Part shown: positions 1 to 58,006 of the stretch, piece after piece | Layout of the letters: each line of letters begins with the position of its first letter | Position numbering within the stretch: position 1 is the stretch's first letter | Source of the DNA: an uncultured Alphaproteobacteria bacterium | Lineage (GTDB): Bacteria; Pseudomonadota; Alphaproteobacteria; Micropepsales; Micropepsaceae | Reading direction: 5' to 3' | DNA length: 58,006 nucleotides | NCBI GenBank assembly: GCA_903837555.1 | Contig: CAILUV010000018.1 | Location: 1 to 58,006 of the forward strand | Made by a program: the position numbers and the translations under genes | Notes under the pieces: generated by a model | Database searches by the model: none | The model's input: only the letters and a program-made list of their open reading frames with translations | Told to the model about the DNA's origin: nothing

Positions 1-568
1 GCCAGCCCCAGGTCATCAAATCTTCCGCCGCCAGCATGCCGATCAGCCAGAAGGTCAGCCCCGCCATGGCGTTGCCCACCGTGGTGCCCATGGGCGCGAA
101 CGCGCCGTACAGGCCGCGCCGGCCTTCGGGGGCGAACTCCACCGCCATCACCACCGCGCCACCATATTCCGCGCCCGCGCCGAAGCCCTGGCACAGCCGC
201 ATGGTGAGCAGCAGGATCGGCGCCCAGATGCCGATCTGCGCGTAAGTGGGAAGCAGCCCGATAATGAAGGTGCTGCCACCGACCAGCAGCAGCGTCGCCA
301 CCAGCATGGGTTTCCTGCCCCAGCGGTCGCCGAAATGGCCGAAGAACAAGCCGCCGAAGGGCCGCGCCAGGAAGCCCACGGCAAAGGTGGCGAAGGACGC
401 CATCACGCCGGTGGCGGGATCATAGGAAGGAAAGAACAGCGGCCCGAACACCAGCGCCGAGGCCATGCCGTAGATGAAGTAATCGTACCATTCCAGCGCC
501 GAGCCGATGCCGGCAGCCAGCATCACATGGCGCAAGCGTGTCGGCGATGGGGCGGCAACGTCCGTCAC
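1..568 (-). CDS. MHS-type MFS transporter, 3' end cut by window edge
   Basis: Only the first 189 codons are inside the window. The GTG start at 568 follows GAGGGG at a good distance. The visible protein opens with the ALEWYDYFIYG signature of the metabolite:H+ symporter branch of the major facilitator superfamily. A canonical loop 2-3 motif A follows (GHFGDRWGRKP, about residues 75-85), and then a second RxCQGFGAGAEYGG-like segment typical of ProP/ShiA-type carriers. Hydrophobic helices alternate as expected. The role is inner-membrane uptake of a small organic solute by proton symport; the substrate cannot be told. It is the last visible gene of the minus-strand run starting at 5874, 34 bp after the PhyH gene, so it may import the substrate or a product of that cluster. 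Confidence 0.85.
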   Translation of the reverse strand, partial: MTDVAAPSPTRLRHVMLAAGIGSALEWYDYFIYGMASALVFGPLFFPSYDPATGVMASFATFAVGFLARPFGGLFFGHFGDRWGRKPMLVATLLLVGGSTFIIGLLPTYAQIGIWAPILLLTMRLCQGFGAGAEYGGAVVMAVEFAPEGRRGLYGAFAPMGTTVGNAMAGLTFWLIGMLAAEDLMTWGW

Positions 569-602
569 AGAATTCCCCTCACGCGGACGTCTAACGCGCC
601 GC

Positions 603-1487
603 TTAGACTTTCGCCGGTTCGCGCCGCGCGAAGTATTTGTTTTGCGCCGTGCTCTGGTTCTCGTAGATCGAACCGGGGCGCGGCGACGGCGGCAGCGGCA
701 TGCGCACCGGCGCGGGCACGATGCGCGGCGTGTTGATCGGCGTGCCCGACACCAGGTTGCGGTTGTACTGGTCCCAGTCCTTGATGCCCATCAGCGGGAA
801 GGCATCGCCGGCGGAGAATTCATACAGCAGCAGGCGGCGCGGCTTGTCGGAGACATTCTGCGCCGAACCATGCACGGCGCGCACATGATGGAAGCTCATC
901 GAACCGGCCTTGCCGGTCAGCGGCACGGCGCTGTCGAAATCCACCTCGTTGCGGGTGGGATCCATGGCGCCGCAGAAATAGCCCTGCGCATCGTGATGGT
1001 CCCAGGTCGGGCCCTTGTGCGAACCGGGCACCACCAGCAGCGGGCCGTTTTCCAGATAGGCATCGTCCAGCATCACGCCGACCGCCAGCATGTCGTCATT
1101 GGTGTGTGGATAGAACGCCCAGTCCTGATGCCATTCGACCGGCGAGCCGTAATGCGGCGCCTTCAGGTTGATCTTGGAGCTTTGCAGCCGCGCACCCGAC
1201 GGGCCCAGCAGCCTGTTCATGATCTCCACCATGCGCGGATACTGCGCCAGCTCCCAGAATACCGGCGTGTGGGAATGCGGCAGCTTGATGCGGCGCACCT
1301 TGGGACTTTCGGGCGTGTGGCCCGGCTCCAGGTCATACACATCGGTATGGTCGGTGACGGAAGCCGCATTGGCCACCAAGCCATCAAGCGCGGCGCGCAG
1401 CCGCCCCAGCAGATCCGGTTCGATGACATCGGGCACCACCAGGTAGCCGGTCTCGTGATACTGCGCGACGTCGCGGTCGGTAATCAT
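603..1487 (-). CDS. Phytanoyl-CoA dioxygenase (PhyH) family protein
   Basis: 294 aa. A non-haem Fe(II)/2-oxoglutarate oxygenase of the PhyH family, cytosolic, hydroxylating an unknown substrate. The metal triad is visible: H120-x-D122 in the segment WHQDWAFYPH and a distal H206 in the segment around RAVHGSAQN. R217 is a candidate 2-oxoglutarate ligand. A conserved NGPLLVVPGSHKG segment (148-159) is typical of bacterial PhyH proteins. The length matches the family. It lies between a GT4 glycosyltransferase and an MHS transporter, all on the minus strand. A 6-bp inverted repeat (589-608) overlaps its stop codon. Bacterial PhyH members act on very diverse substrates, so no reaction is assigned. 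Confidence 0.85.
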   Translation of the reverse strand: MITDRDVAQYHETGYLVVPDVIEPDLLGRLRAALDGLVANAASVTDHTDVYDLEPGHTPESPKVRRIKLPHSHTPVFWELAQYPRMVEIMNRLLGPSGARLQSSKINLKAPHYGSPVEWHQDWAFYPHTNDDMLAVGVMLDDAYLENGPLLVVPGSHKGPTWDHHDAQGYFCGAMDPTRNEVDFDSAVPLTGKAGSMSFHHVRAVHGSAQNVSDKPRRLLLYEFSAGDAFPLMGIKDWDQYNRNLVSGTPINTPRIVPAPVRMPLPPSPRPGSIYENQSTAQNKYFARREPAKV

Positions 1488-1520
1488 GCGCGTGATGCTA
1501 GGGCGCGCGGCTTGCGGGCG

Positions 1521-2615
1521 TCAATTGCGCAACTGCGAAACCAGCAGTGCTTCCCACTGGGCGGCGCGGGCCGCCCAGGTGCTGACGCGGTTTATGGCCT
1601 GGACCTGGGCGAAGCGCTCCTGGGCCCATTCGCGCGGGCTAACCCGGAAGGCTGCTTCGTTCCTGTCCAGCAAATCGGTGATGCCCGCGACATGGGTCTG
1701 GCGGTTGAAGTTGCCGGTCACCGGCAGCAGGTCGGCAAAGCCCATAGTGGTTTCCGGCAGCGCGCCGAACGTGTTGCTGATGACCTTCAGGCCTGCGGCG
1801 AGGGCTTCCTGCGCCACGATGCAATAGGTCTCGATGAAGGTGGAGGGATAGACCAGAAAGGCCGCGCCGCGGAATTGCCGCGCCAGCTCCGCCTGCCCCA
1901 CCCCGCCATGATAGCGAATGCGCGGGTTTGCGCCCATGCCGGCATAGAGCGCGGCGAAACGCTCGTCAGAGTCCTGATAGGCCTGCATCGAAGAAAACAC
2001 ATGCAACTCGGTCTGCGCCCTGGTGCGGCCCATCACCTCGACCAGCTCGTCCAGCCCGCGAAAGGGCATGGAGGCGTAGACGGCGCGGTTCTGCTTGGCG
2101 GCCAGCAGGTCTTCCGCCGACGCGAACATGTTTTCAAAACCGGGACTGATGGCGTTGCCGATCACCACGCCGCGCGTGGCGAGCTTGAAATCGGCGCGCT
2201 GGGTTTCGCTGACATAGACGATCAGATCGAGCATCTGCTGGACCTGCGGCAGCAGGTTCAGCGCCGGCTGGTTGGCGAAGACATGCGGCCAGGCGATGTT
2301 GAGCGTGCGGGGGCTGCCGCTTCTTATATAAGGCGCGATGTCGGGATAATTCACCGCGATGGCGGCGTCGAAATTCTCTTTCGCGAAATAGCCTGCCGGA
2401 TCGGCCAGCACGGGATGGATCGGCTGATGCTTCACGCCCAGAAGCACGGGCGGCGTGCCGTCGGGCAGCAGCGAGACCAGCGTGACGTCATGACCGCGGT
2501 CCGCCAGCGCCCGCGCCAGATAGCACAGGCAGGAGGCGATGCCGCCCAGCGGCTGCAGCTGGGGCGTCTCGACGTTGAACGCCATGGTGCTGGGATTGAA
2601 AAAGGCGATTTTCAT
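1521..2615 (-). CDS. GT4-family glycosyltransferase
   Basis: 364 aa from ATG 2615. An in-frame GTG at 2633 would add six residues, but the protein begins naturally with MKIAFFNPS, the first beta strand of a GT-B fold. An N-terminal GGIASCLCYLARALADRGH segment resembles the acceptor domain of GT4 enzymes. The C-terminal domain carries the E-x7-E type nucleotide-sugar motif (FIETYCIVAQEALAAG). It probably transfers a hexose from an activated sugar in the cytoplasm; donor and acceptor are unknown. Its place inside a dehydrogenase/PhyH operon is unusual. It could equally be a retained neighbour with no pathway link. Confidence 0.8.
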   Translation of the reverse strand: MKIAFFNPSTMAFNVETPQLQPLGGIASCLCYLARALADRGHDVTLVSLLPDGTPPVLLGVKHQPIHPVLADPAGYFAKENFDAAIAVNYPDIAPYIRSGSPRTLNIAWPHVFANQPALNLLPQVQQMLDLIVYVSETQRADFKLATRGVVIGNAISPGFENMFASAEDLLAAKQNRAVYASMPFRGLDELVEVMGRTRAQTELHVFSSMQAYQDSDERFAALYAGMGANPRIRYHGGVGQAELARQFRGAAFLVYPSTFIETYCIVAQEALAAGLKVISNTFGALPETTMGFADLLPVTGNFNRQTHVAGITDLLDRNEAAFRVSPREWAQERFAQVQAINRVSTWAARAAQWEALLVSQLRN

Positions 2616-2659
2616 GGGTGCGCAAGATTGCACGGCAACGTCGAAAGCAAAAGACGCGG

Positions 2660-4330
2660 CTAGATCGTCACATTTCCCGTTCTGGCCGCCTTCACCAGAT
2701 GTTCGGCGCAGCGATAGGCCAGCGCGGAGATGGTCATGGTGGGATGGTTGCGACCGCCCGTGACCATGCTTGAGCCGTCGATCACGAACAGGTTGGGCAC
2801 GTCATGGGCGCGGTGATATTTGTTCACCACCGAGGATTTGGGATCGTTGCCCATGCGGCAGGTGCCGCGGGCATGCGAGCCGCCCCGACTGTCGGAAAGA
2901 TTGTCGGCCCAGACCTGGGTGGCGCCCGCCGCTTGCAGAATCTCCACCGACTTGTCGATGAAGAAGCGCATCGCCTTGAAGTCGTTCTCATGGCTGGTAG
3001 TGGTGATACGCAGCGCCGGCAGCCCCCAGGCGTCTTTCGCGTCCGGGTCCAGATCGACCATGTTGGTTTCCAGCGGCAATTGCGAAATGAAGTTGACCAG
3101 GGTCAGGCGGCGGTTGGCCTGTTCGATCAGCGCCTTCTTGTACCCCGCGCCCCAGCTTGGCGCGCCCCGCGGTCCCGACAGGCCATACTGGATCGGCGAT
3201 TGCTGGCCGCGCGCCGTCATGCGGCCGCCGCCATACCAGCCACGCCCCTTCACATCGTTGGGGACATAAGACAGCACCGCCGCGCCGGTGACGCAGCCTT
3301 TATATTCGTTGAGCGGATCGGCGAAGAGCGCCGACGCGCCGCCGCCATTGCCCACCATCAGATATTTGCCGACGATGCCGCTGGAATTGGCCAGGCCATT
3401 CTGGAAGCGGTTGGATTTCGACATCAGCAGCAGGCGCGGCGACTCCGTGCCGTTGGCCGCCAGCACCACGCACTTGGCCTTCTGGAAGATCTCGCGGTTG
3501 TCGTTCTTCTTGTCCAGATAAATGACACCGGTGGCGCGGCCCGCATCATTGACCGAAATCTCGCGCACATAGGAATTGGCGCGGATCTCGCAGTTGCCGG
3601 TGGCGACCGCGATGGGCAGCAGCGACACTGCGGAGGACGAACGCGCCTTCACCTGGCAGCCATAACCCGAGCACATGCCGCAATGGATGCAGCCGCTGCG
3701 GCCATTATAAGGCTCGGTGATGATGGCGGCGACGTTGGGCGTCACCACCAGGTTCAGCTTTTCGGCGGCCTTCTGCACCAGCGCGCCGGAGCTTTTCAGC
3801 GGCAGCGGCGGCACCGGATAGGGCTTGGACATGGGCGCGATCAGCGGCGACTGCATGTTGGGGCCGGACACGCCGATCTCCCATTCCGCCTGCACGTAGT
3901 AGCGTTCCAGTTCCTTGTAGGTGATCGGCCAGTCGGCGATGCCGGTGCCCTTGATGGTGCCGAAGCGGCTGGCCTCGTCGAACTCCCAGGGCATGTGCCG
4001 CCAGGACGACGCGCCATAGGTGACGGTGCCGCCGCCCACCACGCAGCCGAAATTGTGATTGCCGGGCACGGCTTTCTCGCTGGCGTTGCGGCGGAAGGTG
4101 TTGACGTGCTTTTTGGGATCGCTGATCAGCGCCTCGTCTTCGGTGGGGAAGCGGTTGGAAAGCTCGTCCTTGCTGTAATCCTGCTCATGGCCGTAGGCAC
4201 CCCAGCCGCCCTGCTCCATCACCACCACAGAAAAGCCGGCGATGGCGAGCTGCTTGGCCATGACCGAGCCGCCGGCGCCGGTGCCGATCACCACGAAATC
4301 CACTTCCTCACTTGGGCTGTATTTTTTCAT
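2660..4330 (-). CDS. GMC-family FAD dehydrogenase, gluconate 2-dehydrogenase large-subunit type
   Basis: 556 aa. It has an N-terminal FAD-binding Rossmann motif (VIGTGAGGSVMAKQL, about 14-28) ending in the acidic ME residues. The C-terminal GMC domain has the usual histidines (H486 in GGSHARGTCRMG and H529 in NHPT). Four cysteines lie at 214, 217, 220 and 225 (CIHCGMC followed by YGC). In membrane-linked sugar dehydrogenases this segment can bind an Fe-S cluster; whether it does here is inference. It starts 6 bp after the small-subunit gene, so the pair almost certainly forms an alpha-gamma complex exported together by the Tat signal of the small subunit. This large subunit has no signal peptide of its own. 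No cytochrome c subunit gene is adjacent. Substrate is probably a sugar, polyol or sugar acid. Confidence 0.88.
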   Translation of the reverse strand: MKKYSPSEEVDFVVIGTGAGGSVMAKQLAIAGFSVVVMEQGGWGAYGHEQDYSKDELSNRFPTEDEALISDPKKHVNTFRRNASEKAVPGNHNFGCVVGGGTVTYGASSWRHMPWEFDEASRFGTIKGTGIADWPITYKELERYYVQAEWEIGVSGPNMQSPLIAPMSKPYPVPPLPLKSSGALVQKAAEKLNLVVTPNVAAIITEPYNGRSGCIHCGMCSGYGCQVKARSSSAVSLLPIAVATGNCEIRANSYVREISVNDAGRATGVIYLDKKNDNREIFQKAKCVVLAANGTESPRLLLMSKSNRFQNGLANSSGIVGKYLMVGNGGGASALFADPLNEYKGCVTGAAVLSYVPNDVKGRGWYGGGRMTARGQQSPIQYGLSGPRGAPSWGAGYKKALIEQANRRLTLVNFISQLPLETNMVDLDPDAKDAWGLPALRITTTSHENDFKAMRFFIDKSVEILQAAGATQVWADNLSDSRGGSHARGTCRMGNDPKSSVVNKYHRAHDVPNLFVIDGSSMVTGGRNHPTMTISALAYRCAEHLVKAARTGNVTI

Positions 4331-4336
4331 CGCGCT

Positions 4337-4867
4337 TCAGGCCTTGTCATAGGCGCCGAAGGGGGCGCGGAAGTTGAGGCTGTCGTCGAAACCGATCTGC
4401 TTCCAGCCGACCTTGCCGAAGTTGCCGCCATGCTGGGGGGCGGAGAACATGCCCATGATGGTGTGGTCGCGCACGGTGCGGAAGAATTCGGTCTTCTCGA
4501 TCGATGTCAGCATCGCGATCTGCCGGTCCACCGGGAACGAACCCAGCGGCTGATTGCCGGTTACGGCGGCCAGTTCGCCGAAGCCTCTATTGTAGATGGC
4601 CTGCTTGTCTTTCGCGAAAGTCACCAGCGCCAGGTCAATGAAATAGAGCACCTGCGCTTCCTTGGCGCCCGGCGTGGAGTCGCTGGGATAGATCTGCTGC
4701 GACATCGCATCGATTTCCATCGCCTGCGGGCGCGTGAAGAAGGTGAAATGCCCCATGCTTTGCGCGGTTTGCGCCTGCGCAACCTGGTCGGGCCAGTTGG
4801 CGGCCAGCCAGGCGGCGGTCGTCGCGCCGAAGCCTTTCAGAAGGACCGTTCGACGCGTCGCACTCAT
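4337..4867 (-). CDS. Gluconate 2-dehydrogenase subunit 3 family protein, Tat-exported
   Basis: 176 aa from ATG 4867, preceded by AGGGAG; the upstream in-frame extension overlaps the NHL gene and is not protein-like. The N-terminus has a twin-arginine signal (SATRRTVLLKGFGATTAAW), then the small-subunit fold with conserved FFTRPQAMEIDAMSQQIYPSD and FFRTVRDHTIMGMF segments. In this family the small subunit acts as a Tat-dependent escort that carries the folded flavoprotein partner to the periplasm. It lies 14 bp after the NHL gene and 6 bp before the GMC gene. Pairing with the GMC enzyme is strongly supported by adjacency. Confidence 0.88.
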   Translation of the reverse strand: MSATRRTVLLKGFGATTAAWLAANWPDQVAQAQTAQSMGHFTFFTRPQAMEIDAMSQQIYPSDSTPGAKEAQVLYFIDLALVTFAKDKQAIYNRGFGELAAVTGNQPLGSFPVDRQIAMLTSIEKTEFFRTVRDHTIMGMFSAPQHGGNFGKVGWKQIGFDDSLNFRAPFGAYDKA

Positions 4868-4881
4868 GAGGGTGTCTCCCT

Positions 4882-5874
4882 TTATTTCTTCTGGTAACGG
4901 GTGATGCCGCGCGGCGCGACATTCACCGCGCCATACATGTTGCCGTCCGGGGCGATGACCACGCCTTCGCCCGCCGTGTCGTCGGGCACGAAGGCTTCGG
5001 CCCGGCCTTCGCGGATCGAACCGATCCACACGCCCTTCTTCCAGCCGCCGGGATGGTTGGCTTCGCTGGAGTCCGCGTCGATGGCATAGAGCCGGTCGCC
5101 GCTGATATAGAAACCGCTGGGACGGCCGAACTGGCGCCAGTCGGCGATGAACTTCCCGTCCTGGTCGAAGATCATGGTGCGGTTGTTGGCGCGGTCGGCC
5201 ACGAACAGACGGCCGCGCGCATCAAGCGCCAGTGCATGGGGGTTGTTGAATTCCTCGCGGCCCTTGCCGGCCTTGCCGCCCCACTGCTTGATGAATTTGC
5301 CGTCCTTGCTGAATTTCATCACCCGCATGTCCAGGTCGGGCGGCACGATCCCCGGAATCGGGGCATGGCCGTCAGACACGAAGATGTCGCCATTGGCGGC
5401 GGTGATCACGTCGCTAGGTGACTGGAAATGCGCGCCGTCAGCGCCGCGCTTGCCCGCCGTGCCCAGGCGCAGCAGCACCTCCCCCTGGGGCGACAGCTTG
5501 ATGACCTGAAGCCCCTTGGCGCCGTCCTTCGACACACTGCCGTCTGTCACCCAGACATTGCCGGCGCGGTCGACATGCAACCCGTGCGGAAACACGAACA
5601 GGCCCGCGCCGATGCTGCGGATCGCCTTGCCGGTTTTCATGTCCAGCAGCACCACCGCGCCCTTGTCCGAACCGTCGCAGGTGTTGGCGCCGCAGCGGTC
5701 GATGGCCCAGATTTCGCCCCTGGGGCCGCGCTCGATCCCGGCGGTGGAGCCCCATGCGCCATTCTCGGGCGAAGCCCACTGGTTCTCGGCCTTGCCGTAG
5801 GGCGCGGGAATATCCTGCGCGAGTGCAAATGTGGGCATGCCCACCGCGACGGCCAAAGCAAAAACCAGTTTCAC
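4882..5874 (-). CDS. Secreted NHL-repeat beta-propeller protein (PAL-like)
   Basis: 330 aa. A Sec signal peptide (MKLVFALAVAVGMPTFALA, cleavage expected near residue 19-20) leads into repeated NHL blades. Visible signatures include FPHGLHVDRAGNVWVTDG, FQSPSDVITAANGDIFVSDG and FNNPHALALDARGRLFVADR. The overall pattern resembles bacterial homologues of peptidyl-alpha-hydroxyglycine alpha-amidating lyase (PAL), a six-bladed propeller, but no enzymatic role can be claimed. Periplasmic location is expected. First gene of the minus-strand run; a candidate promoter lies about 50-70 bp upstream. In context it may be an accessory periplasmic factor of the GMC dehydrogenase or an independent lyase. Confidence 0.8.
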   Translation of the reverse strand: MKLVFALAVAVGMPTFALAQDIPAPYGKAENQWASPENGAWGSTAGIERGPRGEIWAIDRCGANTCDGSDKGAVVLLDMKTGKAIRSIGAGLFVFPHGLHVDRAGNVWVTDGSVSKDGAKGLQVIKLSPQGEVLLRLGTAGKRGADGAHFQSPSDVITAANGDIFVSDGHAPIPGIVPPDLDMRVMKFSKDGKFIKQWGGKAGKGREEFNNPHALALDARGRLFVADRANNRTMIFDQDGKFIADWRQFGRPSGFYISGDRLYAIDADSSEANHPGGWKKGVWIGSIREGRAEAFVPDDTAGEGVVIAPDGNMYGAVNVAPRGITRYQKK

Positions 5875-6060
5875 GCCATACCCCTATATTCTCGCGCCGA
5901 TTCCGCGCGCTTTGCGCCACGCTAGTCCCGGCCCGAAGCCGCGTCAAAAACATCGCAAGTGCGAGATGATTTTATCCGCCGCTGCGACGCAGCATCCGTC
6001 TTGCCGCGCCTTGCTGTTGGGTTATGGTCGCGCCCGCAAATATTCAAAGAAAGAACGGTC
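5875..6060. promoter_or_regulatory. Divergent intergenic region with candidate promoters
   Basis: 186 bp between the NHL gene (minus) and the DenD-like gene (plus). On the minus strand TTGACG (5942-5947) is followed after 17 bp by TAGCGT (5919-5924). On the plus strand TTGCCG (6001-6006) is followed after 16 bp by TATGGT (6023-6028). Both are partial matches to sigma70-type hexamers, so they are guesses. No clear operator palindrome was seen. Shared control of the two divergent gene sets is plausible. Confidence 0.35.
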
Positions 6061-7038
6061 ATGAAGATTCTGGTCACGGGCGCGGGCGGCATGATCGGGC
6101 GCAAGCTGGTCGAGCGGCTGGCGGCGGACAAGGCGCTGGGCGGCAAGGCCATCACCGGCATGACCCTGGTGGACGTGACCGAAAGCCCGATCCCGGACGG
6201 TTGCCCCCAAGGCACCAAGAGCCTGGTGCTGGATTATTCCGAGCGCGGCGTCGCCACCACGCTGATGCAGGAACGCCCGGACGTGATCTTCCATCTGGCC
6301 GCCATCGTGTCGGGCGACGCGGAAGCCAATTTCGAAAAAGGCTACAAGATCAACTTCAACGGCACCTGGGCGCTGTTTGAAGCCGTTCGCCTGGAGGGCG
6401 AGCAGTCGCCCTACAAGCCGCGCTTCGTGTTCGCCTCGACGCTGGCGGTGTTCGGCCCGCCCTTCCCCGATCCCATCACCGACGATTTCGCGCTGACCCC
6501 GACCACCAGCTATGGCACTCAGAAGGCGATGACCGAGCTGATGCTGGCCGATTACAGCCGCAAGGGTTACCTGGACGGCGTCGGCGTGCGCCTGCCCACC
6601 ATCTGCATTCGTCCCGGCAAGCCCAACAAGGCGGCATCGAGCTTCTTCTCCGGCATCCTGCGCGAGCCGCTGGCGGGCGTCGAAGCGCCGCTACCGGTGG
6701 GCGATGATGTGCGCCACTGGTTCGCAAGCCCGCGTTCGGCGGTCGGCTTCTTCATCAATGCCGCCACCATCGATACCGCCACGCTGGGCGTGCGCCGGTC
6801 TATGACCATGCCGGGCGTGTCCGCCACGGTGGGCGAGCAGATCGAAGCGCTGCGCAAAGCCGCCGGCGACAAGGCGGTGGCGCTGATCAAGCGCGTCGAC
6901 GATCCCTTCGTGGCCACGATCGTGAAGGGCTGGGCGGGGCGCTACGCGCCCGCGCTGGCCACCAAGATGGGTTTCAAGGCCGAGAAGAATTTCGACGAGA
7001 TCATCAAGGTCTATCAGGAAGACGAAATGGGGAAGTAA
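6061..7038 (+). CDS. denD: NAD-dependent epimerase/dehydratase, D-erythronate dehydrogenase (DenD)-like
   Basis: 325 aa from ATG 6061, preceded by AAGAAAG. It is an extended short-chain dehydrogenase: N-terminal NAD(P) motif GAGGMIG (7-13), FHLAAIVSG after strand 4, a FASTLAVFG segment carrying the catalytic serine/threonine region, and YGTQK holding the YxxxK pair. The C-terminal half (RLPTICIRPGKPNKAASSF and the RHWFASPRSAVGF segment) matches the DenD-like branch, which oxidises C4 sugar acids such as D-erythronate at C2. That assignment is by recognised family pattern; the actual substrate may be another aldonate. Cytosolic. It lies 31 bp before a PQQ dehydrogenase and is divergent from the GMC operon, consistent with sugar-acid metabolism. 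Confidence 0.75.
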   Translation: MKILVTGAGGMIGRKLVERLAADKALGGKAITGMTLVDVTESPIPDGCPQGTKSLVLDYSERGVATTLMQERPDVIFHLAAIVSGDAEANFEKGYKINFNGTWALFEAVRLEGEQSPYKPRFVFASTLAVFGPPFPDPITDDFALTPTTSYGTQKAMTELMLADYSRKGYLDGVGVRLPTICIRPGKPNKAASSFFSGILREPLAGVEAPLPVGDDVRHWFASPRSAVGFFINAATIDTATLGVRRSMTMPGVSATVGEQIEALRKAAGDKAVALIKRVDDPFVATIVKGWAGRYAPALATKMGFKAEKNFDEIIKVYQEDEMGK

Positions 7039-7069
7039 TTCCCCTCACTTAATAAAGAGCTGGAACGAC

Positions 7070-8926
7070 ATGAAGAAGATGCTGCTGGGCGTGATCGCCC
7101 TGTGCCTGCCGCTCTGTGCCTCGGCGCAGTCCACCAAGGGCGGTGACTGGCCGTCCTATGGCTATGACGCGGGCGGCGGGCGGTTTTCGCCGCTGACCCA
7201 GATCACGCCGGACAATGTGAACAAGCTTCAGGTCGCCTGGACCTATCACATGAACCCGATCCCGTCGCAGAAGCTGGCGCGCGTGCCGTTTGCCACCACC
7301 ACGCCCCTGGTTGTCGGCAACCGCATGTTCCTTGGCACGCCTTACGGCCGCGTGGTCGCGCTGGATTCCACCAGCGGCAAGCAGCTCTGGGCCTATGATC
7401 TTCCCACTGGCGACCAGCCGCCGTTCCGCGGCCTGGCATACTGGCCGGGCGACAAGGGTCATGCCCCGCGCCTGATCTTCGGCACCCTGCGCGGACGCAT
7501 GATCGCGCTGGATGCCGCTACCGGCGCGCCGTCGAAAGGTTTTGGCACCGACGGCATCATCGACACCAAGACGCCCGAAATCATGAACGGGTTGCCGAAC
7601 GCCTTTTATGGCTATTCGGCGCCACCCACGATCTACAAGAACATCGCCATCACCGGCAGCCGCGTGCAGGAAGCACCCGCCAAGGGCGCCGCCGGCGATG
7701 CGCGCGCCTGGGATGTGATCACCGGCAAGCTGGTCTGGACGTTCCGCTCCGTTCCGCGCCCGGGCGAGAAATTCCACGAAACCTGGGAGGATGACGGCTG
7801 GAAGCAGATTTCCGGAGTAAATATCTGGAATCTGCTGACGGTGGATACGGCGCGCGGCATTGCCTATCTGCCGTTCGGCGCGCCGACCTTCGACCGCTAT
7901 GGCGGCGACCACAAGGGCGCCAACCTGTTCTCCAACACGCTGGTTGCCGTGAATGCCAGCACCGGCAAATATCTGTGGCACTTCCAGGTCACCCATCACG
8001 ACATCTGGGACCTGGACCTGCACACCGCGCCGGTGCTTCTGACAGTCAAGAAGGACGGCAAATCCATTCCCGCCGTCGCCGTGATGAACAAGACGGCGAT
8101 GCTGTTCCTTTTGAACCGCGTCACCGGCGAGCCGATCTTCGGCGTGGAGGAACGCCCGGTGCCGCCCTCCTCCGTTCCCGGCGAGGCGGCCTGGCCGACC
8201 CAGCCCTTCCCCCTCAAGCCCGAAGTGATGACCCGCATGGCGTTTGACCTCAGCGAGGTGGCCAGCAACACGCCCGAGCACAAGGCGATCTGCGAAGACA
8301 TCATCAAGAAGGGCGATCTGGTCGGCATGAAAATGTATGAGCCGCTGCGCGCCGACAAGGCGCAGGTGCGCTTTCCCGGCGCGGCCGGCGGCCCGGAATG
8401 GGGCGGCGGCGCCTTCGATCCCAAGCTGGGCCTGTTCATCTTCAATTCCAACGAGATGGGCTATGTCGAAAAGCTGGTGAAGCGCGAGAATGGCGAATGG
8501 CACATGACCACCGCCCGCTTCGTCGATCCCAAGACCCAGACGCCGTGCCACATTCCGCCCTGGGGCGAGCTGATCGCGGTGGACGTCAACAAGGCCGAGG
8601 TCGTCTGGCGCTCGCGCCTGGGCGTCACCGATCACTTCCCCGAAGGCCAGAAGAACACCGGCCGGGCCAGCAATGGCGGGCCGATCGTGACGGCAAGCGG
8701 GCTGACGTTCATCGCCGGTACCGACGACGCGCGTTTCCGCGCCTTCGACAGCAAGACGGGCAAGGAAATCTGGACCTACAAGCTGGACCACAGCGCCCAT
8801 GCCACGCCGATCACCTATCAGGGCAGGGACGGGCGGCAGTTCGTGGCGGTGGTGGCAACGGGCGGTTCGTATCTGAACAGCCCCGGCGGCGGGGACAGCC
8901 TGCTGGTGTTCGCCTTGCCCAAGTAG
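7070..8926 (+). CDS. PQQ-dependent (quinoprotein) dehydrogenase, periplasmic
   Basis: 618 aa. A Sec signal peptide (MKKMLLGVIALCLPLCASA) precedes an eight-bladed propeller of the pyrroloquinoline-quinone alcohol/glucose dehydrogenase type. Visible signatures include an opening DWPSYGYDAGGGRFSPL segment, repeated ALDxxTGKxxW tryptophan-docking motifs, and LWHFQVTHHDIWDLDLHTAP, characteristic of the family. There is no N-terminal five-helix membrane anchor as in E. coli Gcd and no C-terminal cytochrome c domain, so it is a soluble periplasmic form needing a separate electron acceptor. No pqq biosynthesis gene is in the window. It ends just before a strong bidirectional terminator. Substrate is likely a sugar or polyol. 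Confidence 0.85.
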   Translation: MKKMLLGVIALCLPLCASAQSTKGGDWPSYGYDAGGGRFSPLTQITPDNVNKLQVAWTYHMNPIPSQKLARVPFATTTPLVVGNRMFLGTPYGRVVALDSTSGKQLWAYDLPTGDQPPFRGLAYWPGDKGHAPRLIFGTLRGRMIALDAATGAPSKGFGTDGIIDTKTPEIMNGLPNAFYGYSAPPTIYKNIAITGSRVQEAPAKGAAGDARAWDVITGKLVWTFRSVPRPGEKFHETWEDDGWKQISGVNIWNLLTVDTARGIAYLPFGAPTFDRYGGDHKGANLFSNTLVAVNASTGKYLWHFQVTHHDIWDLDLHTAPVLLTVKKDGKSIPAVAVMNKTAMLFLLNRVTGEPIFGVEERPVPPSSVPGEAAWPTQPFPLKPEVMTRMAFDLSEVASNTPEHKAICEDIIKKGDLVGMKMYEPLRADKAQVRFPGAAGGPEWGGGAFDPKLGLFIFNSNEMGYVEKLVKRENGEWHMTTARFVDPKTQTPCHIPPWGELIAVDVNKAEVVWRSRLGVTDHFPEGQKNTGRASNGGPIVTASGLTFIAGTDDARFRAFDSKTGKEIWTYKLDHSAHATPITYQGRDGRQFVAVVATGGSYLNSPGGGDSLLVFALPK

Positions 8927-8940
8927 CGATCAGCCAAAGA

Positions 8941-8974
8941 AAAAGCGCCGCAAGGAAACTTGCGGCGCTTTTTT
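8941..8974. terminator. Bidirectional intrinsic terminator
   Basis: A near-perfect hairpin with a 14-bp stem (AAAAGCGCCGCAAG / CTTGCGGCGCTTTT) around a GAAA tetraloop, followed by T residues on the plus strand and by T residues on the minus strand. It separates the plus-strand PQQ dehydrogenase gene from the convergent 49-aa membrane protein gene and can stop transcription from both sides. Confidence 0.9.
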
Positions 8975-8991
8975 CATGTCGGAAAGGGCGA

Positions 8992-9141
8992 TCAGGAAAA
9001 GAGCTGGATCACGCCATAGATGATGGCAACGAGGATGGCGAACGCGCCGCCCACCACCGCCACCGAAAACCAGAAGGGGAACGCGCCGCCGCCATTGGCC
9101 AGCTTGCTCTCGTCTTTGCCCTGTACGTCTGCGGTCGCCAT
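8992..9141 (-). CDS. Small single-span membrane protein, 49 aa, unknown function
   Basis: Too short for most gene callers but well supported. ATG 9141 has GGGAG eight bases upstream. The protein has a charged/polar N-terminus (ATADVQGKDESKLANGGG) and one clean hydrophobic helix of about 25 residues (FWFSVAVVGGAFAILVAIIYG, given in part), and it ends in QLFS. It lies 85 bp downstream of thyA on the same strand and stops just before a strong terminator, so it is probably the last gene of the thyA transcript. I do not recognise a family; it could be an accessory subunit of a membrane complex. Confidence 0.7.
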   Translation of the reverse strand: MATADVQGKDESKLANGGGAFPFWFSVAVVGGAFAILVAIIYGVIQLFS

Positions 9142-9226
9142 TGGAAAATCTCCCTGTTGGGCGGTCTTTTAAAACGCGCCTGCCATTTGTCAATTCTACA
9201 GGCAAAAACGGCGCTTTGGCGGCGTT

Positions 9227-10021
9227 TCAGACCGCGATGGGCGCCTTGATGCCGGGGTGGGACTGGTAATTTTCCAGGGTGAAATCCTCATACTGGAAGG
9301 CGAACAGGTCGGTCACCGCCGGGTTCAGCCGCATGGTCGGCAAGGGATATGGCTTGCGGGAAAGCTGTTCTTCCGCCTGGTCCAGATGGTTCAGGTAGAG
9401 GTGGGCGTCGCCGAAGCTATGGACGAACGCGCCGGGCTTCAGCCCCGTGACCTGCGCCACCATCATGGTCAAGAGCGCATAGGAGGCGATGTTGAACGGC
9501 ACGCCCAGGAAGATATCCGCCGAGCGCTGGTAGAGCTGGCACGACAGCTTGCCGTTCGCGACATAGAACTGGAACAGGCAGTGGCAGGGCGGCAGCGCCA
9601 TGCGCGGCACATCGGCCGGATTCCAGGCGGTGACGATCAGGCGGCGCGAATCCGGGTTCTTCCGGATGTCGCGCACCAGGTTGGAAATCTGATCGATGGT
9701 GCCATCGGTCTGACTGGGCCAACTGCGCCACTGATAGCCATAGACCGGGCCCAGCTCGCCATTGGCGTCGGCCCATTCGTCCCAGATGGTGACGCCGCGC
9801 TCCTGCAGCCAGCGCACATTGGTTTCGCCGCGCAGGAACCAGAGCAGTTCATAGATGATGGATTTGAGGTGCGTCTTCTTGGTGGTGACCAGCGGAAAGC
9901 CGTCTTCGAGGTCGAAGCGCATCTGGTGACCGAAGACCGAGCGCGTTCCGGTGCCCGTGCGGTCGTGTTTTTCCACGCCGGTATCACGCACAAGCCTGAG
10001 CAGGTCGAGATATTGCTGCAT
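9227..10021 (-). CDS. thyA: Thymidylate synthase ThyA
   Basis: 264 aa from ATG 10021, the same length as E. coli ThyA. It makes dTMP from dUMP using 5,10-methylenetetrahydrofolate (EC 2.1.1.45), in the cytosol. The catalytic cysteine is C146 in [11 protein letters not shown]. The dUMP-binding arginines lie in [15 protein letters not shown] (R21) and [11 protein letters not shown]. The folate-side segment [17 protein letters not shown] and the closing PGIKAPIAV tail are present. An in-frame upstream extension overlaps intergenic DNA and is not used. It is 38 bp after the unknown 145-aa gene. Confidence 0.97.
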
Positions 10022-10059
10022 GGGCGCGATCCTAGGGGATTCGCACGCCCCATTCACCC

Positions 10060-10497
10060 CTAGAACGGGAGTGGTTTTAGGTCCGGATCCCGCCATTCCC
10101 GCCGCGCCTCGACCGACATCAGCCGGGCCACCGACCAATATTCCAGCAGCCAGTTGGGATTGGCCATGCTGGACGCCATCAGCGCATTGACGATGGCATG
10201 CAACGGCATCTCGGGCGGGTTGGCGTCCAGCACGCCTTTCAGGGCGCGCAGCGACGCCAGCGTAATGGTCTCGTGATAGCCGCCCTTGTCGTCATTCACC
10301 CTGCCCACCGCCTCGTTATAGGCGCGCAGCAGAGCGGGCATGGCGGCCATGACATCCAGGTCGGGGCGATGGCGCATCAGCCACAGGGCGGCGGCGAAAT
10401 GGGCGGCATGGGTCCAGTCGGCGCGCGGCAGGGTGCCGGCGCAAAAGCCTTCGCCAATGCGCGAAATCTCGTCTTCGCTGGCGTAAACCGTGTTCAT
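10060..10497 (-). CDS. Conserved hypothetical protein, 145 aa
   Basis: Soluble, mostly alpha-helical by composition. Conserved-looking segments are [16 protein letters not shown] (His at about 30 and 33) and [18 protein letters not shown] (His about 76), a pattern I associate with an uncharacterised bacterial family that carries paired His motifs; a metal or small-molecule site is possible but unproven. No signal peptide. It precedes thyA by 38 bp on the minus strand and is divergent from the tmRNA gene, so it heads the thyA transcript. Function unknown. Confidence 0.7.
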
Positions 10498-10546
10498 TTT
10501 TCAGCCCGTGCCCTGCGCGGGCCGATGAGTCAAAAAAGTTCCGCCC

Positions 10547-10575
10547 TTCAATTCTTAACCCCCAACGCCTATATT
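10547..10575 (+). promoter_or_regulatory. Candidate tmRNA promoter
   Basis: TATATT (10570-10575) is a good -10 hexamer about 7 bp before the expected 5' end of the tmRNA precursor. The -35 match 17 bp upstream (TTCAAT, 10547-10552) is weak. Stable-RNA genes usually have a strong promoter, so the -35 call is uncertain. Confidence 0.4.
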
Positions 10576-10581
10576 GAAAGG

Positions 10582-10869
10582 GTCACCCGGGTTCGCCCGG
10601 GCGTCTATGGCGATAAACGACTGTGTAATAAGCAGCCCGGACCCGGGGGCAGTACCCGGCGCCTCCACCATAAGCCCATTTTCGGATGGGTTTTTGTGGG
10701 GGCGAAACAGGATCGACGGATGTGTAAAGGCAGTTCTTTTGCTCGGTATGGTTCCGCCGTCATCGGACTATTGTTTAGGTGCCAACGATAATGAAATGGC
10801 CCTCGCTGCCTAACTACGGTTAGCCAAGCGCGGTTTTGGTAGTTGCACCGGGCAACAGAAGCAACTGCC
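10582..10869 (+). ncRNA. ssrA: Circularly permuted (two-piece) tmRNA, alphaproteobacterial type
   Basis: The acceptor piece comes first and ends in CGCCTCCACCA (CCA at 10668-10670). Its seven-base acceptor strand pairs with GGGGGCG (10698-10704), the start of the coding piece GGGGGCGAAACAGGATCGACG. The third pair is G-U, the alanine identity element. The T arm is CCGGG / CCCGG around GGCAGTA. A short hairpin (about 10672-10694) joins the two pieces and is expected to be cut out. The tag frame is GCC (10781) to TAA (10811-10813), encoding ANDNEMALAA. A closing 9-bp stem spans 10838-10869. The ends are estimated. The RNA rescues stalled ribosomes with SmpB and marks the peptide for ClpXP; the sspB adaptor gene is 3.4 kb away. 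Confidence 0.95.
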
Positions 10870-10873
10870 ACTC

Positions 10874-13060
10874 TTACTGCGTAATTTTGATCGCGATGTC
10901 GCCGCGTTTGGAGACAATCGTCACTTCCGTGTTCGCGCCGCTCCGGCGCAGGCGCAGGTTCACCGAGGCGTCGCCCAGCGTCAGGTCATTGATGGTGATC
11001 TCTTCCAGGAATTTGGGAAGCTGTGGGTTTTGAAAGCGGATCTCGCGCTGCGCGAAACACATCTCCAGCCCCAGGCACGCCTGCAGCAGCGCGAACGGCA
11101 CCACGCTGGCCCAGGCCTGCGGGGAGCAGGCCACCGGATAGGATGTCGGCGCCACGCCGCGCCGGCGGGGAAAACCGCAGAACAGTTCGGGGAAGCGCAT
11201 GAATTCCATGTGCGTGGCGGCGGCAAACAGGCCTTCGAAGATGGTGCTGGCGGCGCGCTTCAAGCCATAGCGCGACAGGCCGAGCGCGATCAGGGCATTG
11301 TCGTGCGGCCAGATCGAGCCGTTGTGATAGGCCATGGGATTGTAGCGCGGCGCACCGGTGGCCAGCGTGCGGACGCCCCAGCCTGAGAACATCTGGGGGG
11401 TCATCAGGGTGTCGGCCAAAACTTGCGCCCGTTGCGGCGAAGCGATGCCGCAAAACAGTACCTGCCCCGCATTGGAGGAGCGCACTTTGCAAGCGCGCTT
11501 GGCGCCGTCCAGCGCGATGGCATAGGCGCCCAGCTCTTCAATCCAGAATTTTTCCTCGAACTGCACCCGCAGCTTTTCCGCCGCTTCGGAAAGCTGCGAG
11601 GCCTTGTCGTTTTCGCCCAGCCGCGCCGCCAGCAGCGCCGCGCCATGCTTGGCGGCAAAGACATAGGCCTGCACTTCGCTGAGCGCGATCGGGCCGGTGG
11701 CAAGCGTGCCGTCCTCGTGCATCACGGAATCGGAAGAATCCTTCCAGCCCTGGTTGGTCAGACCGTTGTCGCTGACCCGGTAGTATTCGACGAAACCGTC
11801 GCCGTCCTGGTCGCCATAACGGTCGATCCAGGTCAGCGCCGCCTCGATGTTGGGCCACAGTGCGCGGATGGTCGGTAGATCGCCCGTGCGCTCGAAATAG
11901 CGCGCCGCCAGCAGCACGAACAGCGGCGTGGAATCGATGCTGCCGTAATAATGGCCGAACGGCACCTCGCCCAGCACCGCCATTTCGCAGGCCCGCGTTT
12001 CGTGCAAAATCTTGCCGGGCTCGGCATCGGCGCGTTCGTCCAGTTCGGTCGCCTGATGGGCGGCCAGATATTGCAGCACGCCCTTGGCCAGCGCCGGATC
12101 CAGCCACAGCATCTGCAGCGCGGTGATCAACCCGTCGCGCCCGAACGGGGTCGAGAACCAGGGCGTGCCGGCATAGGGATAGGGTCCCTGCGGCGTGTCG
12201 GTGATCAGCATCGAAATGTCGGCGCCGGCCCGGTGCAGCATGCGGTTCGCCAGTTCGTTGCTGGACGTGACGCTGCCGCCCAGGCTGCAGGCCCGCGCCG
12301 CCCCGCGCCGCGCCGCGCGATAGGGCACCGAATAGCCGCCGGTGATGTCGCTGCGCGCCTGGGTGCTGTTGGTACAGCGCACATTGACAATGATGGCGGT
12401 GCGTTCGCCGGGCTGAAGCTGGAGGTGATAGACCGCCTGCTGACTGGAAAGCGTTTCCGGCGGCGGGTCGAAGCAGATCTCGCTGCATCGCTCAACCGCA
12501 TCCAGCCCGATATAGCGAAAAATCGTCTTGGTGCCCTCGATCACCGATGCGGTGATCTCGCCGCGCGCCGGGCGCTGGTTGCCGCGAATTTCGAACAGGT
12601 CGGCAAAGTCGGCGGCGAAGGTCAGGGTAAGCCAGCAGGATTGTGGCCTGGCGTCGAAATTGTGGATGGCGATACGTTCGTAACAGGTGCCGTCCCACAG
12701 GAATTTCGAGCGGCGTATGTGCAGGGTCTCCCGCCCCAGCGCCAGCGCATTGTCCTGATAGATGTCGGGGTTGGACAGGTCGACCGTCAGCACGACATTG
12801 TCGTTTTCGACAGCCGACGACAGCAGCAAGGGCCGCTGGCCGTCGATCAGAAGTTGCATGCCCGAAAGATAGCGGGTGTCGTTGTGAAACACGCCGCCGG
12901 GCGTCATGCCGGGATCGATCACATCGCCCAGCGCATCGAACAGGCCGAAGGTATCACCCTGTTTGAGGGTGCGAGGCCAGCGTTGCTGGATGGATTCCGT
13001 CGCCTGAATATAGAACGTCGAAATATCGTCCGGCGAGTAGGGGAGGATCTTTGCCTCCAT
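10874..13060 (-). CDS. Amylo-alpha-1,6-glucosidase / glycogen debranching-type protein
   Basis: 728 aa. An N-terminal GDE-type beta-sandwich domain (about 20-230, with GDTFGLFDALGDV and FHNDTRYLSG) precedes an alpha/alpha toroid catalytic region resembling GH15/GH133. Characteristic pieces are AGTPWFSTPFGRDGLITALQML, YYGSIDSTPLFVLLAARYFERTGD, TNQGWKDSSDSVMHEDG and AYHNGSIWPHDNALIALG. The likely activity is hydrolysis of alpha-1,6 (or similar) glucosyl branches in a cytosolic glucan. It is 18 bp downstream of a glycosyltransferase gene on the same strand, a pairing seen in alphaproteobacterial alpha-glucan loci. Its 3' end lies 5 bp from the tmRNA 3' end, in convergent orientation. Confidence 0.85.
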   Translation of the reverse strand: MEAKILPYSPDDISTFYIQATESIQQRWPRTLKQGDTFGLFDALGDVIDPGMTPGGVFHNDTRYLSGMQLLIDGQRPLLLSSAVENDNVVLTVDLSNPDIYQDNALALGRETLHIRRSKFLWDGTCYERIAIHNFDARPQSCWLTLTFAADFADLFEIRGNQRPARGEITASVIEGTKTIFRYIGLDAVERCSEICFDPPPETLSSQQAVYHLQLQPGERTAIIVNVRCTNSTQARSDITGGYSVPYRAARRGAARACSLGGSVTSSNELANRMLHRAGADISMLITDTPQGPYPYAGTPWFSTPFGRDGLITALQMLWLDPALAKGVLQYLAAHQATELDERADAEPGKILHETRACEMAVLGEVPFGHYYGSIDSTPLFVLLAARYFERTGDLPTIRALWPNIEAALTWIDRYGDQDGDGFVEYYRVSDNGLTNQGWKDSSDSVMHEDGTLATGPIALSEVQAYVFAAKHGAALLAARLGENDKASQLSEAAEKLRVQFEEKFWIEELGAYAIALDGAKRACKVRSSNAGQVLFCGIASPQRAQVLADTLMTPQMFSGWGVRTLATGAPRYNPMAYHNGSIWPHDNALIALGLSRYGLKRAASTIFEGLFAAATHMEFMRFPELFCGFPRRRGVAPTSYPVACSPQAWASVVPFALLQACLGLEMCFAQREIRFQNPQLPKFLEEITINDLTLGDASVNLRLRRSGANTEVTIVSKRGDIAIKITQ

Positions 13061-13078
13061 GCCTTCACTCCTGTTCGC

Positions 13079-14131
13079 TTATTCCGCAGCGACCGCGGTC
13101 ACGTCCCCGGAAGTGGCGAGTTGGTGATAAATCCTGACATAGTCGCGCGCCATGGCGGCGACGCTGAACCGCTCTTCAAAGCGCGAGCGGATGGACGGGC
13201 GGAACAGCGCATCCAGCTTGCCCACCGCCACCACCGCCTGATCGACGTCATCGACCACGTAGCCAGTCAGGCCGTTTTCCATGATCTCGGGCACCGAACC
13301 GCAATTGAACGCGATCACGGGCGTGCCGCAGGCCATGCTTTCGATCATCACCAGGCCGAAGGGTTCGGGCCAGCAGATCGGAAACAACAGGGCGCGGGCA
13401 TTGCCGAGGAATTCCGGCTTCCTCGCATCGTTAATCTCGCCGATGAATTCGACGTGCGGGCTGTGCGCCAGTACCGGCGCCACCTGTTCGTCGTAATAGG
13501 CCTGGTCGGCGGGATCCACCTTGGCCGCGACCTTCAGCGTCATGCCGGCGCGGCGGGCAATCTCGATGGCAGCGAGGATGCCCTTGTCGGGACAGATGCG
13601 GCCCAGGAAGGCGAGATAGCCGCCCTCGCCCCTGCCCTCCTTCAAAAGCGTGTTGGGGAGGCCGTGATAGACCGTGCCCATCCAGTTCACCGGCGGCACC
13701 GGCAGGCGCTGGTGGTTGGAAATCGATACCAGCGGCATGTGGGGGAAGGCCCGATAGATGTCGGGCAGTTCGGGAAGGTCCTGGCGGCCGTGCAAGGTTG
13801 TCAGCGTCTTGTGCGCCATGCCCCGGAACAGCGGCGACTGGAAAAAATCGATGTGGAAATGCAGCACATCGAATTCGTCCTGCCGGGCCGCCACCTGGTC
13901 CAGCATGCGCATATTGTACGGCGTGCTGTCATGAATGCCGTCGAGGCGCAGGCCGCGGGGCACGATGGGCACCAACTTGGCAGCAGTTTGGGAATCACCT
14001 GACGCAAAAAGCGTCACCTCATGGCCCTGGGCCACCAGTTCCTCGGTCAGCCAGGACACCACCCGCTCGGTCCCGCCATACAGGGTCGGCGGCACGCTTT
14101 CGACCAGGGGGGCTATTTGCGCGATTTTCAT
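13079..14131 (-). CDS. GT4-family glycosyltransferase
   Basis: 350 aa using ATG 14131, which gives the typical MKIAQIAPL start; a GTG at 14170 would add 13 non-conserved residues. GT-B fold: LYGGTERVVSWLTEELVAQGHEVTLF at the N-terminus, the central FLGRICPDKGILAAIEIARRAG strand-helix, and the donor motif PEPFGLVMIESMACGTPV with the E-x7-E pair, followed by VPEIMENGLTGYVV. It transfers sugar from a nucleotide-sugar donor in the cytosol. Coupling with the downstream debranching-type enzyme suggests a role in alpha-glucan or compatible-solute metabolism; the exact donor is unknown. Confidence 0.85.
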   Translation of the reverse strand: MKIAQIAPLVESVPPTLYGGTERVVSWLTEELVAQGHEVTLFASGDSQTAAKLVPIVPRGLRLDGIHDSTPYNMRMLDQVAARQDEFDVLHFHIDFFQSPLFRGMAHKTLTTLHGRQDLPELPDIYRAFPHMPLVSISNHQRLPVPPVNWMGTVYHGLPNTLLKEGRGEGGYLAFLGRICPDKGILAAIEIARRAGMTLKVAAKVDPADQAYYDEQVAPVLAHSPHVEFIGEINDARKPEFLGNARALLFPICWPEPFGLVMIESMACGTPVIAFNCGSVPEIMENGLTGYVVDDVDQAVVAVGKLDALFRPSIRSRFEERFSVAAMARDYVRIYHQLATSGDVTAVAAE

Positions 14132-14294
14132 GGCAGGAACCCCGGGACAGAATGGCAACGGCTTATTCACAACGGCGTTTATGCCGCTCCGGTTCCGGTT
14201 TTCTTCGCAATTGCGTCAATTTGAGCCTGGGGCGGGGTTTGCAGCCCGTTGCCGCAATTGACTTGGCAGTGGCGGCGCATAGTCTGCGACCCAT

Positions 14295-14804
14295 ATGGCA
14301 AAAGACTTTATCGGTTATCAGGCTTTGACGGATGCGGCGCTGCGCGGGGTCGTGCGCGACGCATTGCGGCGCATCGAAAAGTCCGGCCTGATCGGCGCGC
14401 ATCATTTCTATCTGACCTTCCGCACCCATGCCGATGGCGTGGATATTCCGGACTTCCTCAAGGAACAGTATCCGGAGGAAATGACCATCATCATCCAGCA
14501 CCAGTATTGGGCGCTGAAGGTGAAGGACGACTATTTCGAAGTGACGCTGACCTTCAAGAAGTTGCCGGCGCCGCTGCACATTCCCTTCAATGCCCTCACC
14601 GCCTTCTTCGATCCCGGCGTGCAGTTCGGCCTGCAGTTCCGCGCCGAGGGCGAGGTCGCCAAGCCCGCCACCGGCCCCGTGATGGTGCCGAACAATCCGC
14701 CCGAAAAGGCCGAAGAAGACGCGCCCGAGCCCGAAGCTGCCAAGCCAGTTGAAAAGCCCGCGCCCGGCGAAGTGGTGAGCCTCGATTCCTTCCGCAAAAA
14801 ATAA
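14295..14804 (+). CDS. sspB: ClpXP adaptor SspB, alpha-type
   Basis: 169 aa. The SspB substrate-binding fold fills residues 1-125 (HHFYLTFRTHADGVDIPDFL, YPEEMTIIIQHQYWALKV, DDYFEVTLTFKKLPAPLHIPFNALTAFFDP). A Pro/Glu/Ala-rich flexible linker follows (about 126-155) and then a short C-terminal ClpX-docking tail, VVSLDSFRKK. SspB binds the tmRNA-encoded tag and delivers tagged proteins to ClpXP in the cytosol. The length and docking tail fit the alphaproteobacterial branch. It is 18 bp upstream of fumC and divergent from the glycosyltransferase gene. The tmRNA gene of this genome lies close by. Confidence 0.92.
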   Translation: MAKDFIGYQALTDAALRGVVRDALRRIEKSGLIGAHHFYLTFRTHADGVDIPDFLKEQYPEEMTIIIQHQYWALKVKDDYFEVTLTFKKLPAPLHIPFNALTAFFDPGVQFGLQFRAEGEVAKPATGPVMVPNNPPEKAEEDAPEPEAAKPVEKPAPGEVVSLDSFRKK

Positions 14805-14822
14805 CCCACGAAGTTTTCTCAC

Positions 14823-16214
14823 ATGACCAAGACCCGTACCGAGACCGATACCTTCGGCCCGATTGACGTTGACGCGAGCCGTTATTGGGGCGCGCAGGCC
14901 CAGCGCAGCCTGGGCAATTTCAAGATCGGCTGGGAAAAGCAGCCGCAGCCGGTGGTGCGCGCGCTGGGCATCGTCAAGCGCGCCTGTGCCGAGACCAACA
15001 TGGCGCTGGGCGGCCTGGACAAGAAGCTCGGCGAGACCATCGTTGCGGCCGCGCAGGAAGTGATCGACGGCAAGCTGGACGAACATTTCCCGCTGGTCGT
15101 CTGGCAGACCGGTTCGGGCACCCAGTCCAACATGAATGCCAATGAAGTGATTTCGAACCGCGCCATCGAAATGCTGGGCGGGGAGATGGGCAGCAAGAAG
15201 CCGGTCCATCCCAACGATCACGTCAATATGAGCCAGTCGTCGAACGACACCTATCCCACGGCCATGCACATCGCCTGCGCCGAGGAAATCCAGCACCGGC
15301 TGCTGCCGGCGCTCAAGCATCTGCACACCGCGCTTCAGGCGAAGGTCGCGGCGTGGAAGGACATCATCAAGATCGGCCGCACCCACACCCAGGATGCCAC
15401 ACCGGTCACGCTGGGCCAGGAATTCTCCGGCTATGCGACGCAGGTGGCCAACGGCATCGCCCGCATCGAACAGACCATGCCCAAGCTGATGGAACTGGCG
15501 CAGGGCGGCACCGCCGTCGGCACCGGCCTGAATGCCCCGGTCGGCTTCGACAAGATGGTGGCCGAACGCATCGCCAAGATCACCGGCATGGCTTTCACCA
15601 CCGCCCCCAACAAGTTCGAGGCGCTGGCCGCGCACGACGCCATGGTGTTCAGCCATGGCGCGATCAACACACTGGCCGCGTCGCTGTTCAAGATCGCCAA
15701 CGACATCCGCCTGCTCGGTTCGGGTCCGCGCTCGGGCCTGGGCGAACTGGCGCTGCCGGAGAATGAGCCGGGCTCATCGATCATGCCGGGCAAGGTTAAC
15801 CCGACCCAGTGCGAAGCGCTGACCCAGGTCTGCGTGCAGATCTTCGGCAACAATGCCGCGCTGACTTTTGCGGGTTCGCAGGGCCACTTTGAACTCAACG
15901 TCTACAATCCGGTGATGGCCTACAACTTCCTGCAGAGCGTGCGGCTGATGGCCGATGCGGCAGTGAGCTTCACCGATAACTGCGTGGTGGGCATCGAACC
16001 ACGCCGCGACAATATCAAGGCGGGCCTGGAACGGTCGCTGATGCTGGTGACGGCGCTGGCGCCCAAGATCGGCTATGACAATGCCGCCAAGATCGCCAAG
16101 ACCGCGCACAAGAATGGCACCACGTTGAAAGAAGAAGCGGTGGGCGGAGGGTATGTGACGGCGGAAGAATTCGACGCCGTGGTCCGCCCCGAAGACATGA
16201 TCGCACCGAAGTGA
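14823..16214 (+). CDS. fumC: Class II fumarate hydratase FumC
   Basis: 463 aa, standard length. Iron-independent fumarase (EC 4.2.1.2), converting fumarate to L-malate in the TCA cycle; tetrameric and cytosolic. Signatures seen: [17 protein letters not shown] (about 94-110), [32 protein letters not shown] with the active-site His, and the superfamily loop [13 protein letters not shown] carrying the catalytic serine. ATG 14823 is 18 bp after sspB. A palindromic repeat (16225-16275) separates it from the next gene. Confidence 0.97.
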
Positions 16215-16224
16215 CCCCGAAGGG

Positions 16225-16275
16225 GTCATTCCCGGCGAGCATCGCGGCAGCGATGCGAGGGAAGGGAATCCAGGC
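16225..16275 (+). repeat. Palindromic intergenic repeat, copy 1
   Basis: 51 bp starting GTCATTCCCGGCGAGC and ending GAAGGGAATCCAGGCG. An inner stem GCATCGC / GCGATGC surrounds GGCA; an outer stem ATTCCC / GGGAAT closes it. Two more copies occur at 22487-22540 and, inverted, 22565-22613. This copy sits directly against the GTG start at 16276 and contains its only purine-rich upstream stretch. Confidence 0.85.
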
Positions 16276-16992
16276 GTGAGCAGAACATCTCCCGCGCCGG
16301 GCCATGTGATCGTTCAGGACAATCGCACCGGCAAGGTCAGCTACTGGCAGCAGGAATATCACCAGAGCGCGGGTGACGCCGATGGCATCAGCACCGCAGA
16401 TTACATCCATGCGATGTACTTCTTCCTGCGCCAGGCCAAGTGCAAAGACGTGCTGATGATCGGCTGCGGCGGTGGCACCCTGGCCACCATGCTGCGCAAA
16501 GCCGGTGTGGCCGTCACCATGGTCGACATTCACAAGCTGTCGTTCGACATTGCCCGCGACTATTTCAGCCTGCCCGCCGATGTGCCCTGCCATGTTGCGG
16601 ACGGCGTCGCTTATCTGAAAAAGCACCGCCGCCGCCATGACGCGCTGATCCTGGATGCGTTCGGCGAAGGCGGCATGCCCGCAAAGTTCAAGACCGCTGC
16701 CTTCTTCAAGCTGGCCAAGTCACGCATGACCGCGCGCGGTTCGCTGTTCCTGATGAACGTGATCGTCGATGATGACGAAGACGAGACACCGGACAACATG
16801 GTCCGTCTGCTGCGCCAGCAGTGGAGCAAAGTGCGGCTGCTGGACACCGATGGCTGGGTCGACCGCAATGCCGTGATCGCGGCGGGTGCTGTTTCCAGAC
16901 TGACCAAGCCGCGCGTGCTGATGCCACCCAAAACCGGTGCCCAAAAGCTGCGCAAGGAACTGGCGGTTCTGAACTGGCGCAACATTCGATGA
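16276..16992 (+). CDS. Spermidine-synthase-like SAM-dependent methyltransferase-fold protein
   Basis: 238 aa from GTG 16276. A Rossmann nucleotide-binding motif is clear (VLMIGCGGGTLATMLRKAG, about 60-78), with the acidic MVDIHKL after strand 2 and DALILDAFGEGGMP in the position of the spermidine synthase catalytic segment. The N-terminal VIVQDNRTGKVSYWQQEYHQS region resembles the beta-hairpin start of the polyamine aminopropyltransferase fold. It lacks the full length of SpeE, so the real substrate is unknown. The stop overlaps the next start (ATGA at 16989). It separates fumC from the conserved RHH and DUF4169 genes. Confidence 0.72.
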   Translation: MSRTSPAPGHVIVQDNRTGKVSYWQQEYHQSAGDADGISTADYIHAMYFFLRQAKCKDVLMIGCGGGTLATMLRKAGVAVTMVDIHKLSFDIARDYFSLPADVPCHVADGVAYLKKHRRRHDALILDAFGEGGMPAKFKTAAFFKLAKSRMTARGSLFLMNVIVDDDEDETPDNMVRLLRQQWSKVRLLDTDGWVDRNAVIAAGAVSRLTKPRVLMPPKTGAQKLRKELAVLNWRNIR

Positions 16993-17195
16993 CCTTGAAA
17001 AAGCGCTCTTTCTCCCTCTCCGGGCATCGCACCAGCGTGGCGCTGGAGGCGGAGTTCTGGGCGGTGATCGATGCGTCGGCCCAAAAGGACGGCATCGCGC
17101 TGGCTGCGCTGGTCGCCCGGATCGATGCCTCGCGCGGCGAGCGCCCGCTTGCCAGCGCGCTGCGCCTCTTTGCGCTGGATGCCAAGGGCGGCTAG
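16989..17195 (+). CDS. Ribbon-helix-helix domain protein (RHH_4 type), 68 aa
   Basis: Starts ATG 16989 overlapping the upstream stop by 4 bases. The protein KKRSFSLSGHRTSVALEAEF matches the opening of the short ribbon-helix-helix family (RHH_4) common in alphaproteobacteria, and it closes with SALRLFALDAK. Such folds bind DNA as dimers, so a small transcription regulator is likely; the target is unknown. It is followed 9 bp later by a DUF4169 gene, and the pair near fumC and sspB is a neighbourhood I recognise from this class. Confidence 0.85.
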   Translation: MTLKKRSFSLSGHRTSVALEAEFWAVIDASAQKDGIALAALVARIDASRGERPLASALRLFALDAKGG

Positions 17196-17204
17196 TTTTC
17201 CGCC

Positions 17205-17396
17205 ATGACCGAGATCGTCAACCTGAACCGCGTCCGCAAGGCCAAAGCAAGGGCCGAAAAAGCCAAGCAGGCCGATGCCAAACGTGTGCAGCACGGCACG
17301 CCCAAAAACCTGCGCAAGCTGGAACAGGCCAAGAAAGACAAGGCGGAACAAAGCCTCGCCGGTCACCGGCTGGAAAACGGCGAAACCGATAATTAG
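17205..17396 (+). CDS. DUF4169 family protein, 63 aa
   Basis: Begins MTEIVNLNRVRKAKARAEKA, the diagnostic start of DUF4169, and ends in the conserved LAGHRLENGE segment. Very basic, predicted to be a long helix or coiled coil without a membrane segment. Function unknown. It sits directly after the ribbon-helix-helix gene (9 bp), suggesting co-expression and perhaps a shared role. Confidence 0.88.
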   Translation: MTEIVNLNRVRKAKARAEKAKQADAKRVQHGTPKNLRKLEQAKKDKAEQSLAGHRLENGETDN

Positions 17397-17459
17397 ATGG
17401 GATTCCCACCCCCCGCGTTCTAATATCGTTCTCATGCTTTCAGATTCCCGTTTTTCCTC

Positions 17460-19790
17460 ATGAGCGGCTATGGCGACCGCTATTCCGACCCGCTGGATTC
17501 CGCCTTCAGCGAGGAACCCGTCTCGGCGCCGGTTCCGCGCGACCCGCCCTATCTGAACGGCCTGAACAAGGAACAGCGCGAGGCAGTGGAAGCTGTTGAC
17601 GGCCCGGTGCTGGTGCTGGCCGGCGCGGGAACCGGCAAGACCCGCGTGCTGACCACGCGGCTGGCCCATATTCTGGCGACCAAACGCGCCTGGCCGGGGC
17701 AGATGCTGTGCGTCACCTTCACCAACAAGGCCGCGCGCGAAATGAAGGAGCGCATCGGCGCGCTGATCGGCGGCGTGGTCGAGGGCATGCAGTGGCTGGG
17801 CACCTTCCACTCCATCGGCGCCAAGATGCTGCGCCGGCATGCCGAACTGGCCGGGCTGAAATCGAACTTCACCATCCTGGACACCGACGACCAGCTTCGC
17901 CTGATGAAACAGTTGATCGAGGCAGAAGGCATCGACGACAAGCGCTGGCCCGCCCGCGCGCTAGCCTCGATGATCGATGGCTGGAAGAACCGCGGGTTGC
18001 GCCCCGAAGACGTGTCGGAAGGCGAAGCACAGGGTTACGCCTTCGGCAAGGGCAAGACGCTGTATCACCAGTATCAGGAACGGCTGAAGGCGCTGAACGC
18101 AGCGGACTTTGGCGACCTGCTGCTGGAAACGCTGCATATTCTCAAAACCCATCCCGACATCCTGGCCGATTACCGCGACCGTTTCCGCTACATGCTGGTG
18201 GACGAGTATCAGGACACCAACGTGGTCCAGTATCTGTGGCTGAACCTCTTGGCCAAGGGATCGGGCAATGTCTGCGTGGTGGGCGATGACGACCAGTCGA
18301 TCTATGGCTGGCGCGGCGCGGAGGTGGAAAATATCCTGCGCTTCGAACGCGATTTCCCCGGCGCCAAGGTCATACGGCTGGAACGCAATTACCGTTCGAC
18401 CTCGGCCATTCTGGGCGCGGCCTCGGGCCTGATCGCAGCCAACAAGGGCCGTCTGGGCAAGACGCTGTGGACCGAGGGCGATCCGGGCGAGAAAATCCGC
18501 GTCGCGGGCGTGTGGGACGCCGAAGAAGAAGCCCGCAATGTCGCATCCGAAGCCGAAGACCAGCACCGGCAGGGCCACAACTGGGCCGAAATGGCAATCC
18601 TGGTACGCGCCTCGTTCCAGATGCGCGAGTTTGAAGACCGCTTTATTTCGCTGGGCCTGCCCTATCGCGTGATCGGCGGCCCACGCTTCTATGAACGCGC
18701 CGAAGTGCGCGACGCCATGGCTTACTTGCGCCTTATCGCGCAGGGGGATGATGACCTGGCGTTCGAGCGCATCGTCAACAAGCCCAAGCGCGGCATCGGC
18801 GATGCGAGCGTCGCCAGCCTGCATGCCTATGCCCGCGCCCGTTCGTTGCCGCTGCTGGCGGCGGCACGCGAGATTGCCGACAGTGACGAACTGCCGCCCA
18901 AGGCGCGCAAGGCGCTGGGCGAGCTGGCGGCAAATTTCTCGCGCTGGAGCGACACGTCGAAATTGCTGCCGCACACCGAACTGGCCGAAATGGTGCTGGA
19001 CGAATGCGGCTATACCGACATGCTGAAGGCCGACAAATCGGCGGAAGCTCCGGGCCGGCTGGACAATTTGAAGGAATTCGTCCGCTCGATGGAGAGCTTT
19101 GAATCCCTGGCCGCCTTCCTGGAGCATGTGTCGCTGGTGATGGAAATCGCCCAGGATGAATCAGGCGACCGCATCAACCTGATGACGCTGCATGCCGCGA
19201 AGGGGCTGGAATTCAACACCGTGTTTCTGCCGGGTTGGGAAGAAGGCCTATTCCCCAGCCAGCGCACCATGGACGAAAACGGCTTGGCGGGATTGGAAGA
19301 AGAACGCCGCCTGGCCTATGTGGGCCTGACAAGGGCGCGCCAGCGCATCCGCATTTCCTTTGCCGCCAACCGCCGTGTGCACGGATCGTGGCAAAGCGCG
19401 CTGCCCTCGCGCTTCATCAAGGAAATTCCCGAAGAGCTGGTCGACGCCACGGTGGATGAAGGCTTTTACGGCGGCTATGCCGGTTTTCGCGACAATGCCA
19501 ATGCCGCAGAATTCGGCAGCACCTATGACTCGCCGGGCTGGAAACGCGCCCAGGCCAACCGCGCCGCCGCCGCGGGCACGTTCCGCAGCCGCCCGCCCCC
19601 CATCGAGGCCCAGGCCTGGAGCGTGCAAACGACAGACCCCAGCGCCTCGCAATACGCCCGCGACGACCGCGTCTTTCACCAGAAGTTCGGCTATGGCCGG
19701 GTGCGCTATGTCGAAGGCAACAAGCTGACGGTAGATTTCGACAAGGCGGGCGAAAAGCGGGTCATTGACCAGTTCGTGTCGCGGGCTTAA
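17460..19790 (+). CDS. uvrD: ATP-dependent DNA helicase UvrD/PcrA
   Basis: 776 aa superfamily 1A 3'-5' helicase for nucleotide excision and mismatch repair and fork processing. Seen: Q motif LNKEQREAV (about 35), Walker A AGAGTGKT (54-61), motif Ia TFTNKAAREMKER, Walker B VDEYQDTN (about 247), motif III GDDDQSIYGWRGA, motif IV LERNYRST, motif V LMTLHAAKGLEF and motif VI VGLTRARQRI. The C-terminal tail ends in a Tudor-like PcrA/UvrD domain (FGYGRVRYVEGNKLTVDFDKAGEKRVID). The first 30 residues are low-conservation. Followed 10 bp later by prmA. Confidence 0.95.
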   Translation: MSGYGDRYSDPLDSAFSEEPVSAPVPRDPPYLNGLNKEQREAVEAVDGPVLVLAGAGTGKTRVLTTRLAHILATKRAWPGQMLCVTFTNKAAREMKERIGALIGGVVEGMQWLGTFHSIGAKMLRRHAELAGLKSNFTILDTDDQLRLMKQLIEAEGIDDKRWPARALASMIDGWKNRGLRPEDVSEGEAQGYAFGKGKTLYHQYQERLKALNAADFGDLLLETLHILKTHPDILADYRDRFRYMLVDEYQDTNVVQYLWLNLLAKGSGNVCVVGDDDQSIYGWRGAEVENILRFERDFPGAKVIRLERNYRSTSAILGAASGLIAANKGRLGKTLWTEGDPGEKIRVAGVWDAEEEARNVASEAEDQHRQGHNWAEMAILVRASFQMREFEDRFISLGLPYRVIGGPRFYERAEVRDAMAYLRLIAQGDDDLAFERIVNKPKRGIGDASVASLHAYARARSLPLLAAAREIADSDELPPKARKALGELAANFSRWSDTSKLLPHTELAEMVLDECGYTDMLKADKSAEAPGRLDNLKEFVRSMESFESLAAFLEHVSLVMEIAQDESGDRINLMTLHAAKGLEFNTVFLPGWEEGLFPSQRTMDENGLAGLEEERRLAYVGLTRARQRIRISFAANRRVHGSWQSALPSRFIKEIPEELVDATVDEGFYGGYAGFRDNANAAEFGSTYDSPGWKRAQANRAAAAGTFRSRPPPIEAQAWSVQTTDPSASQYARDDRVFHQKFGYGRVRYVEGNKLTVDFDKAGEKRVIDQFVSRA

Positions 19791-19800
19791 GCAGCCGCGC

Positions 19801-20655
19801 ATGATCAATCCCCCCCTGTGGAAAGCCAGCATCGCGCTGACCAAGCAAGACGCCGCCGACGTGTCGGCGGTGCTGGAGCTGGAAGGCAGCGCCCAGGCCG
19901 TGCTGATCGTCGAAGAACCGTTTGCCGATGGCGCGGTGGTCGAGGCGCTGTACACCGAAGCACCGGACGCCGCCTATCTGTCGCGCATTGTGGGCCGCGA
20001 GATCAGGGTGGCGCCCCTGCCCGACCAGGACTGGATCCGCCTGTCGCAGGAAGGCCTGCCGCCGGTGCGGGCCGGGCGCTTTTTCGTCTATGGCGCGCAT
20101 GATGCCGGCACCGTGCCGCATGGCGTGATCCCGATGAAGATCGAGGCGGGGCTGGCCTTCGGCACCGGCCATCACGAAACCACCGCGCTGTGCCTGGGCG
20201 CGCTGAGCGACATCGCCCGTCAGCGCCAGTTCTTCAACGTGCTGGACCTGGGCTGCGGCACCGGCCTGCTGGCCATCGGCGCGGCGAAATTGTGGAAACG
20301 CCGCGTGCTGGCGTCCGACATCGATCCCGTCGCCGTGGAAGTCACGCGCGACAATGCACGCGCCAATGGCGTGGGGCCGCTGGTCACCGCCGTCACCGCC
20401 GAAGGCTTGACCAGCCCGCTGCTGGCCAACGCCGCGCCCTATGACCTTCTGATCGCCAACATCCTGGCTGGGCCGCTGACCCAGTTGGCCCCCGCCATCC
20501 AGCGCGTCCTGGCGCCCGGCGCGGTGCTGCTGCTGTCGGGGCTTTTGACCAACCAGGAAAAGCTGGTGACCAGCTTCTATCAAAGCCTGCGTTTCGTGGG
20601 CGCGCGCTGCAGCGGCCCGTGGAGCGCGCTGGTTTTGGAAAAGCCCCGCCGCTAG
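19801..20655 (+). CDS. prmA: Ribosomal protein L11 methyltransferase PrmA
   Basis: 284 aa from ATG 19801; an in-frame extension upstream overlaps uvrD and is rejected. It trimethylates ribosomal protein L11 using S-adenosylmethionine in the cytosol. Family marks: MKIEAGLAFGTGHHETTALCL (about 110-130), motif I VLDLGCGTGLLAIGAAK (about 147-163), ASDIDPVAVEVTRDNARANGV, and the catalytic LIANILAGPLTQLAP. The N-terminal L11-recognition domain is shorter and less conserved, as in other alphaproteobacteria. It precedes an aminopeptidase P gene by 9 bp. Confidence 0.93.
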   Translation: MINPPLWKASIALTKQDAADVSAVLELEGSAQAVLIVEEPFADGAVVEALYTEAPDAAYLSRIVGREIRVAPLPDQDWIRLSQEGLPPVRAGRFFVYGAHDAGTVPHGVIPMKIEAGLAFGTGHHETTALCLGALSDIARQRQFFNVLDLGCGTGLLAIGAAKLWKRRVLASDIDPVAVEVTRDNARANGVGPLVTAVTAEGLTSPLLANAAPYDLLIANILAGPLTQLAPAIQRVLAPGAVLLLSGLLTNQEKLVTSFYQSLRFVGARCSGPWSALVLEKPRR

Positions 20656-20664
20656 ACTTGTCTC

Positions 20665-22482
20665 ATGGACAAGCAGTTTCAGACCTATGACGACACCTCC
20701 GATGCCGCGACCTGCGCGCCGCGCCTGGCGCGCTTGCGCGCCGAAATGGCCAGGCGCGGGCTGGACGGGTTCGTGGTGCCGCACAGCGACCAGCATATGG
20801 GCGAATACCTGCCTGCCTATGCCGAGCGGCTGGCCTGGCTGACCGCCTTCACGGGATCAGCGGGCACGGCGGTGGTTCTGAAAGACAAGGCCGCCGTGTT
20901 CGTCGATGGCCGCTACACGTTGCAGGTTCGCAGCCAGACCGACACCAAACTTTTCGCGCCGCGCGATCTGGTGGCCGAAGGCCCGCAGGGCTGGATACCC
21001 GACAACCTGCCGAAGGGCGCCAAGCTGGGTTACGACCCCTGGCTGCATACCGCCCATGGCGTGATGCATCTGAAGAATGCCGTTGAAAAAGCCGGCGGCA
21101 CGCTGGTGGCGGTCGACGGCAACCCAATCGATGCGGTGTGGAGCGACCAGCCCGCGCCGCCCGCGACACCGGCCAAGCCGCACGCGCTGAACCTGGCGGG
21201 CGAACAGAGCGAAGCCAAGCGCATCAAGCTGGGCGAAGGCTTGAAGAAGGCGGGCGCGGAAGCTGCCGTCATCACGCTGGCGGATTCCGTCTGCTGGCTG
21301 CTGAACATTCGCGGCAGCGACGTGCCGCACACGCCTTTCACGCTGGCGTTTGCGATTTTGCATGACGATGGCGGCGCCGACCTGTTTCTCGATCCCGCCA
21401 AACGCAATCCCGAACTGATGGCGCATCTGGGCAATTCGGTGCAGGTGCACAGCCCGGAACAGTTCACCGCGGCGCTGGATGCCCTGAAGGGCAAGAACGT
21501 GCTGGTCGATCCGGCCACCGCCGCGTCGGCGATTTTCGACCGGCTGCAAAAGGCGGGGGCGAAAATCCGGCAGGGCAACGACCCCTGCCAGCTTCCCAAG
21601 GCCTGCAAGAACGCGCTGGAAGTCGAAGGCATGCGCAAGGCGCACATTCGCGACGGCGCGGCGCTTGCGAGGTTCCTGAGCTGGTTCGAAGCCAATGCGA
21701 AGGACGGCCACCTGACCGAGATCGAGGCGGCGCAGCAGCTGGAAGACTTCCGCCGCGCCACCGGCGTGCTCAGCGATGTCTCGTTCGACACGATCTCGGG
21801 CGCGGGCAGCAATGGCGCCATCGTGCATTATCGGGTGACGCGCTCGACCAATCGCACCATCGGCAAGGGCGAAATGTTCCTGCTGGACTCGGGCGCGCAA
21901 TATCCCGACGGCACCACCGACGTGACCCGCACCATCATGGTGGGCGAGCCCACGGCGGAAATGCGCGACCGTTTCACCCGCGTTTTGAAGGGCCATATCG
22001 CGCTGGCCACGGCGCGCTTCCCCGACGGCACCATCGGCATGCAGCTGGACAGTTTCGCGCGGCGGCCTTTGTGGGAAGCCGGGCTGGATTACGACCACGG
22101 CACCGGCCATGGCGTCGGTTCCTATCTGTCGGTGCATGAAGGGCCGCAGAACATTTCCAAGAAGCCGGTGATGCAAAAGCTGATGCCCGGCATGATCTGT
22201 TCCAACGAGCCCGGCTATTACAAGACCGGCGAATACGGCATCCGCATCGAAAACCTGGTGGTGGTGACACCGCCCGAAAATGTCGGCGGCGAACGCCCGA
22301 TGATGGGTTTCGAGACCATCACGCTGGCGCCAATCGATCTGAATCTGGTGGAGCCGGAATTGCTGACGGCGACCGAAAAAGGCTGGCTGAACATCTATCA
22401 CGCCCGGGTGCGCGATACGCTTTCGCACCTGCTGGATGAAGAAACCCGCATTTGGCTGGATCACGCGACGCGATCTATCTGA
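20665..22482 (+). CDS. Aminopeptidase P family (Xaa-Pro) metallopeptidase
   Basis: 605 aa, the long three-domain form (two creatinase-like N-terminal domains, then a pita-bread catalytic domain from about 325). Dinuclear metal ligands are all present: D408 (LLDSG), D419 (TTDVT), H482 (GTGHGVG), E515 (SNEPGYY) and E529 (IRIEN). It removes N-terminal residues preceding proline in the cytosol. Length and the closing C-terminal segment rich in LTATEKGWLNIYHARV match the M24B PepP/XPNPEP1 type. It runs convergently into ligA, with an inverted repeat pair between. Confidence 0.92.
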   Translation: MDKQFQTYDDTSDAATCAPRLARLRAEMARRGLDGFVVPHSDQHMGEYLPAYAERLAWLTAFTGSAGTAVVLKDKAAVFVDGRYTLQVRSQTDTKLFAPRDLVAEGPQGWIPDNLPKGAKLGYDPWLHTAHGVMHLKNAVEKAGGTLVAVDGNPIDAVWSDQPAPPATPAKPHALNLAGEQSEAKRIKLGEGLKKAGAEAAVITLADSVCWLLNIRGSDVPHTPFTLAFAILHDDGGADLFLDPAKRNPELMAHLGNSVQVHSPEQFTAALDALKGKNVLVDPATAASAIFDRLQKAGAKIRQGNDPCQLPKACKNALEVEGMRKAHIRDGAALARFLSWFEANAKDGHLTEIEAAQQLEDFRRATGVLSDVSFDTISGAGSNGAIVHYRVTRSTNRTIGKGEMFLLDSGAQYPDGTTDVTRTIMVGEPTAEMRDRFTRVLKGHIALATARFPDGTIGMQLDSFARRPLWEAGLDYDHGTGHGVGSYLSVHEGPQNISKKPVMQKLMPGMICSNEPGYYKTGEYGIRIENLVVVTPPENVGGERPMMGFETITLAPIDLNLVEPELLTATEKGWLNIYHARVRDTLSHLLDEETRIWLDHATRSI

Positions 22483-22486
22483 ACCT

Positions 22487-22540
22487 GTCATTCCCGGCCG
22501 AGTATTGCGCAAGCAATGCGAGGGGAAGGGAATCCAGGCG
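22487..22540 (+). repeat. Palindromic intergenic repeat, copy 2
   Basis: 54 bp, GTCATTCCCGGCCGAG to GAAGGGAATCCAGGCG. The inner stem has changed to GTATTGC / GCAATGC around GCAA, still paired through one G-U, while the outer ATTCCC / GGGAAT stem is identical to copy 1. It begins 4 bp after the aminopeptidase P stop. Confidence 0.85.
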
Positions 22541-22564
22541 GAAAGATCGGGCTTGCTTCCTCGT

Positions 22565-22613
22565 GGATTCCCTTCCCTCGCACACGCTGTCGCGCGTGCT
22601 CGCCGGGAATGAC
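22565..22613 (-). repeat. Palindromic intergenic repeat, copy 3 (inverted)
   Basis: 49 bp on the minus strand, GTCATTCCCGGCGAGCAC to GAAGGGAATCC. The inner stem is GCACGCGC / GCGTGTGC around GACA. With copy 2 it forms a long inverted repeat (22487-22613) between convergent genes, which could fold into a large hairpin and act as a bidirectional terminator. It ends 1 bp before the ligA stop codon. Confidence 0.85.
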
Positions 22614-22614
22614 G

Positions 22615-26441
<3,827 letters not shown>

Positions 26442-26460
26442 GGCGGCCCTTTGCAGGGAA

Positions 26461-27318
26461 TCAGAGAACTCTGCGGAAAGCCTGACTGATCCAGGAGCCT
26501 CTGTCTTCCATCGGCTTCAGATTGCGGCCCCGCAGGATATTGTAGGCCGACTGGTACCAGCCGGAGCCGGGATAGTTGCGGCCCAGCACGGCGGCGGCGG
26601 TCTGCGCCTCGCTGTTCAGGCCCAGGCTGTAATAGGCCTCGGTCAGGCGCTGCAGCGCCTCGGCGATCTGGGGGGTGGTCTGGTACTGGTCGACCACGGT
26701 GCGGAAGCGGTTGATGGCGCCGATATAGTCGCCGCGCGTCAGGTAATAGCGGCCCACCGCCATTTCCTTGCCCGCCAGATGGTCGTTGGTCAGGTCGATC
26801 TTCAACGTGGCGTCGCGGGCATATTCGGTGTCGGGGAAACGCTGCACCACGTCCTGCAGCGCCACCAGCGCGCCTTCGGTATTGGACTGGTCGCGGTTCA
26901 CATCCACGATCTGCTCATAGAGCGAAATCGCCTTGATGTAGAAAGCATAGGCCACTTCGCGGCTGCCGGGATGCAGCGAGATGTAATTGTCGGCCGTGGC
27001 GATGGCGGCGGGATAGGCGTTGGCCTGGTAGGAGCAGAAGGCGCTGATCAGCATCGCGCGGCGGGCCCAGACCGAATAGGGATGCTGGCGGTCCACTTCG
27101 TTGAACTGCTGGGCGCAACCTTCCCAGTTGCCCATGTTGATCATGCGCCAGCCATCGACATAGATGGCCTCGACGCTGCGCTCCTGATAGTTGGCGGCGT
27201 CCTTGTTGACGTTGTTGGTTTCGTCGTCGGTTCCGAACAGCGAGCCGCAGCCGCCCAGTCCCATCAGGGCCAGGCCCGCAAAAGCAGCACGCATCGAAAC
27301 GGACATTCGGGTCGGCAT
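26461..27318 (-). CDS. bamD: Outer membrane assembly lipoprotein BamD
   Basis: 285 aa. ATG 27318 is chosen because AAGGA lies six bases upstream; a GTG one codon earlier and an ATG four codons later are alternatives. The signal peptide ends in a lipobox (LMGLGGC) with the lipidated cysteine near residue 24. Then come TPR repeats typical of BamD: SVEAIYVDGWRMINMGNWEGCAQQFNEVDRQHPYS, YPAAIATADNYISLHPGS, NTEGALVALQDVVQRFPDTEYARDA. It is an essential part of the BAM complex on the periplasmic face of the outer membrane. It is followed by recN. Confidence 0.93.
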   Translation of the reverse strand: MPTRMSVSMRAAFAGLALMGLGGCGSLFGTDDETNNVNKDAANYQERSVEAIYVDGWRMINMGNWEGCAQQFNEVDRQHPYSVWARRAMLISAFCSYQANAYPAAIATADNYISLHPGSREVAYAFYIKAISLYEQIVDVNRDQSNTEGALVALQDVVQRFPDTEYARDATLKIDLTNDHLAGKEMAVGRYYLTRGDYIGAINRFRTVVDQYQTTPQIAEALQRLTEAYYSLGLNSEAQTAAAVLGRNYPGSGWYQSAYNILRGRNLKPMEDRGSWISQAFRRVL

Positions 27319-27343
27319 CACGAATCCTTTTGCGCAAAAACAA

Positions 27344-27364
27344 CGTTAAATCAATGGTTTAACG
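27344..27364. promoter_or_regulatory. Inverted repeat upstream of bamD
   Basis: CGTTAAA (27344-27350) and TTTAACG (27358-27364) form a perfect 7-bp inverted repeat with a 7-bp spacer, 26 bp before the bamD start. It resembles a dimeric regulator site. The TTAA halves are 9 bases apart, not the 7 of a CtrA box, so CtrA is not claimed. Confidence 0.35.
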
Positions 27365-27457
27365 GCCATCCGGGGACGGCATCGCGGCTTTGCGGCCTTA
27401 TATACCGTGCCCGCCCCGATTCAGGAAAGTGTCCTGTTTGTCAGGTGGAACCGCCCC

Positions 27458-28300
27458 TCAGGCGGCGACGCGGCGGTAATTGGCCGGGTCGGCGAACAGC
27501 GCCCGCAGCAAGGCATTGTTGGTGGCGTGGCCGGATTTGCGGCCCTCGAAGCGGGCGATCAGCGGCGCGCCCGCCAGCGCCATATCGCCGATGGCGTCCA
27601 GGATCTTGTGGCGCACGAACTCGTCGGCGAAGCGCTGCTGCTCGCGGTTGACCACGCCGCTATCGTCCAGCGCCAGGGTGTTGGCGAGGCTGGCGCCCTT
27701 GGCCAGGTTCATGCGGTTCAGCGCATCCAGCTCCTTCAGGAAGCCGAAGGTGCGGGCCGGGGCGATCTCGGCCTTGAAGCCGGCGCGGGTGAAGGCGAAG
27801 GCATAGGTCTGCTCGCCGATCACCGGAAAGCTCAGCTCATAGGAATAGGACAACCGGTCGTCAGGCAGCAGCGCGGCTTTGGCGTCGCCGCTTTCCACCG
27901 TGACGGGCCGCAGCACCTGGATGGCGGTGCGGGCTTCGCCTTGTTCGGCCATGCCGGCGCCTTCCAGCAGCGTCAGATAGGACAGCGCGTCGCCGTCCAG
28001 GATCGGCGGTTCGGGGCCGTCCAGCGTCACCAGCAGGTCATCGATCTCCAGCCCGGCGCAGGCGGCCATCAGATGCTCGACCACGCCCACCTTCACGTCG
28101 CCCCGTTCCAGCACGGTGCCCAGCCGGGTTTCCTCGACATGGGAATAGAGCGCGGGGATGTCCGCCTTAAGGTCGGCGCGGCGGAAGACGATGCCATGGC
28201 CGCTGGGGGCGGGCGCGCAGGTCATGGTCACCGATACCCCGGCATGCAGGGCGGTGCCGGTTGCGGTGACCGCATGGGCGATGGTGTGGCGGGGAGGCAT
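27458..28300 (-). CDS. lpxC: UDP-3-O-acyl-N-acetylglucosamine deacetylase LpxC
   Basis: 280 aa using ATG 28300, which gives the usual start (RHTIAHAVTATGTALHAG). The first committed step of lipid A synthesis (EC 3.5.1.108), zinc-dependent and cytosolic. Zinc ligands: H76 (VEHLMAA), H231 and D235 (HKILDAIGD); the catalytic histidine is H258 (SGHATNN). The length is short of E. coli LpxC by about 25 residues at the C-terminus, common in this class. It is separated from ftsZ by about 6 kb of unrelated genes and runs toward bamD. Confidence 0.95.
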   Translation of the reverse strand: MPPRHTIAHAVTATGTALHAGVSVTMTCAPAPSGHGIVFRRADLKADIPALYSHVEETRLGTVLERGDVKVGVVEHLMAACAGLEIDDLLVTLDGPEPPILDGDALSYLTLLEGAGMAEQGEARTAIQVLRPVTVESGDAKAALLPDDRLSYSYELSFPVIGEQTYAFAFTRAGFKAEIAPARTFGFLKELDALNRMNLAKGASLANTLALDDSGVVNREQQRFADEFVRHKILDAIGDMALAGAPLIARFEGRKSGHATNNALLRALFADPANYRRVAA

Positions 28301-28434
28301 GGGGGCACCATACCGGGCCGCCGGACGGCCGCAAAGCCGTCCAGCGCTGGTACGGCGCCTGCCCACAGACCACCGTCGCGCATTCAAATGCGCGCTGTTT
28401 CCGGGCTAATTTGCCATAGTTCAAGGATTCGATC

Positions 28435-29877
28435 ATGCGCATCAGATATGGGCTGGGACTTACGGGCAGCGCGATCGCGGCGCTGATGCAGCCAGCCCAG
28501 GCCGAAACCGGCACCTGGCGTTTCCATGCCGACCATGTGCTTGGCACCTCGCTGGACCTGGCGGTAGTGGCGAAGAAGCCGCTGGCAGCGGCGCTGGCGA
28601 TCGATGCCGCCCGCGCCGAGATCGCCCGGCTGGACAAAATTCTCAGCGCCTGGCGCAGCGACAGCGAGCTGATGGCGCTGAATGCTTCGGACTGGCTTGC
28701 GGTATCGCGCGAACTGTTTGCCGTGATCGCGCTTTGCGAAAAAATGCGCGAGACCACCGGCGGCGCTTACAGCGCGCGCATCGGACGCTTGCTGGAAGCT
28801 TGCCAGGACAGTGCCCATGATCGTGCAAGGCTGGCGGTGAAGATCGAAACAGCCAGCCTGCGCCTGGATGCCGGCACCCGCACCATCACGCGGCCAAAGG
28901 ATGTGGTCTTCGCCGTGGACGGCCTGGCCAAGGGCTTCATCATCGACCGCGCCATCGCCGCGGCCCGCTGCGTGCCGGGCGTGGATGGCGTAATGGTGGA
29001 TATCGGCGGCGACTTGGCCTGCTGGGGCGCGGCGCCCGGCGGCCCCAACAACAACAACAAAGCCTGGCGCATCGGCCTGGTCGATCCCGCCAACCCGGCC
29101 GACAATGCCCCTGCCCTGTCCCACATTGTCCTGAGCAACCAAGCCGTCGCCACCAGCGGACCTTCTGCACGCGGCGAGCTGGCCGTGTCGCCGCTGACCG
29201 GCGCGCGCGTGAATCACGTGGCCTATGCCACCGCCGTGGCCGACAGTGCGGCGCAGGCCGATGCGCTGGCCACCGCCTTTTCGGTGCTGCCGCCAAGCGA
29301 AGCCCTCGCGCTGGCAGACCGTCTCGACAATGTTGCCGCGCGCATCGTCACCAGGGACGGCAAAACCTTCACCTCGTCGCGCTGGCAATGCGCCGCCACG
29401 CCGGTACTGGCGCAAACGGGCGGTGCCTGGCCGGCGGGTTTTGGCGTGAACATCGAATATGAAGTGCCCAAGGTGAATGCGGGCACCTATCACAACCCCT
29501 ACGTCGCCATCTGGATCACCGACGAGAACCGTACGCTGATCCGCACCCTGCTGGTGCTGGGCAAGGAGACGCGCTGGAAGGAAGAAAATTACATCTATTG
29601 GCGCCGCTTCGGACGCAACGACGCCAAGCTGGTGGATTCGGTCAGCCGCCCCACCCGCCCGCCGGGCCAGTACAACATCAAATGGGACGGGCTGGACGAT
29701 GCCGGCAAGAAGGTGCCGCAGGGCAAGTATGTTCTGAATATCGAGGCCAGCCGCGAAAAAGGCGGCCACACCGTGCAGCGGCTTGAACTGATGCTGAACG
29801 CCGATGGCGCGGTGGTCGAAGCCAAGCCCGACGGCGAAGTGGGCAAGGTGCGCGCCACCTATGGGAGAAGCCAGTGA
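28435..29877 (+). CDS. ApbE-like FMN transferase fused to DUF2271 domain
   Basis: 480 aa. A signal peptide (IRYGLGLTGSAIAALMQPAQA) is followed by an ApbE domain (about 28-312): SAWRSDSELMALN, DGLAKGFIID (162-171), VDIGGDLACWG (188-198), and AVADSAAQADALATAFSVL as the metal-binding helix. Residues about 335-470 are a DUF2271 domain (VNIEYEVPKVNAGTYHNPYVAIWI). ApbE covalently attaches FMN to Thr/Ser in exported redox proteins. Fusion to DUF2271 and coupling to the PepSY gene (GTGA overlap) match known flavinylation gene neighbourhoods. ATG 28435 follows AAGGA; it is divergent from lpxC by 134 bp. Confidence 0.87.
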   Translation: MRIRYGLGLTGSAIAALMQPAQAETGTWRFHADHVLGTSLDLAVVAKKPLAAALAIDAARAEIARLDKILSAWRSDSELMALNASDWLAVSRELFAVIALCEKMRETTGGAYSARIGRLLEACQDSAHDRARLAVKIETASLRLDAGTRTITRPKDVVFAVDGLAKGFIIDRAIAAARCVPGVDGVMVDIGGDLACWGAAPGGPNNNNKAWRIGLVDPANPADNAPALSHIVLSNQAVATSGPSARGELAVSPLTGARVNHVAYATAVADSAAQADALATAFSVLPPSEALALADRLDNVAARIVTRDGKTFTSSRWQCAATPVLAQTGGAWPAGFGVNIEYEVPKVNAGTYHNPYVAIWITDENRTLIRTLLVLGKETRWKEENYIYWRRFGRNDAKLVDSVSRPTRPPGQYNIKWDGLDDAGKKVPQGKYVLNIEASREKGGHTVQRLELMLNADGAVVEAKPDGEVGKVRATYGRSQ

Positions 29878-30527
29878 CCGACGTCGTGCGTGACATGGTA
29901 TCCGATGCGCTGCCCCGTCGGCCGCGCCCGATGCCGCGCTGGAAGATCGAACTCTACCGCCAGTCACGGCTGTGGCACGGGTATCTGTCGGCCTTCGCGT
30001 TCATTTCGCTGATGTTCTTTTCGGTGACGGGCCTGCTGCTCAACCATCCCGAATGGCTGAAAAACGAAACCCGGCCGCAGGAAATCCGCCTGGCGCTTTC
30101 GCCGGGCGATGTCGCCGCCGCAGGCAAAGTCGAAGACCCGGCGCGGGCCATTGCGGCACTGATCGATGCGAAGGGCGCGGTGAGCGGGATTTACACGTCG
30201 GGCGAGATCGATGGCGGCGAAGCCTATCTGCGCTATGAAGGCGTTACCGGCAATACCAGCATCGTGGTCGACATGAAGACGGGCGTGGCGGACGCCACGG
30301 TTCAGAAGCCCGACGCCGTCACCATCCTGAACGACCTGCACCGCGGCAAGAATGTCGGCGCGGCGTGGAAGCTGTTCATCGACATTTCCGCGGCGCTATT
30401 CCTGATCCTGTCGCTGATCGGCTATATCCTGTTCTTCAGCCTGCGCTACCGGCTCGCGCAGACGCTGACCCTGACAGGCGTGAGCCTGCTGGCCATGATT
30501 GGCGTATTCGTCTGGCTGGTGCCCTGA
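29874..30527 (+). CDS. PepSY-associated TM helix protein
   Basis: 217 aa from GTG 29874, overlapping the upstream stop. One membrane helix near 36-56, a periplasmic PepSY-like domain (about 60-160), then helices near 166-188 and 196-215. Histidines at 35 (LWHGYLSA), 57 (LNHPEW) and 156 (LHRGKN) are the kind that ligate haem in PepSY_TM reductases. It probably relays electrons across the inner membrane. The segment EGVTGNTS (122-129) is loosely like a flavinylation motif, but with E for D and N for A. Confidence 0.82.
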   Translation: MTDVVRDMVSDALPRRPRPMPRWKIELYRQSRLWHGYLSAFAFISLMFFSVTGLLLNHPEWLKNETRPQEIRLALSPGDVAAAGKVEDPARAIAALIDAKGAVSGIYTSGEIDGGEAYLRYEGVTGNTSIVVDMKTGVADATVQKPDAVTILNDLHRGKNVGAAWKLFIDISAALFLILSLIGYILFFSLRYRLAQTLTLTGVSLLAMIGVFVWLVP

Positions 30528-30548
30528 CTTAGATCCGTACCGGGCAGA

Positions 30549-31100
30549 TCAGTGCTTGGACTGGGTCATCTTGTCGACCCAGGCGATGCCGAGCGCCGAG
30601 GCGATGAACGACATGTGGATCACCGTCTGCCAGATGATCGCGGGCTCGGTGATGCGGGCGTTGGGCTGACCCAAAGCGCCGGCCTCGATGAAGGTCCGCA
30701 GCAGGTGGATCGAGGAGATGCCGATGATGGCCATCGCCAGTTTCACCTTGAGCACGCCCGCATTGACGTGGCTGAGCCATTCGGGCTGGTCGGGGTGCCC
30801 CTTCAGGCCAAGGCGGGAAACGAAGGTCTCGTAGCCGCCGACGATGACCATCACCAGCAGGTTCGAGATCATCACCACGTCAATCAGGCCCAGCACCACC
30901 AGCATGATCTGCTGCTCGGTAAACTCCCAGGCATGGAGAACGAGGTGATGCAGCTCCTTCAGGAACAGGAACACGTAGACGCATTGCGCGACGATGAGGC
31001 CGACATAGAGCGGCAATTGCAGCCAGCGCGAACTGAAGATCAGCATCGGCAGCGGCTTGAGTCTGACGGGGGTAGTGTCTAGCGGATCGCGGATAGCCAT
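30549..31100 (-). CDS. YqhA/UPF0114 (TIGR00645) family membrane protein
   Basis: 183 aa from ATG 31100, which has GGAAAG six bases upstream; ATG 31112 is possible. Segments FSSRWLQLPLYVGLIVAQCVY and IDVVMISNLLVMVIVGGYETFVSRL are diagnostic of this family of inner-membrane proteins with three to four helices. Function unknown; E. coli YqhA is a member. It is convergent with the PepSY gene. Confidence 0.9.
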   Translation of the reverse strand: MAIRDPLDTTPVRLKPLPMLIFSSRWLQLPLYVGLIVAQCVYVFLFLKELHHLVLHAWEFTEQQIMLVVLGLIDVVMISNLLVMVIVGGYETFVSRLGLKGHPDQPEWLSHVNAGVLKVKLAMAIIGISSIHLLRTFIEAGALGQPNARITEPAIIWQTVIHMSFIASALGIAWVDKMTQSKH

Positions 31101-31200
31101 GGCGCTTTCCATACAAGCCGGCCGAACGGCGGGCAACTGTTTTAGCTAATGCTGTTCGCCGAGATTCGGCCACAATGTCAGCCTGTATCCTGCGATCTTT

Positions 31201-31395
31201 TTATGTCGCATCCGTGAAGATATCTTCGATCCGGCGCCCAAACAGGCGCGCAATCTTGAACGCCAGGGGCAGTGAAGGGTCATAGCGACCTGCCTCCAAG
31301 GCATTGATGGTCTGGCGGGAGACTTCAAGTTGCAACGCAAGATCGGCCTGCGTCCAGCCGCGTTCCTCCCGCAGATCGCGAAGATTATTCTTCAC
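31201..31395 (-). CDS. Small XRE-family transcription regulator
   Basis: 64 aa from GTG 31395 behind GGAGGG; its start overlaps the stop of the upstream membrane-protein gene (GTGA). A full helix-turn-helix is visible: LRDLREERGWTQADLALQLEVSRQTINALEAGRYDPSLPLAFKIARLF (shown across residues about 5-52; only part is quoted: WTQADLALQLEVSRQTINAL). It is a compact Cro/CI-type repressor without a ligand domain. Third gene of a three-gene minus-strand operon. The palindromes at 32078-32101, at the operon's own promoter, are the likely operator, implying autoregulation. Confidence 0.9.
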   Translation of the reverse strand: MKNNLRDLREERGWTQADLALQLEVSRQTINALEAGRYDPSLPLAFKIARLFGRRIEDIFTDAT

Positions 31396-31796
31396 CGCCG
31401 CCCTCCAGTCATCGCCCAAGCGGCACCATAGACGAACGCGAAAATGGGCAGCAGCAGCGACGCAGGCAACTCCGGGGCATTCAGCAGGCGCTCCGGGATT
31501 CCCCACAATGATGCCCCAAGCAGCACCAGGCAGGCGGCCGTGGCAACTACGCGCAGATGTATGGTCTGCATCATCTCGTCTTGCGCGCGGATCACGCGAA
31601 AAAACTCCCATGCCCAGACCAGCAGCAGCGCAGCGGGCCCCGCAGCGAGCAGCCAGCGCTGCCACGGCGTTTTCACGGTTGGGATAACAGCTTCAACGGC
31701 TATCATCACCACGGCGAATGCTCCCAGCACCCCGAACTGCACGATGAGAAAGCGGCGCATTGCCGCGTCGGGCGGACTCAGTTTCGTCTGGCTCAT
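31392..31796 (-). CDS. Small integral membrane protein, 134 aa
   Basis: Starts ATG 31796 with GGGAGG upstream, overlapping the previous stop (ATGA). About four hydrophobic helices (FGVLGAFAVVMIAVEAVI, WLLAAGPAALLLVWAWEFF, VVATAACLVLLGASLWGI, ASLLLPIFAFVYGAAWAM). A charged connection EFFRVIRAQDEMMQTIHLRVVA between helices two and three is a pattern found in membrane proteins encoded beside small XRE regulators. Function unknown. Confidence 0.8.
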   Translation of the reverse strand: MSQTKLSPPDAAMRRFLIVQFGVLGAFAVVMIAVEAVIPTVKTPWQRWLLAAGPAALLLVWAWEFFRVIRAQDEMMQTIHLRVVATAACLVLLGASLWGIPERLLNAPELPASLLLPIFAFVYGAAWAMTGGRR

Positions 31797-32044
31797 AAAG
31801 TCCTCCCAAGTTCCGTGATCCGCGCCCACAAGCGGCGCCGGCTATCGAAGACGGACCATCCCAGCGTGAAAGCTCCGACCCAGACCGTCGCTTCCATCGC
31901 GACAGCGGATATCGTCACCATTGTTGTCCATCGCGCGGCGCCCGGATGGCCGAAAAGGATCAGGGTGCCGAACGTCCACGCCCAGCATCCAAGACAGATT
32001 GCTAGGCAAACGCCAAAGGGCAGGATTCGTAAGCGTTTGCTCAT
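31793..32044 (-). CDS. Small membrane protein, 83 aa
   Basis: ATG 32044 is preferred because GGAG lies seven bases upstream; ATG 32056 would lack a ribosome site. Two hydrophobic segments (about 8-30 and 39-61), then a basic tail (DSRRRLWARITELGRTL). First gene of the XRE operon, immediately downstream of the palindromic promoter region. No family recognised; possibly a two-helix sensor or transport accessory. Confidence 0.72.
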   Translation of the reverse strand: MSKRLRILPFGVCLAICLGCWAWTFGTLILFGHPGAARWTTMVTISAVAMEATVWVGAFTLGWSVFDSRRRLWARITELGRTL

Positions 32045-32064
32045 GTCGCTCTCCATTTTTCATC

Positions 32065-32107
32065 AACGTAAAGCATGCTTGACAAAAGTCAAGTAGACTT
32101 TACATAT
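32065..32107. promoter_or_regulatory. Divergent promoters with overlapping palindromic operators
   Basis: CTTGAC-AAAA-GTCAAG (32078-32093) overlaps AAAGTC-AAGTA-GACTTT (32085-32101); both are perfect 6-bp-arm inverted repeats. On the minus strand TTGACT (32087-32092) and TACGTT (32065-32070), 16 bp apart, fit a promoter for the XRE operon with a very short leader. On the plus strand the perfect TTGACA (32079-32084) with TACATA (32101-32106) fits a promoter for the small lipoprotein. A repressor bound here would block both. Confidence 0.75.
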
Positions 32108-32139
32108 GGAAAAGATACTTTCCATTGGGGATGTTAGTC

Positions 32140-32271
32140 ATGGAGTCACGACACATTCTGGCGCTGCTCTGCATCGCCATGCTCATGGCAGGGTGCATCA
32201 CCCTCGCCACCGGCGAAATCGAGCGGTATTCCGGCTTTACCCTCGTCGATCCCGGCACATCCTGCCGGTGA
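32140..32271 (+). CDS. Candidate small lipoprotein, 43 aa
   Basis: ATG 32140 with GGGG about ten bases upstream. The product starts MESRHILALLCIAMLMAGC: a short basic start, a hydrophobic core and a lipobox (LMAGC) with the lipidated cysteine at 19. The mature peptide would be 25 residues, ending in a second cysteine. It is divergent from the XRE operon and shares its promoter region. Another frame over the same bases (from 32106) is Arg/His-rich and not protein-like. Possible entericidin-like or regulator-linked peptide; function unknown. Confidence 0.5.
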   Translation: MESRHILALLCIAMLMAGCITLATGEIERYSGFTLVDPGTSCR

Positions 32272-32347
32272 GCAACAGCAGGATTTCCGTCCTGCCCAGC
32301 AGGCCGATCCACACCCTGTTCACCTGAAAAATCAGTCGGCTACCACG

Positions 32348-34270
32348 TCAGGCGGCTTTTGATGCCTGGCGGTTGTTCCAGAGGAAGCCGATGATCAGCA
32401 GCACCGCCATCAGCGCCTGGGCGATCATGCCCTCTTGGGTGGGGTAAAGGCCCAGCAGCTCCGAACGTGGCCAGCCCGGCAGCGGGTTGACGGCGATGTA
32501 GCCGGCTTCCTGCAGGGCGGACGTGCCCTTGCCGATCAGCACCACGGCCAGGACCGCGATCAGCCACGAGCTGTACTTGAAGAACTCGCCGATCGGCAGG
32601 CGGCGGCTGAAATACATCATCGCCACCGCGACGACGGTCAGCACCACGATGGCCGCCAGCGCGCCGGCCAGCATCGCCCCGCCATTCCCCTGCGCCCAGA
32701 TCGCGGCATAGAAGAGGATGGTTTCGAACACTTCGCGGTACACCACCACGAAGGCCAGCGCGAACAGGAACCAGGCGGACCGCCTGGTCAGCGCCGCGCC
32801 CATCTTGTCGCGTATGTAGCGCTGCCAGGCATTGGCGTGGCTCTTGCCGTGCATCCAGATTCCGACCCACAGCAAGACGGCTGCGGCAAGCAGCGAGCCA
32901 AAGCCTTCGGTCAGTTCGCGGCTGGCACCCGATATGGTGATCATCCAGGTGGCGATCACCCAGGTGACCGCACCCGCCACCAGCGCCGCGGCCCAGCCGC
33001 CATGCACATAAGGCAGCACGTCGCGGCGGCCGGCCTTGTTCAGGAAGGCAATCATCGCAATCACGATCAGCAGCGCTTCCAGGCCTTCGCGCACCAGGAT
33101 CGTGAAGGCGGCCAGGAAACTGGCGGTGCTGGACGCCTCGCTGGAGCCCAGAACCTTTTCGGCTTCCCCGAACAGGCCGTCGAGCGTCGCCACCTGGCCG
33201 CGCACGGCTTCCACCGGCTGGCCGTTGGCGATGCCGGCACGCACCGCGATCATGGCGTTTTCGATGCGCAGCATCAGCGCATTGTCGCGCGCCGCCAGCA
33301 CCGCTTCGACCGGCTCGAAACCGTCGAGATAGGCCGACAGGGCCAGATCGGTGGCGGCGCGGCTGTCCTTGCGTTCATAGGCGGCCAGCGCTTCGTTCAG
33401 CTTGCCGCGCGCAAACGTCAGCGCGCCGCTGGTCTGTTCGGCGGCAACCGCTTCGGGATGGCGGCGCAGGTAGGCGCTGATCGCTTTCGCCTTGTCTTCG
33501 CCAAGCTCGGCCCCCAGCAAGGCGGGCGTGGCGCTGACCAGACGGTCCATGTTGAAGCTGGAGCGCAGCTTGGCGTCTTCCTTCCACAGGCGTTCGCCTG
33601 CGTCGGTGCTGGTGAAGGCCAGGCTGCCGGAATAGAAGGCCACCGCCCAGCGGTCTTCCGGCGACAGTTCGGCGAAGCTGCGCATGCTGGTGCCGTCAAG
33701 CCCCTGCTCGATCACCTGAAACAGCGCGAAAACGCTGCGCTCGCTGGCGCGGGCCGCGTCGGTGAATGCGATCGGCGGCGGGTCGAGGCCCGCCGAGTCC
33801 GGGCCATTGGCGTCGCCGGTGACGCCATGACACGAGGCGCATTGCTGCGCGTAAATCTGTTCGCCGCGCGCCAGGTCGGGCGTCGCGCTGGGGGCCAGCG
33901 GCACCGGATAGGCCTTGATCAGGTCGGCGGCGACGGCGCGCGCCGCAACGGCGATGGTATCGGGCGGCTGCTTGCCGGCGATCAGCTTTTCCAGCGCCAC
34001 GGCCTTTTGCTGCAGGTCCTGACGCGCGCCGGTGACAGGAAGCTGGGTGATGCGTTCGCGGGCCGACTTGGAGAACTCGACCATCTCGACATATTCGGCG
34101 TCGTTGACGACCTTCCCGTCCCGCACGGCTTCGCGATAATCGACCGCGATGTAATCCAGCAGGCGCCAGATGGTTTGCGCCGGCGCGGTCTGGGCGTGGG
34201 CGGGCCCGCCCCCAAGCGAAGAGGCCCCCAGCAACACAATGGCAAGCAACAGAACGGCGCGGGTCAGCAT
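32348..34270 (-). CDS. Cytochrome c - FTR1 iron permease fusion
   Basis: 640 aa from ATG 34270. Signal peptide (about 1-26), a helical periplasmic region, one class I cytochrome c haem site (CASCH, 144-148; candidate Met ligand M196), a second helical stretch, then an FTR1-type permease of about seven helices from 385. The two iron-binding RExxE motifs of FTR1 are intact: REGLE (394-398) and REVFE (512-516). The protein likely couples electron transfer to iron passage across the inner membrane. It lies downstream of the ftsZ terminator on the same strand. Nearby ApbE-DUF2271 and PepSY genes suggest one iron/redox module. Confidence 0.9.
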   Translation of the reverse strand: MLTRAVLLLAIVLLGASSLGGGPAHAQTAPAQTIWRLLDYIAVDYREAVRDGKVVNDAEYVEMVEFSKSARERITQLPVTGARQDLQQKAVALEKLIAGKQPPDTIAVAARAVAADLIKAYPVPLAPSATPDLARGEQIYAQQCASCHGVTGDANGPDSAGLDPPPIAFTDAARASERSVFALFQVIEQGLDGTSMRSFAELSPEDRWAVAFYSGSLAFTSTDAGERLWKEDAKLRSSFNMDRLVSATPALLGAELGEDKAKAISAYLRRHPEAVAAEQTSGALTFARGKLNEALAAYERKDSRAATDLALSAYLDGFEPVEAVLAARDNALMLRIENAMIAVRAGIANGQPVEAVRGQVATLDGLFGEAEKVLGSSEASSTASFLAAFTILVREGLEALLIVIAMIAFLNKAGRRDVLPYVHGGWAAALVAGAVTWVIATWMITISGASRELTEGFGSLLAAAVLLWVGIWMHGKSHANAWQRYIRDKMGAALTRRSAWFLFALAFVVVYREVFETILFYAAIWAQGNGGAMLAGALAAIVVLTVVAVAMMYFSRRLPIGEFFKYSSWLIAVLAVVLIGKGTSALQEAGYIAVNPLPGWPRSELLGLYPTQEGMIAQALMAVLLIIGFLWNNRQASKAA

Positions 34271-34375
34271 CACAGGCCTCTTGAGGGCTTCTTGAGAACG
34301 GTTCGCATTATGTAACGATGGCCGTGCGTGATGTCGAGGCTGCATGCCGTCAGCCTGATGTCAGGTATCCGAAAC

Positions 34376-34405
34376 AAAAGGGCGGCCCCGAAGGACCGCC
34401 CTTTT
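34376..34405 (-). terminator. Intrinsic terminator of the dcw operon, after ftsZ
   Basis: On the minus strand, AAAAGGGCGGTCC pairs with GGGCCGCCCTTTT around a UUCG tetraloop, followed by GTTT. It lies 22 bp after the ftsZ stop and should end the long mraZ-ftsZ transcript before the iron permease gene. Confidence 0.92.
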
Positions 34406-34426
34406 CGTCTTTATATACGTCGACGA

Positions 34427-35941
34427 TCAGTTCGACTGGCGGCGCAAAAAGGCCGGGATTTCGAACTGCTCGTCCCGCTTGTGGTCGGGGAACAGGTCGT
34501 CGTCCTTGGCGGCCGGCTGCTGCTGCGGCGGCATGGTGGTGGCCGTGGCGCGCGGCGCGGCGACGCGCGGTTCGGGCGCCGGTTCGGAACGCATGTCAGG
34601 CGTGGCCTTCTTGCGGCCGAAGAAGCCCCAGCCGCTTTTCTTTTCCGCCGCCGGCGCAGCCATCGGCTGCTGTTCCAGCGGACGATAGCTTTCGGTGGCC
34701 GGATACTTGGCCGACAGCGGGATCGGATCGGCGGTGACTTCCGGCGCGTCGGAGCCGCCCAGGATGTAATCCTCGGCCGGGCTCTTGTCGGCGCCGATTT
34801 CGGCGGCGAGCTGATCCATCGTGGCATGCACCGGATTGGGCGCGGGCGGCGGCGTCATCGGCGCGGCCATCATCGGGGCGGCGGTGGCGGTCGCCGGCGT
34901 GCGGGCCGGATTGCGCAGGTTCAGATGCGGATGCAGCGTGCGGACCTTTTCGGTCGGCAGGGGCATGCGGACCTGGTCGGCATCGATGCCGGTGGCGACC
35001 ACCGACACGCGGATGCGGCCTTCCATGTCGTCCAGGATGGTGTTGCCGAAGATGATGTTGGCGTCGGGATCGACTTCCGAACGGATGCGGTTGGCGGCCT
35101 GTTCGACTTCGAACAGCATCAGGTCGGGACCGCCGGTGATGTTGATCAGAACGCCCTTGGCGCCCTTCATCGTGACATCGTCCAGCAGCGGGTTCGAGAT
35201 CGCCATGTCGGCGGCGCGCATGGCGCGGTCTTCGCCTTCTGCCTCGCCGGTGCCCATCATCGCCTTGCCCATCTCGCTGATCACCGACTTGATGTCGGCG
35301 AAGTCGAGGTTGATCAGGCCCGGCATCACGATCAGGTCGGTGACACCGCGCACGCCGGCATGCAGCACTTCATCGGCCATGGCGAAAGCCTGGGCCATGG
35401 TCGTGCGTTCGTTGGCGACGCGGAACAGATTCTGGTTGGGGATCACGATCAGCGTGTGCACGAACTGCTGCAGTTCCTGGATGCCGCGCTCGGCCACGCG
35501 CATGCGGCGGTCGCCTTCCAGGCTGAAGGGCTTGGTGACGACGCCGACGGTCAGGATGCCGGCCTCGCGCACCGCGCGGGCGATGACAGGCGCAGCGCCC
35601 GTGCCGGTGCCGCCGCCCATGCCGGCGGCGATGAAGACCATGTGCGCGCCCGAAAGCTGTTCCATGATCTCGGTCATGGATTCTTCGGCGCCCGCGCGGC
35701 CGACTTCCGGCTGGGCGCCAGCGCCGAGGCCTTCGGTGGTGGCGGCGCCGAGCTGGATGCGGCGGGTGGCCTTGGACTGGGCCAGGGCCTGGGCATCGGT
35801 GTTGGCGACCACGAAGTCGACGCCTTCCAGGCCCGCTTCGATCATGTTGTTGACGGCATTGCCGCCGGCGCCGCCCACGCCCAGCACCGTGATGCGGGGA
35901 CGCAGTTCTTTGCTTTCGGGAGCTTTGAGGTTGATCGCCAT
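34427..35941 (-). CDS. ftsZ: Cell division GTPase FtsZ
   Basis: 504 aa from ATG 35941. Tubulin-like GTPase that forms the Z ring. N-terminal [15 protein letters not shown] (19-33), the tubulin signature GGGTGTG (109-115), the T7-side NTDAQAL and [10 protein letters not shown] segments, and NLDFADI are present. Residues about 320-488 form a long Pro/Ala/Met-rich disordered linker as usual in alphaproteobacteria, ending in the conserved C-terminal peptide [11 protein letters not shown] that binds FtsA and other partners. It is 84 bp after ftsA and followed by a strong terminator. Confidence 0.98.
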
Positions 35942-36025
35942 ATTAGTGTCTCCTGGTTGAGATGCTTCGATCACCTTGCGGCACGCCAGATACCCAACTG
36001 ATTCGCTTGTTTACCTTTTGAATCA

Positions 36026-37306
36026 CTAGAGCCATCTGCGGGTCAACCGGGTGAGCCAGCTTTCGCTGGTGTTACGGGCCGGACCGCCCATTGCGAGGTC
36101 CGGATTGAGCAGTTCGGGCGGCAAGGTGGCGCCGGCCATCAGAAGGCCGATCGCCGTTGCGTAATCAGGTCCCGCCGACGCCGCCGCCAGGCCCGAAAAT
36201 GCCTGCGGACGACCGATGCGGACCTGCTTGTTCAGGATGCGGGCGGCCAGTTCGCGCGTGCCGGCAAGCTGGCAGGCGCCCCCGGTCAGCACCGCGCGAC
36301 GACCCGCCGCCACGTCGAAACCCGACGCGCGCAGACGGGTCTGGACCTCGCCGAAAATTTCTTCGAGACGGGCTTGGATGATGCGAGTGAGCATGGAGCG
36401 CGGCAGGCGCAAGGCGGCATCGTCGCCCTCCTCGCCGGTCTGGGCGACCGACACCACGTCGGAACCGCCGTCCATCTCGCCCATCGCCGCGCCATAGAGC
36501 GTCTTGGTGCGTTCGGCGGCGGCCAGGGGCGCGGCCAGCATGCGGGCGATGTCGCTGGTGACGGCAAAGCCGCCCACCGGCACGACATCGGCATGGACCA
36601 GATGGCCTTCCAGGAAGACGGCGATGGAGGTGGTGCCGCCGCCCATGTCGATCACGGTGGCGCCGATCTGCTTTTCGTCTTCGGTCAGGGTCGAGATTCC
36701 GCTCGCATACGCGCCGAACTGGGTGCCGATGACGTTAAGGTGGCAGCGTTCCACCGCCAGCTTGAGATTCTGCAGCGGGCTGGGCTTGACCGCCACCGCA
36801 TGCATGGCCACGCCGATGCGCTGGCAGAACATGCCGGACGGGTTCTTCACGCCGCGCGCTTCATCGACCACATAGGCGGTCGGCGCACTCTGGATCACTT
36901 CATGGCCTTCCAGCTTGGCGCGGGCGCGGCCGTCGCTGAGTAGCACGCGCAGGTGATCGTCGGACACCAGCGCGCCATCCAGCGACATCACCGCCCGGCT
37001 GGTCACCGAGACCGGCTGGCCGCAATTGACGCTGATCAGCACGTTCTGGATGCGGGCATCGGCCATGTTCTCGGCCGCCGCCACGCAATCGCGGATCGAT
37101 TCCTCGGCCTGGTCCAGGCTGGTGATGGTGCCCGCCTTGAGGCCTGAGGATTCGCGCAAGGAGCTGCCCAGCACCTTGAGCGATCCCGCCTCGGCCTGGC
37201 CGATGACGCAAACGACCTTGGACGTGCCGACATCCAGCGCCGAAACCAGGCCGGGACGGTAAGCGGGGATTTCGTTGTTCACGCGCAACCTCAGCGTCTG
37301 GTTCAT
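36026..37306 (-). CDS. ftsA: Cell division actin-like protein FtsA
   Basis: 426 aa. Actin-fold membrane tether for FtsZ. Phosphate-1 region SALDVGTSKVVCVIG (about 19-33), IGATVIDMGGGTTSIAVF phosphate-2 motif, and the adenosine motif VLTGGACQLAGTRELA. It ends in the short amphipathic helix WLTRLTRRWL for membrane attachment. Its ATG overlaps the ftsQ stop by 4 bases. Confidence 0.97.
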   Translation of the reverse strand: MNQTLRLRVNNEIPAYRPGLVSALDVGTSKVVCVIGQAEAGSLKVLGSSLRESSGLKAGTITSLDQAEESIRDCVAAAENMADARIQNVLISVNCGQPVSVTSRAVMSLDGALVSDDHLRVLLSDGRARAKLEGHEVIQSAPTAYVVDEARGVKNPSGMFCQRIGVAMHAVAVKPSPLQNLKLAVERCHLNVIGTQFGAYASGISTLTEDEKQIGATVIDMGGGTTSIAVFLEGHLVHADVVPVGGFAVTSDIARMLAAPLAAAERTKTLYGAAMGEMDGGSDVVSVAQTGEEGDDAALRLPRSMLTRIIQARLEEIFGEVQTRLRASGFDVAAGRRAVLTGGACQLAGTRELAARILNKQVRIGRPQAFSGLAAASAGPDYATAIGLLMAGATLPPELLNPDLAMGGPARNTSESWLTRLTRRWL

Positions 37307-38253
37307 GTTTCCTTGCCCCTCTGAACGTCTTTCTTTTCGCCGTTCTCAAGCATGAAGAAGTAGTGCGTCGGCGAACGCAGGTCGATTTCCACGACATCGC
37401 GTTCCAGAATGCGCTTGTCGATGATGAGCTGCTCCAGCGCCGCAAGCTGCTTGTCCCAGCCGGCTTCGGGCAGCTTGACGATTACGCCGTCGTCCAGAAT
37501 CAGGTTCCAGCGGCGCGCCGAAATTCGCGCGAAGGCGGCGGTGCGGGCCGAGATGGCGCGATGCGACTTCACCGCATCGACCAGTTCGGCGGCGGCCTGG
37601 GGCGCGCCCTCGCCCACCAATTTCGGAAGACGGCTGAACTTTTCAATGTCACGGGTGGTGATGACGTCGCCATCCCGCTCTACCAGCGCGATGGGCGCTT
37701 CGCCGCGCGCATTGGGCGGGGCCTGCCACAGCGCGAAGGGGCGCTTTTCCACCAGCGTCACGAAGATGGCATCGGGGTAGCGGCGATGCACCTGGGCACT
37801 TTCGATCCAGTCCAGATGCGCCAGGCGGTTGCGTGCGCCGAACAGGTCGGCCGAGAAGATCGATTGGCCGGGCTGCATGCCCAGCACTTCCAGGATTTGC
37901 TTGTAGGGCGTGCGGCGGTTGCCGGTGATGTGGATTTCGGAAATGCCGAAGCCCGCATGGGCCAGGGTGGAATTGATGCCATTGTCCACGGCGCGCAAAC
38001 CGCGGCCCAGAATGCCGCTGGCGAACAAGGCGGTGATCAGCGCCAGGATCACGGAAATAACGGTCATCGCCATCATCGGGCGACCCGCAATGAAGGCGAA
38101 GCGCGGCATCAGGCGCGAGAACAAGCCCGGCGGCTTTTCGCGCCGGGCCGTGCCGGGCTGGACCTTGGGCAGGTCGCGGCGTGTCGAGGGGCGCACCGCC
38201 TGCGCGCGGGCCGATTTGCCCCGGTTCTTGTGGTCCGCAGTTACCGATCGCAT
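37303..38253 (-). CDS. ftsQ: Cell division protein FtsQ
   Basis: 316 aa. ATG 38253 follows GGAGGA at 7 bases and overlaps the end of ddl by 13 bases. A basic cytosolic N-terminus (about 1-60) precedes one membrane helix (AMTVISVILALITALFASGIL) and the POTRA domain (ISEIHITGNRRTPYKQILEVL). The remaining FtsQ beta-domain follows (LDWIESAQVHRRYPDAIFVTLVEKRPFALW). It links FtsL/FtsB with other divisome parts in the periplasm. Confidence 0.95.
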   Translation of the reverse strand: MRSVTADHKNRGKSARAQAVRPSTRRDLPKVQPGTARREKPPGLFSRLMPRFAFIAGRPMMAMTVISVILALITALFASGILGRGLRAVDNGINSTLAHAGFGISEIHITGNRRTPYKQILEVLGMQPGQSIFSADLFGARNRLAHLDWIESAQVHRRYPDAIFVTLVEKRPFALWQAPPNARGEAPIALVERDGDVITTRDIEKFSRLPKLVGEGAPQAAAELVDAVKSHRAISARTAAFARISARRWNLILDDGVIVKLPEAGWDKQLAALEQLIIDKRILERDVVEIDLRSPTHYFFMLENGEKKDVQRGKET

Positions 38254-39164
38254 GACGCGTCCTCCACCATCCAGCGGCACAATTTTGCGTAAGACATGCC
38301 GAGATAAGCTGCTTGTTCCGGCACCAGAGACGTCGGCGTCATGCCCGGCTGGGTGTTGGTTTCCAGCAGGATCAGACGCGGCTTGGCGCCGGTGTCGTCG
38401 TAACGGAAATCGGTGCGGCTGACGCCGCGGCAGCCCAGCGCCTTGTGGGCGATCACCGACATTTCCATCGCGTCCCTGGCGACGGCATCGGGCACCTGCG
38501 CGGGCAGAATATGTTGGGAGCCACCGGCGGCGTACTTGGCTTCGTAATCATAGAAGGCCAGGTCGGTGGTGATTTCGGTGACGCAGAGTGGCTTGTCGCC
38601 CAGCACGCTCACCGTCAGTTCGCGGCCCGGCACGAATTCCTCCACCATCATCTCGCTGGAGATGGACCAGTCTTCCGACAGCAGTGCGGCGGGCGGGCGG
38701 TTGTCACCCGCACGCACGATGAAGATGCCGACGCTGGAGCCTTCATTGACGGGCTTGACCACATAGGGCGGCTCCATCAGGTGTTGCGCGCCCGCATCCT
38801 TGCGGTCGCAGACGATGGACTTGACCACCGGCAGGCCGGCGGCGCGGTAGATATCCTTGGTGCGCTCCTTGTGCATCGCCAGCGCTGAGGCCAGCACGCC
38901 CGAATGGGTATAAGGCAGGCGCATCCATTCCAGGATGCCCTGCACCGTGCCGTCTTCGCCGAAGCGGCCATGCAGCGCGTTGAACACGGCGTCGGGCCTG
39001 GCGGCGCGAAGCTGGGATTGCAGATCGTCGGCGGGATCGACTTCGATCGCGTCGAAGCCCTCCTCCTCCAGCGCCTGCATCACGCCACGGCCCGACGACA
39101 GCGAGACTTCGCGTTCGGCGCTGCGGCCGCCCATCAGCACGGCGATGCGCTTGAAAGTTGTCAT
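38241..39164 (-). CDS. ddl: D-alanine--D-alanine ligase Ddl
   Basis: 307 aa from ATG 39164, which overlaps the murB stop (ATGA). ATP-grasp enzyme making D-Ala-D-Ala (EC 6.3.2.4). Seen: [17 protein letters not shown] (about 9-25), [13 protein letters not shown], the EGSSVGIF loop, [16 protein letters not shown], and [18 protein letters not shown] with metal-binding residues. Length is normal. Part of the coupled dcw run. Confidence 0.96.
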
Positions 39165-40093
39165 GCAACCCCCACGCGCTTGATTTCCCATTCCAGCGTC
39201 ACGCCGGATTTTTCCTGGACGCGCTTGCGCACTTCCTCGCCCAGCGCCTCAAGGTCGGTGGCGGTGGCGTCGCCGGTATTGATCAGGAAGTTGGTGTGCT
39301 TTTCCGAAACCTGGGCGCCGCCGATCTTCAGGCCGCGGCAACCGGCATCATCGACCAATTGCCAGGCCTTGTGGCCAGGCGGGTTCTTGAAGGTCGAGCC
39401 GCCGGTCTTGGACTTGATCGGCTGGGCGGCTTCGCGATTGGCCGACAATTCTTCCATGCGGGCGCGGATTGCGGCGGGTTCGTCTTTCGTGCCTTCGAAC
39501 ACCGCTTCGATGAAGATAAGCCCGTCATGCGCGCCTTTGGCCTTGCGGTATTCGAACGCCATGTCGGCGGCGAAAAGCCTTATTTTATTGCCTTTTTCGT
39601 CGATCGCGGTCGCTTCGACGAAGATGTCCTTGATCTCGCGGCCATAACAGCCGGCGTTCATTTTCAGGGCGCCGCCGATGGTGCCGGGCACGCCGCGCAG
39701 GAATTCCAGACCGCCGATGCCGGCATCGGCGGCGGCGCGTGCCACCGCGCCATCCAAAGCGGCGGCGCCGGCGCGCACGTGCAAGCCACCATCTTCATTT
39801 TTATAAGTCTCGACTTTGCCGAAGGCAGACGACAACCGCACCACCGCGCCGGGAATGCCACCATCGCGCACCAGGAGATTGGAGCCGACGCCGATCACCG
39901 AGACTTTGAGATCGGCGGGCTTGGCAGCAAGGAAGCTGGCCAGATCATCGGCATCGGCGGGACGAAACAGCAGTTCCGCGGGACCACCGGCGCGGAACCA
40001 GACGAGATCCTTCAGCGGCGCGTCGCGGGTAATGGACCCACGCACCGGCGGAAGCATGTCGCAGGGAGCTGATCCCTGGGTTCTGGTCATCAT
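39161..40093 (-). CDS. murB: UDP-N-acetylenolpyruvoylglucosamine reductase MurB
   Basis: 310 aa from ATG 40093, whose A is the last base of the murC stop (TGATG). Flavoenzyme reducing UDP-GlcNAc-enolpyruvate to UDP-MurNAc. FAD-binding [36 protein letters not shown], the proton-donor serine in [12 protein letters not shown], and [10 protein letters not shown] at the C-terminal end are all present. It fits the shorter type II MurB subclass. Confidence 0.96.
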
Positions 40094-41514
40094 CAAACCA
40101 GCCCCTCCAGCTTCTTTGGGAGGTTGTACATCCAGCTTGTGATCGAACCCGCGCCGGTGCCGATGATCGCGGCGCCCGGCTTCACATAGGGCGCGACGGC
40201 GGCGGCCAGATCATCTTCGCCGTCGATCACGATGACGTTGCGGTGGCCATGGGCGCGCAGCGCTTCGGCGTAACTGTCGCGGCTGATGCCGTCGATCGGC
40301 GCTTCGCCCGCGGCATAGACCGGCGCGATCACCGCCACGTCGGCGTCGTTCAGGCAGGTGGCGAACTGCTCGAAGGTATCGCGCAGGCGGGTGTAGCGAT
40401 GCGGCTGCACCACCGCCACGATGGGGCCCTTATAGGCCTGGCGGGCGGCGCGCACGGCGGCGGCGATCTTGAAGGGGTTGTGGGCGTAATCGTCGATGAT
40501 CGAAGCGCCATTGACCTCGCCCACCTTGGTGAAACGGCGGCTGACACCGCGAAACTCGGACAGGCCCTTCCTGATCGTGGCATCCGGCACGCCCAACTGG
40601 CGGGCCACCACGATGGCGGCCATGGCATTCTGCACATTGTGCTCGCCCGGCATGGGCAACGACATGCCGTCCATGCGCTCTTCGCTGTTCTTGCGGCGAT
40701 CCGTGAACACCACGTCGAAATGCGAGGCGCCTTCGGAAAAGCTGACATTCACCGCCCGGGCATCGGCCTGGGGCGAAAAGCCATAGGTGATCATGCGGCG
40801 GTCGGTGATGCGACCCACCATCGCCTGCACTTCGGGATGGTCGATACACAGCACCGCGAAACCGTAGAACGGCACGTTCTCCACGAACCGCTGAAAGGCG
40901 TCGCGCATGTTTTCGAAGGTGCCGTAGTAATCCAGGTGATCAGGGTCTTCGTTGGTTACCACCGCCACGGTGGCGGGAAGGCGCAGGAAGGTGCCGTCGC
41001 TTTCATCGGCTTCCACCACCACCCATTCGCCCGCGCCCAGACGGGCGTTGGTGCCATAGGCGTTGATGATGCCGCCATTGACCACGGTGGGGTCCATGCC
41101 GCCCGCATCCAGCAAGGATGCGACCAGCGTGGTGGTCGTGGTCTTCCCGTTGGTGCCGGCGATGGCGATGCAGGAGCGAAGCCGCATGATCTCGGCCAGC
41201 ATTTCGGCGCGGCGCACCAGCGGCAGCAACAGCGCGCGGGCGGCGTCGAACTCGACATTGCCAGGCTTGACGGCGGAGGAATAAACCACCGCATGCGCAT
41301 CTTTGAGATTGTCGGCATTGTGGCCGACATGCACGGTGATGCCCATGCCGCGCAGGCGCTTGACGTTGGCGTTCTCGGCGGCGTCGCTGCCCTGAACCTT
41401 GTAGCCCAGATTGTGCATGATCTCGGCGATGCCGCTCATGCCGATGCCGCCGATGCCGATGAAATGAATGGCGCCGATGTCCAGCGGCACGCGGGTGGTG
41501 ACAGGTGTCGCCAT
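40093..41514 (-). CDS. murC: UDP-N-acetylmuramate--L-alanine ligase MurC
   Basis: 473 aa from ATG 41514, overlapping the murG stop by one base (TAATG). First amino-acid ligase of the stem peptide (EC 6.3.2.8). UDP-binding [17 protein letters not shown] (16-32), ATP loop GTNGKTT (120-126), [11 protein letters not shown]-type segment ([11 protein letters not shown]), [11 protein letters not shown] and DDYAHNP. A long in-frame upstream extension runs inside murG and is not real. Confidence 0.97.
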
Positions 41515-42608
41515 TACGCGGCCCTCTGCAAAGCAAGGTCTTCGACCACATCGGCCAGCTTCTGCGCCGCGTTCGGCGTGGCCAGCGCATGGGCGCGGGC
41601 CGCCATGCGGGCCAGCGCCATGGGATCGGCAAAGGCTTTCATGATCATCTGGGCCAATGAATCCGGGTTCAAATCGCTCTGCCGCACTTTCCATCCCGCT
41701 TCGGCGCGGGCCAGGATGTCGGCATTGGGCGCCTGGTTGTCGTCCAGCGCGCCGGGCAGCGGCACCAGAATGGCGGGGCGGCCAATGGCCATCAGTTCGG
41801 CCACGGTGCCGGCGCCGGAGCGGGCGATCACCAGATGGGTTTCGGCCATGCGGCGCGGCAGATCGCCGAAGAAGCTTTCGAGCTGGGCGCGGATTTCGGC
41901 GTTGCTGTAGATCTGGCGCACCTGATCAATGTCTTCGGGGCGGCACTGCTGCACCACGTTCAGGCGCATCTTCAGGTCGTGTGGCAGGCGGGTCAGCGCG
42001 GCGGGCACGATCTCACTCAAGGCCCGCGCGCCCTGGCTGCCGCCGAACACCAGAATGCGCAGCGGGCCACTGGAGTCCGGCACATTATAAGACGCGCCCC
42101 ACAAGGCTTCGACTTCCGGACGCAGGGGATTTCCGGTCAGCACCACCTTGTACGGATCGGCGGGCGCGAAGCGGGCGATGGGGAATGCGGCAGCCACCGT
42201 CTTCACTTTGTTCATGACCAGCCGGTTGGCGCGGCCGACCACGGCATTCTGCTCGATGATGGCGGTGGGCAGGCGCAGCAGCGTCGCGGCCAGCATCACC
42301 GGCACGGATGGATAACCGCCAAAACCGATGACGGCGGCGGGCTTGAGCTTCATCAGCCGCATGGCCGCCGCCAGCACGCCGGCGGCGATCTTGAACGGCG
42401 CCAGCACGCTGTTGAAGGGCGAAGACGGCACGGTCTGGATGGTCGCGCCGGGGAAATGCGTGGCGTAATGGGCGAAGCGCGCGTCGGTCATCACCACGAT
42501 CTGGCGTCCACGATTGACCAGCTCGGCGGCCAGCGCCTGGGCCGGGAACAGGTGCCCGCCCGTGCCGCCTGCGGAAAGCACGATAGCATTGGAAGTGGGG
42601 ACGCTCAT
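41514..42608 (-). CDS. murG: Lipid II synthase MurG
   Basis: 364 aa. Adds GlcNAc to lipid I on the inner face of the membrane (EC 2.4.1.227), GT28 fold. [10 protein letters not shown] (14-23) is the N-terminal glycine loop; [16 protein letters not shown] and [11 protein letters not shown] follow; the donor site [22 protein letters not shown] is intact. The start overlaps the ftsW stop (ATGA). Confidence 0.97.
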
Positions 42609-43747
42609 GCCCGCACCATGAAAAAGCTGGGATCGTCGCGGGTGACAACCTTGGGCCGCTGGCGCGTCACGGCCAGCGCAAAGCCCATGGTCACCGCCAC
42701 CGCGAACAGCGACGAGCCGCCATAGGATATAAAGGGCAGCGTCATGCCCTTGGCGGGCAGCAGCGACACCGCCACGCCCATGTTGATGAAGGCCTGCACC
42801 GCCGTGACCAGACCCAGGCCCGCGCCGGCCAACTGGGCGAAGGGTTCACGCGAGGCGGCCGCGCGCAGCAAAAGCCGCACGGTCAGAACGCCGAACAGGA
42901 TGGCGATAAGCCCACACAGCAGAAGGCCGAATTCCTCGCCCGCCACCGCGAAGATGAAGTCGGAATGCACGTCGGGAATACGGTATTTGACGGTGCCCGC
43001 GCCGGGGCCGACGCCCGTCAGCCCGCCATGCGCGAAGGCCTTCAAGGCAAGGCCCGCCTGATAGCCGGTTTCGGAATGGCCCAGATACTGATCGACGCGG
43101 CGGTTGACGTGCGGAAACACTTGATAAGCAATGAAGCCCAGCACACCCACCGCGCCGATGCCCGCCGACACCCAGACGAACGACATGCCCCAGAAGAACA
43201 GCATGCCGCCCCACAGGCACAGCAGCAGCGCGGTCTGGCCCACGTCCGGCTGCTTGATCAGGATCAGCAAGGCAGGAAGCAAAAGAAGCCCGGTCACCAC
43301 GGGCTTGGGGATCGCCAGCGGCTGGCGGTCGGCCAGCACGGCGGCGGCCAGAATGGCGAAACCGGGCTTGAGGAATTCCGACGGCTGCAGATGGAAGGCG
43401 CCGAAATCCAGTTCGCGCTTGGCGCCGAGCAGGTCGGCGCCGACGAACAGCACCAGGAATGAGCCGATCAGCGCGCCTGCAAAGGTCACCGCGCCCGCGA
43501 TGCGGATCTGGCGCAGCGACAGCAGCGACATGCCGCACAGAATGGCAATGGCGAACACCGCGAACATCACCTGCCGCGCGGTATAGCGGAAATCGCCGCC
43601 TGCCATCGGGCTGCCGGTGGTGGCGGGGCTGGCGGCGAAGGCCAGCATCAATCCAATCCCGGCCAGCAGCAGCATGCAGCCCAGCGCCACCCGGTCGACG
43701 GTGAACCACCAGTTGGCCAGCGCGGATCTGTTGGAGCGGTTCATCAT
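42605..43747 (-). CDS. ftsW: Septal peptidoglycan polymerase FtsW
   Basis: 380 aa SEDS-family membrane protein with about ten helices; polymerises lipid II together with FtsI. Recognisable pieces: FGAFHLQPSEFLKPGFAILAA, LIKQPDVGQTALLLC, GYQAGLALKAFAHGGLTGVGPGAG, HSDFIFAVAGEEFGLLLC and LPFISYGGSSLFAVAVTMG. Start overlaps the murD stop (ATGA). Confidence 0.96.
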   Translation of the reverse strand: MMNRSNRSALANWWFTVDRVALGCMLLLAGIGLMLAFAASPATTGSPMAGGDFRYTARQVMFAVFAIAILCGMSLLSLRQIRIAGAVTFAGALIGSFLVLFVGADLLGAKRELDFGAFHLQPSEFLKPGFAILAAAVLADRQPLAIPKPVVTGLLLLPALLILIKQPDVGQTALLLCLWGGMLFFWGMSFVWVSAGIGAVGVLGFIAYQVFPHVNRRVDQYLGHSETGYQAGLALKAFAHGGLTGVGPGAGTVKYRIPDVHSDFIFAVAGEEFGLLLCGLIAILFGVLTVRLLLRAAASREPFAQLAGAGLGLVTAVQAFINMGVAVSLLPAKGMTLPFISYGGSSLFAVAVTMGFALAVTRQRPKVVTRDDPSFFMVRA

Positions 43748-45171
43748 GACGCCGCCTTCAGGTTGCGCGGCAACCGCGCCACCGCATCGCGGAAGGTATC
43801 GCCGCGATGCTCGAAATCCTTAAACTGGTCGTAGGAGGCGCAGGCCGGCGACAGCAGCACAACCGGCGCGGGCGCGGACGAGGCCACGGCGTCGCGGGCG
43901 GCGGCTTCCACCGCCTTGTCGAGCGTGCCCGAAACTTCATAGGAGGCTTTTCCGTCCAGCGTGCGGGCGAACACGGCCGCGGCATCGCCGATCAGATAGG
44001 CCTTGCGCACGCGCGGGAAGTACGGACTCAGGCTTTCGATACCGCCATCCTTGGCCTTGCCGCCTGCGATCCAGAAAATATCGGGATAGGTGGCCAAGGC
44101 GCGGGCCGTGGCATCGGCATTGGTCGCCTTGGAATCGTTGATGAACGACACATTGCCGATATGGCCGACATCTTCCATGCGGTGCGCCAGGCCGGGAAAG
44201 CTGGCGATGGCGGCGATGATCTGGCGCGTGTCGCTGAGGAAAGGCTTGACGGCGCCATAAGCCAGCGCCGCATTCTGCCAATTGTGCGCGCCGGGAAGGC
44301 GCTGTGCATCGGCCATCTCCATCACCTTGTTGGCGCGGCCCGACAGCGCATCGTACAGCGCGCCATCGACGACAAAGATTCCACGGCCCAGCACCTTGCC
44401 GACCGACACCGGATTGGCGGCGGCGCTGTTGCGCGCTTTGGCGGCGGCGGAAAGCTCGGTGAAGATGGCAGAGGAATGATCGTCATCGACGCCGATCACC
44501 AACTGGCCATCGGCGGCGGTCTGCGCCAGCATCCGCGCCTTGATGGCGGCATAATTTTCCATCGTGCCATGGCGGTCGATATGATCGACCGACAGGTTGG
44601 ACAGCAGCGACACGTCGGGCTTCAGGCCAGGGGCCAGGTCGATCTGGAAGCTGGACATTTCCAGCACGTAAATCGTCTTCGCACCGGGCGGCGACAGTTC
44701 CAGCACCGAATTGCCGATATTGCCGCCGATCTGGGCGTCGAAGCCGCAGGCCTTCAGAATATGTCCCACCAGCGCGGTGGTGGTGGACTTGCCGTTGGTG
44801 CCGGTGATCGCGATCACCGGCGCCTTGCCGGGTGCGTTGCTATCGGGCCGGATTTCGCGGGCGAAAAGTTCGACATCGCCGATCACCGGTACCTTCGCCT
44901 GGTTGGCATGCACCACCACGCCATGCGGCACGGGATGGGTCAGCGGTACGCCCGGCGACAGCACCAGCGCGGCAATGCTTTCCCACGGCCATTCGCGCCA
45001 TGGCATTATTTCGGCGCCTTCCTGGCCGCCCAGATCGCGCGCGGTGGAATTGTCGTCCCAGGCGATGACGCGCGTGCCGCCGGCCACCAGCGAACGCACC
45101 GCGCCCAGGCCCGTGCGGGCCAGGCCGAAAACGGCGACGGTTCGATTGGCAAAGGCGCGGCTGGGGATCAT
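43744..45171 (-). CDS. murD: UDP-N-acetylmuramoyl-L-alanine--D-glutamate ligase MurD
   Basis: 475 aa from ATG 45171, 4 bp after mraY. Adds D-Glu (EC 6.3.2.9). FGLARTGLGAVRSL near the N-terminus, ATP loop GTNGKST (124-130), NLSVDHIDRHGTMENY, GAHNWQNAALAYGA, NDSKATNADATARAL and a C-terminal LLSPACASYDQFKDFEHRGD signature. The upstream in-frame extension lies in mraY and is not used. Confidence 0.97.
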   Translation of the reverse strand: MIPSRAFANRTVAVFGLARTGLGAVRSLVAGGTRVIAWDDNSTARDLGGQEGAEIMPWREWPWESIAALVLSPGVPLTHPVPHGVVVHANQAKVPVIGDVELFAREIRPDSNAPGKAPVIAITGTNGKSTTTALVGHILKACGFDAQIGGNIGNSVLELSPPGAKTIYVLEMSSFQIDLAPGLKPDVSLLSNLSVDHIDRHGTMENYAAIKARMLAQTAADGQLVIGVDDDHSSAIFTELSAAAKARNSAAANPVSVGKVLGRGIFVVDGALYDALSGRANKVMEMADAQRLPGAHNWQNAALAYGAVKPFLSDTRQIIAAIASFPGLAHRMEDVGHIGNVSFINDSKATNADATARALATYPDIFWIAGGKAKDGGIESLSPYFPRVRKAYLIGDAAAVFARTLDGKASYEVSGTLDKAVEAAARDAVASSAPAPVVLLSPACASYDQFKDFEHRGDTFRDAVARLPRNLKAAS

Positions 45172-45175
45172 CGGG

Positions 45176-46267
45176 TCACCGCAGCTTGAGGGTTGCGAGG
45201 CCCAGCAGGGCCAGCACCACCGCCACAATCCAGAAACGGATCACGATGGTGGGTTCGGTCCAGCCAAGCTGTTCGTAATGGTGATGGATCGGCGCCATGC
45301 GGAACACGCGCTTGCCGGTGAGCTTGAACGAAACCACCTGCACGATCACCGACACAGTTTCGACCACGAACAAGCCGCCGACCAGTGCCAGCACGATTTC
45401 ATGCTTGGCGGCGACGGCCACCACGCCCAGCGCCCCGCCCAGCGGCAGCGAACCGGTGTCGCCCATGAAGATCGCGGCGGGCGGCGCGTTGTACCAGAGG
45501 AAACCCAGACCCGCGCCGACCAGCGCCGCCAGGAAAACCGCCAGCTCGCCGGTATGGGCGACATAGGGAATCTGGAGGTAAGCGGCGAACACCTCGTTGC
45601 CGACCAGATAGACAATAAGCGTGAAGGTGGCCGCCGCGATCATCACCGGCACGATGGCCAGACCGTCGAGACCATCGGTGAAGTTCACCGCATTGGCGGC
45701 GCCCGCGATCACGAAACCGCCGACCACCAGGAAGAACAGGCCGAAGGGCAGCAGCACGGTTTTGAGGAACGGCACGGTCAGAATGCCCGACAGGTCGGGG
45801 GCCTGCACCCGCATGATCAGCCAGGTGGCCAAGGCTGCCACAGCGAATTCGATCAGGATGCGCGACTTGCTGGACAGGCCATCCGAGGTGCGCTTGGTCA
45901 CTTTATAATAGTCATCCAGGAAGCCCAGCAGGCCGAAGCTGCCGACCACCAGAAGCGCGATCCAGACATAGGGATTGGACAGGTTGGCCCACAGCAGCGT
46001 CGCGCCGATCCAGGGGATCAGGATCAGGATACCGCCCATGGTGGGGGTACCGGCCTTTTCGACGATGTGGCGGGCGGGACCGTCGGCGCGGATGGGCTGG
46101 CCTTTGCCCTGCTTTACCTTCAACCAGCGGATCAGCATCGGGTTGATCAGGAAGGCAATCAGCAGCGCCGTCACAACGGCCGCACCAGACCGGAACGTCA
46201 GGTAGCGAAACAGGCGGAAGAAGGCGAGTTCTTCCATCTGGGTGAGGAGAGACAGATAATACAGCAT
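45176..46267 (-). CDS. mraY: Phospho-N-acetylmuramoyl-pentapeptide transferase MraY
   Basis: 363 aa, ten-helix enzyme making lipid I (EC 2.7.8.13). ATG 46267 gives the normal MLYYLSLL start, 1 bp after the murF stop. Mg-binding aspartates in [12 protein letters not shown] and [10 protein letters not shown], the [12 protein letters not shown] loop, and the HHHYE motif in [14 protein letters not shown] are present. [13 protein letters not shown] is the family opening signature. Confidence 0.97.
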
Positions 46268-46268
46268 C

Positions 46269-47621
46269 TCAGTTCGCTCCCCGCAGCGCTTCAATGATCA
46301 CGGACATTTTTGCCCCGTTGGAGCCCTTGACCAGCACGGTGTCGCCGGGCTTTGCGGCGGCCATGACGTGCGGCGCCAGCAATTTGGAATTTTCGGCATA
46401 GGCGCCGCGCTGCGCATTCGGAAGGGCATCCCACAACGACTTCATCTGGGCGCCGCAGGCGAAGACCAGATCAACCTTGTTGGCCGCCAACGGCGCGGCA
46501 AGCCCGGCATGATGGGCGGCAGCGCCCTCGCCCATTTCCAGCATGTCGCCCAAAACCGCAATCTTGCGGCCCGATGATGCGCCCAGCAGCGCCATGGCCG
46601 CCGCCATCGAAGCGGGATTGGCGTTGTAGCTTTCGTCGATCACCGAAATGCCGTTCGCCTCGAAACGCGCGCCACGGCCTTTCAGCGCGGTGAAATTCTT
46701 CAAGGCGGCGGCGGCGTTCAGCACATCGCCGTCCAGCAGCGCGATCGCCGCCAGCGCCCCGACCACATTCTGCGCGATGTGCGCGCCCGGCGCGCCGACA
46801 TAGGCATCAACCGCCGTGCCCAGGATATCGGCCTTGACCCGCATGCCGGTGCCGTCGGCGGTGAAGGAAATCAGTTTCGCCTCGCCCTTTTCGCCGAAGC
46901 TGACGATGCGGGCGACTTTCGCCTGTTTGGCGCGCGCGGTCAGGCGGTCAGCATAGGCGCTGTCGGCGGGGATCAGCGCCGCACCGCCTGGTTCCAGCCC
47001 TTCAAAGATTTCCGACTTGGCGTCAGCGATGGATTCGCAGTTGCCGAAGAATTCCAGATGGGCGGGCGCGATGGTGGTGACCAGCGCCACATGCGGGCGC
47101 ACGAAGCTGACCAGATTGCGCAGCTCGCCAAAGTGGTTCATCCCCACTTCGAAAATGCCGTACTCGACGTCGCGCGGCAGCGAGGCGAGGCTGAGCGGCA
47201 CGCCCCAGTGATTGTTGTAGCTGGCGGCGCTGGCATGGGTGCGGCCCAGCGCGTTGCAGGCGATGGCCAGTATTTCCTTGGTGGTGGTCTTTCCGGCGCT
47301 GCCGGTGACGGCGACGATCTTGGCGTTGCTGCGGCTACGGGCCGCGCGCGCCAGGTCTTCCAGGCCGCGCTGGGTATGGCCGACGGTCAGCAACGCACCG
47401 GTGACGCCATCGGGCGTGCGCGTAACCAGCGCCGCCCCCGCCTTGGCCTCGAACGCCGCTTTCACGAAATCATGGCCGTCGCGATTGTCGCCCTGCAACG
47501 CCACGAACAGATCGCCCGGCTTGAGGGTGCGGGTGTCGATGGAAAGGCCCGACACGGTGAAATCGCCGCTGTCTTTGCCCAGCGTGGCGGTCACGGCTTC
47601 GGCGGAGGTCCACAGGCTCAT
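46269..47621 (-). CDS. murF: UDP-MurNAc-tripeptide--D-Ala-D-Ala ligase MurF
   Basis: 450 aa. Adds D-Ala-D-Ala to complete the pentapeptide (EC 6.3.2.10). ATP loop GSAGKTT (107-113), [46 protein letters not shown] and [10 protein letters not shown] are diagnostic. Start overlaps the murE stop (ATGA). Confidence 0.97.
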
Positions 47622-49063
47622 GCGCCGCGCCCTCCCGCCGCCAGCGCGGCAGCCACCGCCTGCTCGCGATCCGAGAACGGATATACTTCGCCCTTTATTT
47701 GTTGGCCCGTCTCATGGCCCTTGCCGGCGATTACCAGCACGTCGCCCACCTGCAGTTCTGCCACGGCTTTCTGAATCGCCTGCGCGCGGTCGCCGATCTC
47801 GCGCGCGCCTGTCGCGGCGGCCAGGATTTCGGCGCGGATGGCCGCAGGCTCTTCGCTGCGGGGATTGTCGTCGGTCACGATCACGTCATCGGCCAGCTTC
47901 ACCGCCACCGCACCCATCAGCGGGCGCTTGCCACGATCGCGGTCACCGCCGCAGCCGAACACGACATGCAGGCGGTTCTGCGTATGCGGGCGCAGCGCTT
48001 CCAACACCTTTTGCAGGCTGTCGGGGGTGTGGGCGTAATCGACATAGATCGGCGCGCCGTTGACGAAGGCGACCTTTTCCATCCGGCCCGGCGCGCCCTT
48101 GAGATGTTCCAGCGCGGCGAAAACTTTTCCGGCCTCTTCTCCCAAGCCAATAGCAAGACCGGCGGCGACCAGCGCGTTCGAGGCCTGGAAGGTTCCGGCC
48201 AGCGGCAGGTCAATGTCATAGGTGCCGCCGGCATAGACGACCTGCAGCTTCTGGGCGTCGCCATGGCCGGTCAGCGAGACCAGGCGGATGGTGTCGCCCG
48301 CCATGCCCACGGTGATCAGGCGCAGCTTGCGCGCCCTGGCCGCCTCGATGAAACGATCAGCATGATCGGCATCGGCATTGACCACCGCCACGCCGCCCTG
48401 CTCCACCACTTCGCCGAACAGGCGCAGCTTGGCGGCGAGGTAATCCTCGAACGTCGCGTGATAGTCCATGTGGTCGCGGGTGATGTTGGTGAAACCGCAA
48501 CCGGAAATCCTGACGCCATCGAGACGATGCTGGTCCAGACCGTGGCTGGAGGCTTCGATCGCCAGATGGTCGACGCCATCGGCTTTCAGCGTCGCCAGCA
48601 GTTCGTGAATCTCCACCGGATCGGGCGTGGTGTGCGACAGCGGCATCACGCCGTTCGGTGCGATCACGCCGACGGTGCCCAGGCTGGCGGCGGGCTTGCC
48701 CAGCGCGGTCCAGATTTCGCGCAGGAACGCGACGATGGAAGACTTACCCTTGGTGCCGGTCACGGCGGCGACTGTCTCGGGCTGCGCGTCATAAAAAGCG
48801 GCAGCGTAGCGCGCCAGGCCCAGGCGCGGATTTTCGGACGGAATAAACGGCACGCCCAGCGCCGCGACGTCGCTTTCCAGCGCGGGCGTGCCCAGCACGG
48901 CGCTGGCGCCGCGCGCCACCGCGTCCTGCACGAATTTCGCGCCGTCGGTTTTCGTCCCGGCCAGGGCCGCGAACAGATAGCCGGGTTTGACCTTGCGGCT
49001 GTCGCTGGTCAGACCTGTGAAGTCCTGCACGCCCGTCATTCTGGTTTCAGAATGTGGCGTCAT
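47618..49063 (-). CDS. murE: UDP-MurNAc-L-Ala-D-Glu--meso-DAP ligase MurE
   Basis: 481 aa (EC 6.3.2.13). ATP loop GTKGKSS (103-109), ITRDHMDYHATFEDYL, YAHTPDSLQKVL and, decisively, the DNPRSEEP motif that selects meso-diaminopimelate rather than lysine. So the cell wall is of the DAP type. Start overlaps the ftsI stop (ATGA). Confidence 0.97.
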   Translation of the reverse strand: MTPHSETRMTGVQDFTGLTSDSRKVKPGYLFAALAGTKTDGAKFVQDAVARGASAVLGTPALESDVAALGVPFIPSENPRLGLARYAAAFYDAQPETVAAVTGTKGKSSIVAFLREIWTALGKPAASLGTVGVIAPNGVMPLSHTTPDPVEIHELLATLKADGVDHLAIEASSHGLDQHRLDGVRISGCGFTNITRDHMDYHATFEDYLAAKLRLFGEVVEQGGVAVVNADADHADRFIEAARARKLRLITVGMAGDTIRLVSLTGHGDAQKLQVVYAGGTYDIDLPLAGTFQASNALVAAGLAIGLGEEAGKVFAALEHLKGAPGRMEKVAFVNGAPIYVDYAHTPDSLQKVLEALRPHTQNRLHVVFGCGGDRDRGKRPLMGAVAVKLADDVIVTDDNPRSEEPAAIRAEILAAATGAREIGDRAQAIQKAVAELQVGDVLVIAGKGHETGQQIKGEVYPFSDREQAVAAALAAGGRGA

Positions 49064-50670
49064 GGAGCCGGCACCGCAGCAAGCTTGGTGGGAACCGGAA
49101 TGTTGGGAACGCCCAGCAGCGGGGCGATGCGCTGTATGATGCGGCCTGCCTGGGGCGCGGCGGTGTGGCCCGCGGTGGCGAAGCCGAACGTGTCCTTGGT
49201 CGCCTTGGGCTGGTCCATCAGCACCAGCACGGCATAGCGCGGCGCATGCATGGGGAACACGGCGGCGAAGGACGAGCGCAGCGCGTTCTTGATGTAGCGG
49301 CCATTGGGGCCGGGCACTTCGGCGGTGCCGGTCTTGCCGCCCACGGCATAACCGGGCGTGTCGGCATTGTGGCCCGTACCATTGGTGGCGACGTAGCGCA
49401 GCATCTCGCGCATCTTGATGCTGGTTTCCTCGCGGATCACCTGTTCGCCGCGGCGGTCGGCGCCGTTTTCCTGGCGTTCAAAGGTCGGGATGATGCGGCG
49501 ACCGCCATTGACCACGGTGGCCAGCGCGGCGGTGAAGCTGAGCGGCGACACCGAGATGCCATGGCCATAGCCGACGGTGACGGTTTCAATCGCGCCCCAC
49601 TGGCGCTTGGGGTACAGCGGATAGGCTTTTTCCGGCAGCTCGGTGACCAGCGGCGTCAGCAGGCCCAGGCTGCGCAGGAACTGCGACTGGCGCTGGCCGC
49701 CCGAACGCAGCGCGATCTGCGAGGTGCCGATGTTGGACGACTGGGCGAGAATGTCCCAGGCCGACATCGAGCCGGGCATGACATGGGCTTCGCCGATCTC
49801 ATGCTTGCCGATCTTGTAGCCGCGCGGAATGGTCAGAACGTCGTCGGGACGGAAGGTCCTGTCTTCCAGGCCCATCGCAAACGTGAAGATCTTGAAGATC
49901 GAGCCCAGCTCGTAAACGTCCTGCGCCATGATGTTGCGCTGGGAATCGCCGCGATTCAGGCGGCGCAGGTTGGGATCGAAATCGGGCAGCGACACCATCG
50001 CCAGCACTTCGCCGCTGGTCACGTCCATCACCACCGCACCGGCGGCCACGGCGCGGAATTTCTCGCGGCTCTTGGCCATTTCATCGGCGACGATGAACTG
50101 CACGCGCATGTCGATGGAGGTGGCAACCTTGCCGCCCGGCACCTTGCGCAGTTCGTCCTGCAGGCCCAATTCCAGTCCCGACACGCCGCCGCCATCGGGG
50201 TCGGTCACGCCCAGCACCTGGGCGGTGGTGCGGCCATCGGGATAGTAGCGCTTGGCGCCGCGTTCGAATTCCAGGCCCGGCAGGCCCAGCGCCATGGCGC
50301 GGGCTTCGGCATCGGGCGTGATCTGGCGCGACACCAGCACATAGGGGCTCTTGGCGGTGTTGAAAGCGCGCAACAGGCGCGCTTCGCTGGCGCCGGTGGC
50401 CTCAGACAGGCCGCGCGCCGCTTCCGCCTTGTCCCAGAACACGGCGGGGCGGGCGTACAGGTCTTTCACCGGCAGGTCGCGGGCGAGCAGTTCGCCGTTG
50501 CGGTCGGTCAGGTCGGCGCGGGCGGCTATGGCGGTGGCGGCGCGGCCATTGTCCCAGGTCGAAAGCAGCGTGACATGGACAAGGCGAAGTCCCACCAGCG
50601 CGAAAGCGACGACGCAGAGTCCCGCCCCGATAAGAATGCGGCGCTGAAAGATCGTGGGTGCGTCGCTCAT
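49060..50670 (-). CDS. ftsI: Septal transpeptidase FtsI (PBP3)
   Basis: 536 aa from ATG 50670. A cytosolic tail, one membrane helix (about 11-33), a pedestal domain, then a class B penicillin-binding transpeptidase. Catalytic motifs: SIFK (S257, K260), SSN (311-313) and KTG (446-448). The serine motif is followed by IFTFAMGLE as in alphaproteobacterial FtsI. It lacks C-terminal PASTA domains. It is 4 bp after ftsL. Confidence 0.96.
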   Translation of the reverse strand: MSDAPTIFQRRILIGAGLCVVAFALVGLRLVHVTLLSTWDNGRAATAIAARADLTDRNGELLARDLPVKDLYARPAVFWDKAEAARGLSEATGASEARLLRAFNTAKSPYVLVSRQITPDAEARAMALGLPGLEFERGAKRYYPDGRTTAQVLGVTDPDGGGVSGLELGLQDELRKVPGGKVATSIDMRVQFIVADEMAKSREKFRAVAAGAVVMDVTSGEVLAMVSLPDFDPNLRRLNRGDSQRNIMAQDVYELGSIFKIFTFAMGLEDRTFRPDDVLTIPRGYKIGKHEIGEAHVMPGSMSAWDILAQSSNIGTSQIALRSGGQRQSQFLRSLGLLTPLVTELPEKAYPLYPKRQWGAIETVTVGYGHGISVSPLSFTAALATVVNGGRRIIPTFERQENGADRRGEQVIREETSIKMREMLRYVATNGTGHNADTPGYAVGGKTGTAEVPGPNGRYIKNALRSSFAAVFPMHAPRYAVLVLMDQPKATKDTFGFATAGHTAAPQAGRIIQRIAPLLGVPNIPVPTKLAAVPAP

Positions 50671-50674
50671 GCCC

Positions 50675-51052
50675 TCACATGCCGGAGTCGGAAGTCGGAG
50701 GAACGGGCGCGGCGGCCGCGGGCACCTGGGCGCTGGCATTGAGCAGCGGGGTGTTGTTCAGCGGCGCGGGTTCAGAACTACGGCGCGGCAGCAGATCGAA
50801 GGAGGAAAGCTGGACCGAAGCGCTGTCGTCCATGCCCAGCCGCGAGACCGCCAGCTTCTGGATGCGGGCCGGGGCGGCGACATGCTGCCATTCGGTTTCC
50901 AGCACGCTGAGGTGCGACTTTTCCTGCGCGATGTCGCGTTCGACCTTGCTGAGCGTCAGGTGCGCCACGCGGGTCTTTTCGGAGACATGGTAGAGCGCCA
51001 GGATCGACAGACCCATCAGCGCCACGCAGAAGAAGTTCAGCACGCGAACCAT
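50675..51052 (-). CDS. ftsL: Cell division protein FtsL
   Basis: 125 aa bitopic membrane protein. The helix VLNFFCVALMGLSILALYHV (4-23) is followed by a short coiled coil (TLSKVERDIAQEKSHLSVLETEW) and a Pro/Ala-rich tail. The sequence is weakly conserved across bacteria, but position between rsmH and ftsI and topology make FtsL the only good candidate. Confidence 0.9.
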   Translation of the reverse strand: MVRVLNFFCVALMGLSILALYHVSEKTRVAHLTLSKVERDIAQEKSHLSVLETEWQHVAAPARIQKLAVSRLGMDDSASVQLSSFDLLPRRSSEPAPLNNTPLLNASAQVPAAAAPVPPTSDSGM

Positions 51053-51060
51053 GATTTCTC

Positions 51061-51966
51061 CTAAGCCGCCAGTTTGATCCCGGCGCGCAACTTTGCGGAC
51101 CGGGCTCGAGGGTTGGATTGGATTTCGTCCACCGACGGCGTCTGCGCGCCTTTGTTCAGAAGCTGAAATGCGGGCTTGTCGGCCACGACATCGGGCGCAT
51201 GGCGCGAGGCGCGCGGCGCGCTGGTCGAGCGGCTGCCCAGAAACTGTTTGACGATGCGGTCTTCCAGGCTGTGGAACGACACCACGACCAGGCGGCCTTC
51301 GGGCTTCAAAATCTTCAGCGCCGCATCCAGGCCGCGTTCCAGTTCGCCCAGCTCGTCATTCACGTGAATGCGCAGGCCCTGGAAGGTGCGGGTCGCCGGA
51401 TGAATGGCATGGCGCAACGCAGCGGGGCCCTGGGCTTCCGACACGATGGCGGCGAGCTGCGCGGTGCCGGTAACGGGGCGCGCGGCGATGATGGCGCGGG
51501 CGATGCGGCGGGCGTTCTTTTCTTCGCCATAGCGGGCGATGATCAGCGTCAGGGTGCGCTCGTCAGCGTTGTTCACCACATCGGCGGCGGTTTCGCCCGA
51601 CAGGCTCATGCGCATATCCAGGGGGCCGTCTTCGCGGAAGGAGAAGCCGCGTTCGGGCTGATCGAACTGGAAGGACGATACGCCCAGATCCAGCACCACA
51701 CCGTCCGTCTCGGACGCGAACTGGTCCATGGCGGAAAATTCGCCCTGCACCAGCGTCAACCGCCCGGCGAAACGTTCGACCAGCGCCTGGCCGCGCTTGA
51801 TGGCGTCGGGATCGCGGTCGATGCCCAGCACGTGGCAATCGGCGGCTTCGAGGATGGCGCTGGAATAGCCCCCGCCGCCGAAGGTGCCGTCAATGTATTG
51901 CGCGCCGTCGCGCGGGCTCAGCGCCGCAAGCACTTCGTTCAGCATCACCGGCAGATGGCCGCTCAT
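51061..51966 (-). CDS. rsmH: 16S rRNA (cytosine1402-N4)-methyltransferase RsmH
   Basis: 301 aa (formerly MraW). Opening [18 protein letters not shown]-binding [13 protein letters not shown] (about 28-40), [41 protein letters not shown] and [13 protein letters not shown] are all typical. Methylates C1402 in the ribosomal P site. Start overlaps the mraZ stop (ATGA). Confidence 0.97.
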
Positions 51967-52433
51967 GTGGCCTCTCCGCTGCGGGCGCGTTCCATGCGGG
52001 CCTTCACGCGGGCCAGCGCGTCGGCTTCGATGGGGGCATAGGCGTCGGCATCCCAGATCTGGAACTTCTGCGCCTTGCCGACGAACACGATCTTGTCCTT
52101 CAGGCCGGCATGTTCGATCAGCGCGTCGGGAATGCGCACGCGGCCATTTTCGTCGATCGGCAGATTCTGGGTGCGCGCGATCAGCGCGGTGGCTTCGTCA
52201 TCGAAGCTGGCGGAGAAGAACGGATCCTGTGAAGCCAGACGCGCCGTGATGCTGTCGAGCAGCGACTGGCCGAAGGCGTCCAGCGCGGGGTCGATGAAGC
52301 TGGGGCAGATGTAGACGCCGGCGGTGTTCTGGGCAGCCAAGATGTGGCGATAGGTGGCGGGGATGCAGACCCGCCCCTTGCTGTCGAGCGACCCTGGCAC
52401 CGTCGAAATGAACGGCTGGACCAACCCGGTCAT
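51963..52433 (-). CDS. mraZ: Transcription regulator MraZ
   Basis: 156 aa with two SpoVT-AbrB-like halves ([13 protein letters not shown] near 17-29 and [18 protein letters not shown] near 93-110). MraZ forms a ring-shaped oligomer that binds direct repeats at its own promoter and represses the dcw cluster. First gene of the dcw run; a matching triple TGGGA repeat lies about 80-100 bp upstream. Confidence 0.96.
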
Positions 52434-52511
52434 AGCGCCCTGAACCCCCTATCCCGGATGCCTGAGCGGCCAAATTGTCAGCCGCAACATCAGGCGGGCC
52501 CGTCGGCCCTT

Positions 52512-52536
52512 TGGGACAGTATGGGATAGCATGGGA
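52512..52536. promoter_or_regulatory. MraZ-binding direct repeats (three TGGGA boxes)
   Basis: TGGGA occurs at 52512-52516, 52522-52526 and 52532-52536, each separated by exactly 5 bases. E. coli MraZ is known to bind TGGGN repeats with 5-base spacers. Here they are on the plus strand (TCCCA in the direction of mraZ) and cover the predicted -10 element. Confidence 0.85.
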
Positions 52537-52552
52537 TGAAGGCAGCGGTCAA
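52523..52552 (-). promoter_or_regulatory. Predicted mraZ (dcw) promoter
   Basis: On the minus strand TTGACC (52547-52552) is followed after 18 bp by TATCCC (52523-52528), giving a start near 52516 and a leader of about 80 bases. The -10 element falls inside the middle TGGGA box, so MraZ binding should exclude RNA polymerase. Confidence 0.55.
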
Positions 52553-52827
52553 ACCAAAAACCCAAAGATTTGAGGGGCTTGGCTAGTATCGTTAACTTTC
52601 TGCACCGCTAGCGGTGGTGGCCATGAGAACGATTAACGAACACGGTAATACTGTGGTGATGCCGGTAAACAAGGCGTTAACGATTTGGACATGCCTGCAA
52701 CCCTAGATTGCGTCATCATACCTTCGCCAAGACTCATTCCGCTCCACAACCGCAGGATGATTCGAGGCGCTGGACATCGCCGTGGCGATGCCCAACCTCT
52801 CGCCCGAACACGCGCAAGGGACATCAC
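52553..52827. other. Non-coding region between mraZ promoter and the plus-strand dehydrogenase gene
   Basis: No credible gene. It contains a perfect 12-bp palindrome ACCGCTAGCGGT (52604-52615) and three TTAAC-type elements (52591, 52632, 52676) resembling single CtrA half sites, none with the TTAA-N7-TTAA spacing. It must also carry the promoter of the dehydrogenase gene at 52828, which I could not define. Confidence 0.4.
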
Positions 52828-53697
52828 ATGAAAATCGGTTTTATCGGCCTGGGCCGCATGGGCGGCCATGTCGCCGCGAACCTTTTGAAGGCAGGTCACA
52901 GCGTGACGGTGTGGAACCGTTCGCAGGAGCCCGTCGCGGCGCTGGTCGCCAAGGGCGCGGTCGCCGCCAGGGTGCCGGATGAGGCAATGCAGGGCGATGC
53001 GGTGTTCTCGATGCTGTCGAACGATGCGGTGATGCGCGATGTCGGGCTGGCGGGGCCGTTGCTCGAAAAAGCCGCAAAAAACCTGATCCATATCAATCTC
53101 GCCACCATCTCGGCGGCGTTCGCCAAGGAACTGGCGGCGGCACATGCCACGCGCGGGCTTGGCTATATCTCCGCGCCGGTGTTCGGCCGCCCGGAAATGG
53201 CGGAAGCCGCGCAACTGGTTCTGGTGGCGGGCGGACCCGCCGATCAGATCGCCAGAATGCAGCCGGTGCTGGACGCCATCGGTTCACGCACCGTGCCGCT
53301 GGACGCCGCCGAAAAGGCAAATTTGTTCAAGATCGCCGGCAACTTCATGATCGCCGCCGAACTCGAAGCCACCGGCGAAGCCTTCGCCCTGCTGCGCAAG
53401 GGCGGCGTGGACCCCGCCCTGTTCCATGACGTGCTGGGCGGGCGCCTGTTCAGCGGCGCGGTGTTCAAGAATTACGGCGCGATGATCCTGAACCGCGCCT
53501 ATGAACCCGCAGGTTTCGCGCTGACGCTGGGCCTGAAAGACGTGAACCTGGCCCGCAGCGCCGCCAGCGATATGGGCATGACCCTGCCCACCGCCGAACT
53601 TCTGAAAACCAACTACGACCAGGCGATTGCATGGGGCTGGCAGGACAAGGACTGGGCCGCCATCGGCGAAGTGCCCGCGAAGAAGGCGGGCGTCTAA
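52828..53697 (+). CDS. NAD(P)-dependent beta-hydroxyacid dehydrogenase (3-hydroxyisobutyrate dehydrogenase family)
   Basis: 289 aa from ATG 52828, which starts directly with the strand-turn-helix MKIGFIGLGRMGGHVAANLLKAG, the signature of the family; an upstream in-frame extension is not protein-like. The N-terminal Rossmann domain (1-160) includes VTVWNRSQEP and VFSMLSNDAV. The all-helical C-terminal domain carries KIAGNFMIAAELEATGEAFALLRKGGVD, with the catalytic lysine in the KIAGNF segment and the FALTLGLKDVNLA closing motif. It probably oxidises a small 3-hydroxyacid or reduces succinic/glyoxylic semialdehyde-type compounds; the substrate is not determined. It is monocistronic, divergent from mraZ. 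Confidence 0.88.
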   Translation: MKIGFIGLGRMGGHVAANLLKAGHSVTVWNRSQEPVAALVAKGAVAARVPDEAMQGDAVFSMLSNDAVMRDVGLAGPLLEKAAKNLIHINLATISAAFAKELAAAHATRGLGYISAPVFGRPEMAEAAQLVLVAGGPADQIARMQPVLDAIGSRTVPLDAAEKANLFKIAGNFMIAAELEATGEAFALLRKGGVDPALFHDVLGGRLFSGAVFKNYGAMILNRAYEPAGFALTLGLKDVNLARSAASDMGMTLPTAELLKTNYDQAIAWGWQDKDWAAIGEVPAKKAGV

Positions 53698-53719
53698 CTT
53701 ATACGAATACACAGACCCG

Positions 53720-53752
53720 CCTCCCCTTTGCGCGCAGCGCATAAAGGGGAGG
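53720..53752. repeat. Inverted repeat hairpin after the dehydrogenase gene
   Basis: CCTCCCCTTT (53720-53729) pairs with AAAGGGGAGG (53743-53752) around a GC-rich loop that itself holds GCGC repeats. It lacks a T tract but may halt transcription. It abuts a second inverted repeat at 53754. Confidence 0.7.
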
Positions 53753-53753
53753 T

Positions 53754-53803
53754 GTCTGCAACGATCGAGGCGAGCGATAGCGAGCCGAGAGGAAGTTGCA
53801 GAC
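53754..53803. repeat. Second inverted repeat element
   Basis: GTCTGCAAC (53754-53762) and GTTGCAGAC (53795-53803) form 9-bp perfect arms around 32 bases rich in GCGAG repeats. With the preceding hairpin it makes a compound palindromic intergenic element of about 85 bp next to the rnpB 3' end. Confidence 0.7.
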
Positions 53804-53823
53804 GGAGGGGTTTAGGAAAAAAA

Positions 53824-54185
53824 GTCAGATGGCCTGTAAGCCGGGTTCTGTACTTGCTTGCGCAAGTGGTGACCATTCCTCTGGGATGTGAGTTACCCCA
53901 CACCTCTCGCGACCGACCCGGACGACTGGCCGAAACACCAACGTGCCGTCCCTATTTGGTCTTGCTCCCGGTGGGGCTTGCCTAGCCGCTCCTGTTGCCA
54001 GGAACGCGGTGCGCTCTTACCGCACCATTTCAACCTTGCCGCGGCTTTAGGCCGGTAGGCGGTGTCATTTCTGTGGCGCTATCCCTGGGGTCGCCCCCGC
54101 CGGACGTTATCCGGCACCGTTTTTCCGTGGAGCCCGGACTTTCCTCGAACCCATTGCTGAGCCCGCGGTCACCCGGCCATCTGAC
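53824..54185 (-). ncRNA. rnpB: RNase P RNA (bacterial type A)
   Basis: Minus-strand RNA of about 362 nt. The 5' end GTCAGATGGCC (54185-54175) pairs with the 3' GGCCATCTGAC (53824-53834) as helix P1. The conserved GAGGAAAGTCCGGGCTCC lies near the 5' side (CR-I) and the 3' ACAGAACCCGGCTTA motif near 53836-53850. It matures tRNA 5' ends with RnpA. It starts 8 bp after the ampD stop on the same strand. Confidence 0.97.
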
Positions 54186-54191
54186 GCGGGC

Positions 54192-54220
54192 CTTATACGC
54201 CCGCCTGCCGGATCAGGGAA
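54192..54220 (-). promoter_or_regulatory. rnpB promoter overlapping the ampD stop codon
   Basis: On the minus strand TATAAG (54197-54192) stands exactly at -12 to -7 from the expected rnpB 5' end (54185). It is formed by the last sense codon TAT and the TAA stop of ampD. A weak -35 (TTCCCT, 54220-54215) lies 17 bp upstream within ampD. Confidence 0.6.
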
Positions 54221-54870
54221 GCCAGCAGCTGCGCGCATTCTGAATCCCATTCCCCATCCAGCTTGGACGGGCGGAAATGGCGCTGGAAGGCTGTGATCAC
54301 CTTGTCCAAAGGTGCTTTCGGATCATAGCCGTAGCGGATCAGCGCGTCGGGGCCGATGTCGCTTTGAATCGCGCTGGGCCACAAGCCGATGCCGGCCTGC
54401 GCCAGTTTTTCCCATGGGAAAAGCTCGCCCGGATCTTCCTTGCGCGTGGGCGCGACATCGCTGTGGCCCAGCACCTGGGACGTCGCGATGGGGTGGCGCA
54501 TCACGATGCCATGCGCCAGGCGGATCAGCGCGGAGACTTGCGCTTGCGGGAATGCGCGATAGCCCCATTCATGCCCCGGATTGACCAGTTCGATGCCGAT
54601 GGCGCGGGCATTGACGTTGTCCACCCCCGCCCAGTGCGACACGCCCGCATGCCAGGCGCGGCGCGCTTCGGGCACATGGGCATAGACCGTGCCGTCCTCG
54701 TCGATGGTGTAGTGCGAGGAGACTTTGGCCTCCGGGTCACACAATCGTTCCAGCGCGGCCGCCGCGCTGGTCATGCCGGTATAATGCAGCACCAGCATGT
54801 CGATGGTGGCATTGCGCGCGTCATGGTTGGGGGACGGGCGCTGGATCATGCCGGACATCAGGCCAGACAT
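54193..54870 (-). CDS. ampD: N-acetylmuramoyl-L-alanine amidase, AmpD family
   Basis: 225 aa amidase_2 domain. Zinc ligands: His in LVLHYTGM (about 29), His in GHSDVAPTRKEDPG (about 135), and the aspartate of the same motif; AWHAGVSHW is also conserved. Cleaves MurNAc or anhydroMurNAc from the stem peptide during peptidoglycan recycling. There is no obvious signal peptide, favouring a cytosolic AmpD over AmiD. The start overlaps the upstream stop by one base (TGATG). A C-terminal peptidoglycan-binding-like region (about 165-225) is present. Confidence 0.88.
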   Translation of the reverse strand: MSGLMSGMIQRPSPNHDARNATIDMLVLHYTGMTSAAAALERLCDPEAKVSSHYTIDEDGTVYAHVPEARRAWHAGVSHWAGVDNVNARAIGIELVNPGHEWGYRAFPQAQVSALIRLAHGIVMRHPIATSQVLGHSDVAPTRKEDPGELFPWEKLAQAGIGLWPSAIQSDIGPDALIRYGYDPKAPLDKVITAFQRHFRPSKLDGEWDSECAQLLASLIRQAGV

Positions 54871-55574
54871 CAGGACAGCCCCCGCTCGGCGCGGATTTTT
54901 TCATAGGCGCTGTTGATCGCGGCCAGCTTGTCGTTGGCCAGCTTGACGAACTCGGCGGGCACACCGCGCGCCATCAGGCTGTCGGGATGGTTTTCGCGCA
55001 CCAGCTTGCGATAGGTCTGCTTGAGTTCGTCCTCATCGGCCGAATAGCTCAGGCCCAGGATCACATAGGGATCGGTCAGTTCGGGCGCGAAGTGCGAGGC
55101 GCGGATGCGGCGAAATTCGCCCGGCGCGAAGCCGAAAATCTCGGCCACCCGTTCCAGGAAGCGCGCTTCGCAAGGGTGCAGCACGCCATCGGACTTGGCA
55201 ATTTCAAACAGCCCGTCCAGCACGTCTTCCAGCAGGGCGGGATTGCCGACCAGAAGCTTGGCAATCTGCTGCGCGTAATGATCGAAACCGGCAATGTCCT
55301 GCCGCGCCATGTTGAAGATGCGGCGGACGTTGTTTTCCTCGTCCGGCGGAATGGCGAAGACGCGGCGGAAGACGTCGAAATCCCTGTCGGTCACCACGCC
55401 GTCGGCGCGGGCCATCTTGCCCGACAGCGCCACCAGCGCGATGGTGAAGGTGACGCCGGGATCGCCTTCGCGGTCGATCACGAAATGGCCGACCACCGCG
55501 CCGACAACGGCGCCGACCGGACCGCCGACCACAAGGCCCGCGGCCGCGCCGCCCACTTTGCCCCAAACAGACAT
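54870..55574 (-). CDS. TerB/DnaJ (DjlA-like) protein
   Basis: 234 aa from ATG 55574. A Gly-rich hydrophobic N-terminus (GGAAAGLVVGGPVGAVVGAVVG) suggests membrane association, a TerB-like helical domain follows (about 45-160), and the C-terminus is a J domain (DPYVILGLSYSADEDELKQTYRKLVRENHPD) with the HPD tripeptide that stimulates DnaK. This arrangement matches DjlA-type co-chaperones. It is followed by ampD. Confidence 0.88.
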   Translation of the reverse strand: MSVWGKVGGAAAGLVVGGPVGAVVGAVVGHFVIDREGDPGVTFTIALVALSGKMARADGVVTDRDFDVFRRVFAIPPDEENNVRRIFNMARQDIAGFDHYAQQIAKLLVGNPALLEDVLDGLFEIAKSDGVLHPCEARFLERVAEIFGFAPGEFRRIRASHFAPELTDPYVILGLSYSADEDELKQTYRKLVRENHPDSLMARGVPAEFVKLANDKLAAINSAYEKIRAERGLS

Positions 55575-55579
55575 GTGGG

Positions 55580-56218
55580 TCAGTCTATCTTGCCGGATCG
55601 CTGTTGCGAACCCCAGCGCTTCAGCAGGAAGGTCGCAGCGATGCCCGCCGCCAGCGTCAGGCAGGCGATCAGCCATTGACCGCTGCCCAGCAGCGCCGCG
55701 CCCGATGCGCCGATATCAACCTGCGCAATCGTCATGGGCAACATGCCGGCAAACGACCCGATCAGGTAATTGCGCCAGGAAAGATTTGTCATGGCCAGAA
55801 GCGTGTTGGTGACGCTGTGCGGCACCGGCATGAGGCGCAGGATCGCCACGCTGCGCCAACCGCCCTGCTCCGCCCGCTCCACCAGGCGCCCGATGCCGGG
55901 CGAGGCATCGAGCACGCCGGTGGCGCCGAACCAGCGCACCACGGCAAAACCCGCCGCGCCGCCCAGCATGCAACCGATCATCGCCCACACGGTGCCCCAC
56001 CACAGGCCAAAGATCATGCCGGCCGCCACGCCCAGCACCAGGCGCGGCACGAACAACAGGCTGGCCGCCACCTGCAGCGCCACGAAGATCACCGGCGCCA
56101 GCGGATGGGCGGCAATCGCATCGCGGATCGCGATGGGATCGACCGCCTGGCGCCAGACAAAGGCGATGGCGATAGCCATCGCCAGCGCCACCAGGCCGAG
56201 TAAGCGGAAATGCTTCAC
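55580..56218 (-). CDS. TVP38/TMEM64 (DedA-like) membrane protein
   Basis: 212 aa from GTG 56218, overlapping the metH stop (GTGA). About five to six helices; the central segment FVPRLVLGVAAGMIFGLWWGTVWAMIGCMLGGAAGFAVVRWFG (only partly quoted: FGLWWGTVWAMIGCMLGG) and MPVPHSVTNTLLAMTN are the family's SNARE-associated domain. Inner-membrane protein; relatives are implicated in membrane lipid homeostasis. Function here unknown. Confidence 0.82.
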   Translation of the reverse strand: MKHFRLLGLVALAMAIAIAFVWRQAVDPIAIRDAIAAHPLAPVIFVALQVAASLLFVPRLVLGVAAGMIFGLWWGTVWAMIGCMLGGAAGFAVVRWFGATGVLDASPGIGRLVERAEQGGWRSVAILRLMPVPHSVTNTLLAMTNLSWRNYLIGSFAGMLPMTIAQVDIGASGAALLGSGQWLIACLTLAAGIAATFLLKRWGSQQRSGKID

Positions 56219-57441
56219 GCCGCGTCCACCGTACGCGGATTGTAGTTCAGCAGCGGCGCCAGCCAGCGTTCGGCGGTCGCCATGTCCCAGCCCTTGCGTT
56301 TGGCGTAATCGGCGACCTGGTCGCGTTCGATCTTGCCGACGCCGAAGTAACGGCTTTCGGGATGGGCATAATAGAAGCCCGACACAGACGAGCCCGGCCA
56401 CATGGCATAGCTTTCGGTCAGCTTGATGCCGATCTTGGCTTGTGCATCCAGCAGCTTGAACAACGTGGCTTTCTCGCTGTGCTCGGGCTGGGCGGGATAG
56501 CCGGGGGCGGGACGGATGCCGCTATAGGCTTCCTTGATCAGCTCGTCATTGCTGAGATTCTCGGTCGCCGCATAGCCCCACAATTCCTTGCGCACCTTTT
56601 CATGCATCGCTTCGGCGAAGGCTTCGGCAAGGCGGTCGGCCAGCGCCGACAGCAGGATGGCGTTGTAATCATCCTTGGCGTCCTTGAACGCCTGAATGTG
56701 CTTTTCCTCGCCGATGCCAGCGGTCACGGCAAAGCCGCCGATATAATCCTCGGTGCCACGGGGCGCGATGAAGTCCGACAGCGCCAGGTTGGGGCGATCT
56801 TTCTCGCGCGCCATCTGCTGGCGCAGCGTGTGCAGCGTGTGGATAGGAAATTTGCGGGCCTTGTCGCCATAAACGACGATGTCATCGGCATTGTCGGGCG
56901 ACCGGTTGACGGGCCAGAAGCCCACAACCGCACGCGCCGTCAGCCATTTTTCGTCGATGATCTTTTTCAGCATCGCCTGCGCGTCGCGGTACAGGTCGCT
57001 GGCCGCCTTGCCGACCTTTTCGTCTTCCAGGATGGCGGGGAAGGGCCCTGCCAGTTCCCAGGTCTGGAAGAAGGGCTGCCAGTCGATGTATTTGGCCAGC
57101 TCCGCCAGATCGTAATTGTCATACACGCGCGTGCCCAAAAAGCTGGGCGCGCCCGGCGTCTTGGTGAAGTCGGGCTGAGCGCGGTTGGCGCGCGCCTGTT
57201 CGATGGTCAGACGCTTGCCGCTGGACTGCTTGTTGGCATGGGTCGTCGCCATCTTTTCATACTCGGCGCGGATATCGGCGGCATAGCGCGCGCCGCCTTC
57301 CTTGCTGAGCAGGCTGGAGGCCACGCCCACCGCGCGGCTGGCGTCGGTGACATAGACGGTCTGGCCGCGCGCGTAGGACGGATTGATCTTGACCGCGGTA
57401 TGCACCTTCGACGTCGTGGCGCCGCCGATCAGCAGCGGACG
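56215..57441 (-). pseudogene. metH: Methionine synthase MetH, C-terminal part only, 5' truncated
   Basis: About 408 codons recognisable. MetH homology begins abruptly at RPLLIGGATTSKVHTAVKI (nt about 57441), the end of the cobalamin-binding domain, and continues through the whole reactivation domain (SPDNADDIVVYGD, RGTEDYIGGFAVTAGIG, IRPAPGYPAQPEHSEK, SRYFGVGKIERDQVADYA). The homocysteine, folate and most of the B12 domain, some 800 residues, are missing. Sequence upstream of 57441 is unrelated and belongs to the DUF883 neighbourhood. It could be a real deletion or inversion junction or an assembly error; the intact part has no frameshift. Confidence 0.8.
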
Positions 57442-57572
57442 GACCCTAGAGCGACGATGCCTGAGCTTACCAGAACGGCACAGGCCATAAAACTGCGAGA
57501 GACGAGGGTCACGGCTTCGCCAACGCTCCATCTTGCCGCCGAGAGACTGCCGGGAAGCAGTACCAGCGTCAC
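57429..57572 (-). CDS. Short truncated membrane-protein fragment at the junction
   Basis: A GTG two bases after the DUF883 stop opens a frame of 47 codons with a hydrophobic stretch (SRSFMACAVLVSSGIVALGSV). It ends four codons after the metH junction, at a stop lying inside metH sequence. It looks like the 5' remnant of a second gene of the DUF883 operon, cut by the same breakpoint. No family assigned; no ribosome site is obvious. Confidence 0.3.
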   Translation of the reverse strand: MTLVLLPGSLSAARWSVGEAVTLVSRSFMACAVLVSSGIVALGSVRC

Positions 57573-57574
57573 GT

Positions 57575-57931
57575 TCAGCGACGGCTCGCGACCCCGAGCG
57601 CAAAGCCCAGTCCGAGCGCGACCAGCACGGTCGCTAGCGGATTACGCGCAATCTCATATTCAATCTTGGCTGTTGCGATATGCGCCGTTTCAGCGGCATC
57701 CCGCCCAACCACTGTGGCATTCTGGTAAATCTGTTCCCCGGCCGCACTGGCGCCACGAGCCGCGATGCTGGTCGACTCTCTGATCTGCGATCTGGCACTC
57801 GCTGCGCCCTCGGATGCAAGACGTGTCACCGTCTCTGACAATGCCGCTATGTCGGCGCGGAGCTGATCCAGGCTCTTGCCAATATATGCCCCGCCAAGGT
57901 TCAAGTCCCTGTCAGTCGAATTGCTTGTCAT
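57575..57931 (-). CDS. DUF883/YqjD-like membrane-anchored protein
   Basis: 118 aa from ATG 57931 with GGAG eight bases upstream. A helical, polar N-terminal part (SLDQLRADIAALSETVTRLASEG) precedes a C-terminal helix NPLATVLVALGLGFALGVASRR that anchors the protein in the inner membrane. E. coli YqjD and ElaB, of the same architecture, bind ribosomes in stationary phase; that role is not shown here. Confidence 0.82.
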   Translation of the reverse strand: MTSNSTDRDLNLGGAYIGKSLDQLRADIAALSETVTRLASEGAASARSQIRESTSIAARGASAAGEQIYQNATVVGRDAAETAHIATAKIEYEIARNPLATVLVALGLGFALGVASRR

Positions 57932-58006
57932 GTCATGATCTCCATGTTGCCGAATATCTGGCGTGTTACAAAGGCGAGGTCGCACCGGACTTTGGAACAC
58001 GATCCC

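Follow-up and report, generated by a model that had tools for sequence, protein, structure and literature searches.

The window is a stretch of 58,006 nt that makes up an entire contig (C18) of an alphaproteobacterial draft genome (101 contigs, 2,457,954 bases, completeness 98.43%, contamination 1.58%). Towards its end lies the C-terminal part of metH, the gene of the methionine synthase that transfers a methyl group from methyltetrahydrofolate to homocysteine via cobalamin (Table 1). This piece covers the activation domain fully (PF02965, profile positions 1-273 of 273, 424.4 bits) and matches the family profiles TIGR02082 (positions 813-1182 of 1182, 388.9 bits) and PRK09490 (positions 828-1233, 590.7 bits). 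Taken alone, it scores below the curated TIGR02082 cut-off of 1010.85 bits. It is carried by the last long metH-bearing open reading frame of the window (56215-57603, minus strand), which is MetH-like only from codon 57436-57438 on. This is the proline of P-L-L-I-G-G, at which the residue-by-residue resemblance to relatives opens. The two profile matches stretch past this point, TIGR02082 by 9 bases (to 57447) and PRK09490 by 18 bases (to 57456), and the residues under these ends are unlike those of the relatives. The initial annotation, which placed the start of the homology at about 57441 inside the B12 domain, was correct within a few bases. Far from this locus, ARAGORN marks a tmRNA gene (tmRNA*, tag ANDNEMALAA) at window positions 10576-10904 (plus strand); we take the asterisk to denote a permuted, two-piece tmRNA.

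Table 1. Features at the metH junction (window coordinates unless contig C33 is named)
Feature	Position	Strand	Evidence
C-terminal 407 metH codons: end of the B12 domain and whole activation domain	56215..57438	-	PF02965, TIGR02082
Junction between metH (lower coordinates) and the membrane gene (higher coordinates)	57438..57444		Alignments with relatives and the L026 protein
Presumed misjoined tail of C18, up to the contig end	57439..58006		DNA identity to a Rhizobiales MAG, single occurrence in the genome
Holin-like membrane gene, first 43 codons, cut at the junction	57444..57572	-	Match to L026:5360-5773
DUF883-like gene, 118 aa, intact	57575..57931	-	PF05957, 17.7 bits; 73% identical to L026
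metH codons 1-815, open frame truncated where C33 ends	C33:2-2446	-	TIGR02082

Beyond the break, 568 bases remain before the contig ends at position 58006, and they hold two genes. One is an intact open reading frame. It matches the DUF883 profile (PF05957) under the Pfam gathering cut-off (17.7 versus 25.4 bits), as does its homologue at locus L026 of an uncultured Rhizobiales MAG (19.5 bits). The DUF883 gene of the initial annotation is upheld as an intact frame with a PF05957 match, at a score short of family membership. We call the product DUF883-like only. The other is a small membrane gene. Its 43-codon fragment aligns with residues 1-43 of a 137-aa L026 protein (20/43 identical, E 1e-6 in a single comparison), which adjoins the DUF883-like homologue in the Rhizobiales MAG and belongs to Phage_holin_3_6 (PF07332, 35.7 bits, cut-off 28.4). 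The fragment itself has no Pfam match. This similarity ends at 57444 and that of metH at 57438; the bases 57439-57443 belong to neither gene. Hence two genes are cut within a few bases of each other, and the earlier description of a metH piece and the start of another membrane gene broken at one point holds.

Contig C33 of the same assembly carries the other part of metH at its end. TIGR02082 has exactly two matches in the genome, at this contig end and in the window, and both are in open frames. The match on C33 (2-2398, minus strand) spans profile positions 2-801 of 1182 and reaches 1263.4 bits, which is above the cut-off. The piece holds PF02574, PF00809, PF02607 and the beginning of PF02310, of which profile positions 1-68 of 121 are covered before the contig runs out, so that the break falls inside the B12 domain. 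Only the two pieces together supply the whole set of MetH domains: homocysteine, pterin, B12 cap, B12 and activation. Upstream of the C33 piece are metF (PF02219) and a gene for an ArsR-type regulator with a methyltransferase domain. The initial annotation had suggested that the rest of the gene might lie elsewhere, as an N-terminal piece ending in the B12 domain, and such a piece is what C33 carries. Joining the two contigs by overlap failed: C33 and window positions 56001-58006 have no common word of 15 or more nucleotides, and the single shared 14-mer lies at C33:5479, remote from the C33 end. Because there is no overlap, their adjacency is deduced from synteny alone.

We surveyed TIGR02082 in 25 members of the genus, including the genome itself, and used 18 relatives for the stretches around metH. 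Seventeen of these match profile positions 2-1182, and one, G018, matches positions 2-1164, being cut by a contig end. Left out were G001, G003, G011, G013 and G019, whose metH is incomplete or fragmented, and G002, which lacks a match. In 18/18 relatives, the parts that correspond to C33 and to the window form a single gene in one frame, separated by 14 codons (42 nt). Since C33 ends one nucleotide into these 42 nt, the gap between it and the window amounts to about 41 nt. We also considered a MetH family with its natural start at the break, and reject it because all the genus relatives examined continue through this point. All 18 have the ArsR/methyltransferase gene and metF ahead of metH, and a C33 gene that we take to be MlaA-like was located in 14. 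On the far side of metH, a window gene with TerB and DnaJ domains, presumably DjlA-like, is found in 13 of the 18 (close by in 8, about 4-5 kb off in 5), and the amidase gene of the window is found in 7. The VTT gene of the window occurs in a single relative, G006 (locus L033), where every gene stands in the order given by C33 followed by the window. None of these 18 stretches has the DUF883-like gene.

The survey also revealed irregular metH genes elsewhere in the genus. Cuts at contig edges occur in the drafts G001, G011, G013 and G018, so that assemblies in this genus apparently often break at metH. In G003 the gene gives three matches (2-174 on its contig C192; 296-376 and 379-1182 on C92), perhaps through a frameshift and an assembly break. 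G002 (10 contigs, about 95% completeness) has no TIGR02082 match, possibly from a real loss of MetH.

Two open and complementary pieces are most simply read as one whole MetH, and we infer that the cell makes methionine with it. A search for MetE (PF01717), the other gene to which the initial annotation had pointed, gave no match in this genome; 10 of 14 control genomes have one. The data do not support the proposed loss of the cobalamin-dependent synthase: the pieces are open and together nearly complete, the gene order of the relatives spans the break, and the search of the genome found no metE that would compensate.

The end of C33 that faces the gap is aberrant too. Codons 771-805 of its metH piece have a GC3 of 0.51 and a GC of 0.45; in the other 22 full windows of 35 codons these values are 0.74-0.97 and 0.55-0.74, respectively. 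Over these codons the C33 piece is at best 0.69 identical to any relative, less than in any other window of the gene, whereas the best identity of each relative to another sequence is no lower than 0.86. In codons 386-420 and 421-455 the C33 piece again ranks last or shares the last place, but by a small margin (0.89 versus 0.89 and 0.91 versus 0.94). The 44-aa end of the piece matches 329 of 398 genomes of the phylum. Its top matches, at 88%, come from within the class (G669) as well as from beyond it (G757, G536), so that they point to no particular source for this end. The low GC3 and lowered identity at the end of the metH piece extend over about positions 1-125 of C33, which probably represent either another short chimera or sequence that has diverged. 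With both gap-facing ends suspect, the pattern fits a local assembly failure within metH.

The two sides of the junction differ in their nearest kin. On the metH side, protein identity to the 18 genus relatives is 65-82%. On the tail side, the DUF883-like protein has 5 matches among 60 relatives, 4 of them among the 36 other genus members, at 27-34% identity versus 73% in the Rhizobiales MAG. The latter is the sole relative confirmed in the GTDB collection, by a search whose reach is limited to close relatives (1 confirmed among 363 pattern matches). The DNA of the tail is identical to that of this MAG at 375 of 503 nt (75%, window 57469-57971), in an alignment that runs from ahead of the DUF883-like gene into the second gene. 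None of 384 other genomes of the class, evenly drawn and searched with limited candidates per genome, has the DUF883-like protein at E<=1e-8. The tail (57440-58006) is single-copy, as a search of the same genome gave no second copy at E<=0.001, and nothing in the assembly clearly corresponds to the missing part of the broken holin-like gene (best E 0.28). Plasmid and viral origins were tried as well. The DUF883-like protein has no match in the plasmid collection, 62 pattern-matching stretches in viral contigs gave no confirmed one, and the exact 32-nt junction is not present in those contigs; both collections may omit records very near the window's own genome, so that little follows from these negatives for the species itself. 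From its affinities, the tail most likely derives from another organism, even if its GC of about 0.60 scarcely differs from that of the rest.

We therefore hold with good confidence, from comparison of these sequences, that the last 568 bases of the window are a misjoined, chimeric contig end that carries DNA of another bacterium. The chromosome most likely carries one ordinary full-length metH, with codons 1-815 at the end of C33 and the last 407 in the window, the roughly 41 nt between them having been left unassembled. In their place, C18 would have been joined to a fragment akin to the uncultured Rhizobiales genome, with the DUF883-like gene and the start of the holin-like gene. The join may have been made by the assembler, for instance in a graph tangle or during scaffolding, or may go back to a read or library molecule that was itself chimeric. 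The enzyme would work as an ordinary MetH. Like the proteins described by TIGR02082 and PRK09490, the pieces jointly contain the five Pfam domains in their normal order; unlike them, they are spread over two contigs with a short gap. The chimeric contig that the initial annotation offered as one option fits these data, given the N-terminal piece at the end of C33 and a tail far closer to the Rhizobiales MAG than to the genus. Three observations count against this reading: C33 and the window lack an overlap, the GC of the tail is similar to that of the rest, and the estimated contamination of the assembly is low. The GUNC paper, in the excerpts used here, states that misassembly yields chimeric contigs and that it is relatively rare in MAGs (PMC8201837), which counts a little in the same direction. 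Our case resembles the chimeric contigs of those excerpts in that two apparent sources of DNA meet at one point near a contig end of a 101-contig draft; it differs in that the draft is probably, rather than certainly, metagenome-derived and the chimera is proposed from sequence comparison.

The tail could instead be native DNA that was wrongly attached to metH, i.e., a misjoin within the organism's own genome. The close GC and the weakly similar DUF883-like genes of the genus agree with this, and a strain-specific gene could sit in the part of the genome left unassembled at 98.43% completeness. Against it stand the Rhizobiales MAG as nearest relative, the failure to find the protein in 384 other genomes of the class at E<=1e-8 and the missing rest of the holin-like gene, and we regard a native tail as unlikely.

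Considerably less likely is a real rearrangement or insertion, in which the DUF883-like and holin-like DNA broke metH and left two fragments and probably a methionine auxotroph. The junction is sharp, with both genes cut there, and without metE the loss of metH would matter. Yet none of the 18 relatives examined has anything but 14 codons between the two parts, C33 stays in the metH frame to its last base with no insert end visible, and the contig ends on the two sides of the gap are both aberrant. Among the tail open reading frames scanned, none was recognised as a transposase or integrase, and the junction, of which one side is present, has no direct repeat. Nothing that we found favours the recombination breakpoint that had been proposed as the other origin of the junction.

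A natural split of MetH, in which the window piece would be an independent gene and the N-terminal part would act as another protein, has very little in its favour at this locus. Split MetH enzymes do exist: the excerpts of PMC7311316 and PMC5764234 used here describe enzymes divided between domains (Burkholderia, Bacteroides, Phaeobacter), and an excerpt of PMC12478193 describes the split enzyme of Ruegeria. Our pieces are like these in having MetH domains over more than one reading frame. However, the known splits described in those excerpts separate domains, and the break here cuts the B12 domain (PMC7311316, PMC5764234). The nine split MetH cases of GapMind were judged genuine, according to the excerpt, because similar splits occur in related genomes (PMC7311316), whereas the present one recurs in 0/18 of the genus relatives examined. 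In addition, the sole listed in-frame start upstream of the junction is a TTG at 57603, from which translation would cross the second membrane gene in a different frame. Outside the family, 6 of 16 genomes (G027, G030, G031, G032, G035 and G038) have the homocysteine domain as a separate match beside the remaining MetH, with a break near profile position 340; judged by the profile matches, this is a natural split form. Just as improbable is a real break at which a transferred DUF883/holin-like pair splits the Rossmann fold of the B12 domain and the halves are active as separate chains.

A misjoined contig end remains our preferred reading, and its significance is mainly cautionary. C18 alone would prompt the annotation of a metH pseudogene and of a methionine auxotroph, and would assign to the organism a DUF883/holin-like pair that is probably not its own. 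The remaining contigs and the relatives speak against this single-contig reading: the junction is very probably an artefact, and the biology behind it would be ordinary.
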